Below are positions 1 to 44,831 of a stretch of DNA of 44,831 nucleotides, piece by piece. The stretch is from Candidatus Woesearchaeota archaeon CG_4_10_14_0_2_um_filter_33_13 (GTDB taxonomy: Archaea; Nanobdellota; Nanobdellia; Woesearchaeales; GW2011-AR9): assembly GCA_002792115.1 (NCBI GenBank), contig PFNQ01000001.1, positions 1 through 44,831 on the forward strand, written 5' to 3'. The position numbers and the translations under genes are program-made. The notes beneath the pieces are model-generated. The model worked only from the letters and a program-made list of their open reading frames with translations. It did no database searches and had not been told where the DNA came from. Each line of letters starts with the position of its first letter. Within the stretch, counting starts at the first letter, position 1.

Positions 1-2
1 TT

Positions 3-401
3 AGAGTTGAAAATGTATTAAATTTTGATGCAATTAAAATAGAAGTAGTTAAGGCCGTTCATGGTTATATGCCATTTTTGCAGGGGGGAAATGAGATTTA
101 TGACAATATTGGTTTTATCATTGATGATAGCGAGAACAGGTTTTATACAACCAGCGATTCAATCTCTTTCAAGAATGATTACAAATGTGATATTTTAGCG
201 GTTCCTGTTTGTAATCATGGTTTAGTGATGGGGCCGTTTGAAGCAGCATTATTTGCTAAAGAAACTGGAGCTAAGTTGGTTATTCCGTGCCATTATGATA
301 ATACTAAGTTTCCCATGAGTTTAGATAAAATAAGAAACAAATTTGAAAAGGCCGGAATTAAATACAAGATTCTTGAAGTTGGAAAGATGATTGAGGTCTA
401 G
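3..401 (+). CDS. MBL-fold metal-dependent hydrolase, 3' part only
   Basis: The reading frame is open from base 3, so the gene begins upstream of the window; about 132 residues are visible. The C-terminal half of a metallo-beta-lactamase fold is recognisable: a strand with His in VKAVHG, a TTSD turn (Asp ligand position), VCNHG in the following segment and a terminal IPCHYDN, the usual last His of small metal-dependent hydrolases of the UPF0173 type. It is probably a cytosolic hydrolase of unknown substrate. It ends in TAG, 3 nt before the ATG of the Nudix gene and in the same frame, so the two are very probably co-transcribed. Family confident, substrate unknown. Confidence 0.75.
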   Translation, partial: RVENVLNFDAIKIEVVKAVHGYMPFLQGGNEIYDNIGFIIDDSENRFYTTSDSISFKNDYKCDILAVPVCNHGLVMGPFEAALFAKETGAKLVIPCHYDNTKFPMSLDKIRNKFEKAGIKYKILEVGKMIEV

Positions 402-404
402 AAA

Positions 405-812
405 ATGAAGCAAACGTTAGTTGCTAGTGCTTTTATTAGAAAAGGAGATCAGTTTTTATTAATTTATGATCCAAAATTTAGATTTTGGAGAGTTCCCGGT
501 GGACGGATTGAAGCAAATGAAACAGGTGAAAAAACTGTTGAAAGAGAAATGTTTGAAGAACTTGGCTGTAAGGTAAAAGTGATCCGTTTTATTGGAGAGG
601 CAGAAGACAATGTACTGATTTATAAATCTAGTGACCCTCAAAAACGATTTAGGAAATTGTATTATTATGAATGTGAGATACTAGAAGGGATTCCTCACGC
701 AAAGCAGCCGTGGGAAATAGCAGATATGAATTGGCTAACAATTAACGAGATTAAAAAGATTGATAATCTAGAACCAGGAATGAAGCATTTATTTTTGAGT
801 TCTTTTAATTAA
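405..812 (+). CDS. Nudix hydrolase
   Basis: A 135-residue single-domain Nudix protein. The Nudix box is complete: a Gly, five residues, Glu (GRIEANE), seven residues, then REMFEELGC, which supplies the metal-binding Glu residues for cleaving a nucleoside diphosphate linked to another moiety. The segment before it, PKFRFWRVPGG, is the usual strand leading into the box. The substrate cannot be told from sequence; NTP sanitation or nucleotide-sugar cleavage are typical. The ATG is 3 nt after the MBL-fold gene stop. Its 3' end overlaps the convergent HD-like gene by 24 nt. Confidence 0.88.
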   Translation: MKQTLVASAFIRKGDQFLLIYDPKFRFWRVPGGRIEANETGEKTVEREMFEELGCKVKVIRFIGEAEDNVLIYKSSDPQKRFRKLYYYECEILEGIPHAKQPWEIADMNWLTINEIKKIDNLEPGMKHLFLSSFN

Positions 813-1352
813 CTCTTTAAGGAGCTTATAATCTTTTTCTAACTCTTCTTTACAAAAGTTTAAAGAAAGGGTTTTCCATTTTTCTTCCAATTTTCCATCC
901 AAGAATTCAATTAATTCTTCAAATGTATTAAAAGTATCATCTTCTTTTAAGAATATCAAGAATAATCTTGTGTTGATAAATCTGTAACAGTCGGCATTGG
1001 CGCAAATTTCAGCTTCTTTACATCTAAATGGATTTTTTCCATGATGTGCTTCCACACAATTAATGATTTTATCTTTTGTTTCTTTGTTTAATTCAAACTT
1101 GGTTAAGAAATCTTTAACTGCAATTACACTTCTTTGCACATGTTCTTGAATTTTTCCTTCTTGGAAACATTCTCCTAACTTAATGTCCATTAAAATAGTC
1201 CCTAATAAAACAAGGTCTTTATCAGCACCAAGATTCTCAGCCAATTCTTGACCTTTCTTATTAGAAAAATTAAATCCTTCAATTTTTGGGTAAAGATTCC
1301 TTTCAATTTCTTCTAAAGCCCATTCTCTGGCTTTAAGAATTATTTCTTGCAT
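789..1352 (-). CDS. Degenerate HD-domain-like protein downstream of PAN
   Basis: 187 residues, mostly helical. The order of segments resembles HD phosphohydrolases: LGTILMDIKLG (about residues 50-60), a His at 71, EAHHG at 101-105 and CANADCYRFIN at 117-127, which matches the ADxLD region of HD proteins. The signature His-Asp pair is altered: the position reads Met-Asp, and the distal ADxLD is ADCYR. Metal binding and hydrolase activity are therefore doubtful and a binding or adaptor role is possible. It starts 3 nt after the PAN stop on the same strand, so it is almost certainly translated from the PAN transcript. HD assignment is moderate; function unknown. Confidence 0.6.
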   Translation of the reverse strand: MQEIILKAREWALEEIERNLYPKIEGFNFSNKKGQELAENLGADKDLVLLGTILMDIKLGECFQEGKIQEHVQRSVIAVKDFLTKFELNKETKDKIINCVEAHHGKNPFRCKEAEICANADCYRFINTRLFLIFLKEDDTFNTFEELIEFLDGKLEEKWKTLSLNFCKEELEKDYKLLKELIKRTQK

Positions 1353-1355
1353 CTT

Positions 1356-2573
1356 TTAACCAAAGAACTTTTTATCTTGTTCTTCTTCTTCTTCACGGCG
1401 GACTTTTTCTATTGCTAAAAGAAAATCTTCTTGACCAATGTGGTCTCTATTCTCTCTAATAGCAAAGTACCCTGCTTCCGTGCAAACTGCTCGAATCTCA
1501 GCACCAGTAAAGTCAACCATTTCTGAGATTAACTCTTTAAGTTTAACATTTTTTAGATTCATCCCTTTAGTATGGACTTTAAGAATTTCTAATCTTCCTT
1601 CTTCGTTAGGTAGGCCAACTTCAATTAATCTATCTAACCTTCCGGGCCGGATAATTGCTCGGTCTAAGATTGGTAACATATTTGTTGCACCAATGACTTT
1701 AACATTATCTAAACACTTAAATCCATCTAACTCCGCTAAAAGTTGCATGAATGTTCTGTTAACTTCTCTTTCTCCAGAGGTACCTGTTTCCATTCTTGTA
1801 GCGGCAAGAGCATCAATCTCATCAATAAAAACAATAGCTGGAGCTTTTCTTCTAGCTAACGCAAAGATCTCCTTAACTAATTTAGCTCCTTCTCCAATGA
1901 ACTTTTGTACTAATTCAGAACCGACAACTTCAATAAAAGTCGCGTCAGTACTTCTAGCTACTGCTTTAGCTAGTAAAGTTTTACCTGTTCCAGGTGGGCC
2001 ATACAATAAAACTCCTTTTGGTGGTTGAATCCCAATCTTCTTGAAAAGTTCTGGATGTTTTAAAGGTAGTTCGATAACTTCTTTAATCTCGTTGATCTCT
2101 TCACCTAAACCACCAATATCTTTCCAACTTTCATTGGGTTTTTCGATAATAACGTATTTCTCGACTTCTAATCCTTCTCCTAAATCAACTTTTTGAACAA
2201 CATTTAATGATTTTTGATCTACTAGAACAGTATCACCATTGCTAACATTCTTAACATCATCAACAATATAACAATAGAACTTATTGCCATTAGGTAATTT
2301 AATTACCGCTTTATTTTTATCGACTATAGTTACAATATCGGCAACTAATAAAGCTGGTTTTCTTAAATTATTAAGTTCAGCACTGGTTTTATTGAATAAT
2401 TCTCTTAACATAGCACTTTCTTCTTCTACTCTACGTAAATTTCTGCTTAAAACTTTATTTTCTTCTTCTAGTTTCTGCACATTTTCTGTTGCTGTTGGTG
2501 TAGTTGTATTGTTAGTATTATCTAAATCAACAGTTTCTGAATAAACCACTTTCTTATTATTATCTTTAGCCAT
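1356..2573 (-). CDS. pan: Proteasome-activating nucleotidase (PAN), AAA+ ATPase
   Basis: 405 residues, normal PAN length. An N-terminal coiled coil spans about residues 30-72, then an OB-type domain (73-135) and an AAA+ module: Walker A GPPGTGKT at 192-199, Walker B IVFIDEID at 247-254, pore loop KFIGEG, sensor region GATN and arginine fingers RPGRLDR. PAN hexamers unfold proteins and feed them to the 20S proteasome. The C-terminus is FFG, a hydrophobic-Phe-X ending where most PANs have hydrophobic-Tyr-X, the gate-opening tail. A TATA box lies about 25-35 nt upstream, suggesting a short or absent leader. The HD-like gene follows after 3 nt. Confidence 0.96.
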   Translation of the reverse strand: MAKDNNKKVVYSETVDLDNTNNTTTPTATENVQKLEEENKVLSRNLRRVEEESAMLRELFNKTSAELNNLRKPALLVADIVTIVDKNKAVIKLPNGNKFYCYIVDDVKNVSNGDTVLVDQKSLNVVQKVDLGEGLEVEKYVIIEKPNESWKDIGGLGEEINEIKEVIELPLKHPELFKKIGIQPPKGVLLYGPPGTGKTLLAKAVARSTDATFIEVVGSELVQKFIGEGAKLVKEIFALARRKAPAIVFIDEIDALAATRMETGTSGEREVNRTFMQLLAELDGFKCLDNVKVIGATNMLPILDRAIIRPGRLDRLIEVGLPNEEGRLEILKVHTKGMNLKNVKLKELISEMVDFTGAEIRAVCTEAGYFAIRENRDHIGQEDFLLAIEKVRREEEEEQDKKFFG

Positions 2574-2596
2574 GTTAGGACTCTATATTTTAAAGT

Positions 2597-2608
2597 GTAT
2601 ATATAAAG
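2597..2608 (-). promoter_or_regulatory. TATA box of PAN operon
   Basis: On the minus strand the sequence reads CTTTATATATAC, 24-35 nt upstream of the PAN start codon. This is the position expected for an archaeal TATA box with a very short or leaderless transcript. Confidence 0.7.
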
Positions 2609-2635
2609 TTTATGGGGTATCAGGATGACTATTTT

Positions 2636-3544
2636 TTAATAAGCAGTTGTTCTAGTTAAATGATATGATTGAGTTTCTGGAATAAAATTTCCAGCTAACC
2701 ACAAATAATCATTTATTTCCATAGAAGTTTTTCCGCTAATTCTACTCATTAATTCGACAGCCCAGATTGTGTTAGCCCTAATTTCTACTTCTTCTTTGCT
2801 TCCGCTAGGAAGTTCTTTACCATTAGTGATGATATTTTCTAATTTTGGAGAGTATTCAAAAACGTGATTGAACCTTAAAACCATCGGAAGAATATAATCA
2901 GCACAAGCAGTAAGTCTATTCATATTACTAAAACCCAACAAATATCCTAAATCCGAAGAAAGAAGCTGGGCTCTTTTATTAAAAGTAATGATTTCTCCGT
3001 TATACTCACTTTCATCTTTAAAAGAAGGCATTCTTAAAACTAAGCAATCTACAAACTTTAATGCATCAAAATTACATTTATAAATAAATTTGGTGTAGTC
3101 TTTAATCGAACCACCTAACTCTCTTAATATTGTAAGCCTTCTTTCAAATAAAGGAATGGTTGTATTTCCTTCTAATATCTGTTCTAAATCATCTTCACTT
3201 ATTTCTGAAAGATAATCCGGATTTAGAATTGGTTTGCCTTGGTCAAACGCAGTTTTAATGGAGTTAATCATTGACCAAGTTCCACGGTCATAACCAGAAC
3301 TCTATTTTGGATGTCCCCAATAAGAAAAACTAATAGAATTAAAAACAAACATGAATGCTATTTTTTCTCTTTCATCAAATTCTGAGAGATCAATTGGACA
3401 TTCTTCCGTCCAATGTTTCTTCTTTTTGTTAATTAAACCCTTTGCCATTCTCTTTAGATTTGCAAAGTTAATTCTAACATCTTCAGAAGTGTTTACTACT
3501 TGTTCAATTGCTTTTAGGGCTTTTATTTCTTCCATTGTACCCAC
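2636..3544 (-). pseudogene. Queuosine salvage glycosidase (Qng1/DUF2419-like) interrupted by an in-frame UAG
   Basis: Two open segments in one frame (3544-3305 and 3301-2639) together give a complete Q_salvage family protein of about 302 residues. The family releases queuine from queuosine 5'-phosphate for tRNA modification. The first segment carries the helical N-terminus and the FNSISFSYWGHPK block. The second carries YDRGTWSMI, NPDYL, PLFERRLTILRE, NKRAQLLSSDLG, ADYILPMVLR and the EEVEIRANTIWAVEL block of the substrate pocket. A single TAG at 3304-3302 separates them, just after GHPK, where homologues as I recall them carry Trp (TGG). No frameshift is needed. This is a one-base nonsense change, a sequencing error or natural readthrough. 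An alternative start for the second part is the ATG at 3271. Confidence 0.82.
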
Positions 3545-3605
3545 TAATTAATGACTAAACTAACAATATATAACTTCTTCTAACATAAAATTTACAATAA
3601 TAACA

Positions 3606-3612
3606 TTTATAT
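3606..3612 (+). promoter_or_regulatory. TATA box for Lrp-type regulator
   Basis: TTTATAT begins 33 nt before the ATG at 3639 in an AT-rich stretch between divergent genes. Transcription would start within a few bases of the start codon. Confidence 0.55.
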
Positions 3613-3638
3613 GCTTAAGAACTTTATTTATGTAAAAT

Positions 3639-4577
3639 ATGGACAAAACGGATCAACTATTACTTCGAGAATTAATGATTAATTCTAGAATTCATATTAC
3701 CCAACTAGCCAAAAAATTAAAGATTTCTCGTGAGGTTGCGACGTATCGCCTTAATCGATTAAAAAAAGAAAGTGTAATCTTGGATTTTGTTACTGAAATT
3801 GATTATACTAAACTTGGATTTGTAGCTGCGGCAGTTTTTATTAATGTAAAATCTACTAAACAGAAAGAATTCAAAGAGTTCTTATCAAAAACTGATTTTG
3901 TTTCCTGGGTTGCAGAATTATCTGGATTATGGAGTTTTGGTCTTTCTATTGTTGGTAAGACCATTGATGAAGTTAACCAACACTTGCTTCAAATATTGAA
4001 TAAATTCAAAGAAGATATTATTGATCATCGTTTTACTTTACATCATAAATCTACTTTTTTTTATGAAAAATATCTTGATTACGTTTCTCAGATAAAAACA
4101 AAAAACAGAAAAGTTGAGTACCAAGTTGATCATAAGGATAAAATTATTTTACATGAACTGTCTAAAAATTCCCGCCTTGATTGTGTTTATTTAGCGAGAA
4201 AAGTTAAATTAACTGCCCCCGCTGTTGCTAATAGGATCAGAAAATTAGAAAGTAGTGGATATATCTCAAAATATTCTATTTTTGTTGATATCTCAAAGTT
4301 GGGATTATTTCAGTATAGTGTTTTTGTTACTAACAAGGATGTTATTGATAAAGAAAACTTTGTTAATCATTTAAGACAACACAAGAATATATCTTTTATA
4401 GCCAAATATATTGGTGATCAGTTTATTGAATTTGGTATTTTTGTTAGAGATCCGTATAATCTAAGAGAAAGATTGCAAGAGATTGAAGAGAAATTTCCAC
4501 ACAACAGGGTTATAGAAATGTCTTTATTCCAAAAAGAATTTGTTTCAATTGGCTTACCTTCTTGTATCTTTAAGTAA
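3639..4577 (+). CDS. Double Lrp/AsnC-type transcription regulator
   Basis: 312 residues made of two Lrp/AsnC-like units. The first winged helix is residues 2-60 (DQLLLRELMINSRIHITQLAK, then VATYRLNRLKKESVI), followed by a degenerate RAM-like beta-alpha sandwich. The second winged helix is about 163-222 (DKIILHELSKNSRLDCVYLAR, then VANRIRKLESSGYI), again followed by an effector-type domain. Ordinary Lrp proteins have one such unit of about 150 residues, so this is a tandem duplication in one chain that could bind DNA as a pseudo-dimer. It probably senses a small molecule; targets are unknown. It is transcribed alone, with its own TATA box. Confidence 0.85.
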   Translation: MDKTDQLLLRELMINSRIHITQLAKKLKISREVATYRLNRLKKESVILDFVTEIDYTKLGFVAAAVFINVKSTKQKEFKEFLSKTDFVSWVAELSGLWSFGLSIVGKTIDEVNQHLLQILNKFKEDIIDHRFTLHHKSTFFYEKYLDYVSQIKTKNRKVEYQVDHKDKIILHELSKNSRLDCVYLARKVKLTAPAVANRIRKLESSGYISKYSIFVDISKLGLFQYSVFVTNKDVIDKENFVNHLRQHKNISFIAKYIGDQFIEFGIFVRDPYNLRERLQEIEEKFPHNRVIEMSLFQKEFVSIGLPSCIFK

Positions 4578-4652
4578 ATAACGAATAATTCTGTTAAAAA
4601 TAAGCTGATTTATCAAAATAATTAAATAGTTTCTTAATTAAAACAAAGAATC

Positions 4653-6089
4653 ATGACAGAACAAGAATTAGCTCATAAAATTCTAAAACAAAAGGATTTG
4701 TTTGCATTGTGGGTAGCACGTCCATCTTCAATCCAGCGTGATGAACTGCTTAAGTTGTTTATGGTTGATATAGTTGGAACAAATTATATTGCTCTTCCTT
4801 TAGGTAATGGAAATACTGGATATTTTTGTGAGGAAAATAAATTGGAGGATTTTTATCAGCAATTTGGTAAGAAATTGATCTCTAATTGGAATATCAAAGA
4901 ACATCTCTCAACATATAAGAAATCCGCTCAGGAATTAATTAAGTTAAGTCAAAAAGTGTTTGTTATTAAAGAAAATAAAGTAGCGCTTTTGAAGTTTTAT
5001 CAAGATTGGTTAAAAAAATTAGGTGAATATAGTTTATACTTTTTAACTCCTTATTTAATCGAAAATCAGTTTGAGACTGAACTGAAGGACATCTTAAAGA
5101 AAAAGTTTCCTCAAAAAGAGGATGAATATTTTGAAATAATTGCTAAACCTTCAATTGTTTTTGCTTATCAAGAATATCAAATTGAATTAGTTAAAATGGG
5201 TTTGAAGATTGATTATGCTTATTTAATCAATAAATATAGGTGGATTCCAGAGTATTCATTTCGAGAAATTCTTCTAGACAAAAATATGATTGATCAAGAA
5301 ATGGAAAGAATTGTTCAGGATGGCCTAACGGAAGAAATCTTAAAAATAAAGCATAATGTTCAAAATAATCAAGAAGATTATTTTAAGTTAATTAGTTCTA
5401 TTACTGATGAACGACTGAAAGTTTTAATTGAGTTGGTCCATACTTATGTTAACATTAGAACTGAACGGATTGAAATATTTAAGCAATGTCAAACTAATCT
5501 GAGAGATTTTTACAAGATATTTACTAAATTAGTTAAGAAAGAAATGAAAGAATTTGATTATTCTCAAACTATTTCTTTAACTAACCAAGAGATTATTGAT
5601 TTTTTAAACGGGAAAACAACGTTTGATTTGACTCAAATAGACCTTAGAGAAAAGAAACAATATTTGTCTATTTACATTGGTGATAATATTTTTCCACTTT
5701 TTATATATAATCAAAATCTTATTCAAGAAATTAGAACGGAACTTACGCATGAAGAAGCAAGAGAACAATTTAAAGGAATTTCTGCATTTAAGGGAAAAGT
5801 TACTGGTAAAGTTCAGATAATTATCAAAAAAGAGGAATTTGTTGATTTTAAGAAAGATTGCATCTTAGTTACACAATTTACAACTCCGGCTTATATTCCT
5901 TTAATGAAAATGGCAAAAGCAATCATTACTAATGATGGTGGAATAACTTGTCATGCCGCCATAATTAGCCGAGAATTTAATATTCCGTGTGTAGTTGGAA
6001 CGAAAATAGCTACTCAAGTTTTAAAAGATGGAGACGTAATAGAAGTTGATGCAGACAAAGGAATTATCAAAATTATTAAACACTCTTGA
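4653..6089 (+). CDS. PEP-utilising enzyme swivelling-domain protein without ATP-grasp domain
   Basis: 478 residues. The last 90 or so form the phosphohistidine swivelling domain of PEP synthase, PPDK and enzyme I: KGKVTGKVQI, CILVTQFTTPAYIPLMKMAKAI, then the active-site loop GGITCHAAI with its phosphorylatable His, IPCVVGT and DGDVIEVDADKGII. The preceding 390 residues are helical and lack the ATP-grasp and PEP-binding domains of PEP synthase, so this is a stand-alone carrier or an accessory protein. Similar swivelling domains carry phosphate in PEP synthases and phosphotransfer systems; its partner is not visible here. It overlaps the convergent downstream ATPase gene by 14 nt. Confidence 0.75.
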   Translation: MTEQELAHKILKQKDLFALWVARPSSIQRDELLKLFMVDIVGTNYIALPLGNGNTGYFCEENKLEDFYQQFGKKLISNWNIKEHLSTYKKSAQELIKLSQKVFVIKENKVALLKFYQDWLKKLGEYSLYFLTPYLIENQFETELKDILKKKFPQKEDEYFEIIAKPSIVFAYQEYQIELVKMGLKIDYAYLINKYRWIPEYSFREILLDKNMIDQEMERIVQDGLTEEILKIKHNVQNNQEDYFKLISSITDERLKVLIELVHTYVNIRTERIEIFKQCQTNLRDFYKIFTKLVKKEMKEFDYSQTISLTNQEIIDFLNGKTTFDLTQIDLREKKQYLSIYIGDNIFPLFIYNQNLIQEIRTELTHEEAREQFKGISAFKGKVTGKVQIIIKKEEFVDFKKDCILVTQFTTPAYIPLMKMAKAIITNDGGITCHAAIISREFNIPCVVGTKIATQVLKDGDVIEVDADKGIIKIIKHS

Positions 6090-7578
6090 TCTTAATCTTA
6101 CCGCTTTTTATAGATTGAACGATAGATTTTCCAACTACGCTGCCAATACTAACCTTTACAGCAGAGTTTTTACCAATTTTTGTTCTAATCAATAGGTCAT
6201 TGCCATCCATAATAGCAACTTCTTTATCTTGCCAAGATTGATCAAAGTTAAAAACAATATTCTCTTTAGAAAATTGGAGAGAATATTCTACATCTTGTCC
6301 ATTTCCTAATCTTTTTGTATTACTCAAATCAAGAACATCTACTTTTAACTTCAATTCTTTCTCGATTTTACTAATCTCAGAACCATTTTGTCCAATGATA
6401 GTAGATTTAACGGAAGTCGGCACGTAAACTTTAATGCGATTATCGGAAATAAATTCAATAATATTTTCCGTACTATATCTATTAAAATATTCTTTGATTT
6501 TATCTGCAGCTAAGGTCCAAATCTCTTTTCTTTCTTTTTTTAATAGGGGGATAACAACCGTATGTTCGCCATATGAATAAATTTCATACTCTAATGCCCC
6601 ACTACTAAAATCTCTTACTTCTATCAGTGGTCGAGATAAATCTGCTTCAGTCATACCAGTAGGAACTTTAACGATCATCTTTAATTCTAAAACTTTATTT
6701 ATTTGGCCTGATTGAACAAAAACAACTGTATCAATGACTTGTGGAATAATACCCATCTCAATTCTACCAATGAACCGTTGAATTGCATCAATTGGATTTG
6801 TTGCATGGACAATACCAATCATTCCAATTCCTGCTAATCGTAAATCGGCAAAAAGCTGAAAATCTTCCGTCTTTCTCATCTCATCAAAGAAAGTATTATC
6901 TGGCCTACTTAATAACAAAACATCACGAATTTCGTCTTTATCACCATGGTTTAAAGAATATTGAGTGATTTTGCTACTTAATAGCATGTCTCGGGGGCTT
7001 TCTACTGTTTTAACGATCTTGCCATTCTCTGCAAAATATTCTGCTAAAGCTCGTCCAATAGTAGTTTTTCCTTCTCCCGGAGAACCAGCAATCAATACTC
7101 CAGCAGATTCTTCAGTTAATTTTTTTCTAAGTTTATCATCAAGATGATAATCCTCTAGGTTTAATCTTACTACTGGTTTTACTGCCGTTATCTCCCATCC
7201 ATCGCTGAACGGTCTTCTGGTTATAACAATACGATAAACACCAATTTGCAATACACTACTGCCAAATCTTTCAATTTCTAAAAAATTTTTTTCTGATTGT
7301 TCGGTTTGATTGATAATGTCTTGAGCAATTTCCTTAATCTCAATTAAACTTAACCTTTTGTCGTCTATTAATTTTATCTCCCACTTGCCCGGGACTCCTT
7401 TCTTTGCCAATGGAAAAGCGTCTTCTCTAAGATGAACGCTCATTGTTTGATCATCAAAATATTTTTCTATTTTCATTACCAGCATCAATTGGTGAACTTG
7501 ATTAAAAGCTTTTCTAATCTGTAAGATATGTTTTTTCTCGTCTATAAATATTCGCAACAGAAGATTATCAAAGAACAA
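6076..7578 (-). CDS. COG1855-like PilT-type ATPase with KH domain, lacking the PIN domain
   Basis: 500 residues. It contains the region that follows the PIN domain in COG1855 proteins (TMSVHLREDAFPLAKKGVPG, about 45-64), then a type II/IV secretion-like ATPase: P-loop GSPGEGKTT, RPDNTFFDEMRKTEDF as the Walker B and Asp-box region, and a GIVHATNP His-box. A KH-like RNA-binding segment (VYVPTSVKSTIIGQNGSEI) and a TRAM-like Lys-rich tail follow. COG1855 members usually start with a PIN ribonuclease domain of about 130 residues; here only about 35 residues precede the conserved region and there is no room upstream. The start may be the ATG at 7476 (MKIEKYFDD). It probably acts on RNA or ribonucleoprotein; the role is unproven. 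Confidence 0.8.
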   Translation of the reverse strand: MFFDNLLLRIFIDEKKHILQIRKAFNQVHQLMLVMKIEKYFDDQTMSVHLREDAFPLAKKGVPGKWEIKLIDDKRLSLIEIKEIAQDIINQTEQSEKNFLEIERFGSSVLQIGVYRIVITRRPFSDGWEITAVKPVVRLNLEDYHLDDKLRKKLTEESAGVLIAGSPGEGKTTIGRALAEYFAENGKIVKTVESPRDMLLSSKITQYSLNHGDKDEIRDVLLLSRPDNTFFDEMRKTEDFQLFADLRLAGIGMIGIVHATNPIDAIQRFIGRIEMGIIPQVIDTVVFVQSGQINKVLELKMIVKVPTGMTEADLSRPLIEVRDFSSGALEYEIYSYGEHTVVIPLLKKERKEIWTLAADKIKEYFNRYSTENIIEFISDNRIKVYVPTSVKSTIIGQNGSEISKIEKELKLKVDVLDLSNTKRLGNGQDVEYSLQFSKENIVFNFDQSWQDKEVAIMDGNDLLIRTKIGKNSAVKVSIGSVVGKSIVQSIKSGKIKIKSV

Positions 7579-7671
7579 ATATTTTTTTCACTAAAAATAA
7601 TTTTTCTAAAAAAGAAACATTTAAAAAGTGTTTTTACTTTCTCTTTCTTAAAATAAATCTTAAGAGGTGTA

Positions 7672-7881
7672 ATGATGGCTAAAAAAGTTGTTAAGAAGGC
7701 TGTGAAGAAGAAAGTTGTTAAGAAGGCAGCAGTTAAGAAAGCAGCAGTTAAGAAAAAAGCTGTGAAAAAGAAAGTTGTTAAGAAGGCAGCAGTTAAGAAA
7801 GCAGCAGTTAAGAAAAAGGCTGTGAAGAAGAAAGTTGTTAAAAAAGCAGCAGTTAAGAAAAAAGCTGCTAAGAAGCGATAA
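7672..7881 (+). CDS. Lys/Ala/Val repeat protein, histone H1-like
   Basis: About 69 residues made almost wholly of KK, AA, VV and AV combinations, with a 20-residue repeat (VKKKVVKKAAVKKAAVKKKA). It resembles the basic tails of histone H1 and bacterial H1-like or AlgP-like proteins and is expected to bind nucleic acid by charge. A Shine-Dalgarno GAGGTG at 7664-7669 favours the second of two adjacent ATGs (7675, five bases away), giving MAKK. It is a single gene with its own upstream AT-rich promoter and a T-rich terminator. The repetitive DNA makes length variation by slippage likely. There is no globular domain; chromatin function is inference. Confidence 0.75.
   Translation: MMAKKVVKKAVKKKVVKKAAVKKAAVKKKAVKKKVVKKAAVKKAAVKKKAVKKKVVKKAAVKKKAAKKR
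7702..7866 (+). repeat. 60-bp tandem repeat inside the basic-protein gene
   Basis: Units start at 7702, 7762 and 7822 (the last partial). They are near identical, differing mainly at A/G third positions, and encode the 20-residue K/A/V repeat. Period 60 keeps the frame, so unit gain or loss would alter protein length only. Confidence 0.9.
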
Positions 7882-7915
7882 ATTCTTTTTTTTATTTTTT
7901 TATTTTTAAATTTCC
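7882..7915 (+). terminator. T-rich terminator after basic-protein gene
   Basis: Directly after the TAA there are several T runs (ttctttttttt, then two further T tracts) with no strong hairpin. Oligo-T tracts are the usual archaeal termination signal. The same stretch ends close to the convergent transglutaminase gene. Confidence 0.6.
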
Positions 7916-7946
7916 TTTAAGATTCTTAGAATATCTTTATGTTTGT

Positions 7947-9926
7947 TCAAATGAACCAGTTTATGATTCCATTGAAGAATAAAATAAACTTTTCACCAAG
8001 ATTGTTGCCTTTTCCAACAATTTGGATACTTTGTTTATCTGAATATAATTTACTTTCTTGGTCTTTCCACATGGTTGTTACTTGAACTTTGTTGTTATTG
8101 CTGATACTCGCGGCTTCTAAATCTAAAGTTAATTCCTTTTCTGTTCCTAATTGTTCAATCTCCCATTTGTTTTCTCTTCCTGGAAGTTCCAGTATAACTA
8201 CAACATCTAATGGTTGATTAAATGAAGATTTCTCTAATGTGATGTTAATTGTGAAGGTTTTTCCGTAATCTACCTCTTTCGGAACAAAAATTGTGGCATT
8301 AATCAACGGATTGTCTAAAACCGCATATTCCAAAGAAGATTTTTTCTCAATAAAATCATTTTCAGCACTTACTAATAACTTTTGCCATCCTGCTTCTTCT
8401 CCTTCAATGGTTATTTTATTAATCTTAACTTGATTAATAGAAATATCAACCACTTTACAAATCTCTCCAAGGCAGAAATCAACATTTTGTAAATTGGTGT
8501 TACCAACATTCTTAATTGTGCAAACAACTTCTTGGCTTTCTCCTAATTTCATCTCTTGTTCATATTGACAGTTGAAAGAGATCTTTCTAGAATAAGTTTT
8601 TTCTTCATCTTTAATCGTAAATTCTTTAATTTCATCCAGTGAGTAATAACTACTTCCAGAAACAACTTTAAAGCTATCTAAGACAGAAACATTTTTCTCT
8701 GAATAAACATTAGTTGGAAAGGTGTACCAATATTCTGAATCTAAGTTTGTGGGAACTTTGACCACCCAATAGGTTTCTTTAACCTCTTTTGGTTTTAACA
8801 AGATGGTTCTTTTATTTTCTCCAACAATGGTTAATTCTTTAGGTATAGCTAGCCTTAGGGTTGTAGCAGCATAATTGTCTGCAGTATTTTTTAAAATCCC
8901 CTTCACTAAGTTGTAACTGCCAATTCCTACAACATTGGAAAGAAGTTCTTGTTCTAATTGGATTTCTTCTTGTTCGTCATCACCTTTTTCTAATAAATTA
9001 ACTACAAATTGTAGATTTTTGCTGTCAAGATTGACTTTATTTGCCAACCATTCAAATTTTGTTGCTGGTTCTGAAGGATCGGCACTGTCTCTTAATTTGA
9101 TATGAGTTACATCAATATATCCATATTCTCCAAAGGTAATATCAAAACCAACCCAGCCCACTTGAGGAAAATAAATTTCTGCCCAACCATGTGGTTGCCA
9201 ATTTTCTTCAAATAATTCTGAAGTAGTATAACTTATTCCAGAAACAAATCTGGCAGGAATTCCTACAGATCTACACATGGCAACAAACAAAGAAGTCATT
9301 TCATCACAAACCCCTTGTTTATTCTCTAAAACCCAAGAGGCTTTTTGCGATGCTCCCGCAGTTAATGTATTCAAATCATAATTTATATTGTTTTCAACCC
9401 AATTTGCTAAACTAAATACTACTTTAAACAGGTCATCTTCTCCTTCAATCAATTCTGCAGCTTTAGCAATAACTGCTGGATTTTCTGAATCAATAGTCTC
9501 TGTTTGTTCCAAATATTCTTCTAATCCAGTCGTTTGACTTACAGTTAAGGGGAAATCTATTTTATTTTTAACCGCTAACTTTTCATTATCGGTTTTGATG
9601 ATAGCAGAATAATAAAACTGCTTAGATTCAATTTGTCCATCATCCCATAAAAATGTAACTTTATTATCAGCTACTTCTCCATCTGTACTAATCTCTAACA
9701 GCTTTTGGCGAAAGTCTTCTTGTGGATAAAAAAGTAAATCTGCTTTTACTTCTTTTAGTGTAGCTGAAGAATCCGCGGGAATTAAATCAAATTGTCCATC
9801 AATGTCTAATTGTAACTTTAAAGAATCTTTGAGGTATAAGTTGTTGTCTCCGGATGCATAAGTTGAAACTGCTATTAATCCTGTTAATAATATAACACTG
9901 AGGAAAAAGGCAAAAATCGGTTTCAT
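7947..9926 (-). CDS. Secreted transglutaminase-like protein with Ig-like repeats
   Basis: 659 residues. An N-terminal signal peptide or anchor (hydrophobic residues 4-24 ending near TYASG) sends it out of the cell. The transglutaminase-like core has the Cys-His-Asp triad: Cys207 in GVCDEM, His246 in PHGWAE and Asp262 in GFDITFG. Such proteins act as cysteine peptidases or crosslinkers at the cell surface. Residues from about 320 on are beta-rich, with repeated CARDB or Ig-like segments (ECTIKNVGNTNLQNV, NPLINATIFVPKEV). The C-terminus is hydrophobic (KFILFFNGIINWFI) but too short for a convincing full membrane span. It could act on or beside the S-layer. It is transcribed alone; substrate unknown. 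Confidence 0.85.
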   Translation of the reverse strand: MKPIFAFFLSVILLTGLIAVSTYASGDNNLYLKDSLKLQLDIDGQFDLIPADSSATLKEVKADLLFYPQEDFRQKLLEISTDGEVADNKVTFLWDDGQIESKQFYYSAIIKTDNEKLAVKNKIDFPLTVSQTTGLEEYLEQTETIDSENPAVIAKAAELIEGEDDLFKVVFSLANWVENNINYDLNTLTAGASQKASWVLENKQGVCDEMTSLFVAMCRSVGIPARFVSGISYTTSELFEENWQPHGWAEIYFPQVGWVGFDITFGEYGYIDVTHIKLRDSADPSEPATKFEWLANKVNLDSKNLQFVVNLLEKGDDEQEEIQLEQELLSNVVGIGSYNLVKGILKNTADNYAATTLRLAIPKELTIVGENKRTILLKPKEVKETYWVVKVPTNLDSEYWYTFPTNVYSEKNVSVLDSFKVVSGSSYYSLDEIKEFTIKDEEKTYSRKISFNCQYEQEMKLGESQEVVCTIKNVGNTNLQNVDFCLGEICKVVDISINQVKINKITIEGEEAGWQKLLVSAENDFIEKKSSLEYAVLDNPLINATIFVPKEVDYGKTFTINITLEKSSFNQPLDVVVILELPGRENKWEIEQLGTEKELTLDLEAASISNNNKVQVTTMWKDQESKLYSDKQSIQIVGKGNNLGEKFILFFNGIINWFI

Positions 9927-10022
9927 ACCTTTTTATCAATCTTTATTATAATATAAAGGTTGCTCCCATAAATCTGTTGCAAACCCAAAAAGATTATAAA
10001 ATAGTTCATTTCTACTGGTTGT

Positions 10023-10637
10023 ATGGAAAGAGGTGTAGCTTTATTATCTGGAGGAATAGATAGTCCTGTAGCTATTCATCTAATGAAAGAACGGCTAGAG
10101 GTTATTGCTGTACATTTTCATCAATTACCTTTAACTGGTCCGGAAGAGTTAGAAAAAGTTAAAGAATTAGTAAAGAAATTAGAGATTTCTAAGTTATATC
10201 TGATTCCTTTTGCCGAAGTGCTTAAGATGTTGGTGGAGAAATGTAATCATAGAGATTATTACATCTTGTCAAAGATTCTTATGTTTAAAACAGCAGAACT
10301 AATTGCTGAGAAGGAAAAAGCAAAATATCTTATTACTGGGGAAAATTTGGCTCAGGTTAGTAGTCAAACTCTTAGCAATCTTAAAGCTATTACTAAAAAT
10401 ATCCGGTTAGAAATTTTCCGGCCCGTTCTAACCTTTGACAAACAAGAGATCATTAATTTAGCTAAAAAAATAGGAACTTATGATATCTCAAAAGGACCAG
10501 AAATCTGTTCTTTACTCGGGCCAAAGAATCCGTCTACTAAATCAGACTTAGATAAGATTACTAAAGAATTGGATAAACTAGACCTTAATAAGATTATTCA
10601 AGAAAGTTTAAATAAAGCTGAGGTTGTCAAGTATTAA
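10023..10637 (+). CDS. ThiI-like tRNA sulfurtransferase, PP-loop domain only
   Basis: 204 residues matching the adenylation (PP-loop) domain of ThiI, which makes 4-thiouridine at position 8 of tRNA. It has SGGIDSPVA at 9-17, the GENLAQVSSQTLSNL block at 106-120, RPVLTFDKQEI, and the segment PEICSLLGPKNPST with Cys162 where ThiI has its PP-loop-domain catalytic Cys. The N-terminal ferredoxin-like and THUMP domains that bind tRNA and the rhodanese domain of bacterial ThiI are absent, so substrate and sulfur delivery must come from other proteins, or the enzyme makes another thionucleoside. The YbjQ-like gene follows after 1 nt. Confidence 0.82.
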   Translation: MERGVALLSGGIDSPVAIHLMKERLEVIAVHFHQLPLTGPEELEKVKELVKKLEISKLYLIPFAEVLKMLVEKCNHRDYYILSKILMFKTAELIAEKEKAKYLITGENLAQVSSQTLSNLKAITKNIRLEIFRPVLTFDKQEIINLAKKIGTYDISKGPEICSLLGPKNPSTKSDLDKITKELDKLDLNKIIQESLNKAEVVKY

Positions 10638-10638
10638 A

Positions 10639-10965
10639 ATGACCGCAAAAATAATAATTACAACAACTGAAAATATTCCTGGTAGGAAAGTTCAAATAAT
10701 TCTGGGGGTAGTAAGAGGAAATACTATTAGAGCAAGACACATCGGTAGAGATATCATGGCCGGACTAAAAACTATTGTCGGTGGAGAAATAAAGTCTTAT
10801 ACTGAGTTGATCTCTCAGGCCAGGGACGAAGCGATGCAAAGAATGACTGATGAAGCCAAGAAACTAGGGGCGGATGCAGTGGTTATGATGCGATTTGAAA
10901 CTTCTGAAGTGATGCCTCAAGCAGCAGAAGTTTTAGCTTACGGAACTGCAGTTAAGTTAGAATAA
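10639..10965 (+). CDS. YbjQ/UPF0145 family protein
   Basis: About 108 residues covering the whole YbjQ/UPF0145 family: TTTENIPGRKV at the N-terminus, GVVRGNTIRARHIGRDIMAGLKTIVGGEI, YTELISQARDEAMQRM and KKLGADAVVMMRFETSEV. The family forms pentameric beta-alpha oligomers and has been called heavy-metal-binding, but its role is not known. The chosen ATG sits 1 nt after the ThiI-like stop; an earlier in-frame alternative start overlaps that gene and is less likely. cysS follows after 6 nt, giving a three-gene operon ThiI-like, YbjQ, cysS. Confidence 0.88.
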   Translation: MTAKIIITTTENIPGRKVQIILGVVRGNTIRARHIGRDIMAGLKTIVGGEIKSYTELISQARDEAMQRMTDEAKKLGADAVVMMRFETSEVMPQAAEVLAYGTAVKLE

Positions 10966-10971
10966 ATCGCG

Positions 10972-12372
10972 ATGATTAAAATGGTTTTAACATTATATAA
11001 TACATTAAGCAGAGAGAAGGAAGAGTTTAAGCCGATTAAAGAGGAAGTTGGCATGTATTGTTGTGGTCCGACAGTTTATCACTTCGCCCACATTGGAAAT
11101 TTACGTAGTTACATCTTTGAGGATGTTCTAAAAAGAACGTTGTTATTTAATGATTTTAAAGTAAAGCATGTTATCAACATAACTGATGTTGGCCATCTTA
11201 CTTCTGATTCTGATACGGGAGAGGATAAGATGCTCAAGGGAGCAAAAAGAGAAAACAAAACTGTTTGGGAGATTGCGGAATTTTATACTCACGCTTTTAA
11301 GTCCGATATTAAGAAATTAAACATTCTTGAGCCCAACGTTTGGAGCAAAGCTACTGAACACATTAAAGAACAGATTGCTTTAATACAAAGGTTAGAGAAG
11401 AATGGATTTACTTATTTTGCTGGTGGCAATGTCTATTTTGATACTTCTAAATTAAAAGATTATGGAAAATTAGCTCGTTTAGATTTAGATGCAGAAACAA
11501 AGTCCAGAGTTGAGGAAGACCAGAATAAGAAACATCCTTACGATTTTGTGTTATGGTTTACTAAATCAAAATTTCAAGATCAAGAAATGAAATGGGCTTC
11601 TCCGTGGGGAGAAGGATATCCCGGATGGCATATTGAATGTTCTGCCATGTCTATGCATTATTTGGGAGAGCAGTTTGACATTCATTGTGGCGGAATAGAT
11701 CATATTCCTGTACATCATACAAATGAGATTGCACAAGCAGAAGCCGCTACTGGGAAAAAACCGTGGGTTAGGTATTGGTTACATAATGAATTTTTGGTTC
11801 TTAATCAAGGTGAGAAGATGGCTAAATCTGGAGACAACTTTTTCACTTTATCAGTACTTGAAGAAAAAGGATATTCTCCTTTAGATTATCGTTATTTCTG
11901 TTTAGGGATTAGTTATCGAAAACCATTAATGTTTAGTTGGGAAGCAATGGCTAGTGCTAAGAACGCCTGTAAGAGACTCTACGATAAGGTTCTTGAGTTA
12001 AAGGAAGATGAATCCGGAGAAGAGAATAAGGAGAAACAGATTGAGTATTTAGAAAAATTTACTTCTGAGATTAATGATGATTTAAATACCTCTAAAGCAT
12101 TAGCAACATTATGGGAAGTTGTCAAAGATGATAATTTAAGTAATAATGATAAATTATTTTTAATCTTAAGATTTGATAAGGTCTTGGGTTTGGGATTAAA
12201 ACAATTACAAAAAGAAAAAATCCCATTGATGGTTATTGAATTGGCAGAAGAGCGGTTAGTTGCTCGTAGAACAAAGAATTGGAAAAGGTCTGATGAGCTA
12301 AGGGACGAGATCAATTCTTTAGGTTATACTATTGGAGATACTGTTGATGGTTATGATTTAAAGAAGGAATAA
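10972..12372 (+). CDS. cysS: Cysteinyl-tRNA synthetase
   Basis: 466 residues, full length. Class I synthetase: the HIGH motif is HIGN at 40-43, the KMSKS motif is KMAKS near residue 284 (GEKMAKSGDNFF), and the zinc site uses Cys30 (MYCCGPT), Cys at WHIECSAMSM, and His/Glu in HHTNEIAQAEA. It charges tRNA-Cys with cysteine in the cytosol. The helical anticodon-binding domain and the C-terminal tail RRTKNWKRSDELRDEI are present. The start may be ATG 10972 or 10981 (MVLTLYNTL), which matches family N-termini better. Third gene of the ThiI-like operon. Confidence 0.97.
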   Translation: MIKMVLTLYNTLSREKEEFKPIKEEVGMYCCGPTVYHFAHIGNLRSYIFEDVLKRTLLFNDFKVKHVINITDVGHLTSDSDTGEDKMLKGAKRENKTVWEIAEFYTHAFKSDIKKLNILEPNVWSKATEHIKEQIALIQRLEKNGFTYFAGGNVYFDTSKLKDYGKLARLDLDAETKSRVEEDQNKKHPYDFVLWFTKSKFQDQEMKWASPWGEGYPGWHIECSAMSMHYLGEQFDIHCGGIDHIPVHHTNEIAQAEAATGKKPWVRYWLHNEFLVLNQGEKMAKSGDNFFTLSVLEEKGYSPLDYRYFCLGISYRKPLMFSWEAMASAKNACKRLYDKVLELKEDESGEENKEKQIEYLEKFTSEINDDLNTSKALATLWEVVKDDNLSNNDKLFLILRFDKVLGLGLKQLQKEKIPLMVIELAEERLVARRTKNWKRSDELRDEINSLGYTIGDTVDGYDLKKE

Positions 12373-12398
12373 GTTACTTTAATCTGGGAATAGTTAAG

Positions 12399-13412
12399 TT
12401 AACAACTAATTTTATCTTTAATTATTTTTGCAGCTTCATCAAAGTTTTTGTTATCAACAATTAATTCAAAGTTCATCTTGTTTAATTCATGCTCATAAAG
12501 CGGGTCATAATATTCTACAAACAAAATTCTGGCTGCTTCTGCAAACTGCTTCTTTTCAACGAGTTCAATAATTTTTTCTTTATTTTCATTCGAGATAACT
12601 CTTCTCAACTCTTTGGTTATTGATTTAATTTCTTCCACAATCTTTGGATTGATGAAATATTCATCTACCATAGCTTGGCAACGCAACTCTAGAGATCTTT
12701 TAATTAGAATCTTTTTGCCATTCTTCATCTTCTCCCAGAGTACTTCTGGAATTTGTGAATTTCCTACCTTTCTACTTTCTCCTTCTAATAAGATGAATGG
12801 TTTGTCATTTAATTCTTTGAGCTTTTGCAATAATAAATTTTCAAATCTCTTTTGAGAGTTTGGTGTTAAGCCAATCGCTCCATAAAGGCTGCCGCGATGC
12901 TGGGCCAAAGCTTCTAAATCAATAACGTTTGGTAGGCGTTTTAACAATTCAGTTTTTCCAGTACAGGTTAATCCATAAAGAATGTAAACCTCTGGGTTGA
13001 TTGTTATGTTTTGATATTGATCAAGAATCCAGTGACGAAATAGTTTATACCCACCTTCTATCTGATAAACTTCTAAGCCAATAGAATCTAATAAAGAAGC
13101 GATTATTCCTGAACGCATTCCACCCCTAGCGCAATAAATAACTAACTTTTTATTCTTGAATGGTTCTATAGTTTTGAAGATAGTTGGAATCTTTTTAGCA
13201 TAATAAGTTAAACCTTTTTCTATAGCTAAGTCTCTAGAGATTTGTTTGTAAATTGTACCAATTTCGTGTCGTTCATCATTATCAAGCAGAGGAATATTAA
13301 CAGCTCCTTCAAGATGATCTTCTTCATACTCTTTTGGAGAACGAGCATCAATCAACTGAGCATCTTCTAACTTCAGCGCTTCCTCAACTGTAATCTTACT
13401 TATCATACTCAT
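12399..13412 (-). CDS. mnmH: tRNA 2-selenouridine/geranyl-2-thiouridine synthase
   Basis: 337 residues combining a rhodanese domain (1-130, catalytic Cys94 in YCARGGMRS) and a P-loop domain (GLTCTGKT at 147-154, then LAQHRGSLYGAIG and EGESRKVG). This is the two-domain architecture of bacterial MnmH/SelU (YbbB), which geranylates 2-thiouridine at the wobble base of tRNA and replaces sulfur with selenium from selenophosphate. In methanogens the activity is usually split over two proteins, so a single-chain version in an archaeon suggests bacterial ancestry. No selenophosphate synthetase is in the window. It lies 46 nt downstream of the tandem Nudix-like gene, possibly in the same operon. Confidence 0.93.
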   Translation of the reverse strand: MSMISKITVEEALKLEDAQLIDARSPKEYEEDHLEGAVNIPLLDNDERHEIGTIYKQISRDLAIEKGLTYYAKKIPTIFKTIEPFKNKKLVIYCARGGMRSGIIASLLDSIGLEVYQIEGGYKLFRHWILDQYQNITINPEVYILYGLTCTGKTELLKRLPNVIDLEALAQHRGSLYGAIGLTPNSQKRFENLLLQKLKELNDKPFILLEGESRKVGNSQIPEVLWEKMKNGKKILIKRSLELRCQAMVDEYFINPKIVEEIKSITKELRRVISNENKEKIIELVEKKQFAEAARILFVEYYDPLYEHELNKMNFELIVDNKNFDEAAKIIKDKISC

Positions 13413-13458
13413 CCAGAAGAGGTTTGATTTAAAAAGTATTTGTTAAATTCGTTATTTG

Positions 13459-14916
13459 TTAAGAGAATCTCTTTTCTACTGAAATCATCTCGGTCCAATA
13501 TTTATCTACCATATAACGAAAATCTGGGGTAAACTTAGCTTCGCAATGTTTCATCGCTTCTAGTACTTTTTGTGGATCAGGGAAAACTAAATTTGGTTTT
13601 CCTTCTCTATCACCATTGCTATGCCATCCCTGACTGACCATATACTGATGTAATGGATCAGTAAGCATTTCTCTGGCCAATTCTTCTCTATTTGGAAACT
13701 GAAAGATGCCAGCAGCTTCTTGATCTCCAAATCTAAAGCGTTCGTGATAATACCCAAAAACCCAATACTGGTTGCAAATTTCTAAGAACGAATCTCCTTT
13801 TGGTCTAAAGCGTACTGAAACAAAATCTCGATCTAATTCTGGTCTTCTGCAAATTGCTTGGTAACTTGGTGATTCCGGGAAGGTTCGCAAAACATTTTCC
13901 CATTGTAATGAATCATATAATATCACTGGGATCTCCATCTCTTCCAAAAATTCATGATAGGCAGCAACAACTGGACTATCTCCAGAAGGGATGTGTCCAC
14001 CAACAATTTTATCATAAGCACCGGGATTCTCAGCTTTTTCTTTTGCTTTAATTTGTACATAAACTTCTCCGTTCTTGCCTACTAACATTCCACCAATATG
14101 TTCATGTTTAACCTGTTGTGGTTTTCCTTGAAAGTAAGCTTCTTTAATTACCTGATGAGCTTTTTTCCTCTCAATTAATTGATGAAATAAATCATCTCTG
14201 TGTAATTCATCCACTAATTCTGCGGGTTTTTCTATGCCTTCTAATGCTTTAAGATGTTTTGTAGTTTCAAGAACCCTTTGTACATCCACGCAATAATCGC
14301 GAAGAATACTTCTTAAGTCCCCTGTTATGGAGCGCGGATCTCTTTCAGCGATGCGTTTAATTTTCTCTAACCCAAACGGACCAATTGTAGTGCCTTCACT
14401 TCTACTCTTGCCTCTTCCATCATAAACTCCGATTAAGAATTCTTGCATACATCGTTCTTGCAACGTTGTGCCATCAGCAAGAGCTCTTTCAGAAACAAAA
14501 TCAGGATTAAAATCTACGGAATAAGCAAAGGCTTGTTGTGCTACTAAATCTGGGTGTTTTAAGACGATATTTAGCAATTCTCTTTGTGTTACTTCTGCAA
14601 TTGGGATTTCAAATTCTCTATTGGCAATACCTAATAATGCAGCACTGCCTCTTTGGTTAGATAAGACGTGGCTGCCTAGGGTTTTGTCATACATCCCGGC
14701 ATTAGCACTAGCTTCAGGATCGTGATGTTGCAATAACAAGTTTCCATCTAAATCAATTAAAAGCGCACCAATGTGCTCATGCTTGAATGGTTGTGGTTCT
14801 CTAGCTTTTGCAGCACGGGCATATTCTTGATGGCATTCCTTTTTACTTTTGGTTCCAATCTTATTGCCAAACGCGTCATAAATTGTTACTGTCATTTTCT
14901 TTTGAAAACTAATCAT
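13459..14916 (-). CDS. Tandem Nudix/IDI-like protein with degenerate Nudix boxes
   Basis: 485 residues built from two copies of one domain with a spacing of 225 residues. HEHIG starts at 46 and again at 271, each followed by a YDK(T/I)xGxH turn (76-84 and 301-308). A DFVS segment followed by an aromatic strand occurs later in each copy (about 139 and 368). The layout resembles isopentenyl-diphosphate isomerase-type Nudix domains. Copy 2 keeps part of the Nudix box (GHIPSGD, then YHEFLEEME: Asp, His and Glu replace Glu, Arg and Gly). Copy 1 has lost most of it. Catalysis is therefore uncertain. The start overlaps the upstream gene by 8 nt, so it belongs to the 15345-13459 operon. Confidence 0.7.
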   Translation of the reverse strand: MISFQKKMTVTIYDAFGNKIGTKSKKECHQEYARAAKAREPQPFKHEHIGALLIDLDGNLLLQHHDPEASANAGMYDKTLGSHVLSNQRGSAALLGIANREFEIPIAEVTQRELLNIVLKHPDLVAQQAFAYSVDFNPDFVSERALADGTTLQERCMQEFLIGVYDGRGKSRSEGTTIGPFGLEKIKRIAERDPRSITGDLRSILRDYCVDVQRVLETTKHLKALEGIEKPAELVDELHRDDLFHQLIERKKAHQVIKEAYFQGKPQQVKHEHIGGMLVGKNGEVYVQIKAKEKAENPGAYDKIVGGHIPSGDSPVVAAYHEFLEEMEIPVILYDSLQWENVLRTFPESPSYQAICRRPELDRDFVSVRFRPKGDSFLEICNQYWVFGYYHERFRFGDQEAAGIFQFPNREELAREMLTDPLHQYMVSQGWHSNGDREGKPNLVFPDPQKVLEAMKHCEAKFTPDFRYMVDKYWTEMISVEKRFS

Positions 14917-15226
14917 GTCTAAAGTCTAAGAAAGAAGGACAGTAATTTCCGGTTTCAATTTTTTTCCCCTGATGTTCGGTTGTTTTTGGTAATACTTGGT
15001 CTGTTGGAATACCAAAAAATCTGTGGGCAGAACTTCCATCACTTCCAAGATGACAATCTCTATATGGTCTTCCGTCATCTTCATGATAAAAACAATTTCC
15101 ACAGGCTCTCTCGATTGTTTTCTCATAAAATGGCGATTCCTTTGCTACAAAAGGCTTTCCGTTAAGGGTGTTCTTTACAGGGTCATATTCTAATTTTGCT
15201 TCAATGCTGTTTGTATCTTCATTCAT
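14909..15226 (-). CDS. Small Cys/His-rich protein of unknown function
   Basis: 105 residues from the ATG at 15226; an in-frame ATG at 15247 lies inside the upstream gene and is unlikely. Four Cys and several His (ACGNCFYHEDD, DCHLG, SAHRF, NYCPSFLDF) could ligate zinc or an iron-sulfur cluster. There is no signal peptide or membrane segment. It overlaps the zinc-ribbon gene by 4 nt (ATGA) and the tandem Nudix-like gene by 8 nt, typical of translational coupling. I do not recognise the family. Genetic linkage suggests it works with the Nudix-like protein. Confidence 0.6.
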   Translation of the reverse strand: MNEDTNSIEAKLEYDPVKNTLNGKPFVAKESPFYEKTIERACGNCFYHEDDGRPYRDCHLGSDGSSAHRFFGIPTDQVLPKTTEHQGKKIETGNYCPSFLDFRHD

Positions 15227-15345
15227 TTTTCTTCCTCCAAACACCAACCACCGTAATCAAATCTGCGTTTGCATCTTGGGCAGCTCTTCGGCTGCTCTAC
15301 CCTAGATGCCCATTCATAAGCACAATGTTCGCAATTTTTGATCAT
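15223..15345 (-). CDS. Zinc-ribbon mini-protein
   Basis: 40 residues from the internal ATG at 15345 (MIKNCEHCAYEW). CEHC and CPRC pairs, 13 residues apart, form a classical zinc ribbon, followed by RRFDYGGWCLEEEK. An upstream in-frame ATG at 15447 would add a hydrophobic low-complexity stretch overlapping the divergent gene's promoter and looks spurious. First gene of a three-gene overlapping operon; its TGA overlaps the next ATG. Probably a nucleic-acid or protein-binding adaptor. Confidence 0.65.
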   Translation of the reverse strand: MIKNCEHCAYEWASRVEQPKSCPRCKRRFDYGGWCLEEEK

Positions 15346-15449
15346 AGTAATAGTAATAATAACAGCAATATGTATATCTAACGTTAACATTATGTATTCT
15401 ATGTATATTTTTACAAAAAGTTTAAAAATCAACAAACCTTCCAACAATT

Positions 15450-16394
15450 ATGGAACAAAGAAAGCTTATTCAACATGGGCCTAGTTCTTTAACTCTTTCT
15501 CTACCAAGCAAATGGTTAAAAGAACGAAAATTAACTAAAGGAGACTCATTATTTGTTGAAGAAGAAGGGAATAAACTCATTGTTTCTACAAAAGAATCAG
15601 TTAAATTAGACAAAATTTCTGTGGACATTACAGAATTAGACCGAACTTCAACAATGTTGTATGTACAAAGCTTATATCGATTTGGATTTAATGAAATGGA
15701 ATTTAAGTTTAGGAAATCCACTACAGTACATTATAGAAAAAATCAGAATGTTAATTTTTCTACAGCTATACATAAAATGGTTAATAGATGTATTGGAGCG
15801 GAGGTAGTTGAACAGCATGAAGACAAGGTTATTGTGAAATCCATCACAAAAGAAGCTGAAGAAGATTTTAGAATTGTTCTTAGAAGGGCCTTTTTGTTAC
15901 TTAAAGAAGTTTCTTTCACATATTTAGAAGGAGTAAAGAATAATAATCATTCTTTGATTGAATCTGTTGAGGAAATGCATGACAATATTAACAAATTTGT
16001 TTCCTACTCTTTAAGATTATTAAATAAATATGGTTATCCGGATGTTAGAAAAACAAGTTTCTATTGCCATATTATTGCTTCTATTGATAAAATTGTTGAT
16101 GTGATCAAATATTCTGCTCGAGACGCTTTAAAATATGATCAGAAGTTTAACAAAAGTTCAGTAGAAATACTTGAAAAAATTCATGTTTCCATTTTATTAT
16201 ATTATGAATTGTTTTATAAATTTGATTTTAAGAAAGTTAATGAACTATCTCAAAATAGGGACCACATTAAAAGCTTGATTGTAGAAAACGTGAAGAAGAT
16301 GCCAACATTGGAACTAATCTACGTTAATAATATGAAACAAATCTTGGAAATAATTTTAGATTTAACTGACTTTAGAATGGGTTTAGAACATTAA
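15450..16394 (+). CDS. AbrB-PhoU-type phosphate uptake regulator homologue
   Basis: 314 residues. The N-terminal 45 form a SpoVT/AbrB-like swapped-hairpin DNA-binding domain (RKLIQHGPSSLTLSLPSKWLKERKLTKGD). The remainder is helical with PhoU-like pairs of helices (VEEMHDNINKFVSYSLRLL, IIASIDKIVDVIKYSARD). This fusion is common in archaea and is annotated as a PhoU-related regulator of phosphate transport, though no phosphate transporter is nearby. The transcript starts close to the ATG in a short divergent promoter region shared with the zinc-ribbon operon. The 3' end overlaps the convergent HAD gene by 12 nt. Confidence 0.85.
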   Translation: MEQRKLIQHGPSSLTLSLPSKWLKERKLTKGDSLFVEEEGNKLIVSTKESVKLDKISVDITELDRTSTMLYVQSLYRFGFNEMEFKFRKSTTVHYRKNQNVNFSTAIHKMVNRCIGAEVVEQHEDKVIVKSITKEAEEDFRIVLRRAFLLLKEVSFTYLEGVKNNNHSLIESVEEMHDNINKFVSYSLRLLNKYGYPDVRKTSFYCHIIASIDKIVDVIKYSARDALKYDQKFNKSSVEILEKIHVSILLYYELFYKFDFKKVNELSQNRDHIKSLIVENVKKMPTLELIYVNNMKQILEIILDLTDFRMGLEH

Positions 16395-16973
16395 CACTTC
16401 TTTTAATTTCTTAACATTATCTAAATAAAATGTTTTGAATCCTAAAGAACTTGGAACTTCTACATCTTCATGAAGATTATCTCCAATAACTAAACAATTT
16501 TTTGGAGTTAATTTTTCTTTCTTGATTAATCTTTTCCAGTATCGTTCTTGATCTTTATTACAGCCTGCGTCATCAGAACTGAAAACAAAGTCTACTTTTA
16601 ATTGATACTTTTGAATATATAACTCAATTGTTCTATGCATAGAATTGCTGACAATGCCAATTCTCTTACCTTTATTCTTTAATGAGGAGAAAACCTCTAA
16701 AACATTGTCATGTAAACTCTTGTTTACTTTTATGGCTGTTTCTAAAATTGAATAATACAAATTTAATTGTTTGAAACTTTTTGATAATTCTCCCGAATCA
16801 TAATTCCCGTATTTGTTTTTCTTTAATCCCAGCTTATCGACTTTTAAAAACAATTCTGTTTCTGAAATCTTTAATTGAGTAGACAATCTTTTTACAACTT
16901 CTGGATAAATTTGACGATAAATTTTTGTATCTATCAACGTATCATCCAAATCAAACAGAAATGACTCAATCAT
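16383..16973 (-). CDS. HAD-family hydrolase
   Basis: 196 residues with all HAD motifs: motif I DLDDTLID at 8-15 (nucleophile Asp8, acid Asp10), motif II GIVSNS, a Lys in the motif III region, and motif IV VIGDNLHEDVEVPSSLGF. A small helical cap sits between motifs I and II, as in phosphoglycolate phosphatase or nucleotidase-like HADs. It removes phosphate from a small metabolite; the substrate is not predictable. It stands alone between the convergent PhoU-like gene and the DUF5679 gene, which lies 34 nt upstream on the same strand. Confidence 0.88.
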   Translation of the reverse strand: MIESFLFDLDDTLIDTKIYRQIYPEVVKRLSTQLKISETELFLKVDKLGLKKNKYGNYDSGELSKSFKQLNLYYSILETAIKVNKSLHDNVLEVFSSLKNKGKRIGIVSNSMHRTIELYIQKYQLKVDFVFSSDDAGCNKDQERYWKRLIKKEKLTPKNCLVIGDNLHEDVEVPSSLGFKTFYLDNVKKLKEVLMF

Positions 16974-17006
16974 AATAAAATATAGAAAAAGAAGGAAAAA
17001 ACTTCC

Positions 17007-17189
17007 TTATTTTTTTGCTCCCATAATTCTGAACATGGTAGTGGTACACTTTGGGCATTTACCTTTCATGGCTCTTCTTTTAACTCCACCCTTACCTTCC
17101 ATTGATACTTCTTTAGGTTCAGACATGATCCTTTTAGCTTTACACTTAACACAATATGCTTCTACTTTTTCTGCTACTTTTTCTGGCAT
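17007..17189 (-). CDS. DUF5679 zinc-ribbon protein
   Basis: 60 residues. CVKCKAKR near the start and GKCPKCTTTMFRIMG near the end give two CxxC pairs, with a basic middle (GKGGVKRRAMKG). This is the DUF5679 pattern, small archaeal and viral zinc proteins of unknown role that look able to bind nucleic acid. It is likely well expressed given its small size and single-gene arrangement. An AGGTG-like Shine-Dalgarno (gaggtgg on the minus strand near 17202) precedes the ATG. Confidence 0.8.
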   Translation of the reverse strand: MPEKVAEKVEAYCVKCKAKRIMSEPKEVSMEGKGGVKRRAMKGKCPKCTTTMFRIMGAKK

Positions 17190-17293
17190 TTTTAATCCAC
17201 CTCAATTTTATAATGATTATATCTTAAGAACGTAATCCCTCACGCTCCTTAGATTGTTTACAATTATATTGCTTATTAAAAAGCTTTCGATTT

Positions 17294-19723
17294 TTACGGC
17301 GTAATGCCAATCTGTACCGCAAACTTTTCGCTGATAAGTGTGGTTTCTCCACTAAAAACAATATCTTTAACATTGAGTACTGCTTTTAAATCGTCCTCAA
17401 TAGATTTGATTGTATCTTGAAAACTATCCTCCTTGCTTACAAGTATTAGTTGAGAAAGTTCTTCTTTTAAAGATAATTGTCTTTCTGATTTGTATCTTCT
17501 GACAGCATTAATGATATCAATTCCTAAATCTCCAGATAATTCTGCCGTTTCATCAACCAAAGAGACGTCATATCTTGGCCATTTAGAGATATGGATACTT
17601 TTATGGCCTTCTTTCTGGGCGAAGTACAATTGATAAATCTCTTCACTGATATGGGGCATGATCGGAGCAACCATTTTTATTACTGCTAATAAGGATTGAT
17701 ACAAACCTTCTTGAGCACTTCTTTTAGCTGATTCTCCCCGTTTGTCAGGGTTATAAAGACGATCTTTAATAATTTCTAAATAATTGTCACATAAGACTTG
17801 CCAAAAGAATTTATCGACTGCAGATCTGCTTTTACTATATTCATAATTCTGAAAGTTATCTGTGCTTTCTTTAATTAATTTTTGTAGCTTAGTTATCAAC
17901 CAGCGATCAAAAATTTCTGTTGTTTTTGCGGGTTGATAGTCTTCTAAATGCATTAAACTAAATTTAGAAGCGTTCCATAATTTAGTGATAGATTTTTGTC
18001 CTGTCAAGACATCTTTTTCTTGATATGGTAAATCATCGCCTAATTTAACGGAAGCGGCCCAGAACCTAAAGGCGTCAGCAGAAAATTTACTGATCACTTC
18101 TTGAGCAACAACAAAATTACCTTTACTTTTACTCATCTTCTGCCCATTTGAATCTTGGCCATGGCCGGAAATCATAATATTTTGCCAAGGAATATCATTG
18201 TGGTGGAAGTAAGATTTAACTATTGTATAAAATGCCCAGGTTCTGATAATGTCATGAGCTTGTGGTCTTAAAGACATTGGTAGGAATTGTTTTCTTTCTT
18301 CTTTTGCTCCCCAATTTAGGTTTATTTCTGGGGTACAGGAAGAAGTCATCCAAGTATCCATGACATCCATCTCTGGAATGATATTTTGAGAATTACATTT
18401 ATCGCATTTTTCTTTTGCATATTTTTCTTCTCTTGGATCAACTGGTAAGGAAGATTCTTCTGGTAAGAGGACAGCTCCACAATCTTTACAATACCAAACT
18501 GGGAAAGGCACACCATAATATCTTTGTCGGGAGATTCCCCAATTCCACTGCAGATTTTTAACCCAATGTTCATAACGAACTTTCATATGTTCTGGGTACC
18601 AATTAATCTTTTGTGCAATATTAATTAATTCTTCTTTTTTATCTAGAACCTTTATTGACCATTGTTGTTTTTTTAAGAACTCAATATCTGTGCCACATCT
18701 TTCATGGACATTAACTGGATGAGTAATTTCCTTTTGTCTAATCAACAAATTCTGTTCTTTTAAATCGTCAATGATAGCTTGTCTAGCCTCTTTTATCTTC
18801 GTTCCTTGATATTTCTGAGCAAGTTCATTCATCTTACCATATTCAGTAAGGACAACTCGTAATCCTAAATTATGTTTGTGCCACTTTTCGATATCTTCTT
18901 TATCCCCAAAAGTACAACACATCATCAGTCCTGTTCCTTTATCTTTAGCTACACTCTCATCGCTAAGAATAGGAATTTCATGATTAAACAAAGGCACTTT
19001 AGCAAAAGTTCCTTTTAAGTTTTGGTAACGTTCATCATCAGGATTATAAAATAAAGCCACACATGCTGGAAGAAGTTCTGGTCTGGTGGTAGCGATAACT
19101 AAATCTTTTCCACCAGACTTAAAGATGATATCATTAAAGTGTGAAGTCATCTCTACATTTTCTAAGTCTGCTTGAGCAATAGTTGTTTGACAGGTAACAC
19201 ACCAAGTTGTAGGGTTATCGATTCTTTCCATCCTTCCTTTTTTGTACAAATCTAAGAACGATTTCTGGGCTACCCTTCTTGCTTTATCTCCAATGGTATG
19301 GTAAACTAAATTCCAGTCGATAGAAAATCCTAAACGAGTGAAGAGATCATAATAAGTTTGTCCGGTCTTTTTTGTTTCTTCTAAACAAAGTTTGATGAAT
19401 TCTGCTCTACTTGTTTTTGCTTTGTTGATTTTATGTTTCTTTTCAACATATCTTTCTGTTGGTAAACCGTTATCATCATAACCCATTGGAAAGAAAACAT
19501 TCTTACCTAACATTCTTTGAAATCTGGCGACAAATTCAAACTGAGAATAATGCATTCCATGGCCAACATGCAAATGGTCTGCGGAAGCGTAAGGAGGAGG
19601 GGTATCAATCGAATAAATTTCTTTTTGACTATTTTCTTCAAAGTTGAAGATTTTATTTTCTAACCAGTACTTTTGCCATCTTGGTTCGGCTTCCTTAGCA
19701 TCATAATGTTTTGGTAGGTCCAT
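17294..19723 (-). CDS. valS: Valyl-tRNA synthetase
   Basis: 809 residues, typical archaeal ValS. Class I features: HVGHG (HIGH motif) near residue 52, FFPMGYDDNGLPTERYVEK, a CP1 editing domain (ATTRPELLPACVAL, AKDKGTGLMMCCTFGDKED), a WNWGISRQRYYGVPFPVWYC strand with zinc-binding CxxC (CDKC) nearby, and KMSKSKGN near residue 530. The helical anticodon-binding domain follows. It charges tRNA-Val in the cytosol and proofreads Thr. The C-terminal coiled-coil arm is short. The probable cognate tRNA-Val(GAC) gene lies about 10 kb away in this window. Transcribed alone. Confidence 0.95.
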   Translation of the reverse strand: MDLPKHYDAKEAEPRWQKYWLENKIFNFEENSQKEIYSIDTPPPYASADHLHVGHGMHYSQFEFVARFQRMLGKNVFFPMGYDDNGLPTERYVEKKHKINKAKTSRAEFIKLCLEETKKTGQTYYDLFTRLGFSIDWNLVYHTIGDKARRVAQKSFLDLYKKGRMERIDNPTTWCVTCQTTIAQADLENVEMTSHFNDIIFKSGGKDLVIATTRPELLPACVALFYNPDDERYQNLKGTFAKVPLFNHEIPILSDESVAKDKGTGLMMCCTFGDKEDIEKWHKHNLGLRVVLTEYGKMNELAQKYQGTKIKEARQAIIDDLKEQNLLIRQKEITHPVNVHERCGTDIEFLKKQQWSIKVLDKKEELINIAQKINWYPEHMKVRYEHWVKNLQWNWGISRQRYYGVPFPVWYCKDCGAVLLPEESSLPVDPREEKYAKEKCDKCNSQNIIPEMDVMDTWMTSSCTPEINLNWGAKEERKQFLPMSLRPQAHDIIRTWAFYTIVKSYFHHNDIPWQNIMISGHGQDSNGQKMSKSKGNFVVAQEVISKFSADAFRFWAASVKLGDDLPYQEKDVLTGQKSITKLWNASKFSLMHLEDYQPAKTTEIFDRWLITKLQKLIKESTDNFQNYEYSKSRSAVDKFFWQVLCDNYLEIIKDRLYNPDKRGESAKRSAQEGLYQSLLAVIKMVAPIMPHISEEIYQLYFAQKEGHKSIHISKWPRYDVSLVDETAELSGDLGIDIINAVRRYKSERQLSLKEELSQLILVSKEDSFQDTIKSIEDDLKAVLNVKDIVFSGETTLISEKFAVQIGITP

Positions 19724-19792
19724 TTTGAATTGTTTAGATAGAGCTTATTTAAAAATGTTGTTAGGATGAAAATCTAATTATTGAGATGGGGG

Positions 19793-21211
19793 CTATTCAC
19801 TCAACTTATATCCTCTAGTATTACTCTCTTCCCAACCGGCAGAAGTTATCTCGATAAACTCAGCGTTTTTTTGCATCTCGGCAATATCTCTTCCACCACA
19901 ATAACTAATGCCGCTTTGTATACCTTTAACAATGTTTTTGATAACTTCGCTTACTGCTCCTTTATAATCAACTAGGTTAGAAATACCTTCTACATAAACA
20001 TCTAAACGTTTGCTTACTTTTTGTCCGGTCTTAATCTCTTGACGGATATGGTTACTTTCGTAAGAAGCACTACCAATATATTTCTTGTATCTTCTTCCTT
20101 CTTTAAGGATAATCATGCCGGGAGCTTCATCCGTGCCAGCAAAAAAGTAGCCAGAGAAGATTGAACTTGCCCCGGCAGCAATTGCTTTAGCTACATCTCC
20201 GGGATATTTCATGCCTCCATCAGCACAGACAGGAATGTTGTATTTTTTAGCTACGGAAACAACATCCATAATTGCTGTCATCTGTGGAACTCCAGCTCCG
20301 GAAATAATTCTAGTACTACACACAGAAGAAGGTCCAATTCCTACTTTTAGTCCATCGGCTCCTGCTTTGATCAAATCTTCAGCGGCACCGGCAGTAGCGA
20401 TATTTCCTACCATCACATCTATTTGATAAGTTGATTTCAGTTCTTTTAACTTTTCAATTACTAGATCAGAGTGGGCATGGGCAACATCTAAAACTAAAAC
20501 ATCAACTCCTGCTTCTATCAAAACTTTGGCTCTTTCCATAGCGTCTTTAATTCCTATTGCAGCTCCAACAACTAATTGTCCTTTGTTATTACGGCAAGAG
20601 TTGGGCCAGTTGTCTATCCGTTTGATGTCTTTAGTTGTGATCAATCCTTTTAATCTTCCATTTTCCATTAAAGGAAGTTTTTCTATTCTATGTTCGTAAA
20701 GAATTTTCTTTGCTTGTTCTATACTAATGCCAAAAGGAGCGGTAACTAATTTTTCTTGTGGAGTCATTACTTCTGAGATTGGTCTTTCCCAGTTTTCTTC
20801 AAATAAATAATCTCTAGAGGTAAAGATGCCAATTAATTGTTCCTGTTCCATTACTAATAGGCTAGTTATATCTAGGTCTTCCATAGTTTTAACAGCTTCT
20901 CTAATAGTGATGTTTGGTTTTACTGTAATGGGGTCATCGATAATATAACTGGTTCTTCTCTTAACCTTCTTAACTTCTTCTACTTGTTCTTTTACTGTTC
21001 CAAATTGATGAATAATTCCTAAGCCGCCTTCTCTGGCTAAAGCAATAGCCATCTTATGCTCGGTGACGGTAGCCATGTTAGCACTCACTAAAGGAATATT
21101 CAAAGAAACATTTTTGGTAAATCTTGTTTTTACGTCCGCTTCAGAACGGGAAGTTAAGGAAGTTCTTTTTGGTACTAATAACACATTAGAATAAGTTAAG
21201 CCTAATTTCAT
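19793..21211 (-). CDS. guaB: Inosine-5'-monophosphate dehydrogenase
   Basis: 472 residues. A (beta/alpha)8 barrel is split by two CBS domains (about residues 92-205: VKPNITIREAVKTMEDLDITSLLVM, TSRDY, then a second pair). Catalytic loop: KVGIGPSSVCSTR, with the Cys that attacks IMP C2. GGMKYPGDVAKAIAAGAS and the C-terminal SAGWEES block bind phosphate and the monovalent cation. It makes XMP for GMP synthesis, using NAD. GMP reductase shares the barrel and a similar loop, but the CBS insertion and flap favour IMPDH. The stop is TAG. Confidence 0.9.
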   Translation of the reverse strand: MKLGLTYSNVLLVPKRTSLTSRSEADVKTRFTKNVSLNIPLVSANMATVTEHKMAIALAREGGLGIIHQFGTVKEQVEEVKKVKRRTSYIIDDPITVKPNITIREAVKTMEDLDITSLLVMEQEQLIGIFTSRDYLFEENWERPISEVMTPQEKLVTAPFGISIEQAKKILYEHRIEKLPLMENGRLKGLITTKDIKRIDNWPNSCRNNKGQLVVGAAIGIKDAMERAKVLIEAGVDVLVLDVAHAHSDLVIEKLKELKSTYQIDVMVGNIATAGAAEDLIKAGADGLKVGIGPSSVCSTRIISGAGVPQMTAIMDVVSVAKKYNIPVCADGGMKYPGDVAKAIAAGASSIFSGYFFAGTDEAPGMIILKEGRRYKKYIGSASYESNHIRQEIKTGQKVSKRLDVYVEGISNLVDYKGAVSEVIKNIVKGIQSGISYCGGRDIAEMQKNAEFIEITSAGWEESNTRGYKLSE

Positions 21212-21348
21212 ATTTCAACACCCCAATTAAATTACTTTTTTCTTATCATTTAAATAGATTTCTAAGTTATAAAATCTACTCGGAGAAGTAAACAAACAAT
21301 TTTTCTAGAACCGCAAATTATTAATATATAAGACGTTCTGAGAGATTT

Positions 21349-22548
21349 ATGGTTCTTTTTACGATGAAGTATGCTCCGCAAAGTTCTGCAGAGATTTTTG
21401 GACAGCCTAAGGCAATTGATGAACTGAAGAATTTTATAACTAAATATAAAGCGCAGAAACAAAGGGCAGCCTTATTGTATGGGCCAATTGGAAATGGAAA
21501 AACATCTTCTGTTTATGCTTTAGCTAAAGAACTGAATTATGATCTTTTGGAAATCAACTCTTCCGATATAAGAAATCAGGAGAATATGAACTCTTTTCTA
21601 AATTCTGCAATTGGTCAACAGTCTTTATTTTTTAAACCAAAATTAATTCTGATTGATGAAATTGACAACATCTCGGGAACGAAAGATAGGGGTGCTGTTC
21701 CAGCTTTATTATCAGCGATTGAAAAGTCAACTTTTCCAGTAATCCTTACAGCCAACGATCCTTTTGACTCAAAGTTAAAGGCATTGAAGAAAGCTTGTCA
21801 GATGATTGAGTTCCAGAAGTTACAGTATAAAACCGTTGCCAATGTTTTACAGTTTATTTGCCAGAAAGAGGAAATTAAATTTGAAGAAAAAGCAATTAAT
21901 AGTTTGGCTAGGCAAGTTGATGGTGATCTAAGAGCAGCATTAATAGATCTGCAAGCTTGTTCTTTAGATAGGAGTTTTGTTTTTGACAAGTTGCAGGAAT
22001 TATCGGATAGAAAGAGAACAGAATCTATTTTGCAGGCTTTGGCAGTAATCTTTAAATCATCAAATGTTGAAAATGCCCTTCCCGCTTTAGATGATGTTGA
22101 TCTGGATATGAAAGAGGTTTTTTTATGGATGGATGAAAACTTACCTAAAGAATATTTGGGAGTGAAGTCTTTAGCGAAGGCTTATGAACATCTTGCTAGA
22201 GCAGATGTTTTTAACGGTAGGATTAGGAGGCAGCAACATTGGCGGTTCTTAGTTTACATAAACAATTTATTGACTGCTGGAATCTCTTCAGCCAAGGAAG
22301 AAAAGAATACTTCCTTTACTCCTTATAGGCAAACGATGCGGATATTAAGAATATGGCAAGCTAAAATGAAATTAGCTAGAAAAAAAGATATTGCAGAAAA
22401 GTTAGCTTTTGCCACACATACTTCTAAGAGAACGGCTTTAGAACATTTATCTTATTTCCAAAATATTGTTTGTGGTAAAGGAAATTCTGCTGTAATTGCT
22501 GAGTTGGACTTAACGGATGAAGAAGTAGGTTGGTTGAAAGGTAAGTAA
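21349..22548 (+). CDS. rfcL: Replication factor C large subunit
   Basis: 399 residues. AAA+ clamp loader: Walker A GPIGNGKT at 45-52, Walker B LILIDEID at 99-106, sensor 1 TANDP, and helical collar afterwards (LARQVDGDLRAALIDLQ). RfcL with four small subunits loads PCNA onto primed DNA. Compared with most archaeal RfcL (about 480-500 residues) the C-terminus is short and no PIP box is visible. A TATA-like ttaatatata lies about 25-30 nt upstream of the ATG; ATG 21364 (MKYAPQ) is an alternative start. HEPN-MNT operators begin 5 nt after its stop. Confidence 0.9.
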   Translation: MVLFTMKYAPQSSAEIFGQPKAIDELKNFITKYKAQKQRAALLYGPIGNGKTSSVYALAKELNYDLLEINSSDIRNQENMNSFLNSAIGQQSLFFKPKLILIDEIDNISGTKDRGAVPALLSAIEKSTFPVILTANDPFDSKLKALKKACQMIEFQKLQYKTVANVLQFICQKEEIKFEEKAINSLARQVDGDLRAALIDLQACSLDRSFVFDKLQELSDRKRTESILQALAVIFKSSNVENALPALDDVDLDMKEVFLWMDENLPKEYLGVKSLAKAYEHLARADVFNGRIRRQQHWRFLVYINNLLTAGISSAKEEKNTSFTPYRQTMRILRIWQAKMKLARKKDIAEKLAFATHTSKRTALEHLSYFQNIVCGKGNSAVIAELDLTDEEVGWLKGK

Positions 22549-22552
22549 GTCT

Positions 22553-22610
22553 TGTTAGTCAGTCTAACAGAAAGGTTTAAATAGTTCTTAGATGTTAGTT
22601 TGACTAACAT
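22553..22610 (+). promoter_or_regulatory. HEPN-MNT promoter with two TGTTAG...CTAACA palindromes
   Basis: Inverted repeat 1 (TGTTAG at 22553-22558, CTAACA at 22564-22569) lies just upstream of a TATA box TTTAAATA (22576-22583). Inverted repeat 2 is a perfect 8-bp repeat, ATGTTAGT at 22592-22599 and ACTAACAT at 22603-22610, covering the expected transcription start and running into the ATG at 22609. The shared core on both sides of the TATA box looks like paired operators for autorepression by the downstream complex. Confidence 0.6.
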
Positions 22611-22938
22611 GATCACAAAACAACAGATCTTAGTTTTTAAGTGTTCGGCTGACGCTTTATATAAATCGAAAGACTACACTTCTGCAACAATTTTATACTT
22701 CAAGACTCTATTTGCTATCCAAGATTTTGTTTTATTGGAAGAGTCTGGCGAGTCTCCTAAGGATCATACTTCTAGGTTTCGTCAACTAGAAAAACATTTT
22801 CCTTCATTATATCAAGAATTGGATCTTGAATTTAGTACTTATCGGGACACTTACTCAAAAATTATTGATAAAACCACTTGTGAAAGAATTAAAGTTTTGG
22901 TAGAAAATGATCTTAATAAATTTAAAATTGAAGAATGA
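22609..22938 (+). CDS. HEPN-domain protein (probable toxin of HEPN-MNT pair)
   Basis: 109 residues from ATG 22609 (a TTG at 22600 is an alternative). All-helical HEPN fold: KCSADALYKSKDYTSATILYFK and a final helix pair. RQLEKH supplies the Rx4H motif of active HEPN ribonucleases. In HEPN-MNT modules the HEPN protein is a ribonuclease toxin, inhibited when the partner nucleotidyltransferase modifies it. It overlaps the MNT gene by 32 nt. Two palindromes sit at its promoter. It could instead be a housekeeping HEPN-NTase pair without toxicity. Confidence 0.75.
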   Translation: MITKQQILVFKCSADALYKSKDYTSATILYFKTLFAIQDFVLLEESGESPKDHTSRFRQLEKHFPSLYQELDLEFSTYRDTYSKIIDKTTCERIKVLVENDLNKFKIEE

Positions 22939-23503
22939 ACTGAAAAGTTTTGTTAAAGAGAACAAGACCGTCCAAGATATATTAGTCTTTGGCTCTTCGG
23001 TAAGGGGAAAATCTAAACCCCGGGACTTAGACATTTTAATTATATTTGATTCTATTGTTGATAAAAATTTAGAGTTAAAAGTACGAGAAATACTTAAGAA
23101 ATATTTTGAAAACATATCTATTCTTTCTAAGACTAGCAAAACGATTTTGGAATCTTCTTTTGATGCAAGAGAAAGTGTTCTATTTGAGGCAGTCAGTTTA
23201 ATCAGTGGAAAAAATTTAGCTGAAGAATACGGGTTTAATTCTTTTGGCATGTTTAAATATAATTTCAAGGGGTGGGATAAGCTCAAAAAGACAAAATTTT
23301 ATCACGCTTTAAATGGTAGGGGTAAAAATCAAGGTGTTTTAGTTAATTTGGGAGGAATAAAACTTTCCGATCAGATTATCCTAATCCATTTAGATAAAAT
23401 AGAACTTTTTAGAGAATTTTTAGAATCTTGGAAACTAGATTATAAGTATATTCCTTTACTGATGCCAGAAAGATTAAGTAGAAAAAAAATTCTTGAATCT
23501 TAA
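22907..23503 (+). CDS. MNT-type nucleotidyltransferase (probable antitoxin)
   Basis: 198 residues. Minimal nucleotidyltransferase motif FGSSVRGKSKPRDLDILI: Gly29-Ser30, then Asp40 and Asp42 as metal ligands. In MNT antitoxins this domain transfers AMP to a Tyr near the HEPN active site. The C-terminal 100 residues (GFNSFGMFKYNFKGWDKLKK, LLMPERLSRKKIL) form an extra basic domain, larger than typical 100-150-residue MNT antitoxins, perhaps for operator DNA or RNA binding. It overlaps the HEPN gene by 32 nt and ends 55 nt before glyS. Confidence 0.78.
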   Translation: MILINLKLKNELKSFVKENKTVQDILVFGSSVRGKSKPRDLDILIIFDSIVDKNLELKVREILKKYFENISILSKTSKTILESSFDARESVLFEAVSLISGKNLAEEYGFNSFGMFKYNFKGWDKLKKTKFYHALNGRGKNQGVLVNLGGIKLSDQIILIHLDKIELFREFLESWKLDYKYIPLLMPERLSRKKILES

Positions 23504-23527
23504 TCTTGGAGTGTGTTTTGGAGTAAA

Positions 23528-23536
23528 TTTAATAAA
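23528..23536 (+). promoter_or_regulatory. TATA box of glyS
   Basis: TTTAATAAA begins 31 nt upstream of the glyS ATG, consistent with a leaderless transcript separate from the HEPN-MNT operon. Confidence 0.45.
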
Positions 23537-23558
23537 CCTACCCTTAATCATAGTATAA

Positions 23559-25043
23559 ATGGCTGTAACAACTAAAGATCTGGCAACTTTCTTCAAGAAA
23601 AAAGGGTTTATTTATCCTTCCTCTGATATTTATGGTGGTGTGGCTGGATTATATGATTACGGTCATCTAGGAACGAAGCTAAAGAAGAATTTGGAAGAGT
23701 TATGGAGAAAATTCTTCCTTGGTTTAGATGATAATTTTTTTGAGATTGAAACAGCTAACATTATGCATGAAAATGTTTTCAAAGCTTCTGGGCATTTAGA
23801 GAATTTTACCGATCCTGTTGCTATAAGTGAATCTGGTCATTTTGAAAGGGCCGATCACCTTTTAGAAAGGGCTTTAGGAAAAAGGTTTGAGGGTCTTACT
23901 CCTAAAGAAATGATGGACTTAATTGAGAAAAATAAGATCAAATGTCCTGTTTCCGGTACAAAAATAGTTGATGTTAAAACAGTTAATATGATGTTTCCAG
24001 TTCAGTTAGGAGTTGGAACTAAAAATACTGGTTATTTAAGGCCAGAGACTGCTCAAAGTCCTTACGTTAACTTCAAGCTACAATATGAATTACAAAGAAG
24101 AAAATTGCCGATGGGTTTAGCTTTGATTGGAAGGGCTTATAGAAACGAGATTTCTCCTAGGAATTTAACTTTAAGACAAAGAGAGTTTACTCAAGCAGAA
24201 CTACAAATTTTCTTTGATCCCAGCAAAATTACTGAACATCCAGACTTTGATGAGATTAAGGCAGAAAAACTTAATGTTTTGCTGGTGGGGGATAGGGACA
24301 AAGTTAAGACCTTTCAGAAGATGACTACGGAAGCTTTGATTAAGAAAGATTTACCTAAATTTTATGTTTATTATCTAGCAAAGATTCAGCAGTTTTATCT
24401 AAAAACATTAGGAATTCCGGAAGAGAAATTTAGGCTTTATCAATTAGATGATAAGGAAAAAGCGTTTTACAATAAGTACCACTTTGATCTAGAGATAGAA
24501 TTAAATGAGCATGGATTTACTGAAATTGGTGGATTACATTATAGAACTGATCACGATCTTAGTGGGCATCAAAGGATTTCTGGAGAAAAGATGGAAATTC
24601 ATGATGAAGAATCTGGTAAAAAGTTTATTCCTCATGTTTTGGAGATTTCCATGGGCGTTGATAGATTAACTTATGCGTTATTGGATCTGGCTTATGATGG
24701 TGAGGCAGAAAGAGGCAATATTGTCTTAAACTTGTCTCCTAAATTGGCACCTTTCTTATGCGCAGTTTTTCCTTTAGTTAAGAATAAACCAGAAGTTGTT
24801 GCTAAGGCTAGAGAAGTTTATAATCTTTTGAAAGGAGGTTACTCTTGTTTTTATGATGATTCTGGATCTGTAGGAAGAAGATACGCTAGAGCAGATGAAA
24901 TTGGAACTTCTTATTGCATAACAGTAGATTTTGAAAGCCTTGATGATGGTTGTGTTACTCTTCGAGATTTGAAAACAACCAAACAAGAAAGAGTAAAGAT
25001 TTCTGAGTTGAAGAATAGGCTTTTTGGCTACTATTTTGCGTAA
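23559..25043 (+). CDS. glyS: Glycyl-tRNA synthetase, eukaryotic/archaeal dimer type
   Basis: 494 residues. Class II synthetase: N-terminal DLATFFKKKGFIYPSSDIYGG, motif 2 region FRNEISPR-like (IGRAYRNEISPRNLTLRQREF), GYLRPETAQSPYVNFK for ATP and Gly binding, and motif 3 EISMGVDRLTYALL. The C-terminal anticodon domain starts near residue 390 (LAPFLCAVFPLVKN). It charges tRNA-Gly as an alpha2 dimer. Slightly shorter than many archaeal homologues (about 570) because the insertion between motifs 1 and 2 is reduced. Transcribed on its own. Confidence 0.96.
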   Translation: MAVTTKDLATFFKKKGFIYPSSDIYGGVAGLYDYGHLGTKLKKNLEELWRKFFLGLDDNFFEIETANIMHENVFKASGHLENFTDPVAISESGHFERADHLLERALGKRFEGLTPKEMMDLIEKNKIKCPVSGTKIVDVKTVNMMFPVQLGVGTKNTGYLRPETAQSPYVNFKLQYELQRRKLPMGLALIGRAYRNEISPRNLTLRQREFTQAELQIFFDPSKITEHPDFDEIKAEKLNVLLVGDRDKVKTFQKMTTEALIKKDLPKFYVYYLAKIQQFYLKTLGIPEEKFRLYQLDDKEKAFYNKYHFDLEIELNEHGFTEIGGLHYRTDHDLSGHQRISGEKMEIHDEESGKKFIPHVLEISMGVDRLTYALLDLAYDGEAERGNIVLNLSPKLAPFLCAVFPLVKNKPEVVAKAREVYNLLKGGYSCFYDDSGSVGRRYARADEIGTSYCITVDFESLDDGCVTLRDLKTTKQERVKISELKNRLFGYYFA

Positions 25044-25379
25044 TCTAGCTTAACTGGGCTTGTTTTTACCTTTTCTCGACTATACCTTTAATACTAAAAT
25101 AGAACTTTGTTCTATATTTTGCAAGTTTGTTATTCAACAATGGCGACAGGCTAAAAGTATAAAATTTTGGCGTTTTAACAGTCAGTGTTGAAAAACCTAT
25201 GTTTCTCAAAGTTTTTCTTGCGAAAGGCTTATAAACCGAATTTGGGTTTTTAGTCGTAATCTCTTATAATAATCGTCTGTAAAATCGAAAAGAGGTATCT
25301 CTCCAAGGTGCTTCTTTCGAAATTTTTACCAGACGGTTGACAAAAAGGGAGAAATAACACTTAAACACGGAGGTGTGTT
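25044..25379 (+). promoter_or_regulatory. 336-nt intergenic region: S-layer promoter and leader
   Basis: No gene is seen here. The first half is AT-rich with short repeats of no clear meaning. A TATA box TTATAAAC lies at 25229-25236 with a purine-rich BRE-like cgaaagg just before it. Transcription should begin near 25258, giving a leader of about 120-130 nt that contains the hairpin 25274-25335 and ends with a strong Shine-Dalgarno GGAGGTG at 25369-25375. This contrasts with the leaderless pattern of most genes in the window. Confidence 0.65.
25274..25335 (+). promoter_or_regulatory. Long stem-loop in S-layer mRNA leader
   Basis: CGTCTG (25274-25279) pairs with CAGACG (25330-25335). The stem continues through TAAAA/TTTTA with a bulged C, and then TCGAAA/TTTCGA, leaving a purine/pyrimidine-rich apical region of roughly 30 nt. 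The fold covers 62 nt near the expected 5' end of the mRNA, where such stems usually stabilise abundant transcripts. Confidence 0.65.
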
Positions 25380-25385
25380 TTGAAA

Positions 25386-27944
25386 ATGAAAGTAAGAAAT
25401 ATGGTAAAGCGAATGTTTGCTGTTGGTACCGGAGTAGTAATGCTTGGTGCTACCGCAATGGGAGCTTTAGCAGCTGACTTGAGTAACTACCCAAGTATGT
25501 TCGTTAAGGACGGAGTTTTTGACGGATATTTTGTTGTAGGAGAAAATGCTGCTTCAGTTGACAACTTGGCAATGACAGATATTGCTGCTAGTATGAAATA
25601 CATGGCTGCAAGCGATGCTTCAACAGTAACAGTTGAAGGAGATGCTTGGAAAGTAGGTACTTCTGCTGACTATTTGGAACTTAACGAAAGTATTGGTCCT
25701 TCTGGAACTACTGGTATTGTTGATTACATCAGCGAAGGCGAATTAGCTGCTTTAGCAGATGGTGAATTAACAAACTCTAAAGGAACTTTCAAATACGAGC
25801 AAAAATTGCATTTTGATGCACATGGACCAAGAGCCATGTGGGTTGAGAATGAAGATGATCAATTAGATTTGTTCTGGAAAGTAAATGATGGAGACCAAAT
25901 TGCTTTGTATGAGTTAGATTTCGTGACTGATGCAGAATCTGACATTGATGCTTCTGATAGCAACAACTTGAAAGACTTTGCCGACAAAGAGCTAACTTTC
26001 ATGGGAACTACTTGGACTTTAACCAAAGCTGTTTATGATGGTAATGATGGAGTTCAGTTAACTTTCATGGGCGGAGCTAGTCAAGCAACTGTTATGGAAG
26101 GAGAATCTAAGACCATTTCTTTTAATGGTAAAGAGTATGATGTCTCTGTTAGTTATGTAGATGATACTAACGCAGTGTTGGTTGTTAACGGTGAAAGTAC
26201 TGGTAAGTTAGAAGATGGTGAAACTTTTGTTTTAGCTGATGGAACAACTGTTGGTGTTTCTGACATCTTGTACCAAAGTTATGCTGGTGGTGTACATCAA
26301 GCATCTTTCTTCATTGGAGCAAACAAATTGTATTTAGCTGATACAAATATCACTGATACATTATATGGTACCACAGAAATCAAAGTTAACGAAGAGACAA
26401 TCGATGGCGCAGAAGTATTGATTAAAGGTACTTTAGTTACTGCTCCAGTTAGTACAACTACAGATGGTAATCTAAAGTTAGATTATATCCATGTTAATAT
26501 GACTGCACAGGATGACATCTACTTAGCACCAGGAGATAAATTAAGTGAATCTCCAGCATTAGAAGAGTCAGCATTGATGTTTACTCAGAACTGGGACTTT
26601 GAATACCATGGTATTAATCCAGATGTTGAAATGAGTACTATCAAATTGCAAAAGTCTGGTGATGACAAGTATGAATTAGCATTTACTTCAGCAGATGGTA
26701 GTGACGTAGTATTGCCATTATTGTTTGCAAGTGCTAACAACGTTCTACAATTTGGTAAGAAAGCTGGCGATAACTTGGCTATCAGACCAACAGCAAACAT
26801 TACTGATGACGACTATTTTGTCTTGGCTACTAAAAACACTTCAGTAGCAACAAACTCTGATGCAGAAGTAACTGTAATGCAGTACGTTAGTTCAAAGAAC
26901 AATGGTGACGATGTTCAAAGTATTAAATTTAAGAATGTCAACACCGGTGAGACCGTTGAAAGAACTTTCGCAGACGATTGTACTTTTGATATTAGTTTGA
27001 ATGGTAAGACTCACACCTTTGGATCAGCTTTAACTGGCAACTGTACTACTGACAACTGGGAAATTAAGTTGACGAGTACTGACTATGTTAACACATTAAG
27101 TGTAGAAGCGGTTAACCAGTCTGCTATGAATATCAGAGATAGATCCGGAGCTTTGATTACTGTTTACACAACTCAGGCACCAACTCTTGTAGCATTAAAT
27201 CCTTCGTCAACAGTTGCAACTCAGTTAGCGGGTGTTGGATTAAGGATACAATACGTAGATACTGACAAGTTGGACGACTACACTTCAGCTGCAGAAACAG
27301 TTTTGACTTATAACTTAACTGAAACTGATACTGCAGAAGTGACTGCAAGTGCATTAACAAACCCAGTATTCAATGTAGCTGACCCAGATGACACTGACGT
27401 AACTTGGGGAATGAGTGCAACCGGAGTTAAAGTTAAGAAGATTACCGCAACTAGTACACCTGTTGAGTTAGAGATTACTTCTCCAGAAATGTCTGCGGAA
27501 GTTTTAGCTTACATCACTAGTGGTGCAACAAGTAGTTCAGTTGTAGCTGGTGGAGTATCAACATCTGTTGAAGTTGTTGACGCAACTAAGTTAGATAGTG
27601 AAGTTGCTGACGTAACTGCTCAGAATTTGATCGTTGTCGGTGGACCATGTGTTAACACAGTAGCAGCTAAATTGTTAGGCAATCCAGCAACTTGTACTGA
27701 AGGGTTCACACCTGGAAAGGCAAGAGTTAAGTTGATGGCTAATGGCGACAATATGGCTATGTTAGTTGCAGGTTACAGCGGTGCTGATACTAGACTTGCT
27801 GGTAAGGTCATTGCTCATAGAGCAAGTGAATTAACTGGTATGGAAGTTGAAGTAGAAGGTACTACTTACAGTGACGCAACTGTTGGAGCTCCAACTGTTG
27901 TAGCTGAAGTTGCTGAACCAGTAGTTGAAACAACCACAGGATAA
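25386..27944 (+). CDS. S-layer protein
   Basis: About 852 residues. Signal peptide: basic KVRNMVKRMF, hydrophobic AVGTGVVMLGATAMGALA, cleavage near ALAAD. The mature N-terminus (LSNYPSMFVKDGVFDGYFVVG) is the archaeal S-layer N domain. The C-terminus (GGPCVNTVAAKLLG, then NMAMLVAGYSGADTRLAGKVIA) is the S-layer C domain of methanogen and DPANN S-layers. It is rich in Thr, Asp, Ala and Val, and uses more AAC/GAC-type codons than its neighbours, as expected of a very highly expressed gene. It forms the cell wall lattice. Start is ATG 25386 or TTG 25380; the SD GGAGGTG allows both. Confidence 0.92.
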   Translation: MKVRNMVKRMFAVGTGVVMLGATAMGALAADLSNYPSMFVKDGVFDGYFVVGENAASVDNLAMTDIAASMKYMAASDASTVTVEGDAWKVGTSADYLELNESIGPSGTTGIVDYISEGELAALADGELTNSKGTFKYEQKLHFDAHGPRAMWVENEDDQLDLFWKVNDGDQIALYELDFVTDAESDIDASDSNNLKDFADKELTFMGTTWTLTKAVYDGNDGVQLTFMGGASQATVMEGESKTISFNGKEYDVSVSYVDDTNAVLVVNGESTGKLEDGETFVLADGTTVGVSDILYQSYAGGVHQASFFIGANKLYLADTNITDTLYGTTEIKVNEETIDGAEVLIKGTLVTAPVSTTTDGNLKLDYIHVNMTAQDDIYLAPGDKLSESPALEESALMFTQNWDFEYHGINPDVEMSTIKLQKSGDDKYELAFTSADGSDVVLPLLFASANNVLQFGKKAGDNLAIRPTANITDDDYFVLATKNTSVATNSDAEVTVMQYVSSKNNGDDVQSIKFKNVNTGETVERTFADDCTFDISLNGKTHTFGSALTGNCTTDNWEIKLTSTDYVNTLSVEAVNQSAMNIRDRSGALITVYTTQAPTLVALNPSSTVATQLAGVGLRIQYVDTDKLDDYTSAAETVLTYNLTETDTAEVTASALTNPVFNVADPDDTDVTWGMSATGVKVKKITATSTPVELEITSPEMSAEVLAYITSGATSSSVVAGGVSTSVEVVDATKLDSEVADVTAQNLIVVGGPCVNTVAAKLLGNPATCTEGFTPGKARVKLMANGDNMAMLVAGYSGADTRLAGKVIAHRASELTGMEVEVEGTTYSDATVGAPTVVAEVAEPVVETTTG

Positions 27945-27980
27945 GCCTAACGGCTTTATTTTTTTTCTTTTTCTTTTTTT
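27943..27980 (+). terminator. Hairpin plus oligo-T terminator of S-layer gene
   Basis: AAGCC (27943-27947) and GGCTT (27952-27956) form a stem overlapping the stop codon, followed by a long T-rich tract to about 27980. It looks like an efficient terminator for an abundant mRNA. Confidence 0.75.
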
Positions 27981-28131
27981 TAGACAAGCTTTATTTCTGA
28001 TAGGGTAGTCAAGTTGTTTATTAAAATTAAATTATTGGATATTTTTCAACTAAGAACTATTTTTATAAAATATTTTTTTTAGCTAATCTTTCTGTTATCT
28101 TAATTAACATATAACTAAACAATTCTTTTAA

Positions 28132-29229
28132 ATGTTATTTATGCTAACAAGAGTTAGTTTTATATATGGATTTACATTTAACTTTAGAAAGGGGGAAATT
28201 AAAATCGATTACAAAACTTATATCCCATTGGTAATTTTTGTCATTTTACTAGTATCGTCTTTTTTAATTTTAAAACCATTTTTAATCACTATTTTTGTAG
28301 GTGCTTTGCTTGCTTATGCACTTTACCCAATCTATAAAGAAATCAATCTTAAGTTAAACAAAAGCGCTTCAGCGGTAATTGTGTGTTTGATTGTCTTTTT
28401 TGTTATAGTTCTTCCGTCTGGTTATTTTTTACAGCAACTGGTACAACAATCATATACTGCTTTTCTATTAATCAAGCAAAAACTTTCTGTGGGAATATTT
28501 ACAAATTGTTCGAACAACTTTTGTGAAAGTATCCATGCATTTTTAGAAAATCCTCAAGTTAAATTACAAATACAAGATTTAGCAAAAACAGTAACTAACT
28601 TTGTTGTAGAAAAAAGTTCTCAAATTCTTACAACTGTGCCCCAATTTTTAATTAAAGTAATAGTAATGTTTTTTTCAATGTTTTATTTCTTAAAAGACGG
28701 GGAGAAATTATTGGAGAAGGTAGATCAATATCTTGGGATTAATAAAAAAGAGTATTCTCATTTAATTGAAAAGTTTAGAATAATGATCCATGGTTTAACA
28801 TATGGTTACTTTGTTGTTGCTTTAGTCCAAGGAATTTTGGGGGGGTTACTTTTCTTAATTTTTGGGATTGCTTCTCCTTTATTTTGGGGATTATTCATGT
28901 GTTTTTTAGCGTTAATTCCAATTGTTGGGGCAAGTTTTGTTTGGGTTCCAGCAGCAGTAATACTTGTTATAGAAGGAGTATTACAGGGATCAACTTTATT
29001 AATATTTAAAGGAGTACTTTTCTCAGTCTTTTGTTTAATATTGATTGGCGGAGTAGAAGGTTTCTTAAAACCAAAATTGATGGGGTCAAAAGCTAATGTT
29101 CATCCAGTTTTAACTTTTTTAGGTATTCTTGGTGGGATATATCTCTTTGGGGTAATTGGAGTTATTTTAGGTCCACTATTGTTAGGGTTTACTGCAGTAA
29201 TTATTGAAACCTACCTTGGTAAGAATTAG
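28132..29229 (+). CDS. AI-2E family membrane permease
   Basis: 365 residues at most. Multiple membrane segments in the AI-2E/PerM arrangement: two N-terminal helices (IPLVIFVILLVSSFLIL, ITIFVGALLAYALY), a central helix-rich soluble stretch (QLVQQSYTAFLLIKQK, VKLQIQDLAKTVTNFV), then VIVMFFSMFYFLKDG and four or five C-terminal helices with GVEGFLKPKLMG and HPVLTFLGILGGIYLFG, the family signature. Members transport small molecules or ions such as autoinducer-2 or Na+/H+; substrate unknown here. The N-terminal 20-25 residues may not be translated: ATG 28132 or 28141. The end overlaps the convergent membrane gene by 29 nt. Confidence 0.85.
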   Translation: MLFMLTRVSFIYGFTFNFRKGEIKIDYKTYIPLVIFVILLVSSFLILKPFLITIFVGALLAYALYPIYKEINLKLNKSASAVIVCLIVFFVIVLPSGYFLQQLVQQSYTAFLLIKQKLSVGIFTNCSNNFCESIHAFLENPQVKLQIQDLAKTVTNFVVEKSSQILTTVPQFLIKVIVMFFSMFYFLKDGEKLLEKVDQYLGINKKEYSHLIEKFRIMIHGLTYGYFVVALVQGILGGLLFLIFGIASPLFWGLFMCFLALIPIVGASFVWVPAAVILVIEGVLQGSTLLIFKGVLFSVFCLILIGGVEGFLKPKLMGSKANVHPVLTFLGILGGIYLFGVIGVILGPLLLGFTAVIIETYLGKN

Positions 29230-29776
29230 TTTGATAACCGTTTTGGGAAGTAATCGGGTTGTTTTGGATATTTTGAGATTGTTTAGCATAATTGATCAAC
29301 TTTTGTAAATAAGCACTGATTTGTACCTCTTGAGGAAGATGGCGCAGAAAAAAGTTGCTTCCTAAATTAATGCTATAAGTTTTGAATAGTTTATCTAAAA
29401 AATCTTGTTTAGGATTGATATTAGAAATAGCGGTGTATTTTATGTCTCTTTTCCCCTGAGTAATTTTGTTATGATAAAACTTGTAAGATGATTCTGCTTG
29501 CCTTACAGCTAAGAAAATTCCTAAGATAATTACACAAAGTAATAATATCAACGAAGTTAAGTTGGCAACATCTGAAACTTCTGAAGTTAAGTCTAATAGA
29601 GATAAATTTAGTAAAACTCCTAAGTAAAATATTCCACCTAATACTAATAAAATAACTATCTTCGGAATTAAAGCCCTGCTCTTTGATTGAGGAAGAACAT
29701 AAATCGGTTGTTCAATTACTGGTCGTGCTTGTTGTAATTGTTGAACTGGTTGAGCAGTATTTTGTTGAACATCCAT
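29201..29776 (-). CDS. Two-helix membrane protein, unknown
   Basis: 191 residues. A Gln/Pro-rich N-terminal tail (residues 1-32) is followed by two membrane helices (ALIPKIVILLVLGGIFYLGVLL and a second around 71-90, LTSLILLLCVIILGIFLAV). A charged region follows that may form a small PH-like or membrane-surface domain (SYKFYHNKITQGKRDIKYTA), with a polar Gln/Asn-rich end. I do not recognise the family. It lies convergent to the permease and next to the tRNA, transcribed alone; function unknown. Confidence 0.6.
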   Translation of the reverse strand: MDVQQNTAQPVQQLQQARPVIEQPIYVLPQSKSRALIPKIVILLVLGGIFYLGVLLNLSLLDLTSEVSDVANLTSLILLLCVIILGIFLAVRQAESSYKFYHNKITQGKRDIKYTAISNINPKQDFLDKLFKTYSINLGSNFFLRHLPQEVQISAYLQKLINYAKQSQNIQNNPITSQNGYQTNSYQGRFQ

Positions 29777-29869
29777 AAATCAAGATAATATCTTTTGCTT
29801 TATATTTCTTACTTTATTTTGCTTATACCAGATGGATGATATCTAGAAAAAAATATGGACCTGCCCGGA

Positions 29870-29883
29870 TTTGCAGTTGAACA
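29870..29883 (-). other. tRNA BHB intron 2 in T-loop (59/60), 14 nt
   Basis: Central helix TGCA/TGCA, 3-nt bulges ATT and AAT, outer helix the T stem CCCGG/CCGGG, minimal inner helix GT/AC with loop TCA. Removal turns a 21-nt T-loop into a 7-nt loop. Position 59/60 introns are known mainly from Thermoproteales. Confidence 0.72.
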
Positions 29884-29905
29884 ATTGCACCGGGGACCTC
29901 CCGCG

Positions 29906-29926
29906 TTCTAATCTCCAAGCGGAGAA
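29906..29926 (-). other. tRNA BHB intron 1 (37/38), 21 nt
   Basis: Central helix CTGA/TTAG (one G-U), bulges CTT and AAC, inner helix TCTCC/GGAGA with loop GCTT, outer helix the anticodon stem. Cutting after base 2 of each bulge places the intron exactly at canonical position 37/38. Confidence 0.8.
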
Positions 29927-29951
29927 AGTCAGGCGGACGTCATAGCTACTA

Positions 29952-30057
29952 GACTACAGGTCCATGTTTCATGGGGCTGAGCGATTTTTTATGAGTGAAC
30001 GCCTCATAATCTATCAAATGGATTTCCATTTGCTATCTCGACTACAGGTCCATGTTT
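29952..30057. repeat. 18-bp direct repeat containing the tRNA 5' end
   Basis: GACTACAGGTCCATGTTT occurs at 29952-29969 and again at 30040-30057, 88 bp apart. It comprises the first 12 bases of the tRNA plus 6 bases of its leader. Similarity extends a little into the D-arm (GCTA nearby in both). The second copy sits upstream of the tRNA in its direction of transcription. It could be an att-like integration scar or an unfinished duplication. Confidence 0.85.
30015..30032. repeat. Perfect 8-bp inverted repeat
   Basis: CAAATGGA, two bases, TCCATTTG between the tRNA 5' duplicate and the tRNA. Located between the two copies of the 18-bp repeat; role unknown, possibly an operator or a small hairpin. 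Confidence 0.7.
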
Positions 30058-30114
30058 TAACTTCAAACAAGTTTTATTTAAAAACTCTTCTGTTCTTTCA
30101 ATATGGGGAAAATG

Positions 30115-30121
30115 TTATAAA
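30115..30121 (+). promoter_or_regulatory. TATA box of MFS gene
   Basis: TTATAAA starts 29 nt upstream of the ATG at 30144 and fixes that ATG rather than the upstream one at 29964, which lies in the tRNA leader. Confidence 0.6.
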
Positions 30122-30143
30122 GACTGATTTTATACTTTTAATT

Positions 30144-31274
30144 ATGGATCATCATCAACATCAGTTCTGGTGGAGGTTTTTTCCTAAAAAAGAATTGACT
30201 CAAGTTTATATCTCAACGGCCCTGAGATATTTTGGAGTTTCTTTAATGGGAATATTTTTCCCACTTTATTTACATGTTGAGCAAGGATATAGTTTACAAC
30301 AAACAATCTTATTTTTTATCTTTTACTCTGCTTTTTTTGGAGCGAGCACTCCTTTGGCAGCAAAGTTTTGTTCTAAATATGGACTAAAACATTCTATTGT
30401 TTTGAGCGTACCATTATATTTAGTTTTTATTTTGTTAATCTACTTGTTACCTGTATTAAAAACACCATTGCCGATCATTGCAGCGTTTCTTGCTCTATCT
30501 TTAGCATTTTATTGGATGGGATTACATTTAGTTTTTCATCACGCTAGTGATCGTATCCATAGGGGAGAAGAATTTGGAAAAAGGGAAGGTATTTCCATTC
30601 TTTCAAAGATGGTTGCTCCGTTAATTGGTGGGTTTTTAATTCAGTTTTTTGGATTTAAAGTTGTTTTTGTATTGGTCTCATTATTCTTGTTTGCTTCGGC
30701 ACTATTTTTGTTTATTAGTAAAGAAGATTATATTAAATATCATTTCTCATTTCGATCTTTAATTGAAAGGGAACACTGGCAATATCCCTTAGTTTTCATT
30801 AGCAGAGGGATGAGGGTTATGGCAGATGGTGTTCTTTGGCCACTATTCATTTTTGTAATTCTAGATAATTACCTGGCGTTAGGTTTTGTTGGGTTTTTAT
30901 TATCTGGTTTAAGTGCGTTATTAGTTATTGTAATAGGTAAGATTAGTGACCATTATGATCGAAGAAAAATTATTCAGTGGGTTACTGGGTTTGAATCTTT
31001 ATCTTGGTTTTTAAGAGCATTTGTTTCTACAACCGGCCAAATTATGGGCGTTACTATATTCGGTGGAATCACTTACGGGGCAATGGAATCTCCTGTTGGA
31101 GCATTAGAATATGATTTAGCCAATCGTAACAAAGTTGCAGCATATTTTGTAAGTAGAGAAGTTTTTCTTTGTATTGGCCGTATTTTACTTCTTTCTTTTG
31201 TATTATTGATTAATAATGTCGCAGGAGGATTTATCCTTAACGGATTTACTAATCTGTTAGTGTTGTTGTTATAA
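30144..31274 (+). CDS. MFS transporter
   Basis: 376 residues from ATG 30144 (MDHHQHQFWW). About 11-12 hydrophobic helices with the MFS layout: helices around YISTALRYFGVSLMGIFFPL and TILFFIFYSAFFGAS, a charged loop with DRIHRGEEFGKREGIS between the halves, and a repeat DHYDRRK loop between helices 8 and 9 like the MFS motif A. It moves a small solute or drug in the plasma membrane; substrate unknown. The methyltransferase starts 2 nt after the stop, so they are one operon. An upstream ATG at 29964 would run through the tRNA leader and is rejected. Confidence 0.82.
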   Translation: MDHHQHQFWWRFFPKKELTQVYISTALRYFGVSLMGIFFPLYLHVEQGYSLQQTILFFIFYSAFFGASTPLAAKFCSKYGLKHSIVLSVPLYLVFILLIYLLPVLKTPLPIIAAFLALSLAFYWMGLHLVFHHASDRIHRGEEFGKREGISILSKMVAPLIGGFLIQFFGFKVVFVLVSLFLFASALFLFISKEDYIKYHFSFRSLIEREHWQYPLVFISRGMRVMADGVLWPLFIFVILDNYLALGFVGFLLSGLSALLVIVIGKISDHYDRRKIIQWVTGFESLSWFLRAFVSTTGQIMGVTIFGGITYGAMESPVGALEYDLANRNKVAAYFVSREVFLCIGRILLLSFVLLINNVAGGFILNGFTNLLVLLL

Positions 31275-31275
31275 G

Positions 31276-31914
31276 ATGGATCCAGAAACAGAGTTTCTTG
31301 GTGGCTTAATAGAATTACATTATCAAGAAGATGTTGTTGAAAAACTAAAGCAGATCTCTAACAAGGTGGGGTGGGCCAAAGGTTGGCCGGAAAAACCTTC
31401 TGCTTTTTGGAATGGAGAAGCATTTTTATGGAGCAGGAAAATACCTTCAGAAGTCCGGGAGCTTATAAAAAGAAGAGTGTCTTTCCTTAAAGACGGTAAG
31501 AATTTAGATTTAGGTGGAGGGGCGTATTCTTACTTGCCTTCAACATGTTACGATTTTTCTGAAAAGATGTTGCGATTGAATGACAATTGTTTGCAGGGAA
31601 TTGTTGGAGATCTAGAAAAGAAGTTGCCTTTTAAAGAAGAAGAGTTTGATTCTGTAACGGCAATTTTTGTTTTAAATTATATTAAAAACTATACACCATT
31701 ACTTTTAGAGATAAATCGTGTTTTAGTTAAGAATGGTGTTTTTGTAATGGTTCTAGGATCATATGGAGTTAATGAGTGGCAAAAACAACACCAAACAACG
31801 GATTTAAGTCTTTCTGAATGGGTAGAGAAAATTAAAACATCGCATTTTGATGTAAGATTAGTAAAGTCAAAGAATTTATCTTTCTTTATCTGTAAAAAAA
31901 AGAAAAGTTATTAA
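31276..31914 (+). CDS. SAM-dependent methyltransferase, class I
   Basis: 212 residues. Rossmann-type methyltransferase: motif I LDLGGGAYSYLP (near 76-87), acidic loop CYDFSEKML, GDLEKKLPFKEEEFDSVTAIFVLNYI as motifs III-IV and LLLEINRVLVKNGVFVMVL as the following strand-helix. It resembles Methyltransf_11 or UbiE-like enzymes. Substrate unknown. It shares a transcript with the MFS gene (1-nt gap), which may hint at modification of an exported or imported small molecule. Confidence 0.82.
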   Translation: MDPETEFLGGLIELHYQEDVVEKLKQISNKVGWAKGWPEKPSAFWNGEAFLWSRKIPSEVRELIKRRVSFLKDGKNLDLGGGAYSYLPSTCYDFSEKMLRLNDNCLQGIVGDLEKKLPFKEEEFDSVTAIFVLNYIKNYTPLLLEINRVLVKNGVFVMVLGSYGVNEWQKQHQTTDLSLSEWVEKIKTSHFDVRLVKSKNLSFFICKKKKSY

Positions 31915-31960
31915 ATGCCCATGACTTATTAACATACTAAGATATATATCAGGTGTATAG

Positions 31961-33415
31961 ATGGTAGAGACATTCTTTTACGGGGAAGGATTACAATTAA
32001 GATCAAAGCTATTAAAGGAGTTTGGTTTTGAAGAAGAGAATTGTGAAGTTCTTCGAGAAATTTTTAGTAATACTGGTTTTCCTAAACCTAACAAAGCGTA
32101 CAAATTGTCTTTAGAGATGCATGATTTAAGTTTAGAAGAGCCATATTATTGGGTATTAAACGAGTTTACTCAAAATTTTAAGATTGTTGAAAAGTTAGAA
32201 GATTCTTTTGCTGCATCAGAAAATTCGGCTTTTTTTGGAGTTACACAACAGAGAATCGGAGCACAGCAAGACAAAGTTTCTCAATTCTTAGCAACAACGG
32301 GGAAGATGGTCAAAGAATTATTTCAGATGGTTAGAGAGTTGAGGATTATAGATGAAAGGTTACATTATTATGAAGAAAGCGAGATGCAAAATGAAAAGGA
32401 TGTTGGTGCCAGAAGTAAAACTGCAGAGATAACTCTTAAAGGATTATTTATTGATTTAGTTCAGGGTGGAGCGAAAAGTGCGGCTTCTGTTTTTGGGATG
32501 TCTAGAGAATTAGAATTTGTCACCTTGCCAGATCTATTTTTTGATGCACCTCCTTTTAGAAATACAGCAGAACTTGATCGGCATGTTGAGGGATTAAGAA
32601 AAGATTTTAACGAAAGTGTTTTGCGTGTTTTAGTCCGGCATTTAAAGCAATATTCTGAATGGAAAAAGAGGACTCACGAAGAACATAAAAGTAGAAGAAG
32701 ATTCATGTTACAATATCTTTTGCAACATTTTGAAATCATTAAGATGTATATCAACTGGGTCAAACCATATTTAAGGCACGTTGCTAGATTAACGATGAAA
32801 GAACGAAATATGAGTTCAGCAGAATTAATCTCTGCCTTTGAAGGAAGTTTATTAGATATTGAGATTTTGGCTCGTCAACGTTCTTCATTAGGTAAAACAG
32901 GTGTTAACAATTGTATCTTAGCTACCTTTACTTATAGAACTAGACCAGAGATGAAAGTTGTTCAAGAGGGTTATCAACGTGGTCCAGTGCATGTAGGTAG
33001 ATTTGAAATGAACTTTAGGGTCTATGGTTGGACTGATCAAGATGTTGAAAATTATAAACAATTCAAAGAAAAAGAACTAATGGCTTTGATGGGCGATGTT
33101 TCTGAATCTGTTAAACTTGCTATGGAATCTTTAGGTACGGAGTTAGATGCTTATTTAGAAGAAGCAAGAGGTTCTACACAATTAAAGACAGAAGGAACAA
33201 AAAAAGCTGCGGAACAGAAATCTCTGATGGAAAAGTTTTTTGGCGATTTTTATGTCCCAAAAAAGAAAGGTTCTAAAGACCAAACTACTTTTGATGAAGA
33301 TTTAAGGGCTGCTAAAGCTAAAGTAAGTGACCCTAAGTTTTTAGGTTACGCCAATTTTTATGCTTGGAACACTTATAAGAATTTTAAGAAAGCTCATATG
33401 ATGGTTGCTTGGTAA
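31961..33415 (+). CDS. Conserved hypothetical, helical 484-aa protein
   Basis: 484 residues, no signal peptide or membrane helix. Predominantly helical with coiled-coil-like stretches (about 100-150, KMVKELFQMVRELRIIDERL; 220-285, VLRVLVRHLKQYSEWKKRTH; 370-400). Between them is a beta-rich block around 300-350 (VNNCILATFTYRTRPEMK, VHVGRFEMNFRVYGWTDQD). It has SD AGGTG five bases before the ATG. I cannot assign it to a family; it reads like a lineage-specific DPANN protein. It leads into the SDR gene, whose start follows 7 nt after its stop. Confidence 0.65.
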   Translation: MVETFFYGEGLQLRSKLLKEFGFEEENCEVLREIFSNTGFPKPNKAYKLSLEMHDLSLEEPYYWVLNEFTQNFKIVEKLEDSFAASENSAFFGVTQQRIGAQQDKVSQFLATTGKMVKELFQMVRELRIIDERLHYYEESEMQNEKDVGARSKTAEITLKGLFIDLVQGGAKSAASVFGMSRELEFVTLPDLFFDAPPFRNTAELDRHVEGLRKDFNESVLRVLVRHLKQYSEWKKRTHEEHKSRRRFMLQYLLQHFEIIKMYINWVKPYLRHVARLTMKERNMSSAELISAFEGSLLDIEILARQRSSLGKTGVNNCILATFTYRTRPEMKVVQEGYQRGPVHVGRFEMNFRVYGWTDQDVENYKQFKEKELMALMGDVSESVKLAMESLGTELDAYLEEARGSTQLKTEGTKKAAEQKSLMEKFFGDFYVPKKKGSKDQTTFDEDLRAAKAKVSDPKFLGYANFYAWNTYKNFKKAHMMVAW

Positions 33416-33422
33416 ATATAAA

Positions 33423-34121
33423 ATGCGTTTAAAAAATAAGACCGCTTTAATTACAGGTGGTTCTAGTGGAATTGGTAAAGCAATTGCTCTTAGATTTATT
33501 AAAGAAGGAGCTAAAGTAATAGTATTTGATATTGAAAAGCCAAATTACATTTGTCAATTTTATTCTGTCAATGTTTCTAATGAAGTGCAGATCATAAAGA
33601 ATGTTGCCAAAATTAAACAAGTGGATGTTTTAATTAACAATGCAGGAATTTATTTTCAATCTTCTGTTGAAAAAACAAGGTCAAAAGAGTTAATTGAGAT
33701 TTTAAATATCAATTTTAAAGGTGTTTACTTAATGTGTAAACATTTAATTCCATTAATCAAGAAAAATAAAGGTTGCATAATTAATATTTCCTCTGCTTTG
33801 AGTATTGTTCCGGAAGCGGAGTCAGCAGCTTATTGTGCTAGCAAGGCAGCAGTGAATATGTTTACGAAATGTTTGGCTTTAGATTTATCTTCTCATAAAG
33901 TTAGAGTTAACGCAATTCTGCCTGGTCCAATTGATACACCTTTATTACACAAAGCTTTCTCTTCTAAAACAGAGTTAAGTAAGTACGCAAAACTAAATCC
34001 TTTGGGCAGAATTGGTTTACCAGAAGAAGTAGCTAATGTTGCTTTGTTCTTGGCATCTGATGAAGCTAGTTATGTTACTGGTGGTTTATACACAGTTGAT
34101 GGTGGAGAGGCCCTAAGATAA
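33423..34121 (+). CDS. Short-chain dehydrogenase/reductase
   Basis: 232 residues from ATG 33423 (an ATG at 33405 overlaps the upstream gene). Rossmann fold: TGGSSGIG at 11-18 for the cofactor, VLINNAGIY, catalytic Ser in NISSAL, and YCASK with catalytic Tyr and Lys. PGPIDTPLLHK is the substrate loop and YVTGGLYTVDGGE the end. It oxidises or reduces a carbonyl or alcohol with NAD(P); the acidic residue FDIEKPN after strand 2 favours NAD. Substrate unknown. 7 nt from the 484-residue gene. Confidence 0.9.
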   Translation: MRLKNKTALITGGSSGIGKAIALRFIKEGAKVIVFDIEKPNYICQFYSVNVSNEVQIIKNVAKIKQVDVLINNAGIYFQSSVEKTRSKELIEILNINFKGVYLMCKHLIPLIKKNKGCIINISSALSIVPEAESAAYCASKAAVNMFTKCLALDLSSHKVRVNAILPGPIDTPLLHKAFSSKTELSKYAKLNPLGRIGLPEEVANVALFLASDEASYVTGGLYTVDGGEALR

Positions 34122-34173
34122 TTAAATGCTAGTTAATTATAATTTTAAGTTAGCAACAATTTTATTCTAAATA

Positions 34174-34182
34174 TTTTTATAC
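34174..34182 (+). promoter_or_regulatory. TATA box of 232-aa gene
   Basis: TTTTTATAC starts 30 nt upstream of the ATG at 34204, predicting a leaderless transcript that separates this gene from the SDR gene. Confidence 0.55.
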
Positions 34183-34203
34183 TCCGTTGTTTTTAAGAGA
34201 ATT

Positions 34204-34902
34204 ATGGCCGATGACTTGAAGAACTTACCTCCCGAAGAACGGATTAAACGATTGAAGGAATTGGAAAAGCAGAAACGCAAGGAAATTGAAGAGGCAGAGA
34301 AAGCTATCAAAGAAAGTGAATCAGAACTAACTGAAAGAAGAAAATGGGCCGATAAGGTACCTATCCCTCAGGTTGCGAAAGAAGACTTCAAAGATTTATC
34401 TCCAGATGAAAAAACGCTTTTAGAAACTCATAAAGGTAAGAAGTTACAGAAAAAAGATGAAGATGAAGATGAAGATAAAGGTAAGGATGGATCGGAAGGA
34501 AAGGATAAAAAAGATCTGGCTTCGGTATTAACTAAAAAAACCCCTAGAGAATTTTTAAGTCTAGAAGAGTTAGCTCAAGAGAGTGTTAACCTTCCCCCTG
34601 AAATTATGAATTCTCAATATGCGGTCCAGTTAAGTAAAAGACCGATGGAAAGTCTTTATAATGAAATGTCTGGGTTAAAGAAAGCTGTTGAAGATAAAGG
34701 GTATATCAATTCTGAAGAAAGTAGAAAGATTGAATATTTAGCTTCTGCGGTCGAGAAGAAGATTGAAGCTGGTGAAACTGGCAAATATTCCTTTACCGAA
34801 GAAGTTGCTAAAGCAGCTAACTTAACTAGGGCAATAGGTTCTAACTTAAGAGATTTATATAAGGCTAGCAAATCTAGTGGGAATACAAATTATCAGAGTT
34901 AG
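34204..34902 (+). CDS. Charged coiled-coil protein, unknown
   Basis: 232 residues. Residues 8-50 form a strongly charged coiled coil (PPEERIKRLKELEKQK, EEAEKAIKESESELTERR). About 78-108 is a disordered KDEDEDED/GKDGSEGKDKK linker, and 109-225 a helical C-terminal region (REFLSLEELAQESVNLP, YNEMSGLKKAVEDKGYI). No membrane segment, no known motif. It lies in the DPANN-looking block with the 484-residue and TIM-barrel proteins. Probably a scaffold or adaptor; inference only. Confidence 0.6.
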   Translation: MADDLKNLPPEERIKRLKELEKQKRKEIEEAEKAIKESESELTERRKWADKVPIPQVAKEDFKDLSPDEKTLLETHKGKKLQKKDEDEDEDKGKDGSEGKDKKDLASVLTKKTPREFLSLEELAQESVNLPPEIMNSQYAVQLSKRPMESLYNEMSGLKKAVEDKGYINSEESRKIEYLASAVEKKIEAGETGKYSFTEEVAKAANLTRAIGSNLRDLYKASKSSGNTNYQS

Positions 34903-34924
34903 GGATTTTTTATGTTCTAAAATA

Positions 34925-35179
34925 TTATTTTCTAAAATATTCTACCACTTTACTGCTTGTTAATGCTCCTAAGATTGCTCCCGGGATACCAATCGGAATT
35001 ACTGTTGCCATATAACTTCCCACGTCGTGGCTGTTTAAGCTTATACCATATCTGGTAGTAACATATGTTGCTGCTGCGCCAGCTACAAAAGCTGCACTTA
35101 AAACACAAAGTGTCTCTAATGAATTATTATTTTGTGCCTGTTCAGTTGATGTTGGTTGTTGGATCATTTTTTGTAACAT
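34925..35179 (-). CDS. Small two-helix membrane protein
   Basis: 84 residues. A Gln/Asn-rich N-terminus, then a helix TLCVLSAAFVAGAAATYVTT and a second VIPIGIPGAILGALTSS, ending in a short basic tail. Gly/Ala-rich helices suggest packing as an oligomer or subunit. It is convergent with the 232-residue gene and shares a short divergent gap with the TIM-barrel gene. Function unknown; confidence that it is a real gene moderate. Confidence 0.5.
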   Translation of the reverse strand: MLQKMIQQPTSTEQAQNNNSLETLCVLSAAFVAGAAATYVTTRYGISLNSHDVGSYMATVIPIGIPGAILGALTSSKVVEYFRK

Positions 35180-35249
35180 TCTAAACGGAGAATTATAAAC
35201 TTTGTGGGAGATTTTTAGTTACATGGATTATGTGGTCTTTAAAGTAATG

Positions 35250-35258
35250 TTTATATAC
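35250..35258 (+). promoter_or_regulatory. TATA box for TIM-barrel gene
   Basis: TTTATATAC begins 30 nt before ATG 35280 and selects that start over upstream in-frame ATGs, which lie before or inside the promoter. Confidence 0.65.
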
Positions 35259-35279
35259 TCAAAAAATCTACCTCTTTTT

Positions 35280-37388
35280 ATGGTGCAGTTTGGTTCTAGT
35301 TTTGCAACGGCATACGCCATGCCAATGGATAGAGACTATTCTGGTTCTTCAGCTTCTCCAGGAAACCAATCTACTAACGATGTTAATGTTAGTATTGGAG
35401 AAATTGGGATGAGTATTGGTTTAGGTCCAGTTCCTAACGTTCAAGCTGTTGGTGCTAAGTTAAGGGCCGGTACAAAAACTGTTGAACTTGGTTTTATGGG
35501 TTCTGGAAAAGGTTCTGGGCAAGGACATACACCTGAGATGTATGGTAAAGTTCAAAGGCAAGCATTCAAAGAATTGCAAAAAGCTAACCGAGTTGACTTT
35601 ACTACTCACGCTTCTGTAGGAGTTTATGGTTTGGCTGGTATGGACCAACAAGGAAATTTTTCTAAACAAAACAGAAATATGGCTGTTGATGAGATCAAAC
35701 GAGCAGTAGATTTTGCCAGTGATGTCGCACAGGGGGGTCCTGTTGTTGTTCACACTGGAGAGTTCTACCGTCCTTTAGTTGATGCTGAATGGAATGATAA
35801 TAATAAGTTTAAGATGTATGAGGGAGAAGAAGAAAGAGCTTCCTTTCGAGTTGTTGATGCAAGGACAGGTGGAGTGATTCAAGAAGCCAGAAAAAACAGG
35901 AAAGTTGCTCGTCCAATCTGGAATACTGCTACAGAGGGTGCGGAATATTTAGATTTTGATGGTAAGACCAAGCAAGCACGTAGTGAGTATGATGAGCAGG
36001 GAAGATTAATTTATATGGATTATTTTGGGAATAGAATTTCTGACGAAAATAGAGTTCCGATGTTTAATGCCGAAAAAGGACAATTTGAAGTAAGGCAGAT
36101 GGACTGGAAGGATTTACAGGCTGAAGCTAAACAAATGACCCTTAGAGCAAGAGAGGTTTGGCGGGGTTGGAAAGATGGGGTTCTTTCAGAAAAGGAGTTG
36201 CACCAATCTTATTGGGATAGATTTAAGGATGTGACAAGTGAAGAAGAAATTTTAGTTAAACCTGAAGAAGCATATATTATCTCTACATTAGAAACTAATG
36301 CCGCTAATAGTCGTGGTTGGGCCTATCAATATGGTTCTGACTTCGAAGAAACTGTAAAAACAATCAAAAAAATGAAGAAAGCTAAAGAAGTTTACGATCA
36401 ATTAGAGGCCTCTACTGATGAAGAAGAGAAGTGGAAACTCAAAAAAGAGATTGGTTCTCAGTTTGGTGATTTAATCCCTCCAGAAAGCAAATTTCCTTCT
36501 GAAATATTAAGAGAAAGAATTGTTCAATTAGAAGCTAGGATGAAACAAGCACAGGAGGCTTCTGCAGGTCAATGGTCACAGGCAGAGGAGTCAAAGGAAA
36601 CGATTCGTCATGTTGAGAGTGCTGATAGTTATGCATTAAGAGAATCATTTTCTTCCTACGCTGAAGCCGGGATAAGGGCGATGGAAAGAACTAAACAATT
36701 AATGAAACAGGGTGTAGCAAAAAAACCTATTGCTTTGGCGATGGAAAATCTTTTCCCCGAAAGTTATGGTTCACATCCGGATGAATTAGCTCATTTAGTT
36801 GTGGGGAGCAGAGAGAAAATGGCTGAAATGTTAAGGCAAAGAGGAATGTCTGAATCTGAAGCAAATGCTAAGGCAAAAGATCATATTACTGCTACATTTG
36901 ATACGGGTCATTTAAACATGTGGAAGAAATATTGGAGAGGCGATCCCAATAAATCATTAGAGCAAAATGATGAAGAGTTTAAGAAATGGACGTTAAAAAA
37001 AGTTGAGAATTTAGCTAAAAGTGGTGTTGTTGGCCATTTACATCTAGTTGATAATTATGGTTATCAAGACGATCACTTAGCTCCTGGGCAAGGTAATGCT
37101 CCAATAAAAGAGATTGTTGAAATTTTTAAGAAGCATGGTTACAAAGGAGAGATGATTGTAGAACCTGGGGCAGATTATACAACGGATGTTTCTGGATTCC
37201 ATAGTGTCATGAAATCTTGGAAATTGTTTGGTAGTGGAGTTTATGGTGCAAGTGGTGCTGCTCCTAGAAAACCTTGGGGGCAGGTGCAGTATGGTTACTT
37301 TGGACAAACTCAACCACCATACTTTACTTTTGGTGGGTATTCTCCTTCAGAAGATTGGACACTTTGGAGTGGAGTTCCTTTAGAATAA
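35280..37388 (+). CDS. Large AP-endonuclease/xylose-isomerase-like TIM-barrel protein
   Basis: 702 residues from ATG 35280. The first 150 residues (KLRAGTKTVELGFMG, FKELQKANRVDFTTHASVG, GGPVVVHTGEFYRP) and the last 170 (ATFDTGHLNMW, GHLHLVDNYGYQDDHLAPG, GYKGEMIVEPGADY) together form an AP endonuclease family 2 barrel with His, Asp and Glu metal ligands (FDTGHLN, HLVDN, DDH, EPG). Between them sits a roughly 350-residue helical and linker insertion not seen in endonuclease IV or sugar isomerases. The N-terminal 50 residues are Gly/Ser-rich. The C-terminal 40 are aromatic and Gly-rich. Enzyme class plausible, substrate unknown; inserted region likely lineage-specific. Confidence 0.7.
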   Translation: MVQFGSSFATAYAMPMDRDYSGSSASPGNQSTNDVNVSIGEIGMSIGLGPVPNVQAVGAKLRAGTKTVELGFMGSGKGSGQGHTPEMYGKVQRQAFKELQKANRVDFTTHASVGVYGLAGMDQQGNFSKQNRNMAVDEIKRAVDFASDVAQGGPVVVHTGEFYRPLVDAEWNDNNKFKMYEGEEERASFRVVDARTGGVIQEARKNRKVARPIWNTATEGAEYLDFDGKTKQARSEYDEQGRLIYMDYFGNRISDENRVPMFNAEKGQFEVRQMDWKDLQAEAKQMTLRAREVWRGWKDGVLSEKELHQSYWDRFKDVTSEEEILVKPEEAYIISTLETNAANSRGWAYQYGSDFEETVKTIKKMKKAKEVYDQLEASTDEEEKWKLKKEIGSQFGDLIPPESKFPSEILRERIVQLEARMKQAQEASAGQWSQAEESKETIRHVESADSYALRESFSSYAEAGIRAMERTKQLMKQGVAKKPIALAMENLFPESYGSHPDELAHLVVGSREKMAEMLRQRGMSESEANAKAKDHITATFDTGHLNMWKKYWRGDPNKSLEQNDEEFKKWTLKKVENLAKSGVVGHLHLVDNYGYQDDHLAPGQGNAPIKEIVEIFKKHGYKGEMIVEPGADYTTDVSGFHSVMKSWKLFGSGVYGASGAAPRKPWGQVQYGYFGQTQPPYFTFGGYSPSEDWTLWSGVPLE

Positions 37389-37408
37389 ATTTTATTACAT
37401 TTTAAAAA

Positions 37409-37427
37409 CCGGGCCCAAGGGACCCGG
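37409..37427 (+). terminator. GC-rich hairpin in intergenic region
   Basis: CCGGG pairs with CCCGG, with a C/A mismatch and two further C-G pairs above it. It stands out in AT-rich DNA, about 20 nt after the TIM-barrel stop; a T-run lies at 37475-37482. It could end transcription or be part of a small RNA. The rest of 37389-37661 shows two similar TATA-like motifs (37550-37557, 37611-37618) and no gene. Confidence 0.5.
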
Positions 37428-37661
37428 AAAAGAAGGTTGGCGCGTTAAACATTAAATGGTTTCAATCAGGTTTATTTTTTTTAATTCATTTCTTTAATTC
37501 TTGTATTGTTTTGAGGTATGTTTTGAATTAATAATAGCAAGGATAAACCTTTATAAATCAATTATGCAGTCAAAATAAAGAAAGCAATTAAAGAAAAAAA
37601 GACCATAACCTTTTTAAATCACGCAAACAATTTGTTACTCATGAGTGAGTTGATGAGCTAA

Positions 37662-38372
37662 ATGTATCAATTATTTTTTACACCTAATTGGTTTAATGGA
37701 CTAGATATTTTTTTTGAAGGAATTAGTTTGATAGTCGCTTTACTTATTGCTGCTTATAGCTTAAGGATTTATCGCTTTACTAAAGAAAATCGATTCGCTT
37801 ATTTTATGGTTGCTTTTTTGATGGTGGCATTTGGTTTAGCTAGTAAAATGTTTACTTCAAGTGTGCTTTATTACCATCCACTTCGAGAAGTTACTGCAGG
37901 AGTATTAAGTCCGATTGTTGGTCCTGGCCTAGAATTTGCGGACTTATTTTATCGAGCTGGTTTTTTTGTAGAGATGTTTTTAATGTTAGCTGCATGGTTA
38001 TTAATATTTTTTATCTCACAAAAGTCTCGTGATAGACTTAGAAAGTACCATGAAGTTAGCCAAATGGCTCTTTTTATTTACTTAATCTTTTTAATTTCAT
38101 TTGTAGCCAATTTTCAATATGTAGTATTTTATTTAACTAGTGCTGTCATCCTTGGTTTAACGGTGTTAAATTATTATAAGAATTATTTAAATACAGATAA
38201 AAATGAAAATGCTTTCAGAGTTATGCTTAGTTTCATATTTATTCTTTTAAGTAATGTATTTTTTGTGTTTGTGTATTTTTATAATCAGTTTTATGTCTTA
38301 GCAGAAATTTTCATGTTAATCGGATTTTTAACATTGCTTGGTACGTACAGTAAAATTAAAAGAAGGTTTTAA
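37662..38372 (+). CDS. Seven-helix membrane protein
   Basis: 236 residues with about seven hydrophobic helices (IFFEGISLIVALLIAAYSL, FAYFMVAFLMVAFGLAS, FVEMFLMLAAWLLIFF, ALFIYLIFLISFVANF, VVFYLTSAVILGLTVL, LSFIFILLSNVFFVF, LAEIFMLIGFLTLLG). No enzymatic motif. Paired with a downstream winged-helix gene 7 nt away, so it may act as a membrane sensor with its own regulator. Family unknown to me. Confidence 0.7.
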   Translation: MYQLFFTPNWFNGLDIFFEGISLIVALLIAAYSLRIYRFTKENRFAYFMVAFLMVAFGLASKMFTSSVLYYHPLREVTAGVLSPIVGPGLEFADLFYRAGFFVEMFLMLAAWLLIFFISQKSRDRLRKYHEVSQMALFIYLIFLISFVANFQYVVFYLTSAVILGLTVLNYYKNYLNTDKNENAFRVMLSFIFILLSNVFFVFVYFYNQFYVLAEIFMLIGFLTLLGTYSKIKRRF

Positions 38373-38379
38373 TTTAAGA

Positions 38380-38673
38380 ATGTCTAACAAAAGAAGGTCA
38401 CGTTTAGAATTGGTTTATGATATTTTGTTGTCTATTCAAAACAAAGGGGGCAAGATTAAACCTACACATTTAATGTACAAATCTAACCTTTCTCACAAAT
38501 TATTAAATAGCTATTTAGATGAATTATTAGGCAAGGAATTAGTTAGAGTTGAAGATATTGAAAACCGTAAGAAAAAAACTATGTCCAAGGTTATTCATCT
38601 TACAGACAAGGGGTCAGGATTTTTAGCAGAATATAGAAGAATGCGTGAATTTACTGATGCTTTTGGTTTATAG
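38380..38673 (+). CDS. Winged-helix transcription regulator (ArnR1-like)
   Basis: 97 residues from ATG 38380. RLELVYDILLSIQNKGGKIKP forms helix 1, HLMYKSNLSHKLLNSYLDELL the recognition helix, and MSKVIHLTDKGSGFLAEY the wing and last helix: the pattern of ArnR1-type archaeal winged helices. It is co-transcribed with the 7-TM gene (7-nt gap). It binds DNA and may control that gene pair. Ends in TAG. Confidence 0.78.
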   Translation: MSNKRRSRLELVYDILLSIQNKGGKIKPTHLMYKSNLSHKLLNSYLDELLGKELVRVEDIENRKKKTMSKVIHLTDKGSGFLAEYRRMREFTDAFGL

Positions 38674-38890
38674 TAGTTATTTTTTAATTATCGTCTCAGT
38701 AAATCCACAACCCACTGGTCAACTCCGGACAAGCTTTATTAATGAATTAGTTTACAATAACAATGAAAAAGAGTTATGTAAAACCGGCTTTAGTTTTTTA
38801 TTTTATCTAGAACCAGTTAAGAAATTGTGTTGGTTGTTCTCTTTTCCAAAACTTTTTGTTTAGGTTAATGAAGACAATGAGTTCATTCAT

Positions 38891-39940
38891 ATGGAAATTA
38901 CAAAGGAATTAGTTGAATGTGTTGGTTTGTGGTTGGCTGAGGGAGATAACAAAACAAATCAAGAAATAACTTTTACTAATAACTGTTTAGAACTAATATT
39001 GTTTTTTCAAGAGAACATTAGTAATGTGTATTTTGGTAAAAACAAACCTAGGTAGTATGTTTATTCTTCAACGCCAAAGATTTTAATTACTAATCTAAAT
39101 GGATTAACAATTAGAAATTATTCTGATGATTGGGCAAGGAAAACGTATTATATCTACAAATTAGCAGATATTAATTTTGTTAAAGAATGGAAACAGATTG
39201 TAACTAAAATTAAAACTAATAAGATCTATTATCCTGAAATCTTAAGAGGTATTTTTGCAGGAGAAGGAAATGTTAAACATGATTTTAAGAATAATAATTC
39301 TCGTAATTTAAGAATTGCTTCTAGTGTGAGGAATGAGTATATTGAGAAACTATTGACTTATTTTGAATTTCCAATAAAATTTGATCAAAACAAGAGAGCT
39401 TATTGGATTACTGGAAGATATTTAGAAAAAGCTCAGAAAATTAACATTGCATCTTTACACCCAGAAAAAGAAGCAAGATTTAGAAAGATGATATATTCAG
39501 TTAAAGAAAAACACTACTCTCCTTACGAATTTCGCACGTTGATTTTAGGAGAACTTAATTCTTTTAAAACTACTAAACAATTATCACTTTTGTTTAGTAA
39601 ATCTGATGTTTATACTTTAGAAGTTCTTTCTATTTTAAAGAAAGAACATATTATTGATCATATTAAAACAAAACAGGGTTCTTTTTGGGCAAAGAATGAT
39701 CTTATCAAACAATATCAGAAAACTGAAATGTTTGAAATATTACGCAATCTTAATAAGTACGTAAATCTATCAAAGACTGGGAGTGCAGTTGGAATGGCTA
39801 GAAAAGCCATTGTAAGTAGGCTATTAAGATATCAAAAAGAGGGAGTGGTATCTTATATAGCAAGTAAGCGCTCATGGAAATTGACAGAAAAAGGTAAGGT
39901 TATTGTAGGGGTTGACGAAGCCGGGAGTTTTAGCAACTAA
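38891..39940 (+). pseudogene. LAGLIDADG homing endonuclease ORF with in-frame UAG, fused to RNase HII exon 1
   Basis: Two LAGLIDADG-type motifs: VGLWLAEGD (near residue 11) and LRGIFAGEGN (near 120), about 110 residues apart, as in double-motif homing endonucleases. A C-terminal winged helix follows (AIVSRLLRYQKEGVV, then RSWKLTEKGK). One TAG at 39053-39055 falls between the motifs (NKPR, stop, YVYSS) without a frameshift; without it one chain would be read to the end. The last residues are VIVGVDEAG, the start of RNase HII, and the TAA at 39938-39940 lies in the intron at 39928-39958. An ATG at 39326 could start a fragment. No function was recognised in the 217 nt before it. Confidence 0.72.
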
Positions 39941-40589
39941 TTTGTTGTTAAACCCGTGAGGTCCAGTTCTCGGCCCTTTAGTTATGGTAGCTTTAGCAGT
40001 AAAAGAGGAGAACATCAAAAAATTGGAATGGATGGGAGTTAAAGATTCTAAGTTGTTAAGTTCTTCAGTGAGGGAAGAAATCTTTGATCAATTAAGAGAT
40101 GTTGTTGAAGATTTTAGAATTGAGGTAGTGGAACCGGATGCAATTGACCTTTCTTTAGGAGAAGCAGAAAGTAACTTGAATTGGTTAGAAGCAGACACTT
40201 CTGCTAGATTAGTTTCAGAATTAAATCCGGATAAGATTATTGTTGATTGTCCTAGTGTTAATATTCCTGCTTACAAGGCATATTTTGAATCCAGGTTAAG
40301 TAAGGCGGTTAAAGATAAAGCAGAATTAGTTGTTGAACATAAAGCAGACTTTAATTATATTGTTGTGGCTGCTGCTTCTGTAATCGCAAAGGTAATTAGA
40401 GATCGGCAAATTGATAAAATTAAAAATGAGATTGGTATTGATTTTGGTTCTGGATATATGTCGGATAAAAAAACACAAGATTTTTTAGAGAAGTATCATG
40501 ACACCTATCCTCACTTGTTTAGAAAGAAATGGAAATCGTACACTAATGTTTTAGAAAAGAAGAAGCAAAAAAGTTTAGGTGAGTTTTAA
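39881..40589 (+). CDS. rnhB: Ribonuclease HII, split by a 31-nt BHB intron
   Basis: Spliced coding length from the TTG at 39881 to 39927 plus 39959-40589 is 678 nt, 225 residues, normal for RNase HII. GVDEAGRGPVLGPLV is restored only by removal of 39928-39958 (Asp-Glu active-site pair in DEAG; GRG motif). Later motifs are intact: VKDSKLL, KIIVDCPS with the third catalytic Asp, and HKADFNYIVVAAASVIAKVIRDRQ with the fourth. It cleaves RNA of RNA-DNA hybrids and single ribonucleotides in DNA. The start is doubtful: no ATG is present, and the frame is open into the homing endonuclease. Unspliced message stops 4 codons after DEAG. RNase HIII follows 89 nt later. Confidence 0.85.
39928..39958 (+). 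other. 31-nt BHB-type intron in rnhB
   Basis: Central helix CGGG (39922-39925)/CCCG (39953-39956), 3-nt bulges AGT (39926-39928) and TGA (39957-39959), inner helix TTTAGCAAC/GTTGTTAAA with one G-U (39929-39937, 39944-39952), loop TAATTT. Cutting after base 2 of each bulge joins GCC GGG AG with A GGT CCA, encoding AGRGP. The intron is not a multiple of 3 and holds a TAA. The exon-exon outer helix is weak. Confidence 0.85.
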
Positions 40590-40649
40590 TTTTTAGTTTT
40601 ATTGAATAGTCGTATTGAATAGTTCTATAAACAATGAAATGATTAGTTT

Positions 40650-40657
40650 TTTATATC
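40650..40657 (+). promoter_or_regulatory. TATA box of rnhC
   Basis: TTTATATC begins 29 nt upstream of the ATG at 40679, indicating a leaderless transcript independent of rnhB. Confidence 0.6.
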
Positions 40658-40678
40658 CTAACTTATTACTTATGCTTT

Positions 40679-41488
40679 ATGGTTGTTTTTACTAACGTAA
40701 CAGAAAAGGATTTGGAAAGGCTATACCAAAAAGGGTTCTCTAAAGAAGAACCTAAAACAATTTATGAAGAAGTTCGTTTACGTTATAAGGATGTTAATTT
40801 AATTTTGTATAACTCTGGGAAGCTATTATTGCACGGAAAAGAAGATTCTGTTAACCAAGTTGCTGAGATAATTGAAAAGATGGGTGTTGGAGAAAGAGTT
40901 AAAGTAGAAAAATTTCGTAAAGAGACCGGATGGATTATTGGTAGTGACGAGTCTTTGAAAGGTGATACTTTTGGTGGATTAGTGGTTGCAGCTGTTAAAG
41001 CTGATGATAAAGGAAGGGCATTACTTCAAGAATTGGGGGTTGCGGATAGTAAAACATTAAGTGATAAAGAAATTATTCTAATGGCAGAAAAGATTCGTAA
41101 AATCGTTCCTTGTGAAGTGAAGAGTATTTTGCCTTTAGAGTACAACCAAAATGGAGAGGTTACAAAAATGCTTAACCATTTACATCAAGAAACAGCAAAT
41201 TATCTTACTCCTGGTAAGCACGTTGTGGATAAATATCCTGGTTGCAATGTTGGTGATATCCAAGAAGAGAAAGCTGAATCTAAGTATGTTGAAGTTGCCG
41301 CGGCTTCTGTATTGGCCAGAGCTGGAGCGTTAAATCAATTAAATTATCTTAGTACTAAAGCAGGGTTTAATGTTCCTAAGGGAAGTACGCATGTTAAACT
41401 CGCTTTAGCTGAGTTAAAAGAACGACGATTAGAATTTAAGGAGTTTGTTAAAACTAGTTTTTCTAATGTCAGGGAGTTCTTACTTTAA
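40679..41488 (+). CDS. rnhC: Ribonuclease HIII-like protein
   Basis: 269 residues. The N-terminal 80 match the TBP-like domain of RNase HIII (EEVRLRYKDVNLILYNSGKLLLHGK), which grips the hybrid. The catalytic part follows: WIIGSDESLKGDTFGGLVVAAV, aligning to the GSDExxxGDxFG motif of RNase HIII with its Asp and Glu; VADSKTLSDKE; KHVVDKYPG; and KYVEVAAASVLARAGAL. It should hydrolyse RNA in RNA-DNA hybrids, overlapping with RNase HII. RNase HIII is mainly bacterial, and having both side by side in an archaeon is unusual. Confidence 0.82.
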   Translation: MVVFTNVTEKDLERLYQKGFSKEEPKTIYEEVRLRYKDVNLILYNSGKLLLHGKEDSVNQVAEIIEKMGVGERVKVEKFRKETGWIIGSDESLKGDTFGGLVVAAVKADDKGRALLQELGVADSKTLSDKEIILMAEKIRKIVPCEVKSILPLEYNQNGEVTKMLNHLHQETANYLTPGKHVVDKYPGCNVGDIQEEKAESKYVEVAAASVLARAGALNQLNYLSTKAGFNVPKGSTHVKLALAELKERRLEFKEFVKTSFSNVREFLL

Positions 41489-41508
41489 AGTAGTTAAGTC
41501 CCACAATA

Positions 41509-41516
41509 TTTATAAG
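41509..41516 (+). promoter_or_regulatory. TATA box of protease gene
   Basis: TTTATAAG begins 30 nt before the ATG at 41539, with a leaderless layout. Confidence 0.6.
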
Positions 41517-41538
41517 TTACACTCTAATTTTAGATTAA

Positions 41539-42282
41539 ATGACTTGGTTTAATGGTTTAGCGCGTAGTTTTGGACAATCTTCTGGGTTTGAGAAAGATAA
41601 AGAAAGTGTTCCTTTATTGGAGAAATTTCTTGGAGAGTTATACATTGGAGCAAGGTTAGCAACTCCTGAAGCTAGAAGAACTATTGAAGAATCACTATTA
41701 GAGTTAACTATTCACGGAGGGCATACTTCTAATGGTTTATTAATTACACAAAATGGTTATTTTATTACTGCTTTCCACTGTGTGGATAAAAGTTCTGATT
41801 TAAACATTGATGTTTCTAATGGTGATGGTAGATATTATCCTGTTGAACGGGTTTGCCATGCGTGGCCCAGAATGGATTTAGCATTAGTTAAAGCTAGAGT
41901 TTATGGTGAAGAAGAACCGGTGCATTTACCTGTCTATGAAGGAAGAGTGGAACAGATGGCGGAAAGTTCAGTATGTTCTTTAAGTAGATGGAACAGACAG
42001 ATTCATACTAGTATGGGAGTAGTTGATACAACTCCCGTTTTTATTTCTTGTATTTCTGAGGATCATATACACGTTAATCCACAAGAAAGTTTTGGTTTAA
42101 CTTTTAATAGCACTATTAGGGGCGATTCTGGGGGGGTTGTAGTTACTTCACATGGAAGAGTGATGGGAACAATATTTAGCTCTGATTTAAAGACCAGAAG
42201 TCATGCAATTCGTTTTAATTTTGCTATTGGATTAGTAAATGAATATGTTCAACTATTAAAAGGTGTAGTGGCTTACAGATAG
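41539..42282 (+). CDS. Trypsin-like serine protease without signal peptide
   Basis: 247 residues with a chymotrypsin fold and a full triad: His80 in ITAFHC, Asp113 in RMDLALVKA, Ser197 in RGDSGG. The Gly at GLLITQNGYFITA and VMGTIF strands are the usual framework. There is no signal peptide or membrane anchor, so it may act in the cytosol, or be released by another route. The N-terminal 60 residues are helical and family-unlike. Related proteins include DegP/HtrA-type, but no PDZ domain is present. Transcribed alone; ends in TAG. Confidence 0.85.
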   Translation: MTWFNGLARSFGQSSGFEKDKESVPLLEKFLGELYIGARLATPEARRTIEESLLELTIHGGHTSNGLLITQNGYFITAFHCVDKSSDLNIDVSNGDGRYYPVERVCHAWPRMDLALVKARVYGEEEPVHLPVYEGRVEQMAESSVCSLSRWNRQIHTSMGVVDTTPVFISCISEDHIHVNPQESFGLTFNSTIRGDSGGVVVTSHGRVMGTIFSSDLKTRSHAIRFNFAIGLVNEYVQLLKGVVAYR

Positions 42283-42300
42283 TCAATATAACCGTAAGCT

Positions 42301-42310
42301 TTTTAAATAA
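42301..42310 (+). promoter_or_regulatory. TATA box for ribosomal protein operon
   Basis: TTTTAAATAA begins 34 nt upstream of the L44e ATG at 42335. Confidence 0.55.
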
Positions 42311-42334
42311 CCTACCATCTAGAGAGTAAATCAA

Positions 42335-42643
42335 ATGAAGATTCCTAAAACAATCAAAAAGTTTTGTAGAAAATGTAAGAAGCACACTCAGCAGAAAGTG
42401 ACTCAGAACAAGAAGAAAACTGCTAGTCCGCTAAGTCATGGTTCTAAAGTTAGAGCAAAATTAAGAGGGTTAGCTAGAGGAATTGGTAACTTGGGAAGGT
42501 ATTCTAAACCAGCAGTAACCAAATTTAAACGATCTGGAGCTAAGAATACTAAAAAAACCGATTTAAGATATACTTGTACTGAATGTAAGAAGGCGTCTTG
42601 CCAAAGTAAAGGAATTAGAGCTAAGAAAGTGGAGTTTGTTTAA
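42335..42643 (+). CDS. rpl44e: 50S ribosomal protein L44e
   Basis: 102 residues; the archaeal/eukaryotic L44e family with two zinc-binding CxxC pairs (FCRKCKKHTQQ and YTCTECKKASCQ) and a basic middle. It binds 23S rRNA near the E site. Order L44e, S27e, aIF2 alpha, Nop10 is the common archaeal cluster. Its stop is followed 1 nt later by the S27e ATG. Length is normal (about 92-102). Confidence 0.95.
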   Translation: MKIPKTIKKFCRKCKKHTQQKVTQNKKKTASPLSHGSKVRAKLRGLARGIGNLGRYSKPAVTKFKRSGAKNTKKTDLRYTCTECKKASCQSKGIRAKKVEFV

Positions 42644-42644
42644 A

Positions 42645-42821
42645 ATGGATGCAGCAAAAAGTAAATTTATCAAAGTAAGATGCGCTAAGTGCAAAAATGA
42701 ACAGGTTATTTTTGGTAACGCTGCCCAAGTTGTTAAGTGTTTAGTTTGCGCTAAAGAATTAGCTTACCCTACTGGTGGAAAATCAAGAATTTCTGGCAGG
42801 GTTTTAGAGATTCTAGAATAA
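42645..42821 (+). CDS. rps27e: 30S ribosomal protein S27e
   Basis: 58 residues from ATG 42645 (a TTG at 42636 is inside the L44e gene). Four-Cys zinc finger CAKCKNEQVIF and VKCLVCAKEL, followed by PTGGKSRI. Archaeal S27e is small, and this length fits. It binds 16S rRNA. Co-transcribed with L44e. Confidence 0.93.
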   Translation: MDAAKSKFIKVRCAKCKNEQVIFGNAAQVVKCLVCAKELAYPTGGKSRISGRVLEILE

Positions 42822-42914
42822 ATTCGCTTTAAGTTTATATTTTTGACTTATATTCCTGATTTATATTCTTAAATACCAACATCATTAAAAGATTTCTTTT
42901 AAATTTTATTTTAA

Positions 42915-43607
42915 ATGTTTGATCAACAAGTTTATCGTGATGCCGTTGAATTGAGAAATAGGGAGAGAGTTGAACCCCTTATAGAGACTAATGCATTTAG
43001 AGCAGGAATTTATTGTGTTTTATCAGCAAGAGAGACTTATGGCAAGTTATTAAAGATTTGTCGCCAGCTTTTTGTTAACAACGACCTTGGATTAGCAGAT
43101 GCGATATTAGAAGATGTTCTGTTAGATAATTCTGTGTTGGAACAAATTTTAAATCAAACAATGGGAAGACGATTACAACAAGTAATAGATTTCTCTTCCT
43201 GGTGGAACCAGACCGGGTTTTACGATCGGATAAAGGGAGGAATAGATTTTTCTGCAGAAGTAGAATTAAGAAATTATTTAGTAGGAAATTCAACAAAAGG
43301 TGGAGCACCAGGATTAGGACCAAAGAGTACTTCTTTATACTTAAATATGTTAGGTTGTGAGCAAGTTGTTCCTGTGGACATTTGGGTGTTAAGATATTTA
43401 GGAGTTGAAGTTCCTAATCGGGGCATATCACTTCCTGATTATCATAATTATGAAATGGTGCTAAAAGAAGAAGCAAAAAAGATAGGAGTTAGTCCAGCGA
43501 TGATGCATAAATTAATTTGGTGCTCTACTTCTGATTGGAAAAGAAGAAGGACATCACAATTAGATTTATTTCAAACAGAATCACATAATTTTTATAAGAA
43601 AATCTAA
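42915..43607 (+). CDS. HhH-GPD DNA glycosylase/AP lyase (OGG-like)
   Basis: 230 residues, helical. The helix-hairpin-helix with catalytic pair is GAPGLGPKSTSLYLNMLG with Lys137 and PVDIWVLRYLG with Asp155: nucleophile and acid of bifunctional 8-oxoguanine glycosylases of OGG2 or AGOG type. It excises oxidised purines in base excision repair. It lies between S27e and aIF2 alpha on the same strand with a 93-nt gap before it, an unusual spot. The subfamily is uncertain. Confidence 0.75.
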   Translation: MFDQQVYRDAVELRNRERVEPLIETNAFRAGIYCVLSARETYGKLLKICRQLFVNNDLGLADAILEDVLLDNSVLEQILNQTMGRRLQQVIDFSSWWNQTGFYDRIKGGIDFSAEVELRNYLVGNSTKGGAPGLGPKSTSLYLNMLGCEQVVPVDIWVLRYLGVEVPNRGISLPDYHNYEMVLKEEAKKIGVSPAMMHKLIWCSTSDWKRRRTSQLDLFQTESHNFYKKI

Positions 43608-43649
43608 GGGCGGATTTGAGCTTGAATTTGGGATTAATAAAGCTAAACA

Positions 43650-43657
43650 TTTATAAA
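43650..43657 (+). promoter_or_regulatory. TATA box of aIF2 alpha operon
   Basis: TTTATAAA begins 30 nt before the ATG at 43680; leaderless transcript expected. Confidence 0.6.
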
Positions 43658-43679
43658 TTAACCTTATTCTTAAGTTCTT

Positions 43680-44459
43680 ATGTTTTACAAACGTCATGGA
43701 ATTCCAGAAGAGAATGAGATTGTTCTTTGTCAGGTTACAAAATTATTTCCTAATTCTGTTTTCGTAGATTTATTAGAATATGGTCAGTCTGGGATGGTAC
43801 ACATTTCTGAAGTATCACCTGGAAGAATCAGAAATTTGCGTGATTATGTTAGTATTGGTAGACAAGTTGTTTGCAAGGTACTTAGAATCGATCGTGAAAG
43901 AGGACATATTGATCTATCTTTAAGGAGAGTTAACTCTAATGATCGTAAGGAGAAATTAGATTCAATCAAGCAGGAATTAAAAGCAGAGAGTATTGTCAAA
44001 AGTGTTGCTAAAAGAATAAACAAACCTGCAGAAGAAGTGTATAAAAAAATAAGTGTTCCAATCTTTCAGGAGTATGATTTTTTATATTCTTGTTTCCGTG
44101 ATGTTGCTGAGGAAGAAGCTGATTTAGAGAAGATGGGTATTGAGAAATCTCTTGCCCAAGAGTTTAACAATATTATTATTGAGAAATTTAAACCAGAATC
44201 ATTTTTCATTAATGCTGTAATCCATCTAGAAACTTATAAACCACAGGGTATTGAAAAAATTAAAAAGACCTTACAAGATATTGAAAAAGTCTCAGATAAA
44301 GTTACTATTGCTTATCTTGGCGGTGGAAGATACAAATTGATTATCGAGGACGTTGATTATAAGTTAGCCGAAAATTCTTTATCAAAAGTCGAGGGAATTC
44401 TGGAAAAGTTTAATGATAAACTGTCTACTTCAAAGTTAGAACGTGAGAAGAAAGATTAA
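43680..44459 (+). CDS. aif2a: Translation initiation factor aIF2 subunit alpha
   Basis: 259 residues. S1 domain at 8-85 (LCQVTKLFPNSVFVDLLEYG, GMVHISEVSPGRIRNLRDYV, RGHIDLSLRRV), a helical domain to about 170, then the gamma-contacting alpha-beta domain (IGKFNIVHLETYKPQG-like region and VTIAYLGGGRYKLIIEDVDY). It helps deliver initiator tRNA as part of the aIF2 trimer. Nop10 follows after 2 nt. Confidence 0.95.
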   Translation: MFYKRHGIPEENEIVLCQVTKLFPNSVFVDLLEYGQSGMVHISEVSPGRIRNLRDYVSIGRQVVCKVLRIDRERGHIDLSLRRVNSNDRKEKLDSIKQELKAESIVKSVAKRINKPAEEVYKKISVPIFQEYDFLYSCFRDVAEEEADLEKMGIEKSLAQEFNNIIIEKFKPESFFINAVIHLETYKPQGIEKIKKTLQDIEKVSDKVTIAYLGGGRYKLIIEDVDYKLAENSLSKVEGILEKFNDKLSTSKLEREKKD

Positions 44460-44461
44460 AA

Positions 44462-44641
44462 ATGGCTGAGAAAATCCATAAATGTGTTTCCTGCACAACT
44501 TATACTATGAATGAGAAATGTCCAAACTGTGGAGAAGCCACTATCTTGCCAAGACCTCCCAAATTTTCTTTGATTGATAAGTATGCAGCTTTGAAAAGGG
44601 AAGCACAGAAAAGAGAATTAATTGAGAAGGGATTATATTAA
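44462..44641 (+). CDS. nop10: H/ACA RNP protein Nop10
   Basis: 59 residues. KCVSCTTYTMNEKCPNCGE is the zinc ribbon (CxxC...CxxC); LPRPPKFSLIDKYAALKREA is the conserved helix that binds Cbf5. It is part of the archaeal pseudouridylation complex. Starts 2 nt after aIF2 alpha, so translationally coupled. Such short genes are often missed in annotation. Confidence 0.95.
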   Translation: MAEKIHKCVSCTTYTMNEKCPNCGEATILPRPPKFSLIDKYAALKREAQKRELIEKGLY

Positions 44642-44733
44642 TCTCCTTAAATTAATGTACTTAACCCGTAACAAATCTATTTTTACAAATCAAATTCTTA
44701 ACTTTTCAAAATATACTTTGGATTGCGTTTTAA

Positions 44734-44758
44734 TAACGCGTTAATAATGCTTTAAATA
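44734..44758 (+). promoter_or_regulatory. Promoter of the last gene with palindrome
   Basis: TAACGCGTTA palindrome (44734-44743) directly upstream of the TATA box TTTAAATA (44751-44758), where the BRE or a repressor would bind. Transcription should start near 44780, giving a leader of about 45 nt. Confidence 0.5.
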
Positions 44759-44785
44759 CGGACAGTGCGTCTAAAGCGTCAGATT

Positions 44786-44819
44786 AATAAATGAGCAGTA
44801 TTTTCCATTTATTGAGGTG
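44786..44819 (+). promoter_or_regulatory. Leader hairpin and Shine-Dalgarno
   Basis: AATAAATG (44786-44793) pairs with CATTTATT (44806-44813). GAGGTG (44814-44819) abuts the stem and lies 7 nt before the ATG at 44827. A 9-codon upstream ORF starts at 44791 and ends at TGA 44818-44820. Confidence 0.45.
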
Positions 44820-44826
44820 AATAAAA

Positions 44827-44831
44827 ATGTT
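44827..44831 (+). CDS. Start of next gene, truncated by window end
   Basis: An ATG placed 7 nt after a GAGGTG Shine-Dalgarno and below a TATA box is visible with only two more bases. Nothing can be said of the product. Confidence 0.4.

Follow-up and report, generated by a model that had tools for sequence, protein, structure and literature searches.

The window, a 44,831-nucleotide stretch of a Woesearchaeota MAG (a DPANN-like genome, as had been surmised), carries a tRNA-Val(GAC) gene on its minus strand. A sequence-only reading had proposed that this gene is interrupted by two archaeal BHB introns, at 37/38 and 59/60, and this assignment was confirmed by BHB geometry and by comparison with intron-less orthologs. 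The anticodon GAC lies within exon 1, at 29930-29928 on the minus strand. The features of the locus, together with one in the rnhB gene of the same window, are as follows.

29856..29963, minus strand: tRNA-Val(GAC), 108 nt, two introns (RF00005, 39.3 bits; spliced form as in intron-less orthologs)
29927..29963, minus strand: exon 1, tRNA nt 1-37 (100% block 1-37 in the ortholog search)
29906..29926, minus strand: intron 1, 21 nt at 37/38, strict BHB with H CUGA/UUAG (BHB geometry, fold)
29884..29905, minus strand: exon 2, tRNA nt 38-59 (ortholog match, BHB geometry)
29870..29883, minus strand: intron 2, in the T-loop, 14 nt at 59/60, strict BHB (fold, geometry, covariation)
29856..29869, minus strand: exon 3, tRNA nt 60-73 (ortholog alignment)
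29847..29853, minus strand: T7 run 3′ of the gene, likely terminator (sequence)
29984..29993, minus strand: TATA-like box CATAAAAAAT, A/T-rich, ending 20 nt before tRNA nt 1 and thus about 20-30 nt upstream (sequence)
29973..30039, minus strand: short repeat flanked by the truncated and the intact tRNA 5′ end (also present at other tRNA genes)
30040..30057, minus strand: partial tRNA 5′-end copy (AAACATGGACCTGTAGTC) with its own TATA-like box upstream (sequence comparison)
39928..39958, plus strand: 31-nt insert of BHB type in rnhB (H CGGG/CCCG, h′ of 9 bp)

The Rfam model RF00005 reached its score on tRNA-Val(GAC) solely when two long inserts were allowed, and the gene was missed by ARAGORN, by cmscan at the gathering threshold with default filters and by our first whole-genome tRNA scan. 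These three scans are a warning that standard tRNA finders overlook twice-interrupted genes of this sort.

Both introns have the strict geometry that had been claimed for them. In each case two 3-nt bulges lie on opposite strands of a 4-bp central helix (H, 4/4 pairs), with a 5-bp outer helix (h) in the exons and an inner helix (h′) in the intron. In intron 1, CUGA at positions 32-35 pairs with UUAG, the bulges are CU/U and AA/C, and h′ consists of 5 bp (UCUCC/GGAGA) with a GCUU loop. In intron 2, UGCA at positions 54-57 pairs with UGCA, the bulges are AU/U and AA/U, and h′ is a minimal 2 bp (GU/AC) with the 3-nt loop UCA. Removal of both introns leaves a standard tRNA of the expected 73 nt, which aligned without gaps over 73/73 positions, at 89-90% identity, with the uninterrupted tRNA-Val(GAC) genes of four relatives (G031, G006, G009 and G007); there were additional shorter matches beyond these full-length orthologs. 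In the orthologs the T-loop has its normal 7 nt. A TGCAA direct repeat makes the phase of the 14-nt removal ambiguous, and the alternatives yield the T-loops UGCAAAU or UGCAAUU, each of which is present in orthologs. Strict BHB geometry selects UGCAAUU, and with it site 59/60, where the second intron had been placed. The earlier statement that 14 nt is among the shortest possible lengths was too strong: the reviewed lengths of archaeal tRNA introns are 11-129 nt, with medians of 12-25 (PMC4090602), and four other host tRNA genes (Arg-TCG, Thr-CGT, His and Phe) have introns of 14-15 nt, which makes this length unremarkable.

Introns are present in 15/19 resolved archaeal-type tRNA genes of the host (19 introns, with two in each of four genes), an incomplete count that comes from targeted searches and the window. 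They occupy sites 37/38, 30/31, about 28-30 and 59/60, and several, in tRNA-Lys for instance, have a 3/4 central helix, which corresponds to a relaxed BHB. The host tRNA-Val(TAC) (G000:C5) is also interrupted at 59/60, by a 31-nt intron with H UUCG/CGAA, and contains a 17-nt intron at 37/38 (positions by eye). At G000:C2 4125-4630, tRNAs for Pro, Tyr and Gln and a Phe-like one form a cluster without introns that is unlike the rest of the host tRNAs, and this contig may be viral or foreign. A tRNA-Thr at G000:C28 37644-37716 has the anticodon AGU; an A34 in this tRNA is unusual in archaea.

The BHB-type intron that had been suggested for rnhB was likewise upheld, as removing the 31-nt insert restores GVDEAGRGPVLGP / GVDEAGRGPVLGPLV. 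Upstream of rnhB, a frame at 39200-39940 on the plus strand reads through GIFAGEGN and is reminiscent of a LAGLIDADG homing endonuclease in its sequence; a 204-aa piece of it had no Pfam match. Two adjoining RNase HII-family genes lie at 39984-41488 on the plus strand.

A short repeat element separates the intact tRNA-Val(GAC) 5′ end from the truncated copy. Host tRNA-Thr genes (G000:C11 and C28) show this arrangement too, as do Thr, Val or Ala tRNAs of G006, G010, G032, G035 and G175. The copies in G035 are in tandem with a 126-bp period, and diverged copies are found at other places. The repeat looks like a small mobile element that favours tRNA 5′ ends. It had no Rfam match as a known RNA. 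A second stem proposed for the element was dropped (83% of cells paired, covariation no better than in shuffles, six sequences), and no structure is claimed. We also considered the partial 5′ copy as evidence of a third intron or a split tRNA; this was rejected because no phase gave a usable BHB (outer helix of 0-1 bp) and the downstream tRNA is complete.

Introns at 59/60 had been described as a feature mainly of Thermoproteales. They are common in the Woesearchaeota family of the host as well, where we found 22 in seven genomes (14-81 nt in length), several of them orthologs and hence not independent; the one in the host tRNA-Val(TAC) comes on top of these. The frequency of these introns is biased because part of the set came from tRNA loci picked for matches that ended close to the T-loop; this choice does not aim at the 59/60 pairing test. 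The central helix was 4/4 in 14 of the 22 and at least 3/4 in all 22. Shuffled introns gave on average 0.49 with 4/4 and 3.9 with at least 3/4, and 0/2000 shuffles attained the observed 4/4 count. When the intron helix strands were permuted among genes, the mean was 72.7 pairs versus the 80 observed, a value reached in 0/20000 permutations. A random 4-bp H at a fixed site is expected at about 2% for one intron; the pattern seen across the 22 far exceeds chance. Bases 54-57 of the exon T-loop vary together with the intron, in combinations that can be recognized by eye: UUCA with UGAA, UGCA with UGCA or UGUG, and UUCG with CGAA. Judged by sequence, the T-loop intron of tRNA-Val(GAC) is best classed as one member of a large and variable same-site class across the tRNAs of this family. 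Among the Val-GAC genes of relatives, those of G010, G012 and G032 have a 59/60 intron and those of G013 and G017 have D-loop introns; some tRNAs of relatives have three introns, for example tRNA-Ile and tRNA-Met of G010. An attempt to map gain or loss of the T-loop intron of tRNA-Val onto a tree of EndA was abandoned, as the tree did not resolve and had no starred branches. In a literature search that covered few subscription papers, the only paper found for Woesearchaeota tRNA introns concerned a group I rRNA intron.

The mature tRNA-Val(GAC) sequence has A18 (29947, minus strand) together with G55 (29888, minus strand). A G18/U55 elbow pair is near-universal in tRNAs. In a set of 29 Val-type tRNAs that omits the host Val-TAC, A18 occurs with G55 in 12, and the other 17 have U55, with G18 where the D-loop was readable (two of the 17 are offset by a shorter D-loop and one is without the D-loop stretch). 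None was mixed (Fisher's test on the 2x2 table, p = 7e-7, relatedness ignored). A scan keyed on A18 alone identified two genomes outside the order, the T-loops of which likewise have G55, and the host tRNA-Thr(CGU) also carries the swap. We found no report of this swap in the literature. With the A18/G55 combination, nature provides a test of the G18-pseudouridine55 elbow pair.

According to reviews, the spread of tRNA introns to non-canonical sites is linked with changes in the endonuclease, namely the (alpha-beta)2 or epsilon-2 forms and the CSL/ASL loops (PMC4033280, PMC6379350, PMC12397907). A PF01974 search identified one EndA gene in the host and matches in 38/40 genomes, with one alpha-type gene per Woesearchaeota-family genome that had a match. 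In G017 the EndA match (C13, 12297-12618) was in two adjacent/overlapping pieces, which look like one interrupted gene; a frameshift, an assembly error or an insert are possible causes. The host EndA has about 212 aa, a single catalytic unit and conserved FRVY, DHA and HSTKK, and its best relatives among named genomes are from Woesearchaeota MAGs. Its full-length match to 1A79 fits the alpha4 enzymes, which have a single alpha of roughly 180 aa and a Tyr-His-Lys triad, and it may form a homotetramer of their kind. No separate structural beta-subunit gene was found in the family genomes with a match. The crenarchaeal-specific loop with its Lys-Pro-Arg (A. pernix K44-R46), which is required for broad specificity of the A. 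pernix enzyme (PMC6379350, PMC12397907), had no counterpart in the host protein (the A. pernix insert reads EKPRGADF); some (alpha-beta)2 enzymes are themselves without this loop. Nor did the host protein show the features of the epsilon-2 (ARMAN) enzyme (about 390 aa, three units, ARMAN-specific loop). Family EndAs carry a lysine-rich N-terminal extension, which several order-level relatives are without; as a guess, this extension might replace the missing loop. An RtcB gene is present in the host. In G037 (C27, 3004-4343), rtcB is in two open pieces with an 89-nt gap between them, possibly an mRNA intron.

The host has a single alpha-type EndA gene, without a beta partner or the crenarchaeal-specific loop, and so does not encode a broad-specificity enzyme of several subunits. 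Thus the earlier suggestion of a broad-specificity endonuclease survives in part: the multi-subunit Thermoproteales kind was not borne out, and relaxed BHBs elsewhere in the host hint at some breadth. The T-loop intron itself demands no multi-subunit enzyme because its BHB is strict, and such a BHB at 59/60 would suit a narrow enzyme. The real puzzle is the relaxed BHBs of the host genome, as cutting at relaxed sites is unexplained when the alpha-only EndA of M. jannaschii is classed as narrow (PMC6379350).

Considering the sequence, the geometry, the intron-less orthologs, the exon-intron covariation and the gene content, we infer, with a probability of about 0.88, that the BHB introns at 37/38 and 59/60 of the host tRNA-Val(GAC) are spliced by the lone alpha-type EndA and RtcB. 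Once the gene is transcribed, T-loop bases 54-57 of the precursor would pair with the four bases directly before the last two intron bases, giving a 4-bp helix stacked on the T-stem and flanked by two 3-nt bulges. As gene content suggests, the single alpha-type EndA would cut both bulges and RtcB would ligate the exons, yielding a 73-nt tRNA that is presumably functional. T-loop introns are apparently excised by one simple enzyme that was thought to be limited to ordinary introns. The 2-bp inner helix of intron 2 is a point against this explanation. Together with the shortness of the insert, it would fit a tRNA in which the canonical intron alone is removed and the 14 nt stay as a tolerated long T-loop. 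Such retention is extremely improbable: the 7-nt T-loops of the orthologs speak against it, as do the inserts of 18-81 nt with covarying BHBs at the same site of other tRNAs, and the elbow should not tolerate a T-loop of 21 nt.

It is also very unlikely that this copy is a decaying pseudogene whose working counterpart lies in a missing part of the genome. An assembly completeness of 92% and the truncated tRNA 5′ copy immediately upstream would both agree with this reading. However, no stem is disrupted, the BHBs of the two introns are strict, and the gene has a T-run on its 3′ side and a TATA-like box on its 5′ side. Val-GAC genes of relatives have similar introns, and no second Val-GAC gene was found in the host assembly; an intact one, with the present copy silent, had been named as what would refute the original proposal. 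It is unlikely as well that, as in Nanoarchaeum equitans and Thermoproteales, a broad-specificity heteromer processes these introns, its beta subunit having diverged beyond detection. In favor of this, the EndA of N. equitans, a member of the phylum to which the host belongs, is of the (alpha-beta)2 type (PMC6379350), and the host genome contains relaxed BHBs. However, each family genome with a match has one PF01974 gene (the G017 pieces being counted as one), the host EndA has no CSL, and the host EndA query detected the N. equitans beta chain at 4e-16. Since that beta is similar enough to the host alpha for detection, a host beta gene should have shown.

Splicing by the lone alpha-type enzyme raises a wider proposition, for and against which we see even odds: that the single-gene EndA of this family, without broad-specificity loops, serves its rife T-loop, D-loop and 30/31 introns, strict and relaxed alike. 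If true, intron diversity would no longer be tied, as has been proposed, to endonucleases with several subunits or with such loops. A DPANN family with many non-canonical introns and only an alpha-type EndA therefore makes the endonuclease-intron rule directly testable.

The 59/60 introns of Thermoproteales and Crenarchaeota (PMC4090602, PMC4033280) share their site and BHB logic with those of the host, and in both groups there are two or three introns per tRNA, with sizes within 11-129 nt. Unlike the crenarchaeal organisms with such introns, the host is a DPANN archaeon whose one EndA is alpha-type and lacks the crenarchaeal-specific loop. N. equitans and the host belong to the same phylum and have non-canonical intron sites and reduced genomes in common, whereas N. 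equitans has an (alpha-beta)2 EndA and split tRNAs and the host is without a detected beta gene, nor was a split tRNA seen among the host loci inspected. The closest enzyme comparison is with the alpha4 EndA of M. jannaschii (1A79), which matches the host protein end to end as a single alpha, gap-free in the catalytic part, with a CSL in neither. In contrast to the M. jannaschii protein, Woesearchaeota-family EndAs bear the lysine-rich N-terminal extension, and the M. jannaschii enzyme is classed as narrow (PMC6379350), whereas in the host family BHBs are found in the T-loop, in the D-loop and at 30/31, and some are relaxed. A twice-interrupted tRNA with a 59/60 BHB intron is of a known kind; within the literature searched, what looks new about these introns is the lineage, how abundant they are and the enzyme with which they are paired.
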